A stretch of DNA of 52,531 nt from Lysobacterales bacterium (GTDB lineage Bacteria > Pseudomonadota > Gammaproteobacteria > Xanthomonadales > Marinicellaceae): NCBI GenBank assembly GCA_026988115.1, contig JALSLV010000063.1, positions 1 to 52,531 of the forward strand, in the 5' to 3' direction. The position numbers and the translations under genes are program-made. Shown piece after piece: positions 1 through 52,531 of this stretch. Each line of letters opens with the position of its first letter. Position 1 is the first letter of the stretch. The notes beneath the pieces are model-generated. The model worked only from the letters and a program-made list of their open reading frames with translations, was not told the DNA's origin and did not search any database.

Positions 1-127
1 AATGGCATAAATTTCGCTACTATGCGTTGAAAAACTTGGAATTAGCTAGCTAGTCACTGCGTTTTCCGCCTTTATTAGCAAATTTTCTGCTCATTTTTCT
101 TTCGCCCCATAATACTTTCACAGTCTC
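1..127. mobile_element. Degenerate end of a MITE-like element (partial, cut by window edge)
   Basis: Read on the minus strand from 127, the sequence begins GAGACTG and runs through ATGGGGCGAAAGAAAAATGA and AGCAGAAAATTTGC. This closely follows the start of the intact element at 21771-21929 (GAGACCTTTG..., then TGGCGAAAGAAAAAAT, GAAAATTTGCC). The terminal 20 bases have drifted and the other end lies outside the window. No transposase is encoded. It sits just downstream of the FAD-oxidase stop. The relationship is inferred by eye from the shared 5' end; the interiors differ beyond about 40 bases. Confidence 0.45.
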
Positions 128-161
128 TAAAGTCCGAACCCCACCAGCTTGAAAATTTAAA

Positions 162-1538
162 TCAAATCAATTTACCCGGGTTCAATACAGCATTCGGATC
201 AAATACTTGCTTAATGCCTTGCATGATTTTTAACTCTTCATCACTGCGTGAATAACTTAAGTAGGGCTTTTTAATCATACCCACACCGTGCTCGGCGGAG
301 ATACTACCGCCCATTTGTTGGATTAATCCATAAACGTGTTTGTTTACCATTTCACATTCGATTTTAAATTCTGCGATACTCATGTCTTCTGGTTTGATAA
401 TATTGAGGTGTAAATTTCCATCGCCTATATGCCCAAACCAGACCAGTTCGAATTGTGGGTAATGTTCACGCACCAAAGCATCCAGTTTATTCATGAATTC
501 AGGCACTAGAGACACTTTAACGGCAATATCATTTTTATAAGGTGAAAAATGGGCAATGGATTCGCTGATGCCTTCGCGGTATTGCCAAAACTGATTGGCT
601 TGTTCGCGCGATTGTGAGATTAAACCATCGACAATATCGCCGTTTTCCATACCCTCCTCAAAAACTCGCATAACGGCATCTTCGTTTTCATCAAACTCAC
701 ACAACACATAACATTGTGCTAAATCGTCAAATGGCTGATCTAATTCTCGGTGTTTGCATACATGTTTAAGGGCAATATCGGTAAAAAATTCGTAAGCGGA
801 TAATTTGAACTCTTTTTTAGCCAATGAAAACACCCGCATAACCGAATCAAGGCTGTCCAATGCCAATAGCATAACCGATTGTTCCACTGGTGGTTTGATT
901 AATTGCATGGTGGCTTCGACAATAATACCCAACGTGCCTTCGCTGCCAATCATCAAATGACGCAAATCATAACCAGTGGCATTTTTTATCAAACCTTGAT
1001 TTAAGCTTAATAGTTCACCTGTTGCGGTGACCACTTTTAATCCAGCCACATAATCACGAGTCATGCCATAACGCAAAACACGTATGCCACCAGCGTTAGT
1101 GGCTATATTGCCGCCTATTTGGCTGGAACCACTGGAAGCAAAATCCACTGGATAAAACAAGTCCTTTTCTTGTGCATAATTATGTAATTGCTCGGTTACT
1201 ACGCCTGCTTGCACGGTGACTTGTGCATCATCGGCATTAAAGTCTAAAATACTGCGCATCTTTTCCAAAGACATAACAAACTCATGGTTACTGGCAACAA
1301 CTCCGCCACTATAGCCTGTTCGACCGCCTGATGGAACCAGTTTAAAATCCAATTTATTGGCTAGTTTGACAATTATTTGGACTTGTTCAACTGTTTTTGG
1401 AAATAACACGCAAGCACAATCCACATCAGCAAATCGTGTCCAGTCTTGTCCGTAGACTTGCAAGTCATCTGCATCAGTTGAATAATCTATATTAGCAATT
1501 TCTAATTTAATTTGATTAATAATTTCACGTTTTTCCAT
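162..1538 (-). CDS. FAD-linked oxidoreductase, probable D-2-hydroxyglutarate dehydrogenase (GlcD/DLD family)
   Basis: This 458-residue soluble flavoprotein has the two-domain layout of the VAO/PCMH family. The N-terminal FAD-binding part includes PSGGRTGYSGG (about 69-79) and GGNIATNAGG (about 142-151). The C-terminal FAD-oxidase domain has HIGDGNLHLN and the EHGVGM motif seen near the active site of D-lactate, glycolate and D-2-hydroxyglutarate dehydrogenases. Sequence alone does not fix the substrate. It is transcribed divergently from serA only 57 bp away. In pseudomonads SerA can reduce 2-oxoglutarate to D-2-hydroxyglutarate, and a partner flavoprotein re-oxidises it, which pulls the serine pathway forward. 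That makes D-2-hydroxyglutarate dehydrogenase the best guess. D-lactate dehydrogenase is the main alternative. The length is normal and no residue is obviously missing. Confidence 0.85.
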   Translation of the reverse strand: MEKREIINQIKLEIANIDYSTDADDLQVYGQDWTRFADVDCACVLFPKTVEQVQIIVKLANKLDFKLVPSGGRTGYSGGVVASNHEFVMSLEKMRSILDFNADDAQVTVQAGVVTEQLHNYAQEKDLFYPVDFASSGSSQIGGNIATNAGGIRVLRYGMTRDYVAGLKVVTATGELLSLNQGLIKNATGYDLRHLMIGSEGTLGIIVEATMQLIKPPVEQSVMLLALDSLDSVMRVFSLAKKEFKLSAYEFFTDIALKHVCKHRELDQPFDDLAQCYVLCEFDENEDAVMRVFEEGMENGDIVDGLISQSREQANQFWQYREGISESIAHFSPYKNDIAVKVSLVPEFMNKLDALVREHYPQFELVWFGHIGDGNLHLNIIKPEDMSIAEFKIECEMVNKHVYGLIQQMGGSISAEHGVGMIKKPYLSYSRSDEELKIMQGIKQVFDPNAVLNPGKLI

Positions 1539-1595
1539 CAGAGGTTTACAATAAGCATTTTTAAAGTTGCCAATTATATAGGATAATTTAGCATT

Positions 1596-2834
1596 ATGAG
1601 CAAGCTGTCATTAAGTAAAGAGAAAATAAAAGTAGTTTTATTAGAAGGCGTTCACCCTTTGGCTGAAGAAAGCTTCAGAAAAGACGGTTATAACAACATT
1701 ACTTACCTCAAGGGCACACCTGAGAAAGAAGAACTTAAAACCTTACTTTCTGATGCGCATATATTAGGCATTCGCTCACGCACGCATATCACTCAAGATG
1801 TTTTGGATGCTTGCGATAAACTCATGGCAATTGGCACTTTTTGCATTGGCACCAATCAGATTAATCTCGAATACGCTCGCAATAAAGGCATTCCTGTTTT
1901 TAATGCTCCGTTTTCTAATACCCGTTCGGTTGCTGAACTTGTGTTAGCCGAAATTATATTTTTAATGCGCGGTATTCCACAAAAAAATGCCGCCGCACAT
2001 CGAGGTCAATGGCAAAAAACAGCAGAGAGTTCGTTCGAGATACGAGGCAAAAAACTCGGCATTGTTGGCTTTGGGCATATCGGCTCACAACTGGGCGTTA
2101 TTGCCGAATCTTTGGGCATGAAAGTCTACTTTTACGACATAGAAAACAAATTACCCATGGGCAATGCCAAAAATACCGAATCTTTAAACGAATTATTAGC
2201 CAAAGTCGACGTCTTGAGTCTCCATGTTCCCTCAACAGCAGCCACTAAAGACATGATTGGTAAACAACAACTCGACAAAATGCGTCAAGGAAGTTATTTG
2301 ATTAATGCAGCACGGGGTGATGTTGTGGTTATTGAAGACTTAATTGATGCTCTTGACTCAGGAAAAATCAAAGGTGCGGCTCTTGATGTTTTCCCACAAG
2401 AGCCCAGTAGCAATAATGACCCATTCATTTCTCAACTTAAAGAATACGACCAGGTTATTATCACGCCTCATATCGGAGGTTCAACTTTAGAGGCACAAGT
2501 CAATATTGCCAATGAAGTGTCCAATAAGCTCATGAAATATTCCAATAATGGCACAACTTCGTCAGCAGTTAATTTCCCACAAGTATCCTTACCTGAAATT
2601 GCTGGCAAACAATCGCGTGTGATGCATATCCACAAAAACAAGCCTGGAATGCTCGAACAAGTAAACCGCATCTTTAGCAAACACGACATGAATATTACCG
2701 CTTTGCATTTGCAAACTGAAGGGGAAATTGGCTATGTGATTATGGATGTGGACTGCAACGAAGTTGATGATTTGAAAACTGAACTTAAGTCTATTGATGG
2801 AACTCTACGAGTTAGAGTGCTGCACGGAAGTTAA
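1596..2834 (+). CDS. serA: D-3-phosphoglycerate dehydrogenase SerA
   Basis: First enzyme of the phosphorylated serine pathway: it oxidises 3-phosphoglycerate to 3-phosphohydroxypyruvate with NAD+. At 412 residues it matches the E. coli-type short form. The catalytic domain carries SRTHIT near 61, the Rossmann motif GFGHIG at 158-163, NAARGD, and the catalytic-His motif PHIGGSTLEAQ. A C-terminal ACT domain (about 336-412, starting near SRVMHIHKNKPGML) is the expected serine-binding allosteric site. The start is an ATG after an AT-rich divergent spacer shared with the flavoprotein gene. Family activity of SerA on 2-oxoglutarate would explain the neighbouring dehydrogenase. A REP-like palindrome follows the stop. 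Confidence 0.95.
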   Translation: MSKLSLSKEKIKVVLLEGVHPLAEESFRKDGYNNITYLKGTPEKEELKTLLSDAHILGIRSRTHITQDVLDACDKLMAIGTFCIGTNQINLEYARNKGIPVFNAPFSNTRSVAELVLAEIIFLMRGIPQKNAAAHRGQWQKTAESSFEIRGKKLGIVGFGHIGSQLGVIAESLGMKVYFYDIENKLPMGNAKNTESLNELLAKVDVLSLHVPSTAATKDMIGKQQLDKMRQGSYLINAARGDVVVIEDLIDALDSGKIKGAALDVFPQEPSSNNDPFISQLKEYDQVIITPHIGGSTLEAQVNIANEVSNKLMKYSNNGTTSSAVNFPQVSLPEIAGKQSRVMHIHKNKPGMLEQVNRIFSKHDMNITALHLQTEGEIGYVIMDVDCNEVDDLKTELKSIDGTLRVRVLHGS

Positions 2835-2844
2835 CGACAATTTT

Positions 2845-2865
2845 GATGGGCGCAGTCCATCCTAC
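2845..2865 (-). repeat. REP-like palindrome with GTAGG head
   Basis: Read on the minus strand this is GTAGGATGGACTGCGCCCATC, an imperfect palindrome headed by GTAG. It matches the layout of the two copies at 9802-9866 (GTAGGGTGGGCTTGCCCACC). It lies between serA and the YeiH-type gene. A GTAG head next to a short hairpin is typical of REP sequences mobilised by RAYT transposases; no RAYT gene is present here. Confidence 0.5.
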
Positions 2866-2879
2866 GCGAGAATCATTCA

Positions 2880-3899
2880 TTGAATAAAAATACTCATAAG
2901 ATATTTGGCATTCTTTTAGTGGCTTTTTTTGCCATTATTGCCACTTTTATAGCCAAAATTCCTCATATCAAAGCTTTAGCCATTAGCCCTTTGGTTATTG
3001 GTATTGTTTTGGGTATTGTTTTTGCCAATACATTGCGCAATAAAATCCCTCAATCGTGGTTGCCTGGTGTTTTATTTTCTGCCAAAACCTTATTGCGTAC
3101 TGCTATCGTTTTTTACGGTTTTCGTATTACCTTTCAACAAATAGCATCCGTAGGAACTGAAGGTTTAATTTTATCAACAGTAATGTTAACGTCCACAATG
3201 CTTATTGGTATTTTTGTTGGTATCAAAGTACTTAAATTAGATAGAGACACTGCTATTTTAGTGGCCTCAGGCAGCGCAGTTTGTGGTGCTGCCGCCGTTT
3301 TAGCCACAGAAGAAGTGCTCAAGTCTGAGGCCCACAAAACCGCCATTGCAGTTGGTACTGTGGTGTTATTTGGTACGATTTCTATGTTTTTATACCCGAT
3401 TCTATTTCGTTCGGGTATTTTGCAGATGGATTTTACTCAATTTGGTCTATATGTTGGCTCAAGTGTTCACGAAGTCGCACAAGTTGTGGCAGCAGGTGGT
3501 GCTATTGATGCGGTTTCTAGTGATACGGCGATCATTGTCAAAATGATTCGGGTGATGATGATTGCACCGATGTTGTTAATCTTAGGATTGTTTTTAAGCA
3601 AATTAGGCAATCACAACTCTAAAGATGCTAAAAAGTTGGTTATTCCTTGGTTTGCCATTTTATTTATTGTTGTGGCAGGCTTTAACTCACTGCATTTATT
3701 ACCCACAAATTTAGTGACAAGTATTAATCACATGGATACATTTTTATTGACCATGGCAATGACCGCTTTAGGGATGGAAACACATTTAGCCAAATTTAAG
3801 CAAGCAGGACTCAAGCCAGTGCTACTGGCTTTGATTTTATTTTCCTGGTTAATTAGCGCAGGTTATTTTTTAACCATGCATATCGACAAATTAATTTAG
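2880..3899 (+). CDS. YeiH-family putative sulfate/organosulfonate exporter (UPF0324)
   Basis: A 339-residue polytopic inner-membrane protein with about nine or ten hydrophobic segments, beginning with IFGILLVAFFAIIATFIAKI. Family landmarks include SGSAVCGAAAVLATE (about 130-144) and YVGSSVHEVAQVVAAG (about 191-206), both conserved in the YeiH group. Substrate is not certain; members are linked to sulfite, sulfate or sulfonate export mainly by context. The reading frame begins at a TTG codon at 2880, 45 bp after serA and just past a REP-like palindrome. No later in-frame ATG precedes the first membrane segment, so TTG is the likely start. It may be read through from serA. No regulator is adjacent. 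Confidence 0.8.
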   Translation: MNKNTHKIFGILLVAFFAIIATFIAKIPHIKALAISPLVIGIVLGIVFANTLRNKIPQSWLPGVLFSAKTLLRTAIVFYGFRITFQQIASVGTEGLILSTVMLTSTMLIGIFVGIKVLKLDRDTAILVASGSAVCGAAAVLATEEVLKSEAHKTAIAVGTVVLFGTISMFLYPILFRSGILQMDFTQFGLYVGSSVHEVAQVVAAGGAIDAVSSDTAIIVKMIRVMMIAPMLLILGLFLSKLGNHNSKDAKKLVIPWFAILFIVVAGFNSLHLLPTNLVTSINHMDTFLLTMAMTALGMETHLAKFKQAGLKPVLLALILFSWLISAGYFLTMHIDKLI

Positions 3900-3900
3900 A

Positions 3901-5349
3901 CTAACTTTTCAAAGGGATATTTTTCAATATCTCCAGCAAGTATTTCCAAAATTTCTGTGTCGAAGAAATACTGGCTCGTTCATCAGGAGAGTGTGCCCGT
4001 TGAATCGTTGGGCCAAATGAAATCATATCCATTTCTGGATAATTGGTTCCCAATATTCCACATTCGAGACCCGCATGGTAAGCGATGATTTTGGGTTCTG
4101 TTTTAAACACATCAAAATAGATATTTTGCAAAACCTTAAGTATTTTTGAATCTGGATTTGGTTTCCAACCAGGATAAGCGCCATCAAGTTTCACCTCAAA
4201 CCCGCCCAATTCAAAAGTCGATTTTAATTGATTGGACAAGTCTTGTTTGCCCACTTCGGTAGCACTTCGGGTCAAGCATAGCACTTTTATCGAACCGTCC
4301 TTGACCAAAACTCGTGCTAGGTTGTTGGATGTTTCTACCAAATCTTCAATGTCAGGGCTCATGCGATAGACACCATTATGTATAGCGTAAATTGTTTTAA
4401 TTAATCGCTCTTGTTCAATGCTGGACAGGCAATAGGCTGGCGTGTTAACTTTTTCAATGGTAATTTCAACATTTTCTTCAACTGACTTATATTCATTAAT
4501 TATTTCGTCAGAAATCTTTTCAAATAATGATGAAACTCTATGACTCTTATCACACACGACAACGGCAGAACTCTCTCGTGGAATCGCATTGCGTAACGAA
4601 CCCCCATCAATTTGCGCAATCAAAACTTCATCTTTTAATGCAAACAGCAGCCGATTCATTAACTTATTAGCATTTCCATAACCTTTGTGAATATCCATAC
4701 CACTGTGCCCACCTCGCAAGCCTTTAACCGTTAATTGGTAGGCAGTCGTAGCAGTCACCGCATGTTGTTCATAGGTCTTTGTTGCAGTGATGTCAATACC
4801 GCCAGCACAACCCATGGCAATTTCATCATCGTCTTCAGTATCAAGGTTTAACAAAATTTCAGCATCCAAATACCCTGCTTGCAAACCTAATGCGCCAGTC
4901 ATGCCCGTTTCTTCGTCAACGGTAAATAACGCTTCAAGTGCAGGGTGGGTGATGTCATTGGATGCAAAAATACTCATAATTGCAGCCACACCCAATCCAT
5001 TATCGGCGCCCAAAGTGGTGCCATCGGCAGTCACCCAATCACCTTCAATAAACATATTTATGCCTTGGGTATCAAAGTCAAACTCTGTGTCGTTATTCTT
5101 CTGGCAAACCATGTCAATATGCGATTGCAAAACCACTGTTTTGCGATTTTCCATGCCACTGCTCGCAGGTTTCTTCATAATAACATTGCCCACAGGATCA
5201 ATGAGTGCTTCAAGTTTATGACGTTGAGCAAATTGCATCAAAAAATCCACAACTTTGCCTTCTTTTTTTGAAGGTCGCGGTATAGCGTTTAAATCAGCAA
5301 AGTTATTCCATAAAGCCTTTGGTTCGAGATTTCTTATTGCATTTGACAT
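3901..5349 (-). CDS. pepD: Aminoacyl-histidine dipeptidase (peptidase D, M20C)
   Basis: A 482-residue cytosolic di-zinc dipeptidase of the M20 clan that hydrolyses Xaa-His and other dipeptides. Metal and catalytic residues are visible: SHIDM (His77, Asp79), the bridging Asp116 in LGADNG, the EE pair at 146-147 in VDEETG, and a C-terminal HAGLECG supplying the last ligand. The lid/dimerisation domain with RGGHSGMDIHKGYGNAN sits in the middle. Length matches E. coli PepD. The start ATG at 5349 gives the expected N-terminus (LEPKALWNNFADLNAIPRPS). Its 3' end faces the YeiH gene with one base between them, so the two converge. Confidence 0.93.
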   Translation of the reverse strand: MSNAIRNLEPKALWNNFADLNAIPRPSKKEGKVVDFLMQFAQRHKLEALIDPVGNVIMKKPASSGMENRKTVVLQSHIDMVCQKNNDTEFDFDTQGINMFIEGDWVTADGTTLGADNGLGVAAIMSIFASNDITHPALEALFTVDEETGMTGALGLQAGYLDAEILLNLDTEDDDEIAMGCAGGIDITATKTYEQHAVTATTAYQLTVKGLRGGHSGMDIHKGYGNANKLMNRLLFALKDEVLIAQIDGGSLRNAIPRESSAVVVCDKSHRVSSLFEKISDEIINEYKSVEENVEITIEKVNTPAYCLSSIEQERLIKTIYAIHNGVYRMSPDIEDLVETSNNLARVLVKDGSIKVLCLTRSATEVGKQDLSNQLKSTFELGGFEVKLDGAYPGWKPNPDSKILKVLQNIYFDVFKTEPKIIAYHAGLECGILGTNYPEMDMISFGPTIQRAHSPDERASISSTQKFWKYLLEILKNIPLKS

Positions 5350-5375
5350 GGTTTTGACTCTTTTTATTTTTTTGT

Positions 5376-6023
5376 TTAATAGGATATGGATTTGATATTA
5401 TCGCTATTTCCTATGGTCTTGATTAATTCTCCTGTACTCATTGTGTATGCCTGTACAGCGCCACTTTTGGCTTTTGCAAAGAAGATATTTTCCTCAAAAT
5501 CCGCATTGAGAAACTCTTTAAAATTCACCTGCTTAATGATTTCAGTTGATTCAGAATTAAAATAACTGGCAGACTTAGGACTAAATACGACAACATTGCT
5601 GTCTTTTTCATCTGGAAAATACGCTTCTTTTAATTGAAAAACACCAAATGTATTTTTACCAGTTGCAACCCCTTTTTTGCCAGATAAGTCCTTTGCATTA
5701 AAGATGGTCACGTCATTGGTTTTGGCATTGACAACATAAAGCTTTTTCTGATCACGACTCAACAACATCGCCGTATCCGATAAGTAATAAGAAATTCCTA
5801 TGTAAGACCCTCCCGAGATTCCACCTGTTGCCGCAGCTAGCGCTACCGTTGCCATAAACTGACCAAATTTTACCGAAGCCCGTCCTGTTCCAGAATCACC
5901 AAAGAGTTTGTGGTTTGTGAAATCCACTATGCCAACTTCCGAACCTGTTCCTTCGCGTAAATAGACTAAAGAATCATAGAGCTGTACCCAATTATTAAGA
6001 CAGGTGCTTAGTAGTATCTTCAT
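5376..6023 (-). CDS. Hypothetical beta-propeller-like protein, possibly N-terminally truncated
   Basis: A 215-residue open frame that I do not recognise. The second half has propeller-blade-like strands such as LYVVNAKTNDVTIFNAKD and VQAYTMSTGELIKTIGN. The first half has a glycine-rich hydrophobic stretch (ATVALAAATGGISGGSYIG) that could be a membrane segment or a buried helix. The ATG at 6023 has no convincing ribosome binding site and no signal peptide follows it. The frame is open upstream to position 6075, where the TAG stop of the M28 peptidase gene lies in the same frame. So either translation starts at a weak site or this is the 3' remnant of a longer gene. It could be expressed with the peptidase gene upstream and PepD downstream. 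Confidence 0.5.
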   Translation of the reverse strand: MKILLSTCLNNWVQLYDSLVYLREGTGSEVGIVDFTNHKLFGDSGTGRASVKFGQFMATVALAAATGGISGGSYIGISYYLSDTAMLLSRDQKKLYVVNAKTNDVTIFNAKDLSGKKGVATGKNTFGVFQLKEAYFPDEKDSNVVVFSPKSASYFNSESTEIIKQVNFKEFLNADFEENIFFAKAKSGAVQAYTMSTGELIKTIGNSDNIKSISY

Positions 6024-6074
6024 TTCATTTAAGCAGCCAGTTTTTAGCTGTAGAGTTGAAAACCAACTTAAAGT

Positions 6075-7319
6075 CTATTTTTTAACGCTTGGCACAACTT
6101 CTAAAACTACTGTTTTGTCTCGACGTTGTACTTTTGCTGTTATCTTTTCACCAATAACAAGAGTTTGTAGAACGTCGGTAAAGTCATAAACATCATCAAT
6201 CTCCATGCCTTTCATTTCGATTAGTATATCGCCTTTTTGGAAACCTGCTTTTTGTGCAGGTGAGTTTTTAACGGTTCCTCCAATTAATACGCCCACTCCA
6301 TCAGCTTGTGCATAATCAGGAATTGTTCCAAGATAGGCTTTGAGATTTTTACGACTGGCTTTGTTTGTTGAAGCTTGTTGGTAGTCTAAAGCTTCTTCTT
6401 TCAGTGCCAGACCGCGAGTGATTAATGCCATTAATTTGGCTATTTTTGCTATGCCTTGATAATTTAATAAATCAGCGCTATCACGCGGTGAATGGTACTG
6501 TTCGTGGTTGCCCGTAAATGCCGACAATATCGGCACGTGATGTTGGTAAAAACTGCTGGTGTCCGTCGGTAATTGACTGTCATCTTGAGTGACGATATTT
6601 AATCGCACGGGTGCATTGCGTTGTTCAATAATCTGTTTCCAACTTTTACTCGAACCTGTTCCTTGTAAAATTAAGGCATTATCTAAACGACCAATCATAT
6701 CCATATTGAGGTATGCCATGAATATATGCGACAAATCATCTTGCCCGAACATTTTGACAAAACTTTTCGAGCCAAGCAAACCATCTTCTTCTCCAGTCCA
6801 GAAAGCAAAAACAATATCGCGTTTGGGTATGAATTTGCCTTTATTTTTTAATGCGACTAAATATTCAGCTATGGATAATAAAGCAGACACTCCTGAGGCA
6901 TTATCATCAGCCCCTGGATGAACTTGACCTTTTTCATCCTCTCTTGCTAAAGATTTGTCGGTTTCACCATGTCCAAGATGGTCATAATGTGCTCCGATTA
7001 TTACGCCCGGTAGTTTTGTACTACCCTTGATGTAGGCGATAAGGTTTGTGCCTTGCTGTTTAGGTTGGTCAATTTCAGAGGCTAACTTAAAGGGCCATTT
7101 ATAACTTTGAGAATGCCAAGGTTGCAGACCGATTCTTTTTAATTCTGCATCAATATACTCCGCTGCTTTTTTTGCACTTTCTGTGCCGATTAAACGACCA
7201 CCTGTTTGCGTGATTGCAGTGACATGCTTTTCTGTATTTTTAGCACTTAATACGCTTTGACGTTTAGCCTGTGCATTAAAAACGATTAAACACAGTAATA
7301 TTAGGACTATTTTCTTCAT
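6075..7319 (-). CDS. Secreted M28 family zinc aminopeptidase with C-terminal PDZ domain
   Basis: A 414-residue protein with a signal peptide (MKKIVLILLCLIVFNAQA) and an M28 catalytic domain. Zinc ligands fit GAHYDHLG (His111), GADDNASG (Asp138/139), TGEEDG (catalytic and ligand Glu177-178), NMDMIG (Asp207) and a later YHSPRD histidine. After the peptidase domain (about 25-300), a PDZ domain spans about 330-405 (GVLIGGTVKNSPAQKAGF, KGDILIEM). Peptidase-PDZ fusions of this kind act in the periplasm or outside the cell on peptides. The stop is one base from the ATG of the next gene upstream on this strand, consistent with a shared transcript with the TolB-like lipoprotein gene. Confidence 0.88.
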   Translation of the reverse strand: MKKIVLILLCLIVFNAQAKRQSVLSAKNTEKHVTAITQTGGRLIGTESAKKAAEYIDAELKRIGLQPWHSQSYKWPFKLASEIDQPKQQGTNLIAYIKGSTKLPGVIIGAHYDHLGHGETDKSLAREDEKGQVHPGADDNASGVSALLSIAEYLVALKNKGKFIPKRDIVFAFWTGEEDGLLGSKSFVKMFGQDDLSHIFMAYLNMDMIGRLDNALILQGTGSSKSWKQIIEQRNAPVRLNIVTQDDSQLPTDTSSFYQHHVPILSAFTGNHEQYHSPRDSADLLNYQGIAKIAKLMALITRGLALKEEALDYQQASTNKASRKNLKAYLGTIPDYAQADGVGVLIGGTVKNSPAQKAGFQKGDILIEMKGMEIDDVYDFTDVLQTLVIGEKITAKVQRRDKTVVLEVVPSVKK

Positions 7320-7320
7320 G

Positions 7321-8454
7321 TTATTTTAAATCCAATGCCTTTAATGCGGCTTGGTGGTCCCAATTGGCACGGTAAACTTGTGAGACATCGTTGTTGTCTT
7401 TTTTACGGGTCCAATAGACTTCGTCACCATCAGGTGTAAAGACGGGCAAACCATCAAAACCATCTAAAAAACTGACTCTTACGGGTTCATGTTTGCCTTG
7501 TGCATCGACAATATAGAGTTCGAAATTAGCAAAACCTTGAGTGTTAGTTGTATAGATTATGTATTTTTGCGAAGGGTGGTAGTAAGGTGCCCAGTTCATG
7601 GTGTTTGAGTGCGTTAATTGTTTTTTATCGCTGCCATCTAAATTCATTGTGTATATCTCTGCAGTCATGCCATCAACGGCAAAGCGTCGCCATATAACTT
7701 TTTTTGAATCAGGAGAAATAAAAGGTCCTCCGTCATAGCCTTTATAGGTTGTTAGTTGTTTTAAGTCACTTCCATCAGCTTTCATGATGTAAATGTCCAT
7801 CATGAATGAAGGGTCTTTACTGAAAGTGTTGCGTTGTTCTTGAGTTAATTCGTTGGCTTTTTTGTTGTAACCATTGCGATTTGATGAAAAGACAATCCAT
7901 TTGTCATCGGGAGAATAGCTGCCTTCTGCATCGTACCCAACGGCTGTTGTCATACGCTTTAATTGACCATTTTCTTTAACAAACAAGTCATAGTTTTCAT
8001 CGTAATCCCACGAATAACGGCGGGTTTTTCCTGATGCACGAAAAGCAATTTCATCTTGCTGTTTTTGTTTTGCCAGTGGGTCTAAATGAGTTGATGCGTA
8101 GATTATTTTGTCACCATCTGGATGTATCCACGAACACGTGGTTTTTCCAACCCCATTTGAAACACGTTCCACATCACCAGTTTCTAAATCCATTTTAAAT
8201 ATTTGGTAAAAAGGATTGTCATCATCACGTTCACTTTGGAAAATCAACTCACTGCCATCGGCAGAAAAATAGGCTTCTCCAGAGCGTTTGCCGGCAAAGG
8301 TCAGCTGATTAATATCGGTTAATAAGTCCACTTTTTCAGGTTTTAACACCGACTTCATCGCAGGTGGCATCGGTGCTTCTTGCGTAGTTACCACTTTAGG
8401 GTTTTGAGAACACGATGCTAAGGCAATCGTGCTGAGTATAATGAGTTTTTTCAT
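7321..8454 (-). CDS. TolB/PD40-type beta-propeller lipoprotein
   Basis: A 377-residue exported protein with a lipoprotein signal: MKKLIILSTIALASCSQ places the lipobox LASC at about residues 12-15. The rest consists of PD40/TolB-type blades with the recurring pattern YFSADGSELIFQS, WIHPDGDKIIYAS, YSPDDKWIVFSSNRNG, ISPDSKKVIWRR, HPSQKYIIYTTN and FTPDGDEVYWTRKK. Such propellers bind protein partners or peptides at the membrane. The protein is not TolB itself, because the N-terminal domain and the Tol-Pal context are missing. The start overlaps the glmM stop by 4 bp (8451-8454), and the M28 peptidase follows directly. Co-expression with that peptidase suggests a peptide-processing role, which is inference. 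Confidence 0.8.
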   Translation of the reverse strand: MKKLIILSTIALASCSQNPKVVTTQEAPMPPAMKSVLKPEKVDLLTDINQLTFAGKRSGEAYFSADGSELIFQSERDDDNPFYQIFKMDLETGDVERVSNGVGKTTCSWIHPDGDKIIYASTHLDPLAKQKQQDEIAFRASGKTRRYSWDYDENYDLFVKENGQLKRMTTAVGYDAEGSYSPDDKWIVFSSNRNGYNKKANELTQEQRNTFSKDPSFMMDIYIMKADGSDLKQLTTYKGYDGGPFISPDSKKVIWRRFAVDGMTAEIYTMNLDGSDKKQLTHSNTMNWAPYYHPSQKYIIYTTNTQGFANFELYIVDAQGKHEPVRVSFLDGFDGLPVFTPDGDEVYWTRKKDNNDVSQVYRANWDHQAALKALDLK

Positions 8455-9788
8455 AAATTTTCTACAGTTTCTTTTAATTCGTTTGCGTATTGTTCTGCCA
8501 AGTTCTTATCTTGAGCTTCGACCATTACTCGCAACATGGGTTGTGTACCCGATGCACGTATTAATGTTCTTCCCTTGTCGCCTAGTTTTTCATCCACTGC
8601 TCGTGCGTGTTTAACCAATTCAGGATGCTTTGCTACTTGTTTGGCATTTTCAATGGTAATATTAATCAAAATTTGGGGATACAACGGTATCTCTTTGGCT
8701 AGTTCTTTGAGTTTTTTGCCTTCATTTTTCATCACCACCAATACCATTAAGGCACTGATAATGCCATCTCCTGTGGTTGCTAACTCTAAATTGAGGATAT
8801 GTCCCGATGATTCACCGCCTAAGTTCCAATTATTTTTCTTTAACAGTTGGTGTACATAACGGTCTCCGACATTAGCCCTTAAAAAAGGGATACCTAAATT
8901 TGCAAGTTGAACTTCCATGGCTTGATTGGACATCAGTGTACCAACCACACCACCGGTTAATTTTTTGTTCTTATGCAGGTGTTTTGCTACGATAAAAATT
9001 AATTGGTCACCGTCAATCACTTCTCCATAATGATCAACCATTAAGACTCGGTCTCCATCTCCATCCAAAGCGACTCCCAAATCGGCTCCTGTTTCTAATA
9101 CAATTTCCTGTAAGATTTGTGGTTCGGTTGAACCACAGTCTTGATTAATGTTCAAGCCATCGGGTTTATTGCCAATAACCGTAACATCAGCACCCAACTC
9201 GGCGAACACTTTTGGCGCAATGTGGTAGGTTGCACCATTGGCACAATCCACTACTATTTTTAATCCTGCTAATGATTGTTGACGTGGAAATACGCCTTTA
9301 CACAATTCGATATAACGACCCGCTGCATCATCAATTCGTTTTGCCTTGCCCAGCTTTTCACTGGCAACGGTGGTAAATTCTTTATCTAGTTCTGCTTCGA
9401 TAGCTAACTCTTGTTCGTCGGATAATTTTTCACCAAACTGATTAAAAAACTTTATGCCATTATCGTAATAAGGGTTGTGCGAGGCTGAAATCACGATACC
9501 GCTACTGGCATGCATGGAACTGGTCATCCAAGCAATAGCAGGTGTTGGCATCGGCCCAAGCATCAATGAATTAACGCCCGCAGAGGAAAGCCCCGCTTCC
9601 AATGCTGCTTCAAACATATAACCCGAGATACGCGTATCTTTACCAATAACAATGGTATTGGATGGGGATAATTTCCCTAAGACTTTACCCGCTGCACGAC
9701 CAAGTTTGAGGGCAAATTCTGCCGTCATTATTTTACCGCCTACTTCTCCGCGGATTCCATCCGTACCAAAATATTTTTTTTCTGTCAT
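8451..9788 (-). CDS. glmM: Phosphoglucosamine mutase GlmM
   Basis: Converts glucosamine-6-phosphate to glucosamine-1-phosphate for UDP-GlcNAc, peptidoglycan and LPS synthesis. The 445-residue protein has the four-domain alpha-phosphohexomutase layout. The active-site serine is Ser103 in SASHNPYYDNG. The metal loop is DGDGDR (about 240-245), the sugar-binding loop is GGESSGH, and the C-terminal phosphate loop is IRASGTQPMLRVM. In that last loop the usual Glu after SGT is Gln, a mild departure. Gene order rlmE-ftsH-folP-glmM is the standard gammaproteobacterial block. A REP-like inverted pair separates it from folP. Confidence 0.95.
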   Translation of the reverse strand: MTEKKYFGTDGIRGEVGGKIMTAEFALKLGRAAGKVLGKLSPSNTIVIGKDTRISGYMFEAALEAGLSSAGVNSLMLGPMPTPAIAWMTSSMHASSGIVISASHNPYYDNGIKFFNQFGEKLSDEQELAIEAELDKEFTTVASEKLGKAKRIDDAAGRYIELCKGVFPRQQSLAGLKIVVDCANGATYHIAPKVFAELGADVTVIGNKPDGLNINQDCGSTEPQILQEIVLETGADLGVALDGDGDRVLMVDHYGEVIDGDQLIFIVAKHLHKNKKLTGGVVGTLMSNQAMEVQLANLGIPFLRANVGDRYVHQLLKKNNWNLGGESSGHILNLELATTGDGIISALMVLVVMKNEGKKLKELAKEIPLYPQILINITIENAKQVAKHPELVKHARAVDEKLGDKGRTLIRASGTQPMLRVMVEAQDKNLAEQYANELKETVENL

Positions 9789-9801
9789 TGTTTAATTTGT
9801 T

Positions 9802-9866
9802 GTAGGGTGGGCTTGCCCACCATTTTTATGATTAATTTTAATTTTTTGTGGGCAAGCCCACCTTAC
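9802..9866. repeat. BIME-like inverted pair of GTAGG palindromes
   Basis: Two short palindromes face each other: GTAGGGTGGGCTTGCCCACC at 9802-9821 and, in inverse orientation, GTGGGCAAGCCCACCTTAC at 9848-9866. Each can form its own hairpin (GGTGGGC/GCCCACC), and together they can form a long stem around a 26-base AT-rich spacer. The distal copy overlaps the folP stop codon: the TAA belongs to the repeat head GTAAGG. The layout is that of a bacterial interspersed mosaic element between glmM and folP. It may protect or end the folP message. Confidence 0.6.
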
Positions 9867-10666
9867 GATTGTTGCAACCTTTGTGTTATTTTTAATACAT
9901 CACTGGTGGCTTTAACATCGTGTACTCTCAAAATATCTGCGCCTTGGGTGTAGGCAAATTGTGCTATTGCCAATGAACCATACAATCTGTCCTCCACTTC
10001 TGCATTAAGAATCTCTCCTATCATTGATTTTCGTGAAACACCTATTAAAATGGGATAACCTAAAAACTTTAATTTATTAATGTTTTTTAATAAAATCAAA
10101 TTGTGTTCTAAGGTTTTTCCAAATCCAATACCTGGATCAAGGATGATATTTTTTGCCTCAATTCCCGCAAGCAAACAATTATCCACTTTTTGCTGAAAAA
10201 AATCCATGACTTCAGTCAAAACATCGCAGTAATTTGGTTGCTTTTGCATGGTTTTTGGGCTGCCTTTTTTATGCATGATACAGACAGGTAGTTGGGTTTT
10301 TGCTGCTACCATTAATGCACCCTCAGCTTGCAAGGCATTAACATCGTTAATAAAATTGGCACCAGCTTTAATTGCTGCAGACATGACTTCTGGCTTGCTG
10401 CTATCAATTGAAATGGTTATAGACGAATTTTCTTTACGAAGTGCTTCAATAACAGGAACCACACGTTTAATTTCTTCATCAACCGAAACAACATCTGCTC
10501 CTGGACGTGTCGATTCCCCCCCTATATCAATAATATTGGCTCCTTGTTTAATAAGCTGCACAGCTTGGATCACTGCTTTGTCGGTACGAAGAAATTTTCC
10601 TCCATCTGAAAACGAATCAGGGGTCACGTTAATGACCCCCATTATTTTAAAACTGTATTTCATCAA
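9863..10666 (-). CDS. folP: Dihydropteroate synthase FolP
   Basis: Joins p-aminobenzoate to 6-hydroxymethyl-dihydropterin pyrophosphate in folate synthesis; it is the sulfonamide target. At 267 residues it is a normal TIM barrel. Family motifs are MGVINVTPDSFSDGG near the N-terminus, DIGGESTRPGA, ANFINDVN, CIMHKKGSPKTMQ, DPGIGFGKTLEHN and GVSRKSMIG. The start MMKYSF leaves two adjacent ATG codons; either is possible. The gene begins 9 bp after the ftsH stop, so the two are very likely co-transcribed. The stop codon lies inside a REP-like repeat. Confidence 0.95.
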   Translation of the reverse strand: MMKYSFKIMGVINVTPDSFSDGGKFLRTDKAVIQAVQLIKQGANIIDIGGESTRPGADVVSVDEEIKRVVPVIEALRKENSSITISIDSSKPEVMSAAIKAGANFINDVNALQAEGALMVAAKTQLPVCIMHKKGSPKTMQKQPNYCDVLTEVMDFFQQKVDNCLLAGIEAKNIILDPGIGFGKTLEHNLILLKNINKLKFLGYPILIGVSRKSMIGEILNAEVEDRLYGSLAIAQFAYTQGADILRVHDVKATSDVLKITQRLQQS

Positions 10667-10675
10667 AAATAACGA

Positions 10676-12634
10676 CTAAACTGACGGTGCTTCATCACCA
10701 ATATTGCCCTTCTTGTTAGTTTTGTTATTTTCAGCACCTTTGTCTTCGGATTTGGGTGCAGTAGGCTTACTGGTTGTATCATTGTCATCTTCTTCCCAAT
10801 CCTCTGGCGGAGAAACAGGCTCACGTGCCATTAACTGATCAATCTGACCTTTATCAATCGTTTCATATTTAATGAGCGCATCTGCCATCGCGTGAAGAAT
10901 ATCCATGTTATCTGTCAAAATTTTATACGCTCTGTCGTAATTGACATCAATAATTTTCTTGATGGCTTCATCAATTTTATTTGCGGTCACATCGGATAAG
11001 TTTTTGTGTTGTGTGACTTGGCGACCGAGAAAAACCTCACCTTCATCACTGGAGTACAATAAAGGACCTAAATCTTCGCCAAAACCCCATTTGGTTACCA
11101 TGTTTCGGGCAATATCTGTTGCAACTGATATATCGTTTGACGCGCCTGTAGTAATGGCATCTTTCCCACCGATAAGTTCTTCTGCAATTCGACCACCGTA
11201 TAAGGTCGAGATTTGCGACTCTAATAATGTTTTTGATTGTGAATAACGGTCTTGCTCTGGCAAGAACATTGTGACACCAAGTGCGCGCCCTCGAGGAATT
11301 ATAGTTACTTTGTAAACTGGGTCATGTTCTGGCACTAAACGTCCAACAATCGCATGCCCTGCTTCATGGTAAGCAGTATTGAGCTTTTCTTTTTCATCCA
11401 TTACCATGGATTTGCGTTCTGCCCCCATCATGATTTTATCTTTGGCTTCTTCAAAGTGTTCCATGGTCACTATACTAGCATTATTGCGTGCTGCAAATAA
11501 TGCAGCCTCATTAACCAAATTAGCTAAATCTGCGCCTGAAAAACCAGGTGTTCCACGGGCTAAGTGACGAGGTTTTACGTCATCAGCTAAGGGTACTTTT
11601 TTCATGTGTACTTTTAAGATGGCTTCACGCCCTTTAATATCTGGTAAAGGCACAACCACTTGCCTATCAAATCGTCCTGGACGCAATAAAGCAGAATCCA
11701 ATACATCAGGTCTATTGGTTGCCGCTATGACAATAACGCCTTCGTTGCCTTCAAAACCATCCATCTCAACCAATAATTGATTTAATGTTTGTTCGCGTTC
11801 GTCGTTACCGCCACCCATGCCTGCACCACGTTGGCGACCAACTGCATCAATTTCATCAATAAAAATGATACACGGTGCATTCTTTTTGGCTTGTTCAAAC
11901 ATATCTCGAACACGTGAAGCACCAACACCAACGAACATTTCCACAAAGTCTGAACCAGATATAGTAAAAAATGGTACTTTTGCTTCACCTGCAATGGCTT
12001 TGGCTAATAATGTTTTACCTGTACCTGGCGAACCAACCATCAAAACACCGCGAGGAATGTGCCCACCAAGTTTTTGAAATTTGCTTGGGTCGCGTAAGAA
12101 ATCAACAATTTCACCGACTTCTTCTTTTGCCTCTTCAACACCTGCGACATCGGCAAAGGTGACCTTGATCTGGTCTTCGGTGAGTAATTTCGCTTTAGAT
12201 TTGCCAAAACTCATGGCTCCGCCTTTACCGCCGCCGCCTTGCATTTGGCGCATGATAAAAAACCATAAACCAACTAATAATATAATAGGGAAGATGGTTT
12301 CAAAGATTCTAAAAACCATGCTATCTTCTTGCACTGGCTCAAATTTAGCATCAATTTTTTGGGCAATTATTTCATCAATGAGCTTTGGGTCATTAGGCGC
12401 GTTAACAATAATTTGCTGACCCGACTTTGTTTCTGCCTTTATGATTTTATGCACACTGGTCGTGCTATTGACATCTAAAGATTTAATTTCACCGTTTTGC
12501 AACATTTGGTAGAAGTTAGTGTAAGAAACTTCCGACGATTGCGTTGTTTGTTGCATCATTGTATTGAATACCGTTAATACAAACAGTAAAACAATGACCC
12601 ATAATATTAAATTTTTTGTGGTACTATTATTCAA
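10676..12634 (-). CDS. ftsH: ATP-dependent zinc metalloprotease FtsH
   Basis: Membrane-anchored AAA+ protease that degrades misfolded membrane proteins and regulators such as LpxC. The 652-residue protein has a first membrane segment at about 8-26, a periplasmic domain, a second segment at about 109-128 and a glycine-rich linker. The AAA module has Walker A GSPGTGKT (201-208), Walker [10 protein letters not shown] and the SRH region. The zinc motif HEAGH lies at about 423-427, with the acidic third ligand region downstream. The C-terminal tail is acidic and rich in Asp, Glu, Lys and Asn, as in many relatives. It lies 28 bp after rlmE, in the usual order. Confidence 0.97.
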
Positions 12635-12662
12635 AACACATTCCTATAATATAAATTTGTTA

Positions 12663-13283
12663 TTAACCTTTAAATCCAATGCCCACGGCATAGACTTCTC
12701 GGCTTCTTGGTCGTGATGACTTTGGCTTTCTCATCACTACTTTTTTAAAGTTTCTTTTCATTTCTGCCAAATACTCATCAAAGCCCTCGCCTTGAAATAT
12801 TTTGACCGCGTAGTTGCCATTTTGTTTTAAACAATGCAAACAAAAATCCAATGCCAACTCCGCAAGATACATGATTCGAGGTTGATCAACGGCAAATACA
12901 CCACTAAGGTTTGGGGCAATATCCGATAAAACAAGGTCTATTTTTTCATCGCCAATCAATTCCAATAGCTCATTTAACACGGACTCTTCACGAAAATCAC
13001 CCTGAATAAACTCCACTCCTTGGATGGCTTCCATGGGCAATATATCCATACCAATAATACGCACATTGCTTGGAGCAATTCGGCGTGCCACTTGGCACCA
13101 TCCGCCAGGAGCACAACCCAAATCCACCACATTCGCAACATTTTTCAATAGACCATCTTTCTCGTGTAGTTCTTCCAACTTAAAAGCCGAACGTGCGCGA
13201 TAACCCTTTTCTTGTGCCAGTTTCACCCAATGATCATCAAAATGTTCACGTAACCAACTATTTGAACTCTTACTTCTTGCCAT
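12663..13283 (-). CDS. rlmE: 23S rRNA 2'-O-uridine methyltransferase RlmE (FtsJ)
   Basis: Methylates the 2'-O of U2552 in 23S rRNA during late 50S assembly, using SAM. The 206-residue protein has the Rossmann SAM motif [14 protein letters not shown] and the K-D-K-E set: an early Lys in the RSAFKLEE region, Asp in LVLSDIAPN, Lys in [11 protein letters not shown] and a late Glu in [12 protein letters not shown]. It begins 60 bp from the divergent yhbY start, as in E. coli, and leads the rlmE-ftsH-folP-glmM run. Confidence 0.96.
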
Positions 13284-13343
13284 TATGACCTTAGAACAAT
13301 AAAATGCAACGTTACCACAAACATATCAACTATTAAACGTTCA

Positions 13344-13631
13344 ATGAATAAAAAAGTTATAAAGTATTTACGCGGCATCAGCCACCACATCAATCCAGTT
13401 GTCATGATTGCCGACAAAGGACTCACCGAAAACATCTTAAATGACATTGACATTGCACTGGACAGGCATGAATTGATTAAAATCAAAATACGCTTGGACA
13501 AAGAACAACGCGCTTCAATTTCCGAGGATATTATCCAACAATGCAAAGCCCACAAAATTCATTCCATTGGTCAAACTTTAACTATTTTTCGTGCCAATCC
13601 TGATGACCCTCAATTTGATTTAACACACTAA
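13344..13631 (+). CDS. yhbY: YhbY family RNA-binding protein (CRM domain)
   Basis: A 95-residue single CRM-domain protein that associates with pre-50S ribosomal particles. It shows the typical YLRGISHHINPVVMIADKGL opening, then a mixed helix-strand fold (LDRHELIKIKIRLD) and a terminal GQTLTIFRAN strand. Size and divergent placement from rlmE are both standard for gammaproteobacteria. Three bases separate its stop from the next ATG, so it leads a small three-gene run with the Mth938-like and DUF255 genes. Confidence 0.93.
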   Translation: MNKKVIKYLRGISHHINPVVMIADKGLTENILNDIDIALDRHELIKIKIRLDKEQRASISEDIIQQCKAHKIHSIGQTLTIFRANPDDPQFDLTH

Positions 13632-13634
13632 CTT

Positions 13635-14000
13635 ATGGATTTGCATCAAAACAAGACTGCTCAAGCCAACCTTATAACCACTATTACTGACCACGAAATA
13701 GTGGTTAACCAACAAAGCTACACAAACTCCTTAGTTATCAACAAAGAAACCATTAGTGAACTCTCAATCAATAGTATCAACGAATTAACACCTCAACACA
13801 TCGAACAATTATTAGCCCGCAATCCTGAAATTGTCATACTGGGTTCCGGAATTAAGCATGAATTTCCCGCCGTTGAATTACTTAACCCGATTGCACTAAA
13901 AAACATTGGCTTTGAAGTCATGAATAATCAATCCGCAGCTCGAACCTACAATGTTTTGATAGCCGAAGAACGCAAAGCGGCATGTTTACTTATTCTTTAA
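13635..14000 (+). CDS. Mth938-like domain protein (DUF498)
   Basis: A 121-residue protein of the Mth938/NDUFAF3-like fold. The key features are [12 protein letters not shown], the [40 protein letters not shown]-like C-terminal half (quoted here only as landmarks: [25 protein letters not shown]) and a small alpha/beta body. Human NDUFAF3 acts in complex I assembly; bacterial roles are unsettled. It sits 3 bp after yhbY and 1 bp before the DUF255 gene, which implies co-translation. Confidence 0.82.
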
Positions 14001-14001
14001 A

Positions 14002-16326
14002 ATGAAGAAGTGTATTCTTCTTATCCTTTTTTCAACCTCACCAATGAGTTTTGCCATGAAAGATTTTTTGCCCTACCTCTCCAGTTATTCAGCAGAAACA
14101 CAAAAAGCGATGCAAGTACGCATTGCCTCACTTGGCAAAGACTACAAACCTCGTACCGAACACTTAAACAAGGAGGGTTCAGCGGTTTTTGTTAATGACT
14201 TAATCTTTGAAGAATCCCCTTATTTGTTACAACATGCACATAACCCTGTTAATTGGATGGCATGGTCACCACAAGCTTTTGCTTTGGCAAAAAAACAAAA
14301 CAAACCGATTTTTTTATCCATTGGTTATGCTACCTGCCATTGGTGTCATGTGATGGAGCATGAGAGTTTTGAAAATACCGAAATCGCACAATTTATCAAT
14401 CAACATTTTATTGCCATTAAAGTGGACAGAGAACGCCGAACTGCCATCGATGCTTATTACATGACAGGCGTGCAAATGATGACAGGTCATGGTGGTTGGC
14501 CGATGTCAAATTTTATTACACCAGAGGGCAAACCATTTTTTGGTGGCACTTATTACAATCCAACACAATTTACCACCTTACTCAAACGTGTGGATGAAGT
14601 GTGGAAGACCCAAGAAGCGGATTTGCGCAAACAAGCCATGCAAATGGATGCAGCCATAACAAAATATTTGTCTAAATCTGAAAAAGCGCGGGAAATCAAC
14701 GACGAAATATACACTAAAGTCAATAACCAACTACTTTCCATACACGATGAATTGCAAGGCGGATTTTCGAGTGCTCCTAAATTTCCACAAGAACCGTGGT
14801 TACTGTATTTATTGGCACAAGAAAAAACTGAAACAAATCCCGCCTTAACTTTTACCTTAGATCAAATGCAACAAGGTGGAATTTATGACCAAATAGGTGG
14901 TGGTTTTCACCGTTACAGTGTGGATAACCAATGGTTGGTGCCGCATTTTGAAAAAATGCTTTACAACCAATCCCAACTGGGAGAGGTTTACACCCGTGCA
15001 GCTTTACAGTTTAACAACCCGTCCTATCAACGGACTGCCAAAGCAACCTTTGACTACGTATTAAACGAAATGGTCAGCAAAGACGGCGTCTTTTACAGTG
15101 CTGGCGATGCCGATTCGCAAGGGCAAGAAGGCTTGTTTTTTACTTGGACTATTGATGAACTCCATCAAGCCTTAACGATTAATGAGTTTGATTGGTTGCA
15201 AAAAGTTTACCATTTTAGCAAAAATGGTAACTTTGAGCACCGTAATATATTTGAACTCAACGAACCATTGCAACAAACTGCATCAAAACTCAAAATGAAC
15301 TATCCTCAACTGGTGGAAAAACTGGGTGCCATTAATACAAAACTTTACCAAACAAGAAAAAAACGCATTCACCCATTGATTGACAACAAAGCGATTACCA
15401 GTTGGAATGCACAAATGATTTATTCTTTGATTTTGTCCTCACATTTATTAAAACAACCTCGCTACTTAAGGGCTGCAATTAAGTCAATGGATTTCATTCT
15501 GGCAAACCACCGCAATGATAAAGGGCATTTGGTGAGAAATTCGCTCAACAGCAAAGCTTCAAACATCAACGCAGAGCTGGAAGATTACGCTTGGATGATA
15601 ACTGCAGCAATAGAATTGTACGATGTAACCAGTAATGATAAATGGTTAAAATACGCCAAAGAATTAACGCAACAGACGGCTGAGCTTTTTGAAGATAAAG
15701 ACAAAGGCGGTTTTTTTGATAACATACCTGAAAAGGGCATTCCAAATACCGCTCGCATAAAAAAATCCGAAGATGGTGCTACGGTTTCATCCAATGGTCA
15801 AATGCTTATTGCCTTAGCCCGTCTTGTTCGCCGCACTGGCAATTTAACCATTGATGAACTATTTACTAATGCCTTAGCGGCTTTTTCCCATAAAATAATG
15901 ACTCAACCCGTTTCCCATACTAGTATGCTACGCGCTAAAGATATTTATGATAATGGTGAGAAAGGCGATACCGTTTACACCGCAAATGGCAAGGTCAAAA
16001 TCAACAGTTCAAAGCAAGGTAATTTATTGATTGTGAAGTTTACTATCGCAAAAGGTTGGCACATAAACTCCAATAAAGCGACCATAAAATCACTTATTCC
16101 ATTAAGCATTTCTTCACCAATAAATCTAGATTTTAACTACCCTCAAGCGAAAACAACACGTCTTGATTTTAGCCAAGAAGACTTAAGCACTTTTGAAGAT
16201 ACGGTTAAAGTTAAAGCTCCAATCCCTGATGGCATGAAATTTCCACAAAAATTAAACATAAAATTGCAAGCGTGCAGTGATAAGATTTGTTTAGCACCGA
16301 GCAATATTACCCTCTCTATATATTAA
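14002..16326 (+). CDS. Exported DUF255 thioredoxin-fold protein with C-terminal DsbD-alpha-like domain
   Basis: A 774-residue protein with a signal peptide ([18 protein letters not shown]). A Spermatogenesis-20/YyaL-type thioredoxin domain carries [16 protein letters not shown] (Cys112, Cys115) and is followed by an alpha/alpha-barrel region (about 230-640) with [23 protein letters not shown] and [11 protein letters not shown]. Uncommonly, a further domain (about 660-774) reads [18 protein letters not shown] and ends with [14 protein letters not shown], like the DsbD N-terminal domain with its cysteine pair. This suggests periplasmic thiol redox work. YyaL relatives are usually cytosolic and lack both the signal peptide and the added domain. 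It ends a run with yhbY and the Mth938-like gene. Confidence 0.8.
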
Positions 16327-16346
16327 CCCAGCTAGATAATACCGTT

Positions 16347-16515
16347 CATCAGGAGTTAAAGAAACCCCCATATCAAGGCGTAACCTGCAATTAATGGTTG
16401 CTCCCTTGATAAAGGCTGTAACGCTGAGATGGGGAATTCTTTAACTCCCTATCGTATTGAAATATAAACCAAAGGTCTAATCCTATTCGCTCTTGGACTG
16501 CGTTATCAGAATTTG
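16347..16515. repeat. Long-hairpin dispersed repeat, copy 1
   Basis: A 97-nt hairpin at 16352-16448 has outer arms GGAGTTAAAGAA and TTCTTTAACTCC. The stem continues through CCCCAT(A/C)TCA to about 28 near-continuous pairs. After 25 bases comes the tail GGTCTAATCCTATTCGCTC... ending in TGCGTTATCAG at 16509. Copy 2 at 52354-52520 has the same spacing and tail but a different arm sequence that still pairs. It lies between the convergent DUF255 and fusA genes. No transposase or coding potential is convincing; on the minus strand the tail reads DNAVQERIGLD in both copies. Confidence 0.7.
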
Positions 16516-16530
16516 ATATAGGATATTAAC

Positions 16531-16572
16531 AAAAAAAAAGCCCAAGAGATAACTTCTTGGACTTTTTTATTT
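16531..16572. terminator. Bidirectional rho-independent terminator between DUF255 gene and fusA
   Basis: A run of nine A, then the stem CCCAAGAg/cTTCTTGGa around a short loop, then a run of T. On the minus strand this gives a GTCCAAGAAG...CTTGGGC hairpin followed by a long U tract, placed about 45 bases after the fusA stop. It also ends plus-strand transcripts with CTTTTTT. Confidence 0.8.
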
Positions 16573-16615
16573 TAAAAGAAACCCTCAACCCATTCGGGTC
16601 ATCGAGTTATATTCT

Positions 16616-18700
16616 TTAGCTTTTTGCTTCTTTACGAGCTTTAGCTTCAGCAATAACTGTTTCAGCTACGTTAGAAGGACATTGGTTATAATGTGAGAAT
16701 TCCATAGAAAATTGCCCACGACCCGATGTCATTGTACGTAATGAACCAATGTAACCAAACATTTCTGATAAAGGCACATCGGCTTTAATGCGAACAGCAG
16801 TTGCTGCTGGTTCTTGAGATTTAATCATGCCACGACGACGATTTAAATCACCAATAACATCACCTACGTGATCATCAGGCGTAAATACGTCTACTGCCAT
16901 AATTGGTTCCATTAATTGCGGAGCCGCTTTAGGCATGGACTGACGGTAAGCTCCTTTTGCTGCTGATTCAAAAGCCATAGCTGATGAATCCACCGCATGG
17001 TAAGCACCATCGGTAATGGTGAATTTAATATCGGTACATGGATAACCAGCCAAAACGCCTTCTTCCATTAAGGATTTAAAGCCCTTTTCAATTGCGGGGA
17101 AATATTCTTTAGGAACATTACCGCCTGATACAGTTGATTCAAATTCGTAACCAGAACCTGTTTCGCCCGGTTCAATAATGTAGTCTATTTTACCAAATTG
17201 ACCCGCACCACCTGATTGTTTCTTATGCGTGTACGTGTCTTCAACTTTACGCGTAATCGCTTCACGGTAAGCAACTTGTGGAGCACCAACTTCGACATCA
17301 ACACCGTAAGTTCGTTTTAAAATATCAATTTTAATATCTAAGTGTAACTCACCCATTCCTTTAAGAATGGTTTCACCAGAATCTTCATCGGTTTCCACTT
17401 GGAACGATGGATCTTCTTTAATCATCTTACCAATGGCATTGGATAATTTTTCTGACGCCGCTTTATCTTTAGGACTAACTGCCATTGAGATAACAGGATC
17501 AGGGAAAACCATAGGCTCAAGTGTCGCTGGATCTTTAGGATCACAAAGTGTATGCCCAGTTTGGACGTTTTTCATACCCAATACCGCAACAATATCACCG
17601 GCTTGTGCGCCTTCTAATTCGATTCTGTCATCGGCGTGCATTTCAACAATACGACCTATTCTTTCGGTTTTTCCAGTAAAAGTATTTAATACTTGCATGC
17701 CTTTATCCATTTTACCTGAATAAATACGAATAAAAGTTAACGCACCAAAACGGTCTTCCATAATTTTAAATGCTAAGGCACGTAATGGACGATTTACATC
17801 AACTATGGCAAATTCACCCGTTTCATTACCATCTAAATCCACTTCTGGCTGTGGCTTAACTTCTGTTGGGCTTGGTAAATAATCAACCACAGCATCCAAT
17901 ACATTTTGCACGCCTTTATCTTTAAAGGCTGAACCACAATAAGTCGGAAAGAAATCCATTGTGTTAGTTCCTTTACGAATACAGGCTTTGATAACTTCCA
18001 TTGAAGGCTCTTCGCCTTCTAAATAAGCTTCTAATGCTTCATCGTCTTGCTCAAGAGCGGTTTCAATGAGTTTTTCACGGTATTCTTCAACTTTGTCTAC
18101 CATATCAGCAGGCACATCCTTGATTTCAAAATCAAGATTACCAGAATCTTCCCAGATATAAGCTTTACGCTCTAATAAATCCACAACACCGACAAACTCA
18201 TCTTCAATGCCAATAGGCAACACCATTACTAAAGGGTTGGCACCCAATACTTTATCTACTTGTTCAACAACGCGGTAAAAATCAGCTCCTATACGATCTA
18301 ATTTATTAATGAAAATAACACGAGCAACCTCAGAGTCATTAGCATAACGCCAGTTGGTTTCTGACTGAGGCTCAACACCACCAGACCCACAAAACACACC
18401 AACACCACCATCAAGTACTTTTAATGAACGATAAACTTCCACAGTAAAGTCAACGTGACCTGGAGTATCAATAATGTTTAAGCGGTGATCTTTCCACATA
18501 CAACTGGTTGCAGCTGACTGAATAGTAATACCGCGTTCACGCTCTTGATCCATGAAGTCAGTTGTAGCCTCGCCATCATGCACCTCACCTGTTTGGTGAA
18601 TTTTACCTGTTAACGCCAAAATACGCTCGGTAGTTGTGGTTTTACCAGCATCTACGTGAGCGAAAATTCCTATATTTCTATATTTTGATAAATCTGTCAT
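16616..18700 (-). CDS. fusA: Translation elongation factor G
   Basis: GTPase that drives ribosomal translocation and, with RRF, subunit recycling. At 694 residues it is full length. G-domain motifs are [14 protein letters not shown] (14-27), the switch-[10 protein letters not shown] and NKLD. Domain IV includes [12 protein letters not shown], and domains III-V are complete through [14 protein letters not shown]. Here fusA stands alone and is not between rpsG and tufA as in the str operon. Its own promoter is proposed at 18774-18802, and a strong terminator follows. A second copy elsewhere in the genome cannot be excluded. Confidence 0.97.
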
Positions 18701-18773
18701 AATCGTTCATTCTTATTTAATTTTTTATAAATTTGCGCGCACACCGAAGCACTCACAAATATTGCGAGGACGC

Positions 18774-18802
18774 ATCATACTTGATTATTCGATTAAGGTT
18801 AA
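18774..18802 (-). promoter_or_regulatory. Candidate sigma-70 promoter of fusA with GC-rich discriminator
   Basis: On the minus strand a -35-like TTAACC (18797-18802) lies 17 bases from a -10-like TATGAT (18774-18779). GCGTCCTCGC follows directly, unusually GC-rich for this AT-rich spacer. A GC-rich discriminator is a known mark of ppGpp/DksA-controlled translation genes, which would suit fusA. Prediction by eye only. Confidence 0.4.
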
Positions 18803-18875
18803 GCAATTATTGAGTTTGAAGGAAATAATTTAGCTAAAAAACGGATTTATAGGCTTTAAAAGCTCTTGATGCACG

Positions 18876-20684
18876 CTAAATTGGATTGTATTTGTAATTA
18901 ACCACCATATTTCGCCCAGATGTTTTGGCATCGTACATGGCGTGATCGGCATCTGATAAGAGTTTTGAATAGACATACCCTGAAGCATTTGTTGAGGCAA
19001 CTCCAAAACTCGCCGTAATGACAAAATCATGACCTGTGGAACTTGAATCAATATTCTCAATCATTACTCGGCATTCCTCTGCAAATTCTGACAATTCTTC
19101 ACTGCTTGAATCTCGCATTATTATGGCAAATTCTTCACCACCAATCCTGCCAATGGTTACTTTATCATTTTGCACTAATTGGCATTGGCTAATAGTCTTT
19201 TTAATCACCCAATCTCCTTTTAGATGTCCGTACTTATCGTTAATGCGTTTAAACTTATCCAAATCAAATATTGCTAAGGCTACAGATTCTCCCTGTTCTT
19301 TTGATTGCAACAAAAGCTTTTCGGCAAAATCTTTAAAGCCTTTGCGGTTATAGATACCCGTCATGTTATCGGTTTCAGATAAATGCTTATACATTTTTTG
19401 AATTCTCCGATTACGTAAACTCCAAAGCAATATAAAACCGACTAGCGACAGTAAAAACAATATGAGCAATTTTTGGTTTGTTGCTTTTTTTTCAGTTAAG
19501 GCTTTTTCCAGCAATAATACTTTGTTTTTATTATTTAAGTGCTTTATTTGTTGAGTTTTAGCAAGGTTGTTATGTTTGACTGTCTGAAATGCCATTACCT
19601 TTGCTTGCTCCTGATTAAAAGATAAGGCTTGAGCTTTATTTTTCATTGTTAAATATTTGTAAGCCATTTCATAATTACCATCATTCTGATAAAAGCTTTC
19701 AAGCAAACCAAGCACTTGGAGTTTTTGTTTTGTATTGCCTATTGTTTTGCTCGAACCCAATGTGAGTTCTGCAAATTTTAAAAATTTTTCATCGTTGCCT
19801 AAACTATAATATATTTGTGCAAAAAGACTGTCTTTTATGCTTATTAAATTTATATAACGTGTGCCATCAATTTGATTTTGGTAGGAGAGAACTTCATCTA
19901 GCACTGACTTAATGACGGAATAATTTTTTGTGTTTTGATTTGCCTTGAAATCCAACCAATCTAATCGCAGCAAGTTACTGTAAATAAAAACTTCAGCTTT
20001 TTCACAAAAAGCAATAGCCTTTCTTACATTCTTTTCCTTAACATCATTTGGGTTGGATTTAATCGACAACCTTAAAACATTAGTTTTGGCAGCACATTTT
20101 AATGCATCATTTGTATCACTGCCTAGCAACAACTCAGAAAACTTCATACTCAAGTCATTCTGGTTAACCAAACGATAGACCAATGCAGCTCTTGAATACA
20201 CGCTGTGAATCAGTTCTTGATCATCAATGTTTTTAATGTTTTCAATTGCATAATCTAAGCGATTTATTGCCATCTCAAAATCCTTGGAAATAACATATAA
20301 ATTGGCCAATAAAGCCGAATACCTAATTTTATTAGGAATACTATCACATTTTTTAAAACCAGATTCTAAAGAACTCTTCGCCTCACTATATTTCCCTTTT
20401 AGACCTAGATTGTAAGACTTTAGGAAATGAAAATAACACGATTGTGGCTCATTCATTTTTGTTGTTAACAAAGACAATTCACCCAAGTGTTTTTGAAAAT
20501 TTAAACTGTCAGAAGTCTTAACCTTATTTGCCACACTTAACAATGAATCAATATTATTTTCTAAGTCTGGCTTGACATGATTAATCGAATTATTGTTTTG
20601 TTTAACATTCTGAGAATACCCCTCAATGCTAAAAAAAAACATTAACCAAAATACAACAACTCCTTTTTTGTATAATCCAATCAT
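18876..20684 (-). CDS. TPR sensor diguanylate cyclase (GGDEF)
   Basis: A cyclic-di-GMP synthase of about 602 residues. The N-terminus has a signal/anchor (VVVFWLMFFFSIEGYSQ), then a helical region of TPR-like repeats (about 35-390), a coiled stretch, one membrane segment (LLILFLLSLVGFILLW) and a C-terminal GGDEF domain. The active-site motif is GGEEF (IGRIGGEEFAI), which is catalytically competent in known cyclases. No RxxD inhibitory site precedes it. The frame can start at TTG 20705, but ATG 20684 gives a better signal sequence, so I chose that. It follows the borosin-precursor-like gene by 27 bases (6 from the TTG) and is probably in the same transcript. This could link peptide production to c-di-GMP signalling, or simply be read-through. 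Confidence 0.85.
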   Translation of the reverse strand: MIGLYKKGVVVFWLMFFFSIEGYSQNVKQNNNSINHVKPDLENNIDSLLSVANKVKTSDSLNFQKHLGELSLLTTKMNEPQSCYFHFLKSYNLGLKGKYSEAKSSLESGFKKCDSIPNKIRYSALLANLYVISKDFEMAINRLDYAIENIKNIDDQELIHSVYSRAALVYRLVNQNDLSMKFSELLLGSDTNDALKCAAKTNVLRLSIKSNPNDVKEKNVRKAIAFCEKAEVFIYSNLLRLDWLDFKANQNTKNYSVIKSVLDEVLSYQNQIDGTRYINLISIKDSLFAQIYYSLGNDEKFLKFAELTLGSSKTIGNTKQKLQVLGLLESFYQNDGNYEMAYKYLTMKNKAQALSFNQEQAKVMAFQTVKHNNLAKTQQIKHLNNKNKVLLLEKALTEKKATNQKLLILFLLSLVGFILLWSLRNRRIQKMYKHLSETDNMTGIYNRKGFKDFAEKLLLQSKEQGESVALAIFDLDKFKRINDKYGHLKGDWVIKKTISQCQLVQNDKVTIGRIGGEEFAIIMRDSSSEELSEFAEECRVMIENIDSSSTGHDFVITASFGVASTNASGYVYSKLLSDADHAMYDAKTSGRNMVVNYKYNPI

Positions 20685-20711
20685 GATGAGATATTTGCTT
20701 GACAACCCTAT

Positions 20712-20939
20712 TTAATTTGCCTTACGTTTTTCTTCTTCATCTTCCTTACCATCATCATCTTCTTTATCGGGGTCATCGCGTTCTGGAAACTGCCCACATA
20801 TCAAATTTGAACTTGTGGTGATAATTTCGGTTAATATTTCTGGTTTAAGTTCTGCTTCAGTTAATAACTCCTCTAAGCTACTAAATTCCTTTAAAGAAGT
20901 GTTCTGCCCTATGGCTTCTAATGTTTTTGCTAGCTTCAT
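20712..20939 (-). CDS. Putative split-borosin precursor peptide
   Basis: A 75-residue peptide directly downstream of a SonM-like alpha-N-methyltransferase gene. Residues about 3-43 are predicted helical, with the pattern LAKTLEAIGQNTSLKEF, LEELLTEAELKPEILTEI. This resembles the borosin binding domain of SonA-type precursors (short helix, LGxDxxL-like turn, loop, GLTxEE-like helix). The C-terminal half is the candidate core and follower: TTSSNLICGQFPERD and then a strongly acidic, Lys-rich tail (DKEDDDGKEDEEEKRKAN). Methylated positions would be expected near SNLICGQF, by analogy only. ATG 20939 has GGGGA upstream with suitable spacing; a TTG two codons earlier is less likely. No protease gene is adjacent. 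Function is inferred from context and fold pattern. Confidence 0.65.
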   Translation of the reverse strand: MKLAKTLEAIGQNTSLKEFSSLEELLTEAELKPEILTEIITTSSNLICGQFPERDDPDKEDDDGKEDEEEKRKAN

Positions 20940-21026
20940 TCCCAATCCCCATTTTATTATTGTCTATTTATACTAGTCGAAAGTTAATAATCAATCAAGC
21001 TCTCATTTTGTTTAATCGGTTGTTTG

Positions 21027-21767
21027 CTAATAAATTACTTTTTTTGGTGGAATTACTACGGTTGTTTTTAATGTAATGATATTAGATGCTAATTCAAACA
21101 ATCTAATCCTTTCAATTCGGGGCTTTTCGATTGGTAATATAGCACATTCATATAAAATTACTTCTTGTTCTTCTTTATAATACTTCAGCAATGCATTGAC
21201 CAGTACTTGTATATCAGTACTTTCAACTGAAAATTTTGCTAAACTTCTATCGCCAACGACACCAACTTGCCATAAAACAACATAGCTAGAAGTGTCTATT
21301 TTTTTGTTTTTAAAAAGAAATTGAGTCGCCTCATAGTGAATGCAACCATAAGTACCTGGATCTATGGCTAAATCTGCATACAAACAATCTTCGACAGAAA
21401 TTCCGGGTTCCATATGCGCTTTATAACCCTCTAATCGTGCTTGCTTAATGGATTGATGTGGAGGCCAGGAAAACACTCCAGGATGACCATAAAATGCGCC
21501 ACACACTTTTTTGCCTTTTCGCACTTCACTCATGATAACTTCCACCATTTTTTTATAAGTTATCATGCGCGATGTACCCTCTTGGTAATACTGTTGAAGA
21601 CTAAGTACATTATCATTCATAGTCTCAACCCACTGTTCAACCAAATTATTGGAAGCCGCAACAAAAACGATATCCGCTTTTTCGATATAGCTTCTGGAAA
21701 TCGGAGTAATATGAGCTCCTAAAGTCATTCCTAGTCCAACATTGACTAAGCTTCCCTTTTTATTCAT
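21027..21767 (-). CDS. Borosin-type peptide alpha-N-methyltransferase (SonM-like, tetrapyrrole methylase fold)
   Basis: A 246-residue SAM-dependent enzyme of the tetrapyrrole-methylase superfamily, clearly of the split borosin branch, which methylates backbone amides of a separate precursor peptide. Close resemblance to what I know of Shewanella SonM runs the whole length: GSLVNVGLGMTLGAHI, ISRSYIEKADIVF, SLQQYYQEG, FYGHPGVFSWPPH, AHMEPGISVEDCLYADL, DPGTYG, LWQVGVVGD, YECAILPIEKPRIERI. Tyr60/61, Arg67 and Tyr71 match the Tyr/Arg/Tyr set reported as catalytic in OphMA and SonM. The protein ends soon after IPPKKV, as expected for a stand-alone enzyme with no fused core. A MITE has inserted three bases before the ATG, so its AAAGG now supplies the likely ribosome binding site. 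Confidence 0.88.
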   Translation of the reverse strand: MNKKGSLVNVGLGMTLGAHITPISRSYIEKADIVFVAASNNLVEQWVETMNDNVLSLQQYYQEGTSRMITYKKMVEVIMSEVRKGKKVCGAFYGHPGVFSWPPHQSIKQARLEGYKAHMEPGISVEDCLYADLAIDPGTYGCIHYEATQFLFKNKKIDTSSYVVLWQVGVVGDRSLAKFSVESTDIQVLVNALLKYYKEEQEVILYECAILPIEKPRIERIRLFELASNIITLKTTVVIPPKKVIY

Positions 21768-21770
21768 TAA

Positions 21771-21929
21771 GAGACCTTTGCATAACTATATGGCGAAAGA
21801 AAAAATAGAGAAAATTTGCCAGATTGAGTTAAAAATTGAAGGTAATAACCAGTTATTGGTGAGATTTTTTGCGAAAAGCTGGTGAATTTAATCATTTTTT
21901 ACTCGTCACTATAGTTATACAAAGGTCTC
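21771..21929. mobile_element. 159-bp MITE with 20-bp terminal inverted repeats and 7-bp target duplication
   Basis: Left end 21771-21790 GAGACCTTTGCATAACTATA and right end 21910-21929 TATAGTTATACAAAGGTCTC match as inverted repeats at 19 of 20 positions. TCATTAA flanks it directly at 21764-21770 and 21930-21936. There is no coding capacity. The ends resemble IS5-superfamily termini as I remember them, but the parent element is not in the window and a 7-bp duplication is longer than the classic IS5 length. The right end codes for the last residues and stop of the GNAT gene. The left end abuts the methyltransferase start. Confidence 0.85.
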
Positions 21930-22432
21930 TCATTAATTAACTCCCACTTAATTTTTATTCTGTTGCACGTTTCGTCTAAATACTCAGCAATTGATACAAA
22001 GTTTAATTTTTGATTCGCTTTATTCGCTGCTTTATTGCCTTTTTGACAGATTGCAATAATTTTATTAACACCAAGCTTTGTAAAAGCCTGATTGATTAAT
22101 AATTTTTTAGCACAATGCCCAATACCCAACCCATGAAATTTTTCTTTTAAAACAATACCTATTTCAACCGTTTTAGGTGTTTTTTGATTCCACCTTAAAC
22201 CAACAACACCCAACTTTTCTTGAAATTTATTCTGTTTTATGACGAATAATTTTAACTTTGGCACAGGTTGTGACATTATTTTTAGGGTTAAATCAAAACT
22301 TTTATCCGACTCATTGCGAGTCAAAGGTGTCGTAATATAATGCATTAACGACTCATTAGAATATAATTGATAATAGAAATCACGATCTTGTTCTGACAAT
22401 AAATGCAGAGACAAGTCATGGGATTTAATCAT
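21899..22432 (-). CDS. GNAT family N-acetyltransferase (RimJ/RimL-like), C-terminus altered by MITE
   Basis: A 177-residue acetyltransferase of the RimJ/RimL/Acetyltransf_3 group. It opens with the family-like LSLHLLSEQDRDFYYQLYSN and has the acetyl-CoA loop region KEKFHGLGIGHCAKKLLINQAF, then NKIIAICQKGNKAANKANQKLNF. Substrate unknown; related enzymes modify ribosomal proteins, antibiotics or small amines. The start ATG overlaps the smc stop by 8 nt (ATGATTAA). The last 12 codons (after LIN E) come from the MITE end. Without the element the protein would stop one codon after LIN, so activity is probably unaffected. Confidence 0.8.
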   Translation of the reverse strand: MIKSHDLSLHLLSEQDRDFYYQLYSNESLMHYITTPLTRNESDKSFDLTLKIMSQPVPKLKLFVIKQNKFQEKLGVVGLRWNQKTPKTVEIGIVLKEKFHGLGIGHCAKKLLINQAFTKLGVNKIIAICQKGNKAANKANQKLNFVSIAEYLDETCNRIKIKWELINERPLYNYSDE

Positions 22433-25400
22433 TAATTAACTTTTCAGCTTCGGCTAAATCCACACTCACTAATCGTGATACGCCTGGTTCTCGCATGGTC
22501 ACACCATTGAGTTGGTTGGCAATTTCCATGGTGACTTTATTGTGCGAAACAAATAAAAATTGAACCTTGTCCGACATTTCCTTAACCATTTGCGAGAAAC
22601 GACCAACATTGGCATCATCCAATGGCGCATCCACTTCGTCCAACATACAAAAAGGTGCTGGATTAAGATTGAATATTGAAAATACCATTGAAACGGCTGT
22701 TAGTGCTTTTTCACCGCCCGAAAGCAATTGAATATTGGATATTCGCTTACCTGGAGGTCGTGCCATAATTGACACACCAGTGGTAAGTAAATCATCACTT
22801 GTTAATTCTAGGAAACAATGCCCACCACCAAACAGTTTAGGAAATAACACCTTAATGTTGGTGTTTATCGCCTCAAACGTGTCTTTAAACAGTGTACGGG
22901 TTTCTTTGTCAATTTTATTGATGGCTTTTTCTAGCGTTTCTAACGCTTCAACCAAGTCATCATTTTGCTTATCAAGGTATTTTTTACGTTCACTTTCTTC
23001 TTCATATTCTGAAATAGCGGCTAAATTGACAGGTTCTAATCGCACAATACTGCGTTCTAAACGCTCCATTTCTTCTTGCTTAAAGTCACTGCCTTGCCCT
23101 TCTTGAATCTCAGCAAGCACCACTTCTGGGTCAAAGCCTTTTTCTTGAATTTGTTCCAAATAGCTCTCGGCTTTAAGTTTATTGCTTTGTTGTTCTAATT
23201 TGGCATTTTCAAGTTTTGTGCGTGCGTGCTCTATACTGGCATTGTGGTCACTGCGCTGGCGTTCAAGAATCTCAAGTTCTGCTTGACAGGCTTGAGCTTC
23301 TTGACGTAAGTTGTCGCGTTTTTTTTCAGTTTCAATACGCTTTTCTAGCAACAAATCCAATTCTTTTTGCTTTTCATCTATTGGGTTAGAATCTTGCGAC
23401 AATTGTGCAATCAGATTACTCTTGCGTTGCGACAAACGTTCACAATGCTGTTCTAATCGCTCAATTCCCCTTTGAGAAGATGCCACTTTGCTCTCAAGGG
23501 ATTGCAGCAATAATTTTTGTTGGTAATAAAAACTTGAAGCCTCTGACAAGGTTTTCTTTGCCAGTTCTTTTGTACTAACCAAGTCATGTTGGTTGCGTTC
23601 TTGGGTTTGTTTTTGATCCTCTAACTCTTTGGCAATTTCTATTGCTTCTTCGAGTTGACCTCTTGCTTTTTTGACACTGGCTTCATCAATCTCAATTTGC
23701 ACTTGCAATTGTTCGGATTCCGTATTGATTTGAATATTGCGTTGTTTGATTTGTTCAATCTTATGGCGTTTTGATGAAATATTGGCATTCAGCTCAGAAA
23801 CGCGTCTATGCCCCATATTGACATCCATTTGCAATTGCTCTTTGAGAGCCTCAAGTTGAGAGATGCTTGCCCGCAAGCTTTCAATTTCTTCAACCGTTTC
23901 CTCTATAGTCAGCTCCAATACTTCAATTGACTCATCCAAATCTTTGAGTTCTTTTTGACGCAATAAAAAACCTCCTTCTGTTTCTCCCGCAATGGTCTTA
24001 ATCCAATTTTTACCAACCATTATGCCATCTGCGGTAATGCTGCACTGCCCTTGATTGAGTTTATTTCTATTTTCTAATGCGGAAGACAAATCATCAGAAA
24101 CAAAAATAGAATTAAACCACTCGTAAACCACATCAGGTGCTTTAACCATTTCAGATAAGCTGCCTTTGATGGGATTAATTTGACCCTGTGTATTTTCAGC
24201 AAAGGTTAACTGACCAAATTGCCAATCTGTTAATGCTTTCTCAATTTCATATTTTCCTCGGGGTACCAACGCTTGTAAACGATCACCTAAAGCCGTTTCC
24301 ACTGCTTTTTCCCAACCGCTATTTACTTCTAATAATTGCGATAGTTTTTTGGCATCTTTCAAGTTATTCTCATCAAACCATTGCTGCACTTCTTGATTGT
24401 CATCACTCATTGCGGCTTGTTGCAAGGCTTGCAAGGAACCACGACGCCCTTTGGATTGATGCAATTGCATTTGTTGTTGATTGAGTTTGTCTTGACTGGT
24501 ACGCAGTTCGAGCTTTTTTCTTTCTTGCTTTTCTTTTGTTTCTTCTAACTTTTCAACTTTATCTTCTTGAGCAAAGTTTTGTTCTTCTTGTTTAAATTCT
24601 AATTCTTCGAGTTCTTGCTCTAAGGGTTTGGCTGTGGCATCGGAGGATTCTTTTTGTAACGTTTGAAAACGGTCAGCTTGACGTATCAATTGTTGATCTA
24701 AACTGGCTATTTTGGTTTGTTCAACTTCCACTGTACGGTTTTTTTCAGCAATTTGTGAGACCAAATCATTCCAACTGCTCTGCCAATCCAACAACTCATC
24801 TTCTAGGGTTGAAAAAGCCTCTTGTTTTTCTTTAACCTTAAGTTCTGCTTCTTGCAATTGTGGCTCAACCTTTTTTAGCTCTAGTTGCGCATTATCTAAG
24901 TCAAGCTTATCTTTTTCCAACTGTTCCTGACTGATAGAAAATGCTTCTTCTGCTTCTTGCAACTCTGTTTGCAAACGTTGCGATAAAGATTTAGTGTGGC
25001 TAATAAACTGTTCAATTTTACCAATTTCTGTATTCACCGCATACAATTGTTCTTGCACTTTATTGCCTTTATCTTGCAGCACGTGGTGAGCGATTCGTTG
25101 TTTTTCAATGTGCGTTTCACTGCCTGTTAAACTGGTTTTAATTTCTTCAAGGGCTAAATCAAATTCAGTAACAACTTCTGTGGAACGTGAGGTTCTGTCG
25201 TGCCAATTTTTCCATTTTAGACTTAAAAGTTCGACCTCCATAACTCGAAATTTTTCTTTTAATCCTTTGTATTTTTCAGCATTTTTTGCTTGGCGGTGCA
25301 ATTTATTAATTTGCTTACCAATTTCTGCTCGTAAATCATCCAATCGCTCTAAGTTTTCACGTGTGCGCTTTATTCGACGCTCGGTATCTCTACGGCGTTC

Positions 25401-25922
25401 TCGGTATTTTGAAATCCCTGCTGCCTCTTCGATATAACTGCGTAATTCTTCTGGTTTGGACTCAACAATGCGTGAAATCATGCCTTGTTCAATAATAGCA
25501 TAGCTACGAGGACCAAGACCTGTGCCCAAAAACAAGTCAGTAATGTCCTTTTTTCGGCATTTGGTGCGATTCAAATAATAAGCCGATTGCCCATCACGTG
25601 AGACTTGCCTTTTTACCGATATTTCGTTGTATTTAGCAAATTCGCCCGTGACTTTACCATCGGTGTTATCAAAAACCAGTTCCACCATCGCAGTTCCAAC
25701 CGGCTTTCTGGCACTTGAGCCACTAAAAATCACATCGGTCATGGAAGCCCCACGTAACATTTTGGCTGATGTCTCACCCATAACCCATCGAACCGCATCA
25801 ATGATATTTGACTTGCCACACCCATTGGGTCCCACCACACCAATTAAGTTTGATGGCATGAGAAATTCTGTTGGGTCTACAAATGACTTAAATCCGGCTA
25901 ATTTTATCTTGGTTAATCGCAT
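22425..25922 (-). CDS. smc: Chromosome partition protein SMC
   Basis: ATPase that, with ScpA/ScpB, organises and segregates the chromosome. The 1165-residue protein has the N-terminal Walker A GPNGCGKSNIIDAVRWVMGE (31-50), two long coiled coils rich in Glu, Gln and Lys, a hinge at about 520-660 (WEKAVETALGDRLQALV) and the C-terminal signature LLSGGEKALTA with Walker B CMLDEVDAPLDD. Presence of SMC points to a gammaproteobacterium outside the MukB-bearing clade. The usual zipA/ligA partners do not follow; instead a GNAT gene overlaps its end. It is divergent from queF with a 63-bp spacer. Confidence 0.97.
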   Translation of the reverse strand: MRLTKIKLAGFKSFVDPTEFLMPSNLIGVVGPNGCGKSNIIDAVRWVMGETSAKMLRGASMTDVIFSGSSARKPVGTAMVELVFDNTDGKVTGEFAKYNEISVKRQVSRDGQSAYYLNRTKCRKKDITDLFLGTGLGPRSYAIIEQGMISRIVESKPEELRSYIEEAAGISKYRERRRDTERRIKRTRENLERLDDLRAEIGKQINKLHRQAKNAEKYKGLKEKFRVMEVELLSLKWKNWHDRTSRSTEVVTEFDLALEEIKTSLTGSETHIEKQRIAHHVLQDKGNKVQEQLYAVNTEIGKIEQFISHTKSLSQRLQTELQEAEEAFSISQEQLEKDKLDLDNAQLELKKVEPQLQEAELKVKEKQEAFSTLEDELLDWQSSWNDLVSQIAEKNRTVEVEQTKIASLDQQLIRQADRFQTLQKESSDATAKPLEQELEELEFKQEEQNFAQEDKVEKLEETKEKQERKKLELRTSQDKLNQQQMQLHQSKGRRGSLQALQQAAMSDDNQEVQQWFDENNLKDAKKLSQLLEVNSGWEKAVETALGDRLQALVPRGKYEIEKALTDWQFGQLTFAENTQGQINPIKGSLSEMVKAPDVVYEWFNSIFVSDDLSSALENRNKLNQGQCSITADGIMVGKNWIKTIAGETEGGFLLRQKELKDLDESIEVLELTIEETVEEIESLRASISQLEALKEQLQMDVNMGHRRVSELNANISSKRHKIEQIKQRNIQINTESEQLQVQIEIDEASVKKARGQLEEAIEIAKELEDQKQTQERNQHDLVSTKELAKKTLSEASSFYYQQKLLLQSLESKVASSQRGIERLEQHCERLSQRKSNLIAQLSQDSNPIDEKQKELDLLLEKRIETEKKRDNLRQEAQACQAELEILERQRSDHNASIEHARTKLENAKLEQQSNKLKAESYLEQIQEKGFDPEVVLAEIQEGQGSDFKQEEMERLERSIVRLEPVNLAAISEYEEESERKKYLDKQNDDLVEALETLEKAINKIDKETRTLFKDTFEAINTNIKVLFPKLFGGGHCFLELTSDDLLTTGVSIMARPPGKRISNIQLLSGGEKALTAVSMVFSIFNLNPAPFCMLDEVDAPLDDANVGRFSQMVKEMSDKVQFLFVSHNKVTMEIANQLNGVTMREPGVSRLVSVDLAEAEKLIND

Positions 25923-25985
25923 ATTGACTTGCTATTCCTTTTTTAATTGTTTAAGGTGCACATTTTTTAAACCGTACATTATGCC

Positions 25986-26345
25986 ATGACTACAACCGCA
26001 AGCAAAGACTTAGAAACATTTGTTAACCCACAAAAAGACAGAGATTACACAATTTCTATCCGAATCCCCGAATTTACTTGCCTTTGTCCTAAGACTGGAC
26101 AACCTGATTTTGCTACTATTTACTTGGATTACACACCAGATGAGCTCTGTGTTGAGTTGAAATCATTAAAACTATACGTGTGGTCATTCCGTGATACAGG
26201 CGCTTTTCATGAAGCCGTAACTAATGAAATTTTAGATGACCTTGTTAAAGCCACCGACCCTCGCTGGATGAAAGTTCGCGTTGAATTTATGGTTCGCGGT
26301 GGAATTTATACCGATGTAACTGTTGAACACACTAAAAACAAATAA
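25986..26345 (+). CDS. queF: NADPH-dependent 7-cyano-7-deazaguanine reductase QueF (type I)
   Basis: Reduces preQ0 to preQ1 in queuosine synthesis. The 119-residue protein is the short unimodular T-fold form, unlike the long E. coli type. The active-site cysteine is Cys34 in [14 protein letters not shown], with Asp41 nearby. The QueF motif [20 protein letters not shown] supplies the substrate-binding Glu and His and the NADPH-contacting region. No preQ1 riboswitch is evident in the 63-bp spacer. A hairpin terminator follows within 20 bases. Confidence 0.95.
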
Positions 26346-26361
26346 CCAAACAAAACATTAG

Positions 26362-26392
26362 AGTCTTAGCCTTATAGACTAAGACTTCTTTC
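26362..26392 (+). terminator. Rho-independent terminator after queF
   Basis: Stem AGTCTTAG (26362-26369) with CTAAGACT (26379-26386) around a 9-base loop, followed by the T-rich TCTTTCT. It overlaps the 3' end of the convergent patatin gene, whose last codons form part of the stem. Confidence 0.6.
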
Positions 26393-27652
26393 TAATTTAT
26401 TTAACGTTTCATCCAGTCGCCGTTTGACCCGCGAATGCCCGTGTTTTTGTTGTTGTAAGAAATCATTTAGGGTGCGTTTTTTATTAAATAAATTTTCTTC
26501 ATTGATACTAAATTGATGCCTTTTTAGTATTGCTTGAATATCATCCATTTTTTCTTGAATCTGTTTTCTGGTCTGTTGATAGGCGTATTCACACAACTCA
26601 TCGCGTCTTGAATAACTAAAAAGATTGGTATTAAATAACATCTCATCATCATTATTGGGCTCCACTAAAATAATATCAGCCTTAGGGTAATGCATTGTGT
26701 ATTTGTCTAAACCAGATTTTAGCCGCGATTGCACAATAGAACGGAAGGTTTGCGATAAAATCATGGGCAAGCCCGCTTTTAATAGTTTTGACTTTTCATC
26801 ATGCACCTGTTCGCTCTCAAACGGCACAATCGGATTGACTGCAAATAACAGCTGAACCCCTTGATCCAAAGCAGCCGATGCATTCATAGTCCGACGCAAA
26901 GCCCCGTCCACATAAAACTTACCTTTGATATTCACTGGTGCATAAAGACCAGGCAAAGCCGATGAAGCTTGCACCGCTTTTGATATGGGCACATCGGAGT
27001 TTTCATCCGTGCTAAAAGTTGCTATCTTACCTGTATCAATTTCGCAAGCGACTATGTATAGTTTATGTTTTAACTTTCGAAAATCATTACTGGAATGCTT
27101 TGTATTTAATACGCTGCGAATGAATTTTTCCAAAGCAGAGTTATTAAATGCCCCATTGGGTAAAACACTACCAAATTTCTCCAATATATCAACAATACTG
27201 GTATGCAAAGGTTTTTTCATCCATGACATTAATGCATCAAATGCCACAAAAGGCACGTCAGTTGCCTTCTTTAAGAATAATTTATAAGCAGGGCGTAAGA
27301 AATTATCAGGATTAAAAGGTGTCTCGGTTTTTTTATTGAAAGCAAAAATATCCGCAATTTCTTCGGTACTTATGCCATTTGCTAATGCAGAAACGAGAAA
27401 CGAACCTGAAGAAACACCAACATAGACATCCAAATTATTTAGGTTCAAAGTCGATATACAGTCTTTTAAAGCACACAACGCCCCTAGTTCATAAAACCCA
27501 CCAAGAGGTCCACCACCAGCAAGAGCCAGTCCTGTTTTTAAATTACTTTTTACCGGATTAACGGCAGCTTTTGTTGTTATCATGCCGACATTATACGGCA
27601 AATTCTGACTAATATTAAATGAACAAGGTGAAAAATGAATATTTTTCTGCAA
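26372..27652 (-). CDS. Patatin-like phospholipase
   Basis: A 426-residue acyl hydrolase of the patatin/RssA group. The oxyanion loop is LALAGGGPLGGFYELGAL, the nucleophile elbow is GVSSGSF and the catalytic Asp lies in FYVDGALRRT (DGA). The C-terminus is basic and rich in Gln, Lys and Arg, with repeated heptad-like helices (QQKHGHSRVKRRLDETLNKL). No signal peptide is seen, so it is probably cytosolic or peripheral. The frame opens at TTG 27652; an ATG at 27583 (MITTK) just before the catalytic domain is an equally good start, with TATAAT placed directly upstream of it. Neighbours do not fix its role. Confidence 0.85.
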   Translation of the reverse strand: MQKNIHFSPCSFNISQNLPYNVGMITTKAAVNPVKSNLKTGLALAGGGPLGGFYELGALCALKDCISTLNLNNLDVYVGVSSGSFLVSALANGISTEEIADIFAFNKKTETPFNPDNFLRPAYKLFLKKATDVPFVAFDALMSWMKKPLHTSIVDILEKFGSVLPNGAFNNSALEKFIRSVLNTKHSSNDFRKLKHKLYIVACEIDTGKIATFSTDENSDVPISKAVQASSALPGLYAPVNIKGKFYVDGALRRTMNASAALDQGVQLLFAVNPIVPFESEQVHDEKSKLLKAGLPMILSQTFRSIVQSRLKSGLDKYTMHYPKADIILVEPNNDDEMLFNTNLFSYSRRDELCEYAYQQTRKQIQEKMDDIQAILKRHQFSINEENLFNKKRTLNDFLQQQKHGHSRVKRRLDETLNKLERSLSL

Positions 27653-27737
27653 TGCATTTTATGACCATCGGCATATGGTGAATTGAACAATAACTTTGTA
27701 TGATGTGGGCTGATTAATAACCAATGGGTACAGAACC

Positions 27738-28538
27738 ATGAAAAACAAAAAATTAGGCACACTACTATTTTCTCTCATTCTTTTTTCATCAGCACAAGCC
27801 ATCACGGTGGATGAAATTATTGATGGTTACCTCGAAAACATCGGTGGAAAAGAAGCCATTAGCAAATTGACAGGCTTAAAAATGTTGGGAGAAATGAATC
27901 AAGGAGGAATGAAATTTCCTATTCAAGTTGTCAGTTTAAGTGACGGACGTCAGTACATGCAATTCAGTTTTCAAGGCAAAGACCTAAAACAAGGAGTTTT
28001 TGATGGGGAAACCTTGTGGAATACCAATTTTTTAACCATGCAAGCAGAAAAAGCCGATGCAGAAAGCACCCAGAACCAGAAACTCGAAATGAATGACTTT
28101 CCTTTCCCGCTGTTTAACTACAAAGAAAAAGGCTATCAGTTGGAATTGCTAGGCACTGAAGAAAAAGAAGGCACAGAAACTTATAAACTCAAACTCACTC
28201 GAGAACAAAAAACCATTGACGGCAAAAAAGTTGATGACATTAGTTATTATTACTTCGATGTCGATGCACTCGTGCCAATTTCAACCGAATCAGAAATCAA
28301 AGAAGGCCCCATGAAAGGTAAAATGGGAGAATCCAAATTAAGTGACTACCAAGAAGTAGACGGCTTATATTTCCCCTTCTCCATGACTCAGGGCATGAAA
28401 GACGGTCCAAGTGTATCAATGGTGATTAAAAAAATCAAACTCAATCCAACGGTTAAAGCTTCTGAATTTGATTTTCCTGTTACCGAAAAGAAAACAAAAG
28501 AAAAAGTTGAAAAAACTGCCGAATCTAATACTAAATAA
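27738..28538 (+). CDS. Periplasmic LolA-fold-like protein (outer membrane lipoprotein-sorting family)
   Basis: A 266-residue protein with a signal peptide (MKNKKLGTLLFSLILFSSAQA). The mature part resembles the broad outer-membrane lipoprotein-sorting-like family: a short helix (TVDEIIDGYLENIGGKEAISK) and then a run of beta strands that would form a half-barrel (LSDGRQYMQFSFQGK, GVFDGETLWNTN, YKLKLTRE, SYYYFDVDALVPISTE). The tail is Lys/Glu rich. It is not LolA itself, being longer and with no LolB nearby. The stop is 18 bases before the large propeller gene, so the two probably form a transcription unit. Confidence 0.65.
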   Translation: MKNKKLGTLLFSLILFSSAQAITVDEIIDGYLENIGGKEAISKLTGLKMLGEMNQGGMKFPIQVVSLSDGRQYMQFSFQGKDLKQGVFDGETLWNTNFLTMQAEKADAESTQNQKLEMNDFPFPLFNYKEKGYQLELLGTEEKEGTETYKLKLTREQKTIDGKKVDDISYYYFDVDALVPISTESEIKEGPMKGKMGESKLSDYQEVDGLYFPFSMTQGMKDGPSVSMVIKKIKLNPTVKASEFDFPVTEKKTKEKVEKTAESNTK

Positions 28539-28556
28539 AATAAGCCCAGGGGACAC

Positions 28557-31500
28557 ATGAAAATTTTAAATATAAAACAAAAAATAATCTCATTGACCTT
28601 GCTGTCAACTATTGCGCTATCCAGTCATGCAGCAGAGTTAACTCTCAAAGGCAAGGCGCTCTTTGGTGACATGAAAGCCAGACAAATTGGTCCAGCACTA
28701 ATGAGCGGTCGCATCAATGATATCGAAGCCCACCCAACAAATCCACGTATTATTTATGTTGGTGCCGCAGGTGGCGGTGTCTGGCGTTCACAAAACGGTG
28801 GGGCAACTTTTGAACCTATTTTTGATGACCAAGTACAATCCATTGGTGTCATCGCTGTAGATCCTGTGCAACCCGATAGAACCATTTGGGTGGGAACAGG
28901 TGAAACATGGACTCGAAATTCCGTTTCTACTGGTGATGGTTTATTTCGTTCTGATGATGGTGGAATCAACTGGAAAATCGTCGGTTTTGATAATTCTGAA
29001 CGCATTAGCAGCATAGAAATCAACCCCAACAATCCCAAAGAAGTTTATGTTGGCGTTTTAGGTGCTTTGTGGGGAGATAACGAAGAACGTGGCGTTTATA
29101 AAACAACAGACAATGGTTTAACTTGGGAAAAAATACTGTACGTTAATGCAGGGGTAGGCTGTTCTGATTTGATAATGGATCCAAACAATCCTGACATCCT
29201 TTATGCCTCCATGTGGGAATTTCGCCGCACCGCTTGGTCCTTTAATTCAGGGGGTGAAAACAGTGCTTTGTATAAATCCATTGATGCAGGTAAAACCTGG
29301 AACAAAATTCACAAAGGATTCCCTAATGGCAAACTCGGACGCATCGCTGTAGCAGTTGCACCTTCTAACAGCACTATTATTTATTCCGTTTTGGAAACAG
29401 AAGACAAAGCACAAAATGGCTTATACCGTTCAGATGATGCTGGAAAAAACTGGAAACACTTAAATGCTGATTTCGGCTTAGTGGTTCGTCCATTTTACTT
29501 TTCCCGTATTGTTATCGACCCACGAAATCCTGATGTCGTTGTCAAAGCAGGACTTCAAGGTTCTATCAGTCGCGATGGTGGAAAAACCTTTAAAAACCTT
29601 GGTCGAATGCACGCTGACATTCATGACATTTTATTTGATTTAAATGATTCTGATCGCATGTATGTGGCAACTGATGGTGGTTTATACCGCAGTTGGGATG
29701 GGGCAACAACCATGGAAATGGTAAGCAATTTACCGCTTTCACAATTTTACAGTGTCAGTGTCGATAACGAAACACCTTACAATATTTATGGTGGACTACA
29801 AGACAACGGTTCATGGTATGGTCCTTCATACTCTCCTGGTGGTATTGAAGCACGTGACTGGAACAGTATCGGTTATGGCGATGGTTTTCGCGTCTTAAGT
29901 CACCCAACTAAACGCATAGTTTATTCCGAAATGCAAGGAGCGGAAAATGTTTGGCGTTATGACATCACTCGCGATGAGGTCAAAACCATTCAACCACTGC
30001 CCGAAAAAGGCGATCCAAAATTGCGTTTTAATTGGAACGCACCCATTGCGACCAGCCCAAACAAAGCCGACAGGTTATACATGGGCAGTCAATTCCTTTA
30101 CCGTTCTGAAGACATGGGCGATACCTGGGATAAGATTTCGGGTGATTTAACCACCAACGACCCATCCAAACTCAACCAAGAAGAATCAGGCGGCTTATCA
30201 AAAGATAATTCTGGTGCTGAAAATTATGAAACCATTTTTACCATAGCCGAATCGCCATTGGATGAAAAAGTCATATGGGTCGGAACCGATGACGGTCAAG
30301 TGCAAGTGTCCAGAAATGGCGGCAAAAAGTGGAAAAACGTGGTGAATAACATTCCTGATTTACCTAAAAATACTTGGGTTTACCATATTGAAGCCAGTCA
30401 CCACGACAAAGCAACGGCTTATGCCGTGTTTGATGGGCACACTGCCAATGATGAGCGCCCTTACATTTACAAAACCAGTAACTATGGTCAAACATGGAAA
30501 TCACTGGTAACTTTTGACTTGAAAGGCTTCTCGCGCACGATACAAGAAGACTACGAAAATCCTGATTTATTGTTTGTTGGCACTGAACGGGGTTTATTTG
30601 TCACCATTGATGGTGGTGAAAACTGGAGCCATTTTACCAACAACATGCCACCAGTGGCGGTTCATCACATCGAACTGCAAAAGCAAACCAATGACTTAGT
30701 CATGGCAACCCACGGCCGCGGCATTATTATAGTGGATGACATCAGCCCTCTTCGTCAAATCACCCCTGAGGTTTTAGCTCAAAAGGTTAAATTTTTAAAG
30801 ACTCAGCCGATGATTATTCGAGAAGAAAGTGGCTTTGGAGGCGGCAGTTCAGAACTCGAATACGTCGGACCAAACCCCGATAGAAATGCAAAAATCTCCT
30901 ATTATTTGCAAAAACGTCACATCTTTGGCAAGACCAAAATTGAAATCTTTGATAAAGACAATAATTTTGTGACCGATTTACCGGCAGGCAAATCAAAAGG
31001 TGTTAACACAATCAGTTGGAATGGGCATCTAAAACGCCCGAAAGTAGCCAAGGCAAAGACCTTTGCTTTTGGTGGGTTTACCACACCGCGCGCACCAGCA
31101 GGAAAGTATAAGGTCGTCTTTACCAAAGGCAAAGAAACGTATCAAACAAGCATAGAACTTAAAAACGACCCAAAGTCTAAGTACACGGATAAACAACGCA
31201 AAGCACTGCATAAAACTACCATGGAGTTGTATAACATGAGTGAAGAGTTGGCGTATTTAGTCTATGAAATTGACAGTTTAATTGCCGCTGCTGGCGATGA
31301 GAACCAAGCCACAGTTGATGAACTTAAGGCTTTAAAAAATACACTGGTTATCACAACAGGAGACAACTACGTAGGTTCAGCCGAACCACAATTGCGTGAA
31401 GATTTATTGGATTTATACAGTAAAGTTGCGGGAGGCTTCGCGCCACCCTCACGACCTGAATTAGCTAATTTCAAGCTGATTAAAGAGCGTTTTAATAAAG

Positions 31501-31583
31501 CTCAAAAAACATTCAAAGCCATCAATAAAAAAGGCATAACTGTTGAAATTAAACCTTTAGAAGAGTTTTTGAAAGAATCTTAA
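28557..31583 (+). CDS. Large secreted BNR/VPS10-sortilin-type beta-propeller protein
   Basis: A 1008-residue protein with a signal peptide ending near LSSHAAE. It is built of BNR/Asp-box repeats: WRSQNGGATFEP, FRSDDGGINWKIV, YKTTDNGLTWEKI, YKSIDAGKTWNKI, YRSDDAGKNWKHL, SRDGGKTFKNL, YRSEDMGDTWDKI, VSRNGGKKWKNV, YKTSNYGQTWKSL and VTIDGGENWSHF. These span about 30-720 and would form two propellers. The remainder has beta-rich FlgD-like/Ig-like segments (KYKVVFTKGKETYQTSIEL) and a helical C-terminus. Relatives are annotated as glycosyl hydrolase BNR or sortilin-like proteins. They lack sialidase catalytic residues, so a binding role is more likely. AGGGG precedes the ATG. Confidence 0.85.
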   Translation: MKILNIKQKIISLTLLSTIALSSHAAELTLKGKALFGDMKARQIGPALMSGRINDIEAHPTNPRIIYVGAAGGGVWRSQNGGATFEPIFDDQVQSIGVIAVDPVQPDRTIWVGTGETWTRNSVSTGDGLFRSDDGGINWKIVGFDNSERISSIEINPNNPKEVYVGVLGALWGDNEERGVYKTTDNGLTWEKILYVNAGVGCSDLIMDPNNPDILYASMWEFRRTAWSFNSGGENSALYKSIDAGKTWNKIHKGFPNGKLGRIAVAVAPSNSTIIYSVLETEDKAQNGLYRSDDAGKNWKHLNADFGLVVRPFYFSRIVIDPRNPDVVVKAGLQGSISRDGGKTFKNLGRMHADIHDILFDLNDSDRMYVATDGGLYRSWDGATTMEMVSNLPLSQFYSVSVDNETPYNIYGGLQDNGSWYGPSYSPGGIEARDWNSIGYGDGFRVLSHPTKRIVYSEMQGAENVWRYDITRDEVKTIQPLPEKGDPKLRFNWNAPIATSPNKADRLYMGSQFLYRSEDMGDTWDKISGDLTTNDPSKLNQEESGGLSKDNSGAENYETIFTIAESPLDEKVIWVGTDDGQVQVSRNGGKKWKNVVNNIPDLPKNTWVYHIEASHHDKATAYAVFDGHTANDERPYIYKTSNYGQTWKSLVTFDLKGFSRTIQEDYENPDLLFVGTERGLFVTIDGGENWSHFTNNMPPVAVHHIELQKQTNDLVMATHGRGIIIVDDISPLRQITPEVLAQKVKFLKTQPMIIREESGFGGGSSELEYVGPNPDRNAKISYYLQKRHIFGKTKIEIFDKDNNFVTDLPAGKSKGVNTISWNGHLKRPKVAKAKTFAFGGFTTPRAPAGKYKVVFTKGKETYQTSIELKNDPKSKYTDKQRKALHKTTMELYNMSEELAYLVYEIDSLIAAAGDENQATVDELKALKNTLVITTGDNYVGSAEPQLREDLLDLYSKVAGGFAPPSRPELANFKLIKERFNKAQKTFKAINKKGITVEIKPLEEFLKES

Positions 31584-31642
31584 GATTGTTGCCTGGTGAT
31601 AAGACATTTTCTTGGCTTGCAAGACATGCTAAGGAGGTATGC

Positions 31643-31648
31643 TATAAT
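31643..31648 (+). promoter_or_regulatory. Candidate extended -10 promoter (TGCTATAAT)
   Basis: A perfect TATAAT with the extended TGC lies at 31640-31648 in the gap after the propeller gene. No good -35 lies 16-18 bases upstream. A transcript from about 31655 would run into the hairpin at 31689-31730, giving an RNA of roughly 75 nt antisense to nothing annotated until the next gene. Weak evidence. Confidence 0.3.
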
Positions 31649-31688
31649 TGTGTTTTCACTATCGGGAATTGGGTATTATAAACTGATA

Positions 31689-31730
31689 CAAAAAAAGCCT
31701 AAAATCATTTATTATGATTTTAGGCTTTAA
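31689..31730 (-). terminator. Strong rho-independent terminator of the IPTL-type gene
   Basis: Arms AAAGCCTAAAATCAT and ATGATTTTAGGCTTT pair perfectly around a short loop. On the minus strand seven T residues follow, 40-80 bases after the stop of the 31772-32578 gene. On the plus strand the T run is only three, so it acts mainly on the minus strand. Confidence 0.85.
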
Positions 31731-31771
31731 CAAAAAAGTCTTTAGCTATTTAAAAAGACTAAATCATGTTG

Positions 31772-32578
31772 TTAACTTTTCTTCTTATAGAAGAAAATGG
31801 CAGAACCCGATAATACCATTAACAACAATACTAAACTATACCAAGTTAATGAAGGCACTGGTACTGGTGGTGCTAATGCAGCTGCGGCTTCTGAAATACA
31901 CATTACGTGATCAGAAGGCGTAACGACTCCATTCTGATCGGCTTGATCATCATAACTGCCAACTAGAGTCTCATCAACCCACAAAAACAAGCACTGATTA
32001 CCACCCGCTGCATTAACACCTGTTTGGCGTTGAATACTAATCCAAGCTGCTCCAGTTATATCTGTTGCTGGAAAAGATAAGTCATACTTGTGAATGGTAG
32101 CAAATGCAAAAGGCGTCGTAGTATCTGTCACTACTGGTGTTCCAACAACGGATGCAATAACCGTACCAGGAGTGCCAGCATTGTCCGCACTAAAAGTGAT
32201 ATTAAAAGGAGTAAGAGCAGCATTATCTTCTAGACATTCCCCAACAAAACCACCACCATTAACCTCTACTGATATCCCCCACACACTTATTGAATCAGTC
32301 ATGCCTCCAGCTAAAGGAGTTGTCACTCCTACACCGTTAACTATGTTTTCTGAAATTAGAAATGGGGATTCTTCATCTGATACTCTTGAGGTACCAAAAT
32401 TTGCTACATCAATTGGTTGTTGATACAGTAGTGTAGCTGCTGAACCATTATCACAATCTAAAGCGCCTGATGGTGCATTCGGTGCTGATAAAATGGGTCC
32501 ATTTAATGATAGAAACGAGTTATCGGCAGTAAAACCCACACTCGATATGATAAAACTTAATAGTATAATAATTTTCAT
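31772..32578 (-). CDS. Secreted protein with IPTL-CTERM-like C-terminal sorting signal
   Basis: A 268-residue protein with an N-terminal signal (MKIIILLSFIISSVGFTA) and an otherwise beta-rich, Gly/Thr/Asp-rich body of unknown fold (SVWGISVEVNGGGFVGE, FNITFSADNAGTPGTVIASV, AWISIQRQTG). The end has a tripartite sorting signal: VPVPSLTWYSL, a hydrophobic helix VLLLMVLSGSAIFF and a basic YKKKS. This matches the IPTL-CTERM pattern (usually IPTLSEWG-like), a substrate class linked to exosortase-type transpeptidases, but with Ser-Leu-Thr-Trp-Tyr in place of Thr-Leu-xx-Trp-Gly. No exosortase is in the window. It is followed by a strong terminator and is monocistronic. Confidence 0.75.
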   Translation of the reverse strand: MKIIILLSFIISSVGFTADNSFLSLNGPILSAPNAPSGALDCDNGSAATLLYQQPIDVANFGTSRVSDEESPFLISENIVNGVGVTTPLAGGMTDSISVWGISVEVNGGGFVGECLEDNAALTPFNITFSADNAGTPGTVIASVVGTPVVTDTTTPFAFATIHKYDLSFPATDITGAAWISIQRQTGVNAAGGNQCLFLWVDETLVGSYDDQADQNGVVTPSDHVMCISEAAAALAPPVPVPSLTWYSLVLLLMVLSGSAIFFYKKKS

Positions 32579-32744
32579 GTTAAATTTACTCCTCTAAAAG
32601 TTAGTGCAATTGTATTGACTCTACATTTAATCAGCAAGGTATTAAATTAAATTAATAAGAATAACTTAGCAATAGTCAAGTTATTTGAGCAACTTAGTAG
32701 TGCCAATTTCAATTTTATTGACCAATGTTGGTAATTTTTCTCAG

Positions 32745-34895
32745 TTATACCTTCAATATAAAGCAATTTTTTATATATTGTATTTCCAATTCTGAGTATT
32801 TGCATTCAACTAAATTATAATCTAAGTTCTGCTCTCTCTTTTGTCCATAATTCTCAATTATATTCTGCTTATTTACTCTTACCTTTACCGGACGGCTATT
32901 ATCAAGTTTTAGTTGTTCATCAATAAAATATTTGTATTTGTAATGATTAACACTGGCTTTTAAATCACTCAGCACGGCAGTCGCGGTAGCAATGCTACCA
33001 GCTCCTTTTCCTTTAAAATTAAACTCGGTGTTGTTGTGGGTTAAAACAATTAAGTTGTTTTCATTATCAGTTTTGGCTAATTCACTGGATAATGGAACAA
33101 GCTCAGGCATGATGGTGATGCTTATGCCTTTATCTGTTTTCGTAAGTGTCGCGATTTGTTTAATCGTGCTGTTTTGGCTTTTGGCAAAGGCAATGTCCTC
33201 AGGTGTTATGTTTTGAATACCGTAATTTTTCACTTCATCAGGATGAACAAGCAAACCAAAGGCATGAGCAGCGAGTATAACGGCTTTGTATTTGGCATCG
33301 AACCCCCCAACATCAGCAAGAGGGTCACTTTCGGCAAATCCTAGGCTTTGTGCTTTTTTTAACGCGTGCGAATAAGAACAGTTGTTTGCAAACATGTGAG
33401 TGAGAATATAATTGCTAGAACCATTGATAATGGCTTTTATGCTTTGGTTTTGTGATTGCTCAAAATACAAATCCAAATTGCGAATAATAGGAATACTGCC
33501 CGCCACTGCTGCTTCGTAGAGAAAAGAAGTTTCCACTAACTGATTCCACAAAATGATTTCAGCAAGATTTTCTGCGACCATTTTTTTATTGGCTGTTATA
33601 AAATTCTTACTCTTATTAATGGCATTTTTAGCTATACGGTAGGATATGTCAGCATCATCTATCACTTCTATAATGGTTTTTATGTTTCTATTATCCGTCA
33701 CTTGTTGGTTGATGGTGATAATTTCATGACCCGCTTTTCTGGCTTTGTACTCGTGCTTAACGACAATGTTATTTAATTGTGGCAAAGTTTTATTACTGGA
33801 TAACAGTTCATAAACACCTTGACCAACACAACCCAAACCATGCATGGCAACTTGTTCTTGTTGCTTTTTATCGGTTTGGTAAAAGTCTGATATTGACTGT
33901 GCAATTTGTACCGTTTCGACTAAAAAACCATCGTGACCAAAGTTTGATTCAATGACATCTAAGCGCGAATTTTCTATGCCATCAACCAATTGTTGTGAGT
34001 CCGCTAGTGGAAATAAAATATCGGTTGAAATGGCAATCACTAAGGTTTTGGCTTTGACTTTCGCCAGTGCTTTTTTAATGCCTCCACGGTTACGCCCGAC
34101 ATCATGGCTGTCCATGGTTTTGGTGATGGCATAATACCCATAGGCATTAAAACGATTAACCAGTTTTTCACCTTGATAACTTTGGTAACTCTCGGCTTTG
34201 CGAATTTTGTCAAAACTGTATTCATCGTTTTGCGTGCTGTTGTAGGCAGTATTATTGCGGTAACTCAATAAAGCAATACTGCGTGCCGCTTTGAGTCCTG
34301 CTCGGGCGGAGTTTGGACTTTTTTCTCCCCAGGTTTTATCGGCATGAATGGCGAGTCTTTGCGATTGATTAAAAGCAGCCACCCATGGCGAAATAACGGC
34401 TGAAGACCCCAACAAAACGAGATTATCGCAAATTTCTGGTTCGGTGATTGCCCACTCGACCGCCTGATGACCACCAACCGAGCCACCAATTATGGTGTGG
34501 ATATGTTTGATTCTTAAATGTTTTCTCAGTTCAATAAAAGCCTTGATATTATCTCGGATACTGACCACGGGAAATTTGTCGTAGCGTTTGTCTTCATCGC
34601 AATTTAGTGGCGATGTGGATCCATAAGCCGAGCCAATAATATTAGCACACACAATAAAATAATCATCAGGATTAAATAAGTCATTAGGTCCAACCAAACC
34701 CGGCCACCAATCTTTAACATTGGCATCAGCGGTCAATGCATGACAAACCCAAATAATATTGGATTCGTCTGCATTTTTTTGACCATAAGTGCTGTAACTA
34801 ATGGTTATATCCGTCAAGAAATCTCCACTCTCAAGAGGAAACTTGCCTTTCAAGTCAAACTGCGATTCTTGGCTGTGTGGTGCACTCCTATTCAT
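32745..34895 (-). CDS. Fusion of homoserine O-acyltransferase (MetX) and homoserine dehydrogenase
   Basis: One open frame holds two methionine enzymes. Residues about 1-350 are a MetX-type alpha/beta hydrolase with the nucleophile elbow TIIGGSVGGHQAVEW, an Asp in ISTDILFPLADSQQ and a His in FGHDGFLVE. The rest is homoserine dehydrogenase: NAD(P) motif HGLGCVGQGVYELL, TANKKMVAENL, AGSIPIIRN, GSSNYILTHMF and SDPLADVGGFDAKYK. Fused, they could pass homoserine straight to acylation. No aspartokinase part is present. I prefer ATG 34895, one base after the metY stop (TAAtATG), which implies translational coupling and gives 716 residues; the frame is open to 34946. Acetyl versus succinyl donor cannot be told. 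Confidence 0.88.
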   Translation of the reverse strand: MNRSAPHSQESQFDLKGKFPLESGDFLTDITISYSTYGQKNADESNIIWVCHALTADANVKDWWPGLVGPNDLFNPDDYFIVCANIIGSAYGSTSPLNCDEDKRYDKFPVVSIRDNIKAFIELRKHLRIKHIHTIIGGSVGGHQAVEWAITEPEICDNLVLLGSSAVISPWVAAFNQSQRLAIHADKTWGEKSPNSARAGLKAARSIALLSYRNNTAYNSTQNDEYSFDKIRKAESYQSYQGEKLVNRFNAYGYYAITKTMDSHDVGRNRGGIKKALAKVKAKTLVIAISTDILFPLADSQQLVDGIENSRLDVIESNFGHDGFLVETVQIAQSISDFYQTDKKQQEQVAMHGLGCVGQGVYELLSSNKTLPQLNNIVVKHEYKARKAGHEIITINQQVTDNRNIKTIIEVIDDADISYRIAKNAINKSKNFITANKKMVAENLAEIILWNQLVETSFLYEAAVAGSIPIIRNLDLYFEQSQNQSIKAIINGSSNYILTHMFANNCSYSHALKKAQSLGFAESDPLADVGGFDAKYKAVILAAHAFGLLVHPDEVKNYGIQNITPEDIAFAKSQNSTIKQIATLTKTDKGISITIMPELVPLSSELAKTDNENNLIVLTHNNTEFNFKGKGAGSIATATAVLSDLKASVNHYKYKYFIDEQLKLDNSRPVKVRVNKQNIIENYGQKREQNLDYNLVECKYSELEIQYIKNCFILKV

Positions 34896-34896
34896 A

Positions 34897-36336
<1,440 letters not shown>

Positions 36337-36337
36337 A

Positions 36338-36448
36338 CTATTGCATTGTTGGCATGCACATACACATGCAACATGATTGCATTAAGCAAGACTGAAGTAT
36401 TTGAGTTGAATTGAAATTTTGATTTGTAGAAATTGTTTCGTTTTTCAT
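36338..36448 (-). CDS. Cys/Met-rich leader peptide of the met operon
   Basis: A 36-codon ORF with ATG at 36448 and TAG at 36338-36340. It begins MKNETISTNQNF and ends SCLMQSCCMCMCMPTMQ. The last 16 codons hold five Cys and five Met, far above chance, and these are the amino acids made or used by the downstream pathway. AAAGAGAG about 5 bases before the ATG is a usable ribosome binding site and overlaps the 3' strand of the riboswitch P1 stem. It looks like an attenuator peptide in the style of trp or his leaders: stalling at Cys/Met codons would change the fold of the next hairpins. A small metal-binding peptide is the alternative. Function is inferred. Confidence 0.6.
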   Translation of the reverse strand: MKNETISTNQNFNSTQILQSCLMQSCCMCMCMPTMQ

Positions 36449-36456
36449 AATGCTCT

Positions 36457-36566
36457 CTTTATATTCACCAGTATTGGTTCAGGATTTGGCACTATCGAGA
36501 AAAAGGATTTTTTATCGAACTTGCCTGAGGGTCATCGAGCCTGTCTCTTACCTCATCGTTATAAAG
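36457..36566 (-). ncRNA. S-box (SAM-I) riboswitch ahead of metY
   Basis: The minus strand shows the full SAM-I plan in order. P1 5' is CTTTATA (36560-36566). P2 is TGAGG/CCTCA with a kink-turn-like interior and GGCTCGATGAC (36526-36555). Next come AGGCAAG, P3 as TCGATAAAAAATCC...TTTTTCTCGA, and the hallmark AGTGCCAAATCC joining strand. P4 is ACCAATACTGGT, then GAA and P1 3' TATAAAG (36457-36463). It matches the B. subtilis yitJ layout as I recall it. SAM binding should stabilise P1. Because AAAGAGAG at the P1 3' side is also the likely ribosome binding site of the leader ORF, SAM may block leader translation. P1 is short (7 bp). Confidence 0.8.
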
Positions 36567-36814
36567 TATAAGTTTTTAAAACGGTGTTTTATTAACCTAT
36601 GATTTGAAATTTAACAGTAAAAAAATAAAAAGCAACTGAAATTTACAAAAATATTAAAAATAAACAAATTCTCTATTAGAGAGAACCTAAAATTCCGAAC
36701 ACCATTTTTTTAGTTGCTGGCTCAAACTATGTTTATGACAAAGAACACACTTGCCTATTGGGCTAGAATAATTTAAAGTAATTGCCTATTAAAGTGCTTA
36801 ACCAATAGTCTAAC
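36567..36814. other. Divergent AT-rich spacer with a nested inverted repeat
   Basis: About 250 bases without a gene between the met leader and the beta-helix gene. AGCAACT (36631-36637) and AGTTGCT (36712-36718) enclose a small perfect hairpin TTCTCTattagAGAGAA (36669-36685). On the minus strand the outer stem is followed by TTTTTATTTTTTT, so it could end a short RNA. TTGCCTATT occurs twice 31 bases apart (36751 and 36782), about three helical turns, ahead of the plus-strand gene. Promoters for both directions must lie here, but I see no strong consensus. Confidence 0.35.
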
Positions 36815-38191
36815 ATGAAAATCAAACGCAGAACTTTTTTAAAAAATGCTTGCCTCAGTGCGATTGGTTTGCCTTTAAGTTTGTCTGCTTATGCGCGCAA
36901 CAAACAAGGAACGACTAACCTCTATGTTTCTATTATTGATGGCAATGATAATAATCCGGGAACTTTGACACAACCATTTAAAACCATTCAAAAAGCTGTA
37001 AATATTGTTCAAGCAGGACAAAACATCCTCATAAAATCTGGTGTTTATAATGAACGTATTGTATTAAATATCGCCGCAACACAACAACTACCCATTAACA
37101 TTGCACCCTTTGCTAATGATGTGGTTATTATTGATGGCACGGGAATTACGTGGTTTCCAGCAAGTTCAACCACACCATTTAATGGTTTATTTGATTTATT
37201 TAACTGTGCTTATATCACTGTTTCGGGTTTAACAATCATTCATTCCACTTATGCTGGTTTTTTTATGGAAGATTGCACTAATATCACTATCCAAAATTGC
37301 CAAACCGACGATACCGTTTCCAGTGGAATTGGCGTTTGGACCTCAAGAAACATCACCATCAATAACAACCGAGTGCATTTGGCTTGCAACGGCGGTGGAG
37401 AAGAATGCATCACCATTGCAACCAGTAGTTTTTGTGAAGTAAAAAATAACGAAGTATTAAACAATGGCAGCAATGGAATACTTGGTGGTGAAGGAATTGA
37501 TGCAAAACAAGGCTCTCACCACATCATGATTCACCACAACCACATCCATCACTTAAATTCTCGTTTGGGCATTTACGCCGATGCCTACGATACTTTTACC
37601 CATGACATTGAGATTTTCAACAACCGTGTACACGATTGCAGCGAAAGTGGTATAGCAGTGGCAAGTGAAGGCGGTGGCTTACTGCAAAACGTCAAAATTT
37701 ACAACAACATCGTTTATAACAATCTCTATGGCGGCATTGAAATTGGTGGCTGGACGACAGTTGCAGGCACAACAGTGACGCCAATTGATAACGTAACAAT
37801 CATCAACAACAGTTTGCACAACAATGGTGATGGCATTAATTTTGATAATGTCCATGCCCAAAATATTGTTGCACGCAATAACATCTGCTCTCAAAGCAAC
37901 GGATTGGAGCTAGTGGTTGGCGCAACACCTTTGGCTCAAATTACCATTGAAAACAACTTAATAGACGGTAACACACAACAAACAGGCTCATCCGCCGTTG
38001 TTGCCAGCGCTGGTTTTGTGGATGCGCTTAATCAAGACTTTCACCTACAAAGTAGCTCATCAGCTATTAATGCGGGATTGTTTAATTTAGCTCCAGTTAA
38101 AGATTACGATGGCAATATTCGTGATGCTCAACCCGATATTGGGGCTTTTGAGTTTTTAGATGTGATTTTTAAACACGGTTTTGAAATTTAG
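36815..38191 (+). CDS. Tat-exported right-handed parallel beta-helix protein
   Basis: A 458-residue protein with a twin-arginine signal (MKIKRRTFLKNACLSAIGLP). The body is a pectate-lyase-like beta-helix: GNDNNPGTLTQPFKTIQKAV at the start, then short repeats such as ITIQNCQTDD, ITINNNRVHL, CEVKNNEVLNNG, IMIHHNHIHHL, IEIFNNRVHDC, VKIYNNIVYNN and VTIINNSLHNNG. It closes with the DYDGNIRDAQPDIGAFEF box common after such helices. The last residues DVIFKHGFEI form a short motif (IFxxGFE) that recurs in the 46608-50906 protein. Likely a polysaccharide lyase, epimerase or binding protein; catalytic residues cannot be assigned. Confidence 0.82.
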   Translation: MKIKRRTFLKNACLSAIGLPLSLSAYARNKQGTTNLYVSIIDGNDNNPGTLTQPFKTIQKAVNIVQAGQNILIKSGVYNERIVLNIAATQQLPINIAPFANDVVIIDGTGITWFPASSTTPFNGLFDLFNCAYITVSGLTIIHSTYAGFFMEDCTNITIQNCQTDDTVSSGIGVWTSRNITINNNRVHLACNGGGEECITIATSSFCEVKNNEVLNNGSNGILGGEGIDAKQGSHHIMIHHNHIHHLNSRLGIYADAYDTFTHDIEIFNNRVHDCSESGIAVASEGGGLLQNVKIYNNIVYNNLYGGIEIGGWTTVAGTTVTPIDNVTIINNSLHNNGDGINFDNVHAQNIVARNNICSQSNGLELVVGATPLAQITIENNLIDGNTQQTGSSAVVASAGFVDALNQDFHLQSSSSAINAGLFNLAPVKDYDGNIRDAQPDIGAFEFLDVIFKHGFEI

Positions 38192-38229
38192 TTCAAGCCA
38201 AACCCTGCCCAATCTGATAGATTTTAGCG

Positions 38230-38235
38230 TATAAT
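38230..38235 (+). promoter_or_regulatory. Candidate -10 element of the WYL regulator gene
   Basis: A perfect TATAAT lies 27 bases before the ATG of the YafY-like gene in AGCGTATAATAAG. The -35 region is poor. Prediction by eye. Confidence 0.3.
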
Positions 38236-38261
38236 AAGTTTTTCCATCCAGTATTTATTCT

Positions 38262-38936
38262 ATGCGAAAAGCCGAAAGATTATTTCAACTCACCAATTTA
38301 ATTCGCGCCAAACAACCCATCACTGCCGATGAAATAGCGCAAGAATTGAATGTTTCGGTACGAACGATTTACCGTTATATCGATGATTTATCGGTTAGTG
38401 GTATTCCAATTTATGGCACCACGGGCATTGGCTATCAACTCGATGAAGATTTTGAGTTGCCGCCCTTAAATTTATCCGAAAAAGAGCTAGAGTCCTTGTT
38501 ATTAGGCATGAAAATGGTGACGGCATGGAGCGGAAATGAACTTTCAAGTGCGGCTAAATCACTGACTGCTAAAATACAAGCTGTATTGCCAAAAGGCATG
38601 ATTGATGATTATTCGGATGTGGTTTTTGCTCCGGACTTTGTCCACAATAAAAAACAAAAAGACTTGTGGGAAAACATTCACCATGCCATTAAAACCTTCA
38701 ACTCCATTGATATTCACTACAATTCATTGGACGAAGTGCTTAGTCAACGCATTTTATATCCATTAGGGCTAGTGTATTGGGGCAGTAAATGGACACTCGC
38801 CGCTTGGTGCACAACACGAAAAGACTTTAGAAATTTTCGCGTTGATAGAATAGTTGAAATAAACATTTTAGTCGATAAATTTACATTGACTGATAAAATT
38901 AATTTACAAGAGTTTTTAGCAGCTACAAAAAAATAA
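38262..38936 (+). CDS. YafY-type HTH/WYL transcriptional regulator
   Basis: A 224-residue DNA-binding protein. Residues about 3-57 form an HTH_11/DeoR-like winged helix (LFQLTNLIRAKQPITADEIA, LNVSVRTIYRYIDDLSVSGI). A WYL domain follows (about 125-205), with LGLVYWGSKWTLAAWC replacing the usual W-Y-L triad region and then FRNFRVDRIVEI. WYL domains often sense small ligands or nucleic acid. It stands alone between the beta-helix gene and a convergent DUF3016 gene, so its target is unknown. Confidence 0.88.
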   Translation: MRKAERLFQLTNLIRAKQPITADEIAQELNVSVRTIYRYIDDLSVSGIPIYGTTGIGYQLDEDFELPPLNLSEKELESLLLGMKMVTAWSGNELSSAAKSLTAKIQAVLPKGMIDDYSDVVFAPDFVHNKKQKDLWENIHHAIKTFNSIDIHYNSLDEVLSQRILYPLGLVYWGSKWTLAAWCTTRKDFRNFRVDRIVEINILVDKFTLTDKINLQEFLAATKK

Positions 38937-38970
38937 AATTCTCACTTTGACCCGAAGTTATAACAAAAAA

Positions 38971-39465
38971 TCAATTTATCTCTTTAGCTATATTTCTAAT
39001 CCACTTTCTCAATTGAGAAACTTCATATTTTAAACGGCTATTATCAAACTTGAGTGTATTTCTATCAAGTCTTGCCAAGTTATTATTAACAAGTTTTTCA
39101 TAACCTGATTTTATGACTTTTCCATATTTATTTTTGATTGAGTAATTGAACTCTATTACGCTTCTGTCAACATTTACTCTAACCTCTCTTATTTGTTCAA
39201 CACCATAGATTCTACCAGCCATGTCAATATCTATAAAATCAATCATTAAACTATTTTCATTGTCTATTGCTTTTTTCCATAGCTTGTTAATATTCCTATT
39301 TAAATCATTTTTTAACTCGTCCAAGTGACTACGCGATCCCAATCGTGTTTCAAAGTCTGTAAATTTTTCAGGGTTACTATAAGAAACCTGTACGAAGAGT
39401 GAATTTTTTTGAGCTGCACTTACTGATGAAATTGCCATCATGATGAGAAAATATAATTTCTTCAT
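38971..39465 (-). CDS. DUF3016 family exported protein
   Basis: A protein of about 164 residues with a signal peptide (MKKLYFLIMMAISSVSAA). The mature part fits DUF3016: VQVSYSNPEKFTD near the start, then GSRSHLDELKNDLNRNINKL, IDFIDIDMAGRIYG, a strand IEFNYSIKNKYGKVIKSG and a terminal KYEVSQLRKWIRNIAKEIN helix. Function of the family is unknown. The open frame begins three codons earlier, but ATG 39465 has GGTGA placed correctly upstream. Convergent with the WYL regulator. Confidence 0.8.
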   Translation of the reverse strand: MKKLYFLIMMAISSVSAAQKNSLFVQVSYSNPEKFTDFETRLGSRSHLDELKNDLNRNINKLWKKAIDNENSLMIDFIDIDMAGRIYGVEQIREVRVNVDRSVIEFNYSIKNKYGKVIKSGYEKLVNNNLARLDRNTLKFDNSRLKYEVSQLRKWIRNIAKEIN

Positions 39466-39610
39466 TGGTATCACCTTTTTGGTATATTTTAATTCTGAAT
39501 ATTGAGTATATCATGTTTTTATGAATATAAACTGAACATTCTAAATACTACTGACAAAACGCTGTCAGTAATCGTGTTTTAAACTAAGATTTTTTTAAAT
39601 GAGGTTTGTT

Positions 39611-39931
39611 ATGAAAACACAAAATGCCATAGTAGAGATAGCTATCTTTACCGTTAAAAGTGAATCCATCAATGAGGTGAATGAAATCCGAAAGAAAGTA
39701 AAGGTTTCGCTCAAATCTTTTAAAGGTTTTATTTCCATAAAAACCTTACTTCCTGTAAACTCAAGTCGAATTTTTGCTGATGTTGCTTTGTGGGAGACAT
39801 TGAAAGATGCCCATGCAGCGGCAAAGGCTTTCGAAGAAGGCGATGAACGATTTTTACCCTATATGCACTGCATTGAGGACATTAAGTTTATGGGCCATTT
39901 TATAGAAAACACAAATGAGGGCAACTTATGA
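39611..39931 (+). CDS. Small dimeric alpha-beta barrel (antibiotic-monooxygenase-like) protein
   Basis: A protein of about 106 residues with the ferredoxin-like pattern of the ABM/Dabb group: IVEIAIFTVKSESINEVNEI, a central FKGFISIKTLLP strand, RIFADVALWETLKDAHAAAKA and a terminal helix. Such proteins bind or oxidise small aromatic compounds, or are simple scaffolds. GAGG sits 6 bases before ATG 39611, which I prefer over the ATG at 39599. Its stop overlaps the next ATG (ATGA), so it is co-translated with the GST-like gene. Confidence 0.65.
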   Translation: MKTQNAIVEIAIFTVKSESINEVNEIRKKVKVSLKSFKGFISIKTLLPVNSSRIFADVALWETLKDAHAAAKAFEEGDERFLPYMHCIEDIKFMGHFIENTNEGNL

Positions 39932-40626
39932 TTATATTACATGGTTTTGGAGAGAATTTAGGGGTTAAAGATCCCAGTCCAATGGTGCTTAAGGTGGATG
40001 CCTATTTGCGCATGGCAGGTATTAATTTCACCAATAACAATCATCCGAGCAACTTACAAAAAGCTCCAAAAGGTAAGCTGCCTTTTATCGTTGATGACGG
40101 TAAGACTGTTGCGGATTCGCAGTTTATCTTTGAATATTTAAAAACAAATCACGTCAACCTTGATGAAAACCTTTCTAAAGAAGAAAGTGCCCAAGCTTAT
40201 TTACTCACTAAATCTTTGGATGAAAACCTTTATTTTTGCCTAGTGTATTCTCGCTGGATGTGTGAGGATACCTGGCAAATTGTGAAAAAGGCATTTTTTG
40301 GCAAACTGCCGCCCATTGTTAGAAGTATTGTACCGACCATTGTGCGAAAAAAACTCAAACGCAACCTTGAGGGGCAAGGCATTGGCAAACACAGTCATAA
40401 TGAAATTGTTCACATTACTCAACAATCTTTTAGTGCTTTATCAAATTTACTTGGCGAAAAAGACTATTTCTTTGGTCAACAGCCCTGTTCTTTTGATGCT
40501 GCGGCTTACGGTATGCTTGCTTCATTTATTGAAACAACCGTTGATGATGAATTTACTCAGATGGCTAGAAATTACCCTAACTTAGTTCAATACTGTAAAC
40601 GAATAAAGACTCATTTTTATTCTTAA
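39928..40626 (+). CDS. Metaxin/FAXC-like glutathione S-transferase family protein
   Basis: A 232-residue two-domain GST-fold protein. The N-terminal thioredoxin-like part reads DPSPMVLKVDAYLRMAGINF and KGKLPFIVDDGKTVADSQFI. The C-terminal helical domain ends in DYFFGQQPCSFDAAAYGMLASFI, FTQMARNYPNLVQYCKRI. This order matches the metaxin/FAXC branch, often without classic GST activity. It overlaps the preceding small gene by 4 bp and ends at a strong bidirectional terminator. Confidence 0.8.
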   Translation: MIILHGFGENLGVKDPSPMVLKVDAYLRMAGINFTNNNHPSNLQKAPKGKLPFIVDDGKTVADSQFIFEYLKTNHVNLDENLSKEESAQAYLLTKSLDENLYFCLVYSRWMCEDTWQIVKKAFFGKLPPIVRSIVPTIVRKKLKRNLEGQGIGKHSHNEIVHITQQSFSALSNLLGEKDYFFGQQPCSFDAAAYGMLASFIETTVDDEFTQMARNYPNLVQYCKRIKTHFYS

Positions 40627-40643
40627 CGAGTGGTTTTTCTTAT

Positions 40644-40678
40644 AAAAAAACCGCTATTGAAAATTAATAGCGGTTTTT
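40644..40678. terminator. Bidirectional terminator between GST-like gene and ssb
   Basis: AAAAAAACCGCTATT pairs with AATAGCGGTTTTT around GAAAATT, with A and T runs on the two sides, so it can stop transcription from either strand. It lies 18 bases after the GST-like stop and 22 bases after the ssb stop on the other strand. Confidence 0.85.
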
Positions 40679-40699
40679 AATGTTTCTAACTTGCTTAAT

Positions 40700-41239
40700 T
40701 TAGAACGGTATATCGTCATCAAAATCATCAAAGGCAGGTTGATTTTGCGCGGGTGCTTGTGATTGCTGTGACCCTTGAGCTTGTTGCCCTTGATTTTGTT
40801 GGTAACCACCTTGGTTTTGAGCTTGGTTTTGCTGCGGTGGGTTATTGGCACGTGGTGCAGCAGGAGCTTGTCCACCTGCATACTGCCCTTGTCCGCCACT
40901 TTGTCTTGCACCTAACATCTGCATTTCATTAGCGACTATTTCTGTGGTGTAACGATCTTGTCCGTTATTGTCTTGCCATTTACGAGTTTGAAGTTTTCCT
41001 TCAATATATACTTGCGAACCTCGCTTTAAGTATTCCCCTGCGATTTCTGCTAAACGTCCAAAAAAAACGATGCGATGCCATTCCGTTTTAACTACATCTT
41101 CGCCTGTGTTTTTATCTTTCCACTGCTCAGAAGTTGCCACTGAAATATTTGTTACAGCAGCTCCACCTGTAGTATAACGAACATCAGGATCTTGACCCAA
41201 ATTTCCTACAACGATTACTTTATTGATACCTCTTGCCAT
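40700..41239 (-). CDS. ssb: Single-stranded DNA-binding protein
   Basis: The 179-residue SSB has an N-terminal OB fold ([58 protein letters not shown]), then a Gln/Ala/Pro/Gly-rich disordered linker (about 115-168) and the conserved acidic tip [10 protein letters not shown] that recruits repair and replication partners. A promoter is proposed just upstream. Its neighbour is an MFS transporter on the same strand, the arrangement seen in many gammaproteobacteria, though uvrA is not in view. Confidence 0.97.
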
Positions 41240-41308
41240 TTTCTATCTCCTCTATAATTTACGGATTTATGTATAATTGCCTCTAAGGACAATTGCTAAG
41301 AATGTGGG

Positions 41309-41336
41309 ATTATAGCAAAAATAATTTTAAAGTAAA
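41309..41336 (-). promoter_or_regulatory. Candidate sigma-70 promoter of ssb
   Basis: On the minus strand TTTACT (41331-41336) and TATAAT (41309-41314) are 16 bases apart, with TGC before the -10 (extended -10). Transcription would begin about 60 bases upstream of the ssb ATG. No LexA-box-like CTG-N10-CAG is seen between promoter and gene. Confidence 0.55.
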
Positions 41337-41338
41337 AT

Positions 41339-42508
41339 TTATTTTTGCCTAACCAAGAAGATTGCTAGGGCGGCTAAAATAACTAAAACAGCCGTTCCAT
41401 AAAAAACTTGAGTGTAACCTGTTTTCATCATAACCCCTGCTAATGAAGAGCCCACAAATGCGCCCAAAAATTGCGAAGTGGAATACCCTCCCATGGCTGC
41501 ACCGCGGTATTTTTCGCCAGCTATACGCGACAACATCGCTGGCATTGCGGCTTCTAGAAAGTTGAAAAAAGCAAAATAAATGACTAACATGGCAGAAATC
41601 ACCAATAAACTGGAGTTAAACAAACCCATCATCACTTGCGATAACGCTAAACCAACTAAAGCAAAGGTGACAAACTGAAAATATTTTTTGCGTTTTTCAT
41701 GGATAATAATCATAGGAATAAAAAATACCATGGAGATTAACAGCACGGGCAAATACATTTTCCAATGTTGTTTGGCCGCAAAATCAAGTTGTTCGACCAA
41801 AATCAACGGCAACACGACAAATACCGCTGTCATCACTGCGTGTAAAACAAAAACCGATAAATTCAGCGAAATTAGCTGCATATCCTTTAAGGTGTGAAAC
41901 AGTTCTTTGAAGCTAAAGCCTTTTTTGATGTGTTTTTTCGGTTCTTTGACAAACACTTGCAATTGAATCAAAGCTAATGCTGCAAGTCCTGCTGTAATCC
42001 AAAACAATCCAGACATACCAAACCAGCCAAAAAGAATCGGGCCAGTGATAAATGCCAACATAAATGCCATGCCAATACTCATGCCAATGGTTGCCATCAT
42101 CTTCGTGCGTTGCTCTGGGCGAGAAACATCCGCCACCAATGCCATGCCTGTTGAAGCTATTGCGCCCATGCCTTGAATCGCACGCCCTAAGATTACGCCA
42201 TAGATTGAGGTCGATAAAGCCGCAATTACACTGCCAGCAATAAAGGTGAGTAAACCAATGGTTAATATCTTTTTTCGACCAAAGAAGTCAGATGCCAAGC
42301 CCAATGGAATCTGTAACATGGCTTGGGTTAAACCATATATACCTAACGCCAATCCAATTAGTAAAGGGGTCGAATGAGGCAATGTTTTAGCGTAAACACT
42401 AAAAACAGGCATAATAAGAAATAAACCATACATGCGTAAGGCAATCAGCAAAGCGATAGACGCTGCTGCTTTTTTCTCCGTTATATTGAGTCCACTATTT
42501 GCTGACAT
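41339..42508 (-). CDS. MFS transporter (YajR/drug:H+ antiporter type)
   Basis: A 389-residue inner-membrane protein with 12 predicted membrane helices. Family marks include LGIYGLTQAMLQIPLGLASDFFGRKK (motif A landmarks: GLASDFFGRKK), ILGRAIQGMGAIASTG and the alternation of hydrophobic segments through AGVMMKTGY at the end. It lacks the extra C-terminal domain of E. coli YajR. Substrate unknown. It sits upstream of ssb on the same strand and is divergent from ispB. Confidence 0.87.
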   Translation of the reverse strand: MSANSGLNITEKKAAASIALLIALRMYGLFLIMPVFSVYAKTLPHSTPLLIGLALGIYGLTQAMLQIPLGLASDFFGRKKILTIGLLTFIAGSVIAALSTSIYGVILGRAIQGMGAIASTGMALVADVSRPEQRTKMMATIGMSIGMAFMLAFITGPILFGWFGMSGLFWITAGLAALALIQLQVFVKEPKKHIKKGFSFKELFHTLKDMQLISLNLSVFVLHAVMTAVFVVLPLILVEQLDFAAKQHWKMYLPVLLISMVFFIPMIIIHEKRKKYFQFVTFALVGLALSQVMMGLFNSSLLVISAMLVIYFAFFNFLEAAMPAMLSRIAGEKYRGAAMGGYSTSQFLGAFVGSSLAGVMMKTGYTQVFYGTAVLVILAALAIFLVRQK

Positions 42509-42623
42509 AAGTATAATTACAAAACTAAATTAGATAAGACTAATATAGCGTTTTAAAGACAAAAACCAAGAAAAATCAACAATAAAATGTATAATAAGCT
42601 TTTTATTTTACTGCAAAAGAAAA

Positions 42624-43613
42624 TTGACATCAATAAATCCAATTCAATCAATCGATGACGTTTTAAAAGTCACGCAAGAAGACATGAACCATGTCAATCA
42701 AACCATTCGCAATTCTTTGAACTCACAGGTTGTACTCATTCGTCAAATTTCACAATACATTATTAATAGTGGAGGAAAGCGTCTGCGCCCTACTCTTGTG
42801 GTATTAATGGCACAAGCCTTTGGTTACAAAGGTAAAAACCACATACAATTGGCAGCAATTATTGAATTTATTCATACTGCAACTTTATTGCATGATGATG
42901 TTGTGGATGAATCTGATATGCGTCGTGGCAATAAAACCGCCAATGAAGTTTGGGGTAATTCTGCCAGTGTTTTGGTTGGTGATTTCCTCTATTCACGCGC
43001 TTTTCAAATGATGGTCACCATTGAAAACCTACAAGTGATGAATATCCTTGCCAATGCAACAAACACAATTTCAGAAGGCGAAGTATTGCAATTACTTAAC
43101 ATCGGTAATTTAGAAATCACTGAAGAACAGTATTACCAAGTCATCAAAAACAAAACCGCTCAATTATTTGAGGCTGGTTGTGAACTCAGTGCATTAATTA
43201 GCGATGCAAACGAACAAACCATCAAAAAGATGGCGGCATTTGGTGAAAATTTAGGCATGGCATTTCAGATTGCTGATGATATGTTGGATTATGCCATAGA
43301 CAATGACGAATTGGATAAAAATATTGGAGATGATTTGGCTGAAGGTAAGCTGACTTTACCCTTAATTTATTTGCTTGAAAATGGCAACGATGGTGATAAA
43401 AAAGTCATCGCTCAAGCCATCAAATCACAATCCACAAAACACCTCAAAACCATTCAACAACGTATTAACGAAACACCTGCCTTGAAATACACACAAGAAA
43501 AAGCCAATGCTTTTGCTCTTGTAGCTAAACAACAATTGGTCGATTTACCCGAAACTGATGCCAAAAATGCCTTATTGTTTTTGTGCGACTTTGCTTGCCA
43601 TCGCAACAACTAA
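42624..43613 (+). CDS. ispB: Octaprenyl diphosphate synthase-type polyprenyl synthetase
   Basis: Extends farnesyl diphosphate with IPP units to make the ubiquinone side chain. The 329-residue protein has GGKRLRPTLVVL, the first Asp-rich motif LLHDDVVDESDMRRG, and the second MAFQIADDMLDYAID followed by GKLTLPLIYLL. Chain length cannot be read directly, so IspB is by homology. The start at 42624 is TTG with only a weak ribosome binding site; the N-terminus it gives (IDDVLKVTQEDMNHVNQTI) matches the family. It does not adjoin rplU-rpmA as in E. coli. Confidence 0.92.
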   Translation: MTSINPIQSIDDVLKVTQEDMNHVNQTIRNSLNSQVVLIRQISQYIINSGGKRLRPTLVVLMAQAFGYKGKNHIQLAAIIEFIHTATLLHDDVVDESDMRRGNKTANEVWGNSASVLVGDFLYSRAFQMMVTIENLQVMNILANATNTISEGEVLQLLNIGNLEITEEQYYQVIKNKTAQLFEAGCELSALISDANEQTIKKMAAFGENLGMAFQIADDMLDYAIDNDELDKNIGDDLAEGKLTLPLIYLLENGNDGDKKVIAQAIKSQSTKHLKTIQQRINETPALKYTQEKANAFALVAKQQLVDLPETDAKNALLFLCDFACHRNN

Positions 43614-43626
43614 AGCCAATGAACAA

Positions 43627-45873
43627 TTAGTTAACTTCTTGCTGTAATTGTTCCAATAAAATTTCATTTTCTGATTTCCAGGCTTCGTGAAAAACAAGTT
43701 TGGCTTGATTAAGCAAATTTAACGCTTCAACTTTTCGCCCAAGCTTATTCAGTGCTAGGGCTTTTAACTCCAAATAAGGGTTGGCATCGGGGTGGTATTG
43801 CTCCAATGCCTCCAAAACATCCAAGGCTTTTTGCGCATCTGTTTTGGTGTAAATTTCTGCCAATTGATTTTGTGCATCCACAAAAATTTTTATGTCATTA
43901 TTGGCTTTGGCTTGTTCGGATATTTTAGAGATAATGGCTATGGCTTTGTCGTCTTCACCTGATTGCTTATAGAAGCGTGCCAAATAAAAATCCATATAGA
44001 CTTGATAACGTTCAAACCCCATGTCTTTTATTAGATTCGTGCGACTATCCCATTCGGCTTTAAATCCAGATAAATCTTTTTTTGCCAGTCTGAGCTCAAA
44101 TTCTAAAAAAGCATTGTCCAGTTGCATGCCTAAGTTTTTACTGCTTTGTGCGATTTTTAAATGTTTATCAATTTGACTGCGTGCATTTTCAAATTTGAAA
44201 AAGTTCATTAAAATGATGCTATCGTAATGCAGAAAATTGAGCAATAAAGCATCATTTTTTAGTTCCTTAGCGATATTTCCCAAGTTGTCATTAATTTCTT
44301 TGGCTTGAGTAAAATGCCCTGTTTGAATGAGAAAAGCGGCTAATGTGCCGAGACCTTGGGCTACTTTTCCTTTATCATCTTCCATTTCCATGAGTTCAAT
44401 GGCCTGTTTTTTTAATGTCAGTCCTTTTTCCCATTGGTTACCTACCAATAAAATTTTTGCCATTTCATCCAGGCAAAGAATTTGCAATGTGTAATCGCTG
44501 GCTTCTTGCGCGTATGCCAATGACTTTTCAAAATAACTAAAAGTTTCTTCGTCGTTGGATTGGTTTTGTAGCACCATTCCTTGTCCGTACAAGCTTTGAG
44601 CATAGGTTTTTGGATTAAAATCGGCACTGATATTTTTAATGGCTTGTTGATAAAACTTCATCGCCTGTTGGATTTCACCTAATGCAAAGTAGGCATCGGC
44701 AATACGTAACTTAATTTTTGCTTTTTTAACTTCTCCAATGTGGAGATGAGTAGACTGATACTTTTTTAAGTCGGCAATTAAGTCTTCATAGTGGTGTTGT
44801 TGAAACAAAACATCCGCTAGTGCTAACTCAATGTCACTGCTGTGTTCAGCATAAAAATCCGTTGCTTTTAGGGTTTGCAGTTGGGCTATACTTTGATTAT
44901 AGTCTTTTAGTTGTGCATATACTTTAGCCAATTGAAATTGTGCCTGAAAGTTTGTTGCATCATTAGCGATTACTCTTTTAAGCCGTATTTGTGCTTGTTT
45001 AAAATTCTTTTTCTTAACATAAGCCATGGCTTGAATAAAATCATCATCAACTCTTGTGGTTTTATTTTTTTGAGTTCCGCCTTGATAGCGGCTAATGAAG
45101 TCAATTTGACCTTGCATTAAATCAGCCAAACTCGTGCCTTTGATAATAGCCGTATCCAGCGACTTATTGCCTTGAGTTAAATTGATAGTTGCTTGGTAAA
45201 TTTCACCATTTTTTTTCACTCTTGACTGCAAAACCACCAGTTTCTTATCCAGTCGCCAATATTTTTCAATCACCTCTCGACTACTTTGACTCTGATTCCC
45301 AAAAAGCACTTGACCTTCGGAATCAAAACCATTTAACACCGATTGCATCACCTGTGCCATGCCTTGTTTTTCACTTTCTTTTACCATTAAATTATTATAA
45401 TCAGTTGGCAATACCAATACATGGTCAATAATTGCAGCTTCCAACTCAGGCTTTGGGTTTTGTTTTTGTTCACTGACAAAGTAAACTGACACAAAAATCA
45501 CAAGTATAAAAGCCACTGTAACAATCATACGAGACATGCCAAAAGGTTTTTTATTGCTTGTGAATTTTTGCTGCTGAATTTGGGCTTCAAAACTGATACC
45601 ATGCCCAAAGTGAGTGACAATAATTTGAGGACTCGCCGAATCCTCTTCCACACAGTTTCGCAGGGCTGAAATAAATTTATTGATGGTATTATCGGTGACA
45701 ATTCGTCCCCACACTTCTTGCATCAACGTTTCTTTATCAATCACTTGTTTGGGATGTGCAAGAAAATAATCGAACAACTTCTTTTGAAGCTTGGTTAATT
45801 TATACTCTTTATGCTGTCTTGAGATAATTCCAGTGGTTTCATCGTAGCTAAAAGTTTCAAATTGAAAGGGCAT
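43627..45873 (-). CDS. Membrane-anchored winged-helix/TPR regulator (CadC-like)
   Basis: A 748-residue protein. An OmpR/PhoB-type winged helix occupies about 1-100 (LTKLQKKLFDYFLAHPKQVI, LMQEVWGRIVTDNTINKFIS). A single membrane segment follows at about 120-140 (MIVTVAFILVIFVSVYFV). The periplasmic part has a TolB-N-like region and a long array of TPR repeats (about 265-740; for example FQAQFQLAKVYAQLKDYNQ, AKIKLRIADAYFALGEIQQA). This is the ToxR/CadC plan without a kinase. It is divergent from the surface-protein operon at 46048 and is a candidate regulator of it. AAAATTCACTA is repeated in tandem in the shared spacer (about 45950-45975) and may be an operator. Confidence 0.85.
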   Translation of the reverse strand: MPFQFETFSYDETTGIISRQHKEYKLTKLQKKLFDYFLAHPKQVIDKETLMQEVWGRIVTDNTINKFISALRNCVEEDSASPQIIVTHFGHGISFEAQIQQQKFTSNKKPFGMSRMIVTVAFILVIFVSVYFVSEQKQNPKPELEAAIIDHVLVLPTDYNNLMVKESEKQGMAQVMQSVLNGFDSEGQVLFGNQSQSSREVIEKYWRLDKKLVVLQSRVKKNGEIYQATINLTQGNKSLDTAIIKGTSLADLMQGQIDFISRYQGGTQKNKTTRVDDDFIQAMAYVKKKNFKQAQIRLKRVIANDATNFQAQFQLAKVYAQLKDYNQSIAQLQTLKATDFYAEHSSDIELALADVLFQQHHYEDLIADLKKYQSTHLHIGEVKKAKIKLRIADAYFALGEIQQAMKFYQQAIKNISADFNPKTYAQSLYGQGMVLQNQSNDEETFSYFEKSLAYAQEASDYTLQILCLDEMAKILLVGNQWEKGLTLKKQAIELMEMEDDKGKVAQGLGTLAAFLIQTGHFTQAKEINDNLGNIAKELKNDALLLNFLHYDSIILMNFFKFENARSQIDKHLKIAQSSKNLGMQLDNAFLEFELRLAKKDLSGFKAEWDSRTNLIKDMGFERYQVYMDFYLARFYKQSGEDDKAIAIISKISEQAKANNDIKIFVDAQNQLAEIYTKTDAQKALDVLEALEQYHPDANPYLELKALALNKLGRKVEALNLLNQAKLVFHEAWKSENEILLEQLQQEVN

Positions 45874-46047
45874 AAAATTATTATGAATAGTTTTGTTTCA
45901 GTTCTGAGTTAATTTTAAGTTAATGACTTTTAATAAGCTAGTTTTAAGCAAAATTCACTAAAAATTCACTAAATTTTCTGATATGAAATTTATCACTTTA
46001 CTAAAATAAAGGTCTCTCTTAATGGTATCTTCACAATTGGTGTGTTC

Positions 46048-46611
46048 ATGAATTCAAATCTTAAAAAGAAGTTAGTTGCTATTGCCGTATTTATCCTTGC
46101 TATTGCGGTCTTAATCAGCAGTATTAGTAAATATCTCGACAGATCTAATACCAGCAGTTGGAAATCGGCAACAGGAATTGTGTTATTTTCAGGAGTGGAA
46201 GAACGAACAATCTACCGCAAACACCGACAGAACACCTTTTCTCCTCGTTCAGATAATGTGTATTTGCAACGGATAGAATATGCATACCAAGCAGATGGAG
46301 TGGATTACACAAGTAAAAATTTCAATTTAAACCCTAACTCAGGTGGTTCTTTATCCTATTTGGATGGCACAAGCCGTCCATTTAAAACAAAACAAAGAGC
46401 CAAGGAAGAAGCAAACAAATATAAAAAAGGCACTCCCATTCAAGTTTATTACAATCCCGACAAACCCAATATAGCCACTTTAAGCCAAAAAAACGCATCA
46501 TTAATCCCACTACTGTTTTCTTTGGGCTTTTTGGGTTTTGGCGTATTAGCTGTATTAATTGCTTTTGAACAAATTAACCCTGAAAACCTTCCGTGGAGGA
46601 AAAATTCATGA
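46048..46611 (+). CDS. DUF3592 family membrane protein (copy 1)
   Basis: A protein of about 187 residues with an N-terminal membrane helix (LVAIAVFILAIAVLISSIS), an extracytoplasmic beta-rich domain and a second helix (LIPLLFSLGFLGFGVLAVLI). The DUF3592 signature is seen in WKSATGIVLFSGVEE, YLQRIEYAYQADGVDYTSK and IQVYYNPDKPNIATL. Function unknown. I prefer ATG 46048 over GTG 46042. It overlaps the next gene start by 4 bp (ATGA) and is the first gene of a four-gene operon that ends with a paralogue. Confidence 0.75.
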   Translation: MNSNLKKKLVAIAVFILAIAVLISSISKYLDRSNTSSWKSATGIVLFSGVEERTIYRKHRQNTFSPRSDNVYLQRIEYAYQADGVDYTSKNFNLNPNSGGSLSYLDGTSRPFKTKQRAKEEANKYKKGTPIQVYYNPDKPNIATLSQKNASLIPLLFSLGFLGFGVLAVLIAFEQINPENLPWRKNS

Positions 46612-49600
46612 AAAAGATTATTTTACTTTCTTTATTCTTAACAACTTTGGTCAATGCCGTGCCTTTGGCTGGTACTTACTTTATTAACCAAGACGGCAGT
46701 GAGGATTACAATACTATTGCTTTGGCTGTTGCTGATTTAACCAGCAATGGCATTTCTGCTCCTGTGATATTTAAGATAAGAACAGGCACTTATAACGAAC
46801 AAATTGTTATCAACAATATAAGCAGAACTGGAGCGGTTGATGATCGGGTGGTGTTTAAACGGGCAACGCCAAGTGATACCGTGATTATAAAAAATCCCAG
46901 CCAAGACTCGACTTTTAATTTTATATTTAAACTTTCAGCGGTCAAATACATCAGCTTTGTCAATCTCGAATTTGAAGCCACCAATGCCGATTATCAACAC
47001 TTATTTGAATACACAGGCGATACCGATTCCATTACCATTGCTAATTGTATTTTTCGTGGGTTAAATTACCCAAATAGTATTTTTAATCGAGGTGAACTCA
47101 TTTATTCCCAAACCAATAACCCTAGCATTGATGCCACCAGTACGGGCTTGATTTTTACTGGCAATAGTTTTGAAAAAGGTTATTCTGCTATTTCAATATT
47201 AGGTTCAAATCAGCCAATTAACACCATTAGCGACAATTTATTCAAAAATCAAGCGATTAAATCTGTCATTGTGCTGGGTTTAGAGGCTGACAGCCAAATC
47301 AGCAACAATACCTTTGACAGTTCTTATACTCGTACCATGGCGTATACCGCTTTGTATGCCGAAGGTCTTGGGGTGATTAAAAATAATGAAATTAAACTCA
47401 ATAGCATTGGCACGGCTGAAGTGGGAATGAGTCTCAGGGGTGCCGTCTCTTCCGCAAAACTTTTGGTCTATAATAATACCATTTCATCAACCAATCCAGT
47501 AGGAAATTCTGTAGGAGCAGATTTAGATTTCCGATTAAAATTTTTTCACAATACTATAAAAATGGAACACATTAATGATATTCCTGTAAATGTTTCAGCA
47601 ACCGAAGCAGATTCGGTCTTGATTAATAATAATTTATTGATTAACACAGGATTTGGTAAAACCATTGTGGCAGCCACCAACGCCAATCGGGATGCAGTTC
47701 TTGAGTTGTTTGATAACGATTATTATACTGCAGGAGGAGTCGTTAGCTATTGGGGTGATTTAACCAGTTATACCTCGGTTGCTTTTTTTCAACGTGGCGT
47801 GCAGCCCAAACATCCGCATATTGGGTTCAATAAAGCCGTGACTTTTGTCAATCCCAGCACTGGTAATTTACGCTTATTTGGGGCTTCAATTGGCGATAAA
47901 TTTTTGGTTGCTCACCCACAATCCGATGTCACCGAAGACTTAGATGGCGAGGTACGTGGTGTATTAAATACTTATATCGGGGCAGATATTCCGTCTTTAG
48001 CAGGTTCTGCAATTGCAGCGATGGATAATTCGGATTCCAATAATGGCGGTTATTATGCGGTTAGTGGTTTTATGGCTGATTATTCAACAGCACAAGAGGC
48101 ATTTGATGATTTGTACCGTCGTGGCATGAAAAACGATGTTACTATTAAAATACGTGATGGCTCTTTTCCCACTAATGCTAACTTTTATAAAATAGTTAAA
48201 CAAAACGCTCAAGATGTCATTACTATTACCTCTTCGAGTAGTATTACAAATGCGGTGTTAAGTTATTCAGGTGATAGTGACCCAAATAATATTTTACGCT
48301 TTGATGGCACCTCTAATGTGGTCATTGATAGTATTGATTTTGATATGGGAGTTGCCTCTGCCAATGGTGTTGAATTCAATAACAGCAACTCCACTGATAT
48401 AAAGAACAGCACATTTAATGGCGGCGATATTGGCATTATGATTGTAAACGACAGCACTTCGGACAACCATCAAATTTCCACTAACACCTTTAGCAATCAA
48501 GCGATTAATGCAATCAAAATTGATTCTGCCACAACCTTGAGTATTGAAGCCAATAGCATTGACTCCAATAATGCCAATTTTAAAGCCATTTACCTAAGCA
48601 ATAGCACCGATGCCAGCACCATTTCAAAAAATAAAATTCAAGGTGTAGGCACGGTTATTGCTATTTATTTGGACAATGCCAATGGTGAAGTCAATAGCCG
48701 AGGACTGATTGCCAATAACTTTATCTCGACCAATAAGGGTTTATTTGTGGTCAATTCCAGTGCCAATTGGAATGTTTATCACAACAGTTTAAACACCAAT
48801 GCAGCGGCAGTTGTTTTGAAAAAACTCACGGGTACAGAACCTTCAAATTTTAATTTCACAAACAATATTATCCAAACCCCATCAACCGCGGCAAATATGA
48901 TTATCAATGAAACCTCAAGTACGGCTGATGACAATATTCAATTAGATTACAACACTTATTATAACCATGTCCAAGGCACAACCTTGTTTAAATGGTATAA
49001 TCATAACTACTCAAGTTTAACTAGTTTTGTCAATGCCACCGCAATGGATTTTAATAGCCATGAACGCAGTGTATTGTTTGTCGATGGCGCAAACAATGAT
49101 TTGCATTTAGCCGCTGCTTCCATTGGCGATAACAATTTGGCAGGTACCAATGTCCCCGTAGTTACTGATATTGATGGTGATACACGTGCCAGCGTTTTTC
49201 CTTACACAGGTGCCGATGAAGCGGCTGTCGCCCTAAATCCTGCCCGAATTTCTATCACCTCTAGTGGTTTACAAACCAGCGAAGACGGCTCGATGACGGT
49301 TGATATTTCTTTTGTATTGGAATCACAACCGAGCAATAACGTGGTAGTGAGTGCCGCCAGTAGTGACACAACTCAAGGCACAATTAATACACTTAACATG
49401 ATATTTACCCCAAGCAACTGGAACACACCACAAACCAAAACCGTCACTGGCGTGGATGATAATATTATGGAAGGTGATATTAATTATAGCATTGTCACCA
49501 CCGTAAGCAGTGCCGATAGCAATTACGATGGATTAAATGTGGCAGACATAAATCTCACCAATATTGATGACGACACCAGTGCCAACTTAAAACTCGAAGT

Positions 49601-50906
49601 GGTTAATTCAATGGCAGAACCCAATACCGCAGGAGTGGTTCGGATTAGTTTGGTTAAGCCTTTGTCACCTCCAAATGATACAGCTTTGGTCAACACTCAA
49701 GCCATTAGCATAGATTTTCAAACATCAAACTCTTCGGCAACCCTTGGCGTGGATTATACCGATGCATCAGGTTCGGTTGTATTGCCTGCTTTGAGCAGCA
49801 GTATTGATGTCAATGTGGAGGTTATTGATGACAATTTAATCGAAGATTTAGAACACACCATTTTCGTGCTAACTGGCAAAAGTGGCGGTGTTGGTTCTAT
49901 ATTCCTCAATACAAATACGCTAATGCAATTGGATATTGTGGATGATGAAAACGCCAGTGTTTTCGTATCCATGCAAGTTCCAGCTCAAGAACCTGCAACC
50001 AATGGTTTTTTTAAAGTCGCACTTGATGGCGGCATAAGCCCAATAGATACAAACATAACAGTGAGTTTTAGCGGTGTCGCTACACAAGGCACAGATTACC
50101 AAATGATACCAACTTCAGTCACCATTCCAGCTATGGCTAGTGAAGCTAATATTCCGATAAATGTCATTGATGATATCGACTCAGAGGGCAATGAAGAAAT
50201 CAACATCAGCATTGATGCAGTGGATAACCCTTTAATAAATATTCTTGCGGTTAACCCAATGCCTTCCAGTATTTTTGATGACGATACCTCCGCAGACATT
50301 AGTATCTCGATAACCCCCAATAACCCAACATTTAATACGGCTACCGTGACTAATTTGCTATTCACCTTAAGCAATAACAGCTCAATTAATATTCACCAAG
50401 CAGTTTTGCAATCAACTGAACCTGTTGGACTGAGTTACGTCAATTGGCAATGTTTGGCTGCTGCTCAATATTGCACACAAACAGCAGGCATGGGCAACCT
50501 GTCTGAAGTGATTAGCATTGATGCCAATAGCCAAATCCAGTTTAGTGTTGATGTACTGGCAACAACTACACCAACAGCTTCAATTTCAGTGCAAGCCATT
50601 TTAAATCCAGCACCTTTCTTAACCGACCCCAATCCGAACAACAACACTGCAATTGCTACCAGTTTGTTAGAAATAATATTTCAAAATAGCTTTGAATCAT
50701 CGTTAAATAAACAACTGTATCAAGCGGTTACGGCATTTGACCAACAAGACAGTTTGAATTCATATTATTACTTTATTGAAGATGATTCAGCCATTTATCA
50801 TTTCATCCAAACAAATAAAGTTAACAATACAGTTCGGTATCGCCACGTTTATGTGGATGCAATTAAAGAATCAATTAACACATCCGATTGGATAAAAAAT
50901 GACTGA
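46608..50906 (+). CDS. Large secreted beta-helix / Calx-beta surface protein
   Basis: A 1432-residue exported protein with signal MKKIILLSLFLTTLVNA; GGAGG sits 7 bases before ATG 46608, so that start is chosen. Two right-handed beta-helix blocks (about 20-470 and 480-880) each end in a DxDGxxR...GAD box (EDLDGEVRG...YIGAD; DIDGDTRAS...YTGADE). Calx-beta-like domains follow (about 890-1270; SEDGSMTVDISFVLES, LGVDYTDASGSVVLPAL, TQGTDYQMIPTSVTIPA). A DUF11-like stretch (about 1280-1385; DPNPNNNTAIATSLL) leads to IFQNSFE and a 55-residue tail without a membrane anchor. Likely an adhesin or matrix protein. The last codons overlap the next gene by 8 bp. Confidence 0.83.
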   Translation: MKKIILLSLFLTTLVNAVPLAGTYFINQDGSEDYNTIALAVADLTSNGISAPVIFKIRTGTYNEQIVINNISRTGAVDDRVVFKRATPSDTVIIKNPSQDSTFNFIFKLSAVKYISFVNLEFEATNADYQHLFEYTGDTDSITIANCIFRGLNYPNSIFNRGELIYSQTNNPSIDATSTGLIFTGNSFEKGYSAISILGSNQPINTISDNLFKNQAIKSVIVLGLEADSQISNNTFDSSYTRTMAYTALYAEGLGVIKNNEIKLNSIGTAEVGMSLRGAVSSAKLLVYNNTISSTNPVGNSVGADLDFRLKFFHNTIKMEHINDIPVNVSATEADSVLINNNLLINTGFGKTIVAATNANRDAVLELFDNDYYTAGGVVSYWGDLTSYTSVAFFQRGVQPKHPHIGFNKAVTFVNPSTGNLRLFGASIGDKFLVAHPQSDVTEDLDGEVRGVLNTYIGADIPSLAGSAIAAMDNSDSNNGGYYAVSGFMADYSTAQEAFDDLYRRGMKNDVTIKIRDGSFPTNANFYKIVKQNAQDVITITSSSSITNAVLSYSGDSDPNNILRFDGTSNVVIDSIDFDMGVASANGVEFNNSNSTDIKNSTFNGGDIGIMIVNDSTSDNHQISTNTFSNQAINAIKIDSATTLSIEANSIDSNNANFKAIYLSNSTDASTISKNKIQGVGTVIAIYLDNANGEVNSRGLIANNFISTNKGLFVVNSSANWNVYHNSLNTNAAAVVLKKLTGTEPSNFNFTNNIIQTPSTAANMIINETSSTADDNIQLDYNTYYNHVQGTTLFKWYNHNYSSLTSFVNATAMDFNSHERSVLFVDGANNDLHLAAASIGDNNLAGTNVPVVTDIDGDTRASVFPYTGADEAAVALNPARISITSSGLQTSEDGSMTVDISFVLESQPSNNVVVSAASSDTTQGTINTLNMIFTPSNWNTPQTKTVTGVDDNIMEGDINYSIVTTVSSADSNYDGLNVADINLTNIDDDTSANLKLEVVNSMAEPNTAGVVRISLVKPLSPPNDTALVNTQAISIDFQTSNSSATLGVDYTDASGSVVLPALSSSIDVNVEVIDDNLIEDLEHTIFVLTGKSGGVGSIFLNTNTLMQLDIVDDENASVFVSMQVPAQEPATNGFFKVALDGGISPIDTNITVSFSGVATQGTDYQMIPTSVTIPAMASEANIPINVIDDIDSEGNEEINISIDAVDNPLINILAVNPMPSSIFDDDTSADISISITPNNPTFNTATVTNLLFTLSNNSSINIHQAVLQSTEPVGLSYVNWQCLAAAQYCTQTAGMGNLSEVISIDANSQIQFSVDVLATTTPTASISVQAILNPAPFLTDPNPNNNTAIATSLLEIIFQNSFESSLNKQLYQAVTAFDQQDSLNSYYYFIEDDSAIYHFIQTNKVNNTVRYRHVYVDAIKESINTSDWIKND

Positions 50907-51750
50907 TAAACCGCAACTCAAACCCATAGGAGCCGTTGCTGGTATTGGCGGACGTAAACAAATCCGCCAATACCTAACACAGCAATTTGCCAAACTGGGA
51001 TTTGAACCATTTGATAACGGCATTCCTGCTTTGGCAAAGCTTTCTGGAACAATCGAAGAACAACAAATAACGGTTTCATTTAGCATTTTAAAACTTAGCA
51101 AATATGTCGGTGTTCATCAAGACCATCAATTTCGCTACCGTACTTTTCAAGGTATTCGGATGCAGTGTATTCTGCCAACAACGCAAAAAACACGCTTGCT
51201 TATAGTGAAAAAAAACCAAGGAAAATGGCTTAAACGCAGCACCAATTGGCTCATGCGTTGGCGAAAATTCAAAGCCATTGATAAAGATTATTTAGGCAAG
51301 GAACTGTACTCTCCAGATGACTTGTTTGCCCAAGCCTTTATCAATGATGCACAGATAAGCATGGTTCTTGAACAATTAACTCATAAAGACACACAATGCC
51401 TGTCGTGGGGAATGATACTGATACCCGAACAACTGAATTTCGATGTCACTTTTGCTAATTTAGATGACTTTCAAAGCGACAAACTCAAAAATCGTATGCG
51501 CAATATGGTCAAATTGGTCAAGGCCATCGAAAGCAAATCCATAAGCCAAGAACTGAGCATGAGAAAGGCAGAGATACTAGCACGCGACAATCCCAAAAAG
51601 CTCATGTGGCGAGGCTTGTGGATTATTCTACTCACTATTTTATTCTGTGTTTTGCTGATTGGAGTTTTGTTTCTTATCACCCTCAAATTTGGACAAGCTC
51701 CTGTTTTAATACTTGGCATTGCCTTATTTTTAATTTATAAATACTTTTAA
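50899..51750 (+). CDS. Hypothetical membrane protein of the surface operon
   Basis: A 283-residue protein that I do not recognise. The N-terminal 230 residues are mixed and soluble-looking (GRKQIRQYLTQQFAKLGFEPF, ALAKLSGTIEEQQITVSFSI, GIRMQCILPTTQKTRLLIVK). The C-terminus has two adjacent membrane helices (LWIILLTILFCVLLIGVLFL and VLILGIALFLIY). The soluble part most likely faces the cytoplasm given the Arg/Lys before the first helix. It overlaps the big surface gene by 8 bp and precedes the second DUF3592 gene by 37 bp, which argues that it serves export or assembly of that protein (inference). Confidence 0.65.
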   Translation: MTDKPQLKPIGAVAGIGGRKQIRQYLTQQFAKLGFEPFDNGIPALAKLSGTIEEQQITVSFSILKLSKYVGVHQDHQFRYRTFQGIRMQCILPTTQKTRLLIVKKNQGKWLKRSTNWLMRWRKFKAIDKDYLGKELYSPDDLFAQAFINDAQISMVLEQLTHKDTQCLSWGMILIPEQLNFDVTFANLDDFQSDKLKNRMRNMVKLVKAIESKSISQELSMRKAEILARDNPKKLMWRGLWIILLTILFCVLLIGVLFLITLKFGQAPVLILGIALFLIYKYF

Positions 51751-51787
51751 AAAAGACCTTTACGAATAACACAACCAACAACCTATC

Positions 51788-52288
51788 ATGAAAACACCTG
51801 TTTATTCTAAAAAAGCAATTCTCGGTATTCCGCTAATCTTTGGTTTGGTTTTGATTGTGTTTGGTATTAAATTTGTTTTACAAGCCCAATCAACAAAAAA
51901 TTGGCAACAAGCCCAAGCAATAATAACTCAGGTCAATTTGGTAGAGACCACTAGTTCGACAAGCACAACCACTAGCAAACAAAAGACCACTGCTGTTTCA
52001 GTTGTGTATCGTTACCAAGTTAATGGCAAAAAATACCAATCCGACAAATACCGTTACGGTGAAGGTAAAACCATTAAAAGTCGCCTTAAAAACCGAACAC
52101 AAGCCCAACAATTCTTAGCCCATTCACCTTATCAAAAAGGCCGTGAAATTAATGTTTATTACAACCCCAACAACCCTCAGCAAGCGGTCATTAAAACCGG
52201 TGCAAGTTTTTGGACATACATTCCTTTAATTTTCGGTTTTTTTATTACTAGTATTTTTGCAGTGATTTTGTGGAGAACATTAAGATGA
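51788..52288 (+). CDS. DUF3592 family membrane protein (copy 2)
   Basis: A 166-residue paralogue of the 46048-46611 product with the same plan: N-terminal helix (LGIPLIFGLVLIVFGIKFVL), domain with NWQQAQAIITQVNLVE, VVYRYQVNGKKYQSDKYRYG and INVYYNPNNPQQAVI, and C-terminal helix (YIPLIFGFFITSIFAVIL). The YYNPxxPxxA box is shared by both copies. The linker TTSSTSTTTSKQ is low-complexity. It closes the operon, so the large surface gene and a membrane gene are bracketed by DUF3592 genes. Confidence 0.75.
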   Translation: MKTPVYSKKAILGIPLIFGLVLIVFGIKFVLQAQSTKNWQQAQAIITQVNLVETTSSTSTTTSKQKTTAVSVVYRYQVNGKKYQSDKYRYGEGKTIKSRLKNRTQAQQFLAHSPYQKGREINVYYNPNNPQQAVIKTGASFWTYIPLIFGFFITSIFAVILWRTLR

Positions 52289-52353
52289 AGGCAATACCAA
52301 ACAAAACTAAAATTATCAGATTAAGCTTATTAACCCCGCGATATAATGCCGTA

Positions 52354-52520
52354 ATTCAGGACTACAAGAAATTCTCATATCAAAGAAAATTATTGTAGGG
52401 TTAGTCGTCTATCTCAAAATAATTTGATGCAGAAATGGGGATTTCTTGTAGTCCCAACTTGTTGATTTTGTTATGAATGGTCTAAGCCTATCCGCTCTTG
52501 GACTGCGTTATCAGCATTTG
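52354..52520. repeat. Long-hairpin dispersed repeat, copy 2
   Basis: A 96-nt hairpin at 52359-52454 has arms GGACTACAAGAA and TTCTTGTAGTCC. Inner pairing continues with AAATTATT-like segments. After 24 bases comes the tail GGTCTAAGCCTATCCGCTC...TGCGTTATCAG (52479-52514), which matches copy 1 at 34 of 36 positions. The arms differ from copy 1 at three paired positions, all compensated. It lies just after the surface operon and may extend past the window. Confidence 0.7.
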
Positions 52521-52531
52521 CTTTAGAATGA

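Follow-up and report, generated by a model that had tools for sequence, protein, structure and literature searches.

Within a stretch of 52,531 nucleotides of DNA from a bacterium of the order Lysobacterales (contig JALSLV010000063.1), analyzed at its full length and hereafter called the window, a SAM-I (S-box) riboswitch aptamer is followed directly by a short open reading frame (ORF) rich in cysteine and methionine codons, and then by metY. The locus raises the question of what the aptamer acts on: metY itself, or the ORF that stands between the two. A preliminary description of the sequence had suggested that such an operon would read both SAM and charged tRNA-Cys/tRNA-Met. In the reading favored here, to which a probability of about 0.6 is assigned, leader control would proceed in two steps, with SAM gating the leader ORF and its Cys/Met codons then setting metY expression, so that one leader would read both SAM and charged tRNA as suggested earlier. 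The chances are judged to be about even for the wider claim, i.e., that SAM gates the entry of ribosomes to a sensor ORF on which the ribosome reads tRNA-Cys/tRNA-Met charging, and that this is a Bacteroidota device, tied to one SAM-I subclass, which was moved whole into a Lysobacterales genus.

The leader region of metY in the window

Rfam analysis of the window at the gathering threshold gave a single match, the SAM-I aptamer at 36567-36456 (RF00162; 56.0 bits, gathering score 44.4, E 2.5e-10), which covered model positions 1-108 of 108 and was also the only RF00162 match in the whole genome. The aptamer, the leader ORF, metY, and metX-hom follow one another in this order on the minus strand (Table 1), the aptamer lying upstream of and co-directional with genes of the Met/SAM pathway. 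The leader ORF starts with ATG and comprises 36 codons, MKNETISTNQNFNSTQILQSCLMQSCCMCMCMPTMQ, with Cys or Met at 10 of the last 16; an additional Cys and Met lie outside the terminal run at codons 21 and 23. When the 220 nt downstream of the aptamer were shuffled 3000 times with dinucleotides preserved, no ATG ORF with at least six Cys/Met among its last 18 codons arose, the observed number being 10. The leader ATG is placed 7 nt past the Rfam end of the aptamer, and the purine-rich AAAGAGAG on its 5' side overlaps the 3' strand of P1; judged by sequence, the ribosome binding site adjoining P1 is that of the leader ORF and not that of metY. The preliminary description was thus borne out as to an aptamer with all core elements, which the Rfam model recognizes over its full length and above the gathering score, the 36-codon ORF with ten Cys or Met codons among the last 16, and a leader ribosome binding site touching the P1 3' strand. 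Its placing of the ORF directly after the aptamer also stood, the distance given there as nine bases after P1 being 7 nt from the Rfam end.

Table 1. Features of the metY leader region and the genes that follow it, by position in the window.
Feature	Position	Strand	Basis
SAM-I (S-box) riboswitch aptamer, weak TTTATA/TATAAA P1 subclass	36456..36567	minus	Rfam RF00162, alignment, pattern
P1 3' strand running into the purine-rich ribosome-binding stretch of the leader ORF, TATAAAGAGAGCATT	36449..36463	minus	sequence; conserved start-codon place
Leader ORF, 36 codons and stop	36338..36448	minus	ORF list; kept in 6/6 genus members with metY
Cys/Met codon run, codons 26-35 (CCMCMCMPTM)	36344..36373	minus	sequence; enrichment test
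Region 1, leader stop codon with the bases after it, partner of region 2	36326..36344	minus	minimum-energy folds
Region 2, GATTTTCAGGC(C/G)ATTGC, pairs with region 1 or 3	36286..36302	minus	alignment, folds
Region 3, GTCTGAATCTC, partner of region 2 or, through TCTC, of the metY ribosome binding site	36231..36241	minus	alignment, folds
metY ribosome binding site (AGGAGA)	36208..36213	minus	sequence
metY, O-acetylhomoserine sulfhydrylase	34897..36201	minus	TIGR01326, 663.7 bits, cut-off 495.1
metX-hom fusion (homoserine O-acetyltransferase and homoserine dehydrogenase)	32745..34946	minus	TIGR01392, NF004976

The search for terminator-like sites within 36150-36830 found none, which rules out classical intrinsic termination in the window, and neither a terminator nor a metY-sequestering platform was found for the aptamer. 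The junction of the P1 3' strand with the ribosome-binding stretch of the leader is, from its sequence, the probable control point.

In the metX-hom fusion, residues 34-356 matched TIGR01392 at 321.2 bits (below the cut-off of 500) and residues 363-675 matched NF004976 at 270.0 bits (cut-off 205); the start given in the ORF list overlaps metY, and the true start may be further in. No serine acetyltransferase (CysE) above the curated cut-off was found in the genome of the window (best score 31.4 bits, cut-off 210.65). The genome encodes a cystathionine beta-synthase-like protein (443.3 bits, below the cut-off of 510.25), which scored 338.6 with the cysteine synthase A model (cut-off 387), and a second PLP enzyme of the family that is a methionine gamma-lyase by score (560.7, cut-off 549.7). 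The lack of a CysE match and the presence of the cystathionine beta-synthase-like protein suggest that cysteine is made from homocysteine, the likeness of this protein to cysteine synthase A keeping the suggestion from being firm. The homocysteine formed by MetY probably feeds both methionine and cysteine here. If cysteine is made in this way, MetY serves both amino acids, so that a leader with both kinds of codon fits, and scarcity of either Cys or Met should raise expression. The divergent neighbor of the cassette, at 36815-38191 on the plus strand, appeared by eye to encode a repeat protein that looks secreted, starts with a twin-arginine-like stretch, and is probably a parallel beta-helix.

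Conservation of the layout and its SAM-I subclass

Eleven genomes of the genus, including that of the window, were compared. A metY ortholog at 83% identity or more was present in six of them: G000, G008, G006, G002, G005, and G004 (over two contigs). In all six, the ORF starts 7-9 bases past the aptamer end and closes in or near a Cys/Met run, the ends being ...SCCMCMCMPTMQ, ...MSMCCCMCMPKMQ, ...SCCMCMRMLKNAIV, ...ICVSMYCSMCMSNMQ, ...TSCTCCMCMCRMP, and ...SCCPMAMCCMCMPRMQ. The N-terminal parts of the leaders showed much divergence by eye, and a one-base difference after the run in G006 alters the final residues and moves the stop (by eye). The leader ORF of G008 (contig L031), where the aptamer is interrupted by Ns, contains a dispersed repeat and has 92 residues, with the frame still open into the run. 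This repeat (L031, 1425-1585) had matches in all five genus genomes searched, 20 of them in G008. An insert of about 80 bases was seen within the aptamer of G004 (L028, 660-850, minus), which still scored 48.1 bits; a search of five genus genomes gave no second copy of the insert. G010 has the same aptamer type and ORF start, but before metX-hom, and its ORF ends in MPMRMLFLAC, the Cys run being gone. Neither this metY nor an aptamer match was found in G001, G003, G007, and G009. Two further SAM-I sites of the genus, L112 (G002:C304, aptamer 719-848, minus) and L111 (G010:C75, aptamer 22846-22963, minus), showed no Cys/Met leader by eye; they are followed by genes for YeeE/YedE-like membrane proteins, which we take to be thiosulfate transporters.

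For comparison beyond the genus, the best 80 of at least 547 MetY relatives in a collection of named genomes were taken, two of them from this genus and the rest nearly all from Bacteroidota. Rfam placed SAM-I upstream of metY in 18/18 loci submitted from these best 80 of at least 547, and a model built here did so in 79 of the 80, the remaining locus (L031) having Ns in the aptamer and being left unscored. A leader over the run threshold (an ORF starting near the aptamer end, with at least four Cys/Met in its last 18 codons) is carried by 62 of the 79 aptamer-bearing loci from the best 80 of at least 547, e.g., MKNFISNIAGNTLSRLRSIHSTNFQIICCCMCAMCCCACCCC. Because the layout is present in so many metY loci, it is not a local oddity, and the possibility of a purely local curiosity was ruled out. 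Under a stricter rule (ATG within 40 nt of the aptamer, 8-60 codons), leaders were found at 63 of 80 loci (those scored from the best 80 of at least 547 relatives, with the window added), as against a mean of 0.62 and a maximum of 3 in 50 shuffled sets and 0/80 on the reverse strand. The last 16 codons of the 63 leaders from this set (best 80 of at least 547) comprise 35.2% Cys and 9.6% Met, compared with 0.6% and 1.7% in the remainder, and Cys or Met occurs in the last two codons of 57 of the 63. In other respects the leaders differ: their lengths are 14 to 92 residues, Cys is variably spaced, Met replaces Cys, and the rest of the peptide is divergent. The run is nearly pure Cys in many Bacteroidota leaders. 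Changes fell 11, 13, and 18 times at codon positions 1, 2, and 3, which shows little bias in the seven usable pairs.

The layout is real and conserved, and it is wider than the preliminary description had taken it to be. As to the conservation in relatives on which that description turned, the start and the run are kept in all six genus genomes with a metY ortholog, whereas the run is nearly gone in G010 and lies under the threshold in 17 of the 79 aptamer loci (best 80 of at least 547); 14 of these 17 belong to Algoriphagus and near relatives, in which the start codon is kept.

The position of the start codon is nearly fixed. Among the 79 loci from the best 80 of at least 547, an ATG lies 5-13 nt past the aptamer in 73, comprising 59 of the 62 with a run and 14 of the 17 without, where shuffling gave an expectation of 1.69 of 17; the 14 run-less loci are Algoriphagus and kin, not independent cases, and their ORFs differ. 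The spacing is 7 nt in the window and 9 nt in most relatives. Two loci, L054 and L069 (aptamer end at 3818), have the leader ATG inside the P1 3' strand, at an offset of -7, a placement that would make control of the leader start more direct. At other SAM-I types, an ATG at 5-13 nt was seen in 1/20 loci of the order, 0/4 of the sister genus, and 9/30 of a phylum sample. The aptamers concerned share the motif TTTATA in the first P1 strand, which was found in 61 of the 62 loci with a run (the exception being L110) and in 14 of the 17 without (best 80 of at least 547 in both cases); one of the remaining three, L098, is truncated on the 5' side. Since the start codon is tied to the aptamer type even where the run is missing, the aptamer is thought to act on the leader ORF, and this is the main reason for that view. 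A start codon kept with the aptamer is as expected if P1 controls initiation at the leader.

The link between subclass and leader was also seen in samples drawn by genome. SAM-I sites were collected from 148 genomes drawn over the phylum; the 30 best-scoring loci were followed by 60 more, every second among the matches listed, with G061 (already seen) passed over. None of the 30 best-scoring loci has a leader, and none is of the TTTATA type. In the 60 further sites among the matches listed, a leader with ATG is present at three of the four TTTATA-type sites, the fourth having a GTG start, and at 0 of the 56 others; two of these 56 qualified under a relaxed rule that admits any start codon, -12 to 129 nt, and at most 90 codons (L188 and L215, with non-ATG starts 63-79 nt away). 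The strict TTTATA-type pattern occurred in 35/395 genomes of the class of Pseudochryseolinea, and 19 of 30 pattern-found loci that were fetched have a leader by the loose rule, one of them doubtful (L261), and 11 are without a run. Six Bacteroidota genomes gave 15 SAM-I matches, of which 12 were fetched and 7 have a leader; these loci and the pattern-found class loci partly repeat genomes of the best-80 MetY set. All seven leader sites are of the TTTATA type; five precede metY, and the others an OsmC-like or a ferredoxin-like gene (named by eye). The five leaderless sites precede metH. Across all these samples, metH SAM-I sites showed no leader (0/18).

The relatives of the window's own order gave a different result. 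Twenty SAM-I loci fetched from the order but not from the genus, and four from the sister genus, showed neither a leader nor a TTTATA-type P1, their aptamers being of another type, and inheritance within Lysobacterales was thus rejected. The TTTATA pattern was present in 1/369 genomes of the class, that of the window, with no other member of the genus in that draw. A maximum-likelihood tree of 40 MetY rows, which left out L191, nested the genus within Cytophagales, next to L037 and L039 (98/98), and far from the MetY of the sister genus. Because MetY groups with Cytophagales and the leader and TTTATA-type P1 are absent from the fetched loci of the order outside the genus, the whole cassette was probably acquired from Bacteroidota by horizontal transfer.

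Proposed leader control and its alternatives

In the two-step control proposed here, the output of the aptamer would be the leader ORF, whose ribosome landing site begins in the 3' strand of a weak P1. With SAM bound, P1 would be closed and the leader left untranslated; at low SAM, the leader would be translated. The final Cys/Met codons would then time the ribosome, which would be held at the run when charged tRNA-Cys or tRNA-Met is scarce, or else reach the stop codon, and its position would choose between a hairpin of regions 1 and 2 (1:2) and one of regions 2 and 3 (2:3), and so whether metY and metX-hom are expressed. High expression would be expected when SAM is low and Cys or Met is scarce, as the homocysteine made by MetY probably feeds both amino acids. 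The last step is likely to be Rho-dependent or translational control of metY. As no intrinsic terminator was found, the leader was not classed as a classical transcriptional attenuator; among relatives in the best 80 of at least 547, 7/62 have a terminator-like site downstream of the leader (shuffle mean 1.7, maximum 4).

Folding of the spacer between the leader and the next gene supports a hairpin switch within the genus. Six of seven genus spacers fold better than shuffles (z -2.7 to -3.8; G005, -1.16) and have mutually exclusive hairpins in their computed folds, and region 2 varies hardly at all among the five genus members aligned. The region 2 motif is missing from G005, which folds weakly and has a weaker analogue of both hairpins. 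Folds computed from a ribosome at the stop codon gave the pairing 2:3 in six of the seven, and those from a ribosome at the first Cys pair, which is present in five of the seven, gave 1:2 in G000, G006, G004, and G008. In G000, G004, and G008, part of the metY ribosome binding site is paired whichever hairpin forms; in G006 this is so only with 1:2. The spacers of Bacteroidota show moderate structure (mean z -1.24; coding control, -0.15). The support is confined to the genus because pairing of the last Cys codons with post-stop bases reached the best 5% at only 9/62 loci (3.1 expected; control stretch 4/60; best 80 of at least 547), and no RNAalifold consensus structure was found across 25 Bacteroidota leaders. 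A recurring motif (TAGC..CTGCCGAGTGACGGGTATGGTTACGGCTA) was seen about 30-80 nt past the leader stop in many of these 25 aligned loci and is possibly part of a structured element.

The two sensors could instead be independent controls in series, the aptamer acting on metY over a long range or via Rho and the Cys/Met leader being a separate attenuator next to it. The run is lost while the aptamer stays in 17/79 loci (best 80 of at least 547), and other SAM-I types serve genes without any such leader, as this reading would have it. It is nevertheless somewhat unlikely, for the ATG is kept in place in 14 of those 17 loci (1.69 expected; same best 80 of at least 547), close relatives though they are, and the TTTATA subclass and the leader go together in 61 of the 62 loci with a run from that set. 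An arrangement of the same anatomy with the opposite sign, in which scarce charged tRNA-Cys would lower metY expression and spare sulfide for cysteine synthesis, would suit the nearly pure Cys runs of many Bacteroidota leaders. The folds give no polarity either, as a ribosome at the stop codon favors 2:3 and a stall at the first Cys pair favors 1:2, neither of them clearly productive. This sign is considered unlikely in view of the Met codons that the genus leaders also hold and of the missing CysE match and the cystathionine beta-synthase-like protein, which suggest, though not firmly, that cysteine comes from homocysteine.

Two other explanations differ from the two-step control in what the ORF is for. 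The Cys-rich peptide may itself be the sensor or product, as a nascent chain or a small thiol protein that responds to metal, sulfide, or the redox state; metal binding is conceivable for such dense Cys clusters, and CruR is a precedent for an upstream ORF with a Cys motif (PMC9426467, from the part of the article available). A peptide of 14 to 92 residues with variable Cys spacing, Met in place of Cys, and a divergent remainder makes this improbable, as does the fact that the downstream genes that could be named are mostly Met/Cys genes. That the ORF is untranslated, its TGT/TGC repeats being kept as RNA pairing elements, would account for Cys codon repeats that pair downstream beyond shuffles (9/62, 3.1 expected; best 80 of at least 547), but it is very improbable given the near-fixed ATG, the Cys or Met in the last two codons of 57/63 leaders and the 0/80 found on the reverse strand (both best 80 of at least 547), and the frame kept across the inserted repeat of G008. 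Translation of the ORF and stalling at its run, as in the two-step control, are predicted here from the sequence.

Relation to known systems

Ribosome-mediated attenuators of the trp/his type are characterized by codons for the end product and by exclusive hairpins overlapping the end of the leader ORF. The present leader differs from them in that no intrinsic terminator was found and the entry of the ribosome itself appears to be gated by an aptamer. The aptamer shares sequence and fold with the SAM-I family (RF00162) and, like it, heads a methionine operon. As described in the accessible text of Barrick and Breaker (2007; PMC2258182), SAM-I acts through a terminator or through the ribosome binding site of the gene under control, whereas the nearest start here is that of the leader ORF. 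In the same part of that article, aptamers with a start codon within 15 nt are taken to control translation initiation directly, and in SAM-I the 3' side of P1 can contain the binding site (PMC2258182).

Leaders with two sensors have been described. The Salmonella mgtA leader likewise combines a riboswitch, sensing Mg2+, with a codon-biased ORF, the Pro-codon mgtL (PMC6460261, as far as its text was available), but it has another ligand and other codons, and here a complete, separate SAM-I element stands directly before the ORF. The metE leader of Bacillus clausii carries SAM-I and AdoCbl riboswitches in tandem (PMC2258182, section available); its second sensor is also an aptamer, while here it is a predicted translated ORF.

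Cys-run leader ORFs were predicted earlier in Actinobacteria (PMC1262725), a candidate upstream ORF with Cys codons was noted before cysA2 (PMC4633059), and mycobacterial polycysteine leader ORFs are reported to respond to cysteine (Canestrari, 2020, as cited in PMC9094748). The mycobacterial ORFs likewise are short, precede sulfur genes, and have a Cys run close to the stop codon, with no clear terminator, but they belong to another phylum and to leaderless transcripts, and the accessible portions mention no riboswitch. The ORF in the window would not be leaderless if transcribed with the aptamer, as the conserved strand and place of the aptamer imply. The upstream ORF uORFC-8-2 before cysS of Rhodobacterales (PMC8632094) similarly has tandem Cys codons and two stems; it has two Cys codons and a terminator-like U run, and the text available mentions no aptamer. 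In the accessible portions of the respective articles, the CXXC motif of the nascent CruR chain senses copper (PMC9426467), leader-peptide attenuation before amino acid operons of Flavobacterium is mentioned in general terms (PMC9723704), and small ORFs reminiscent of leader peptides are reported for Bacteroides (PMC7366714). No description of a SAM riboswitch with a Cys/Met leader was found in the open-licence literature, as far as its text was accessible (most subscription papers and all preprints lie outside it). The preliminary description, which knew of no described case in this group, agrees with that result, but the group was drawn too narrowly, the layout being widespread in Bacteroidota.

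If the two-step control is correct, the leader would be a natural logic gate in a single RNA, in which the aptamer reads the end-product cofactor and the ribosome reads the amino acid supply, i.e., a hierarchical two-input gate at the step from sulfide to homocysteine that was not found at metH. The layout offers a candidate expression platform for one SAM-I subclass and opens to test the idea that a riboswitch can work through the gating of a sensor ORF. From it, many leader ORFs rich in Cys are also to be expected in Bacteroidota. At L157 (G066:C40:16345-16442), a TTTATA-type SAM-I aptamer is followed by a leader with eight Cys at its end, and the gene after it is ferredoxin-like (by eye) instead of metY.
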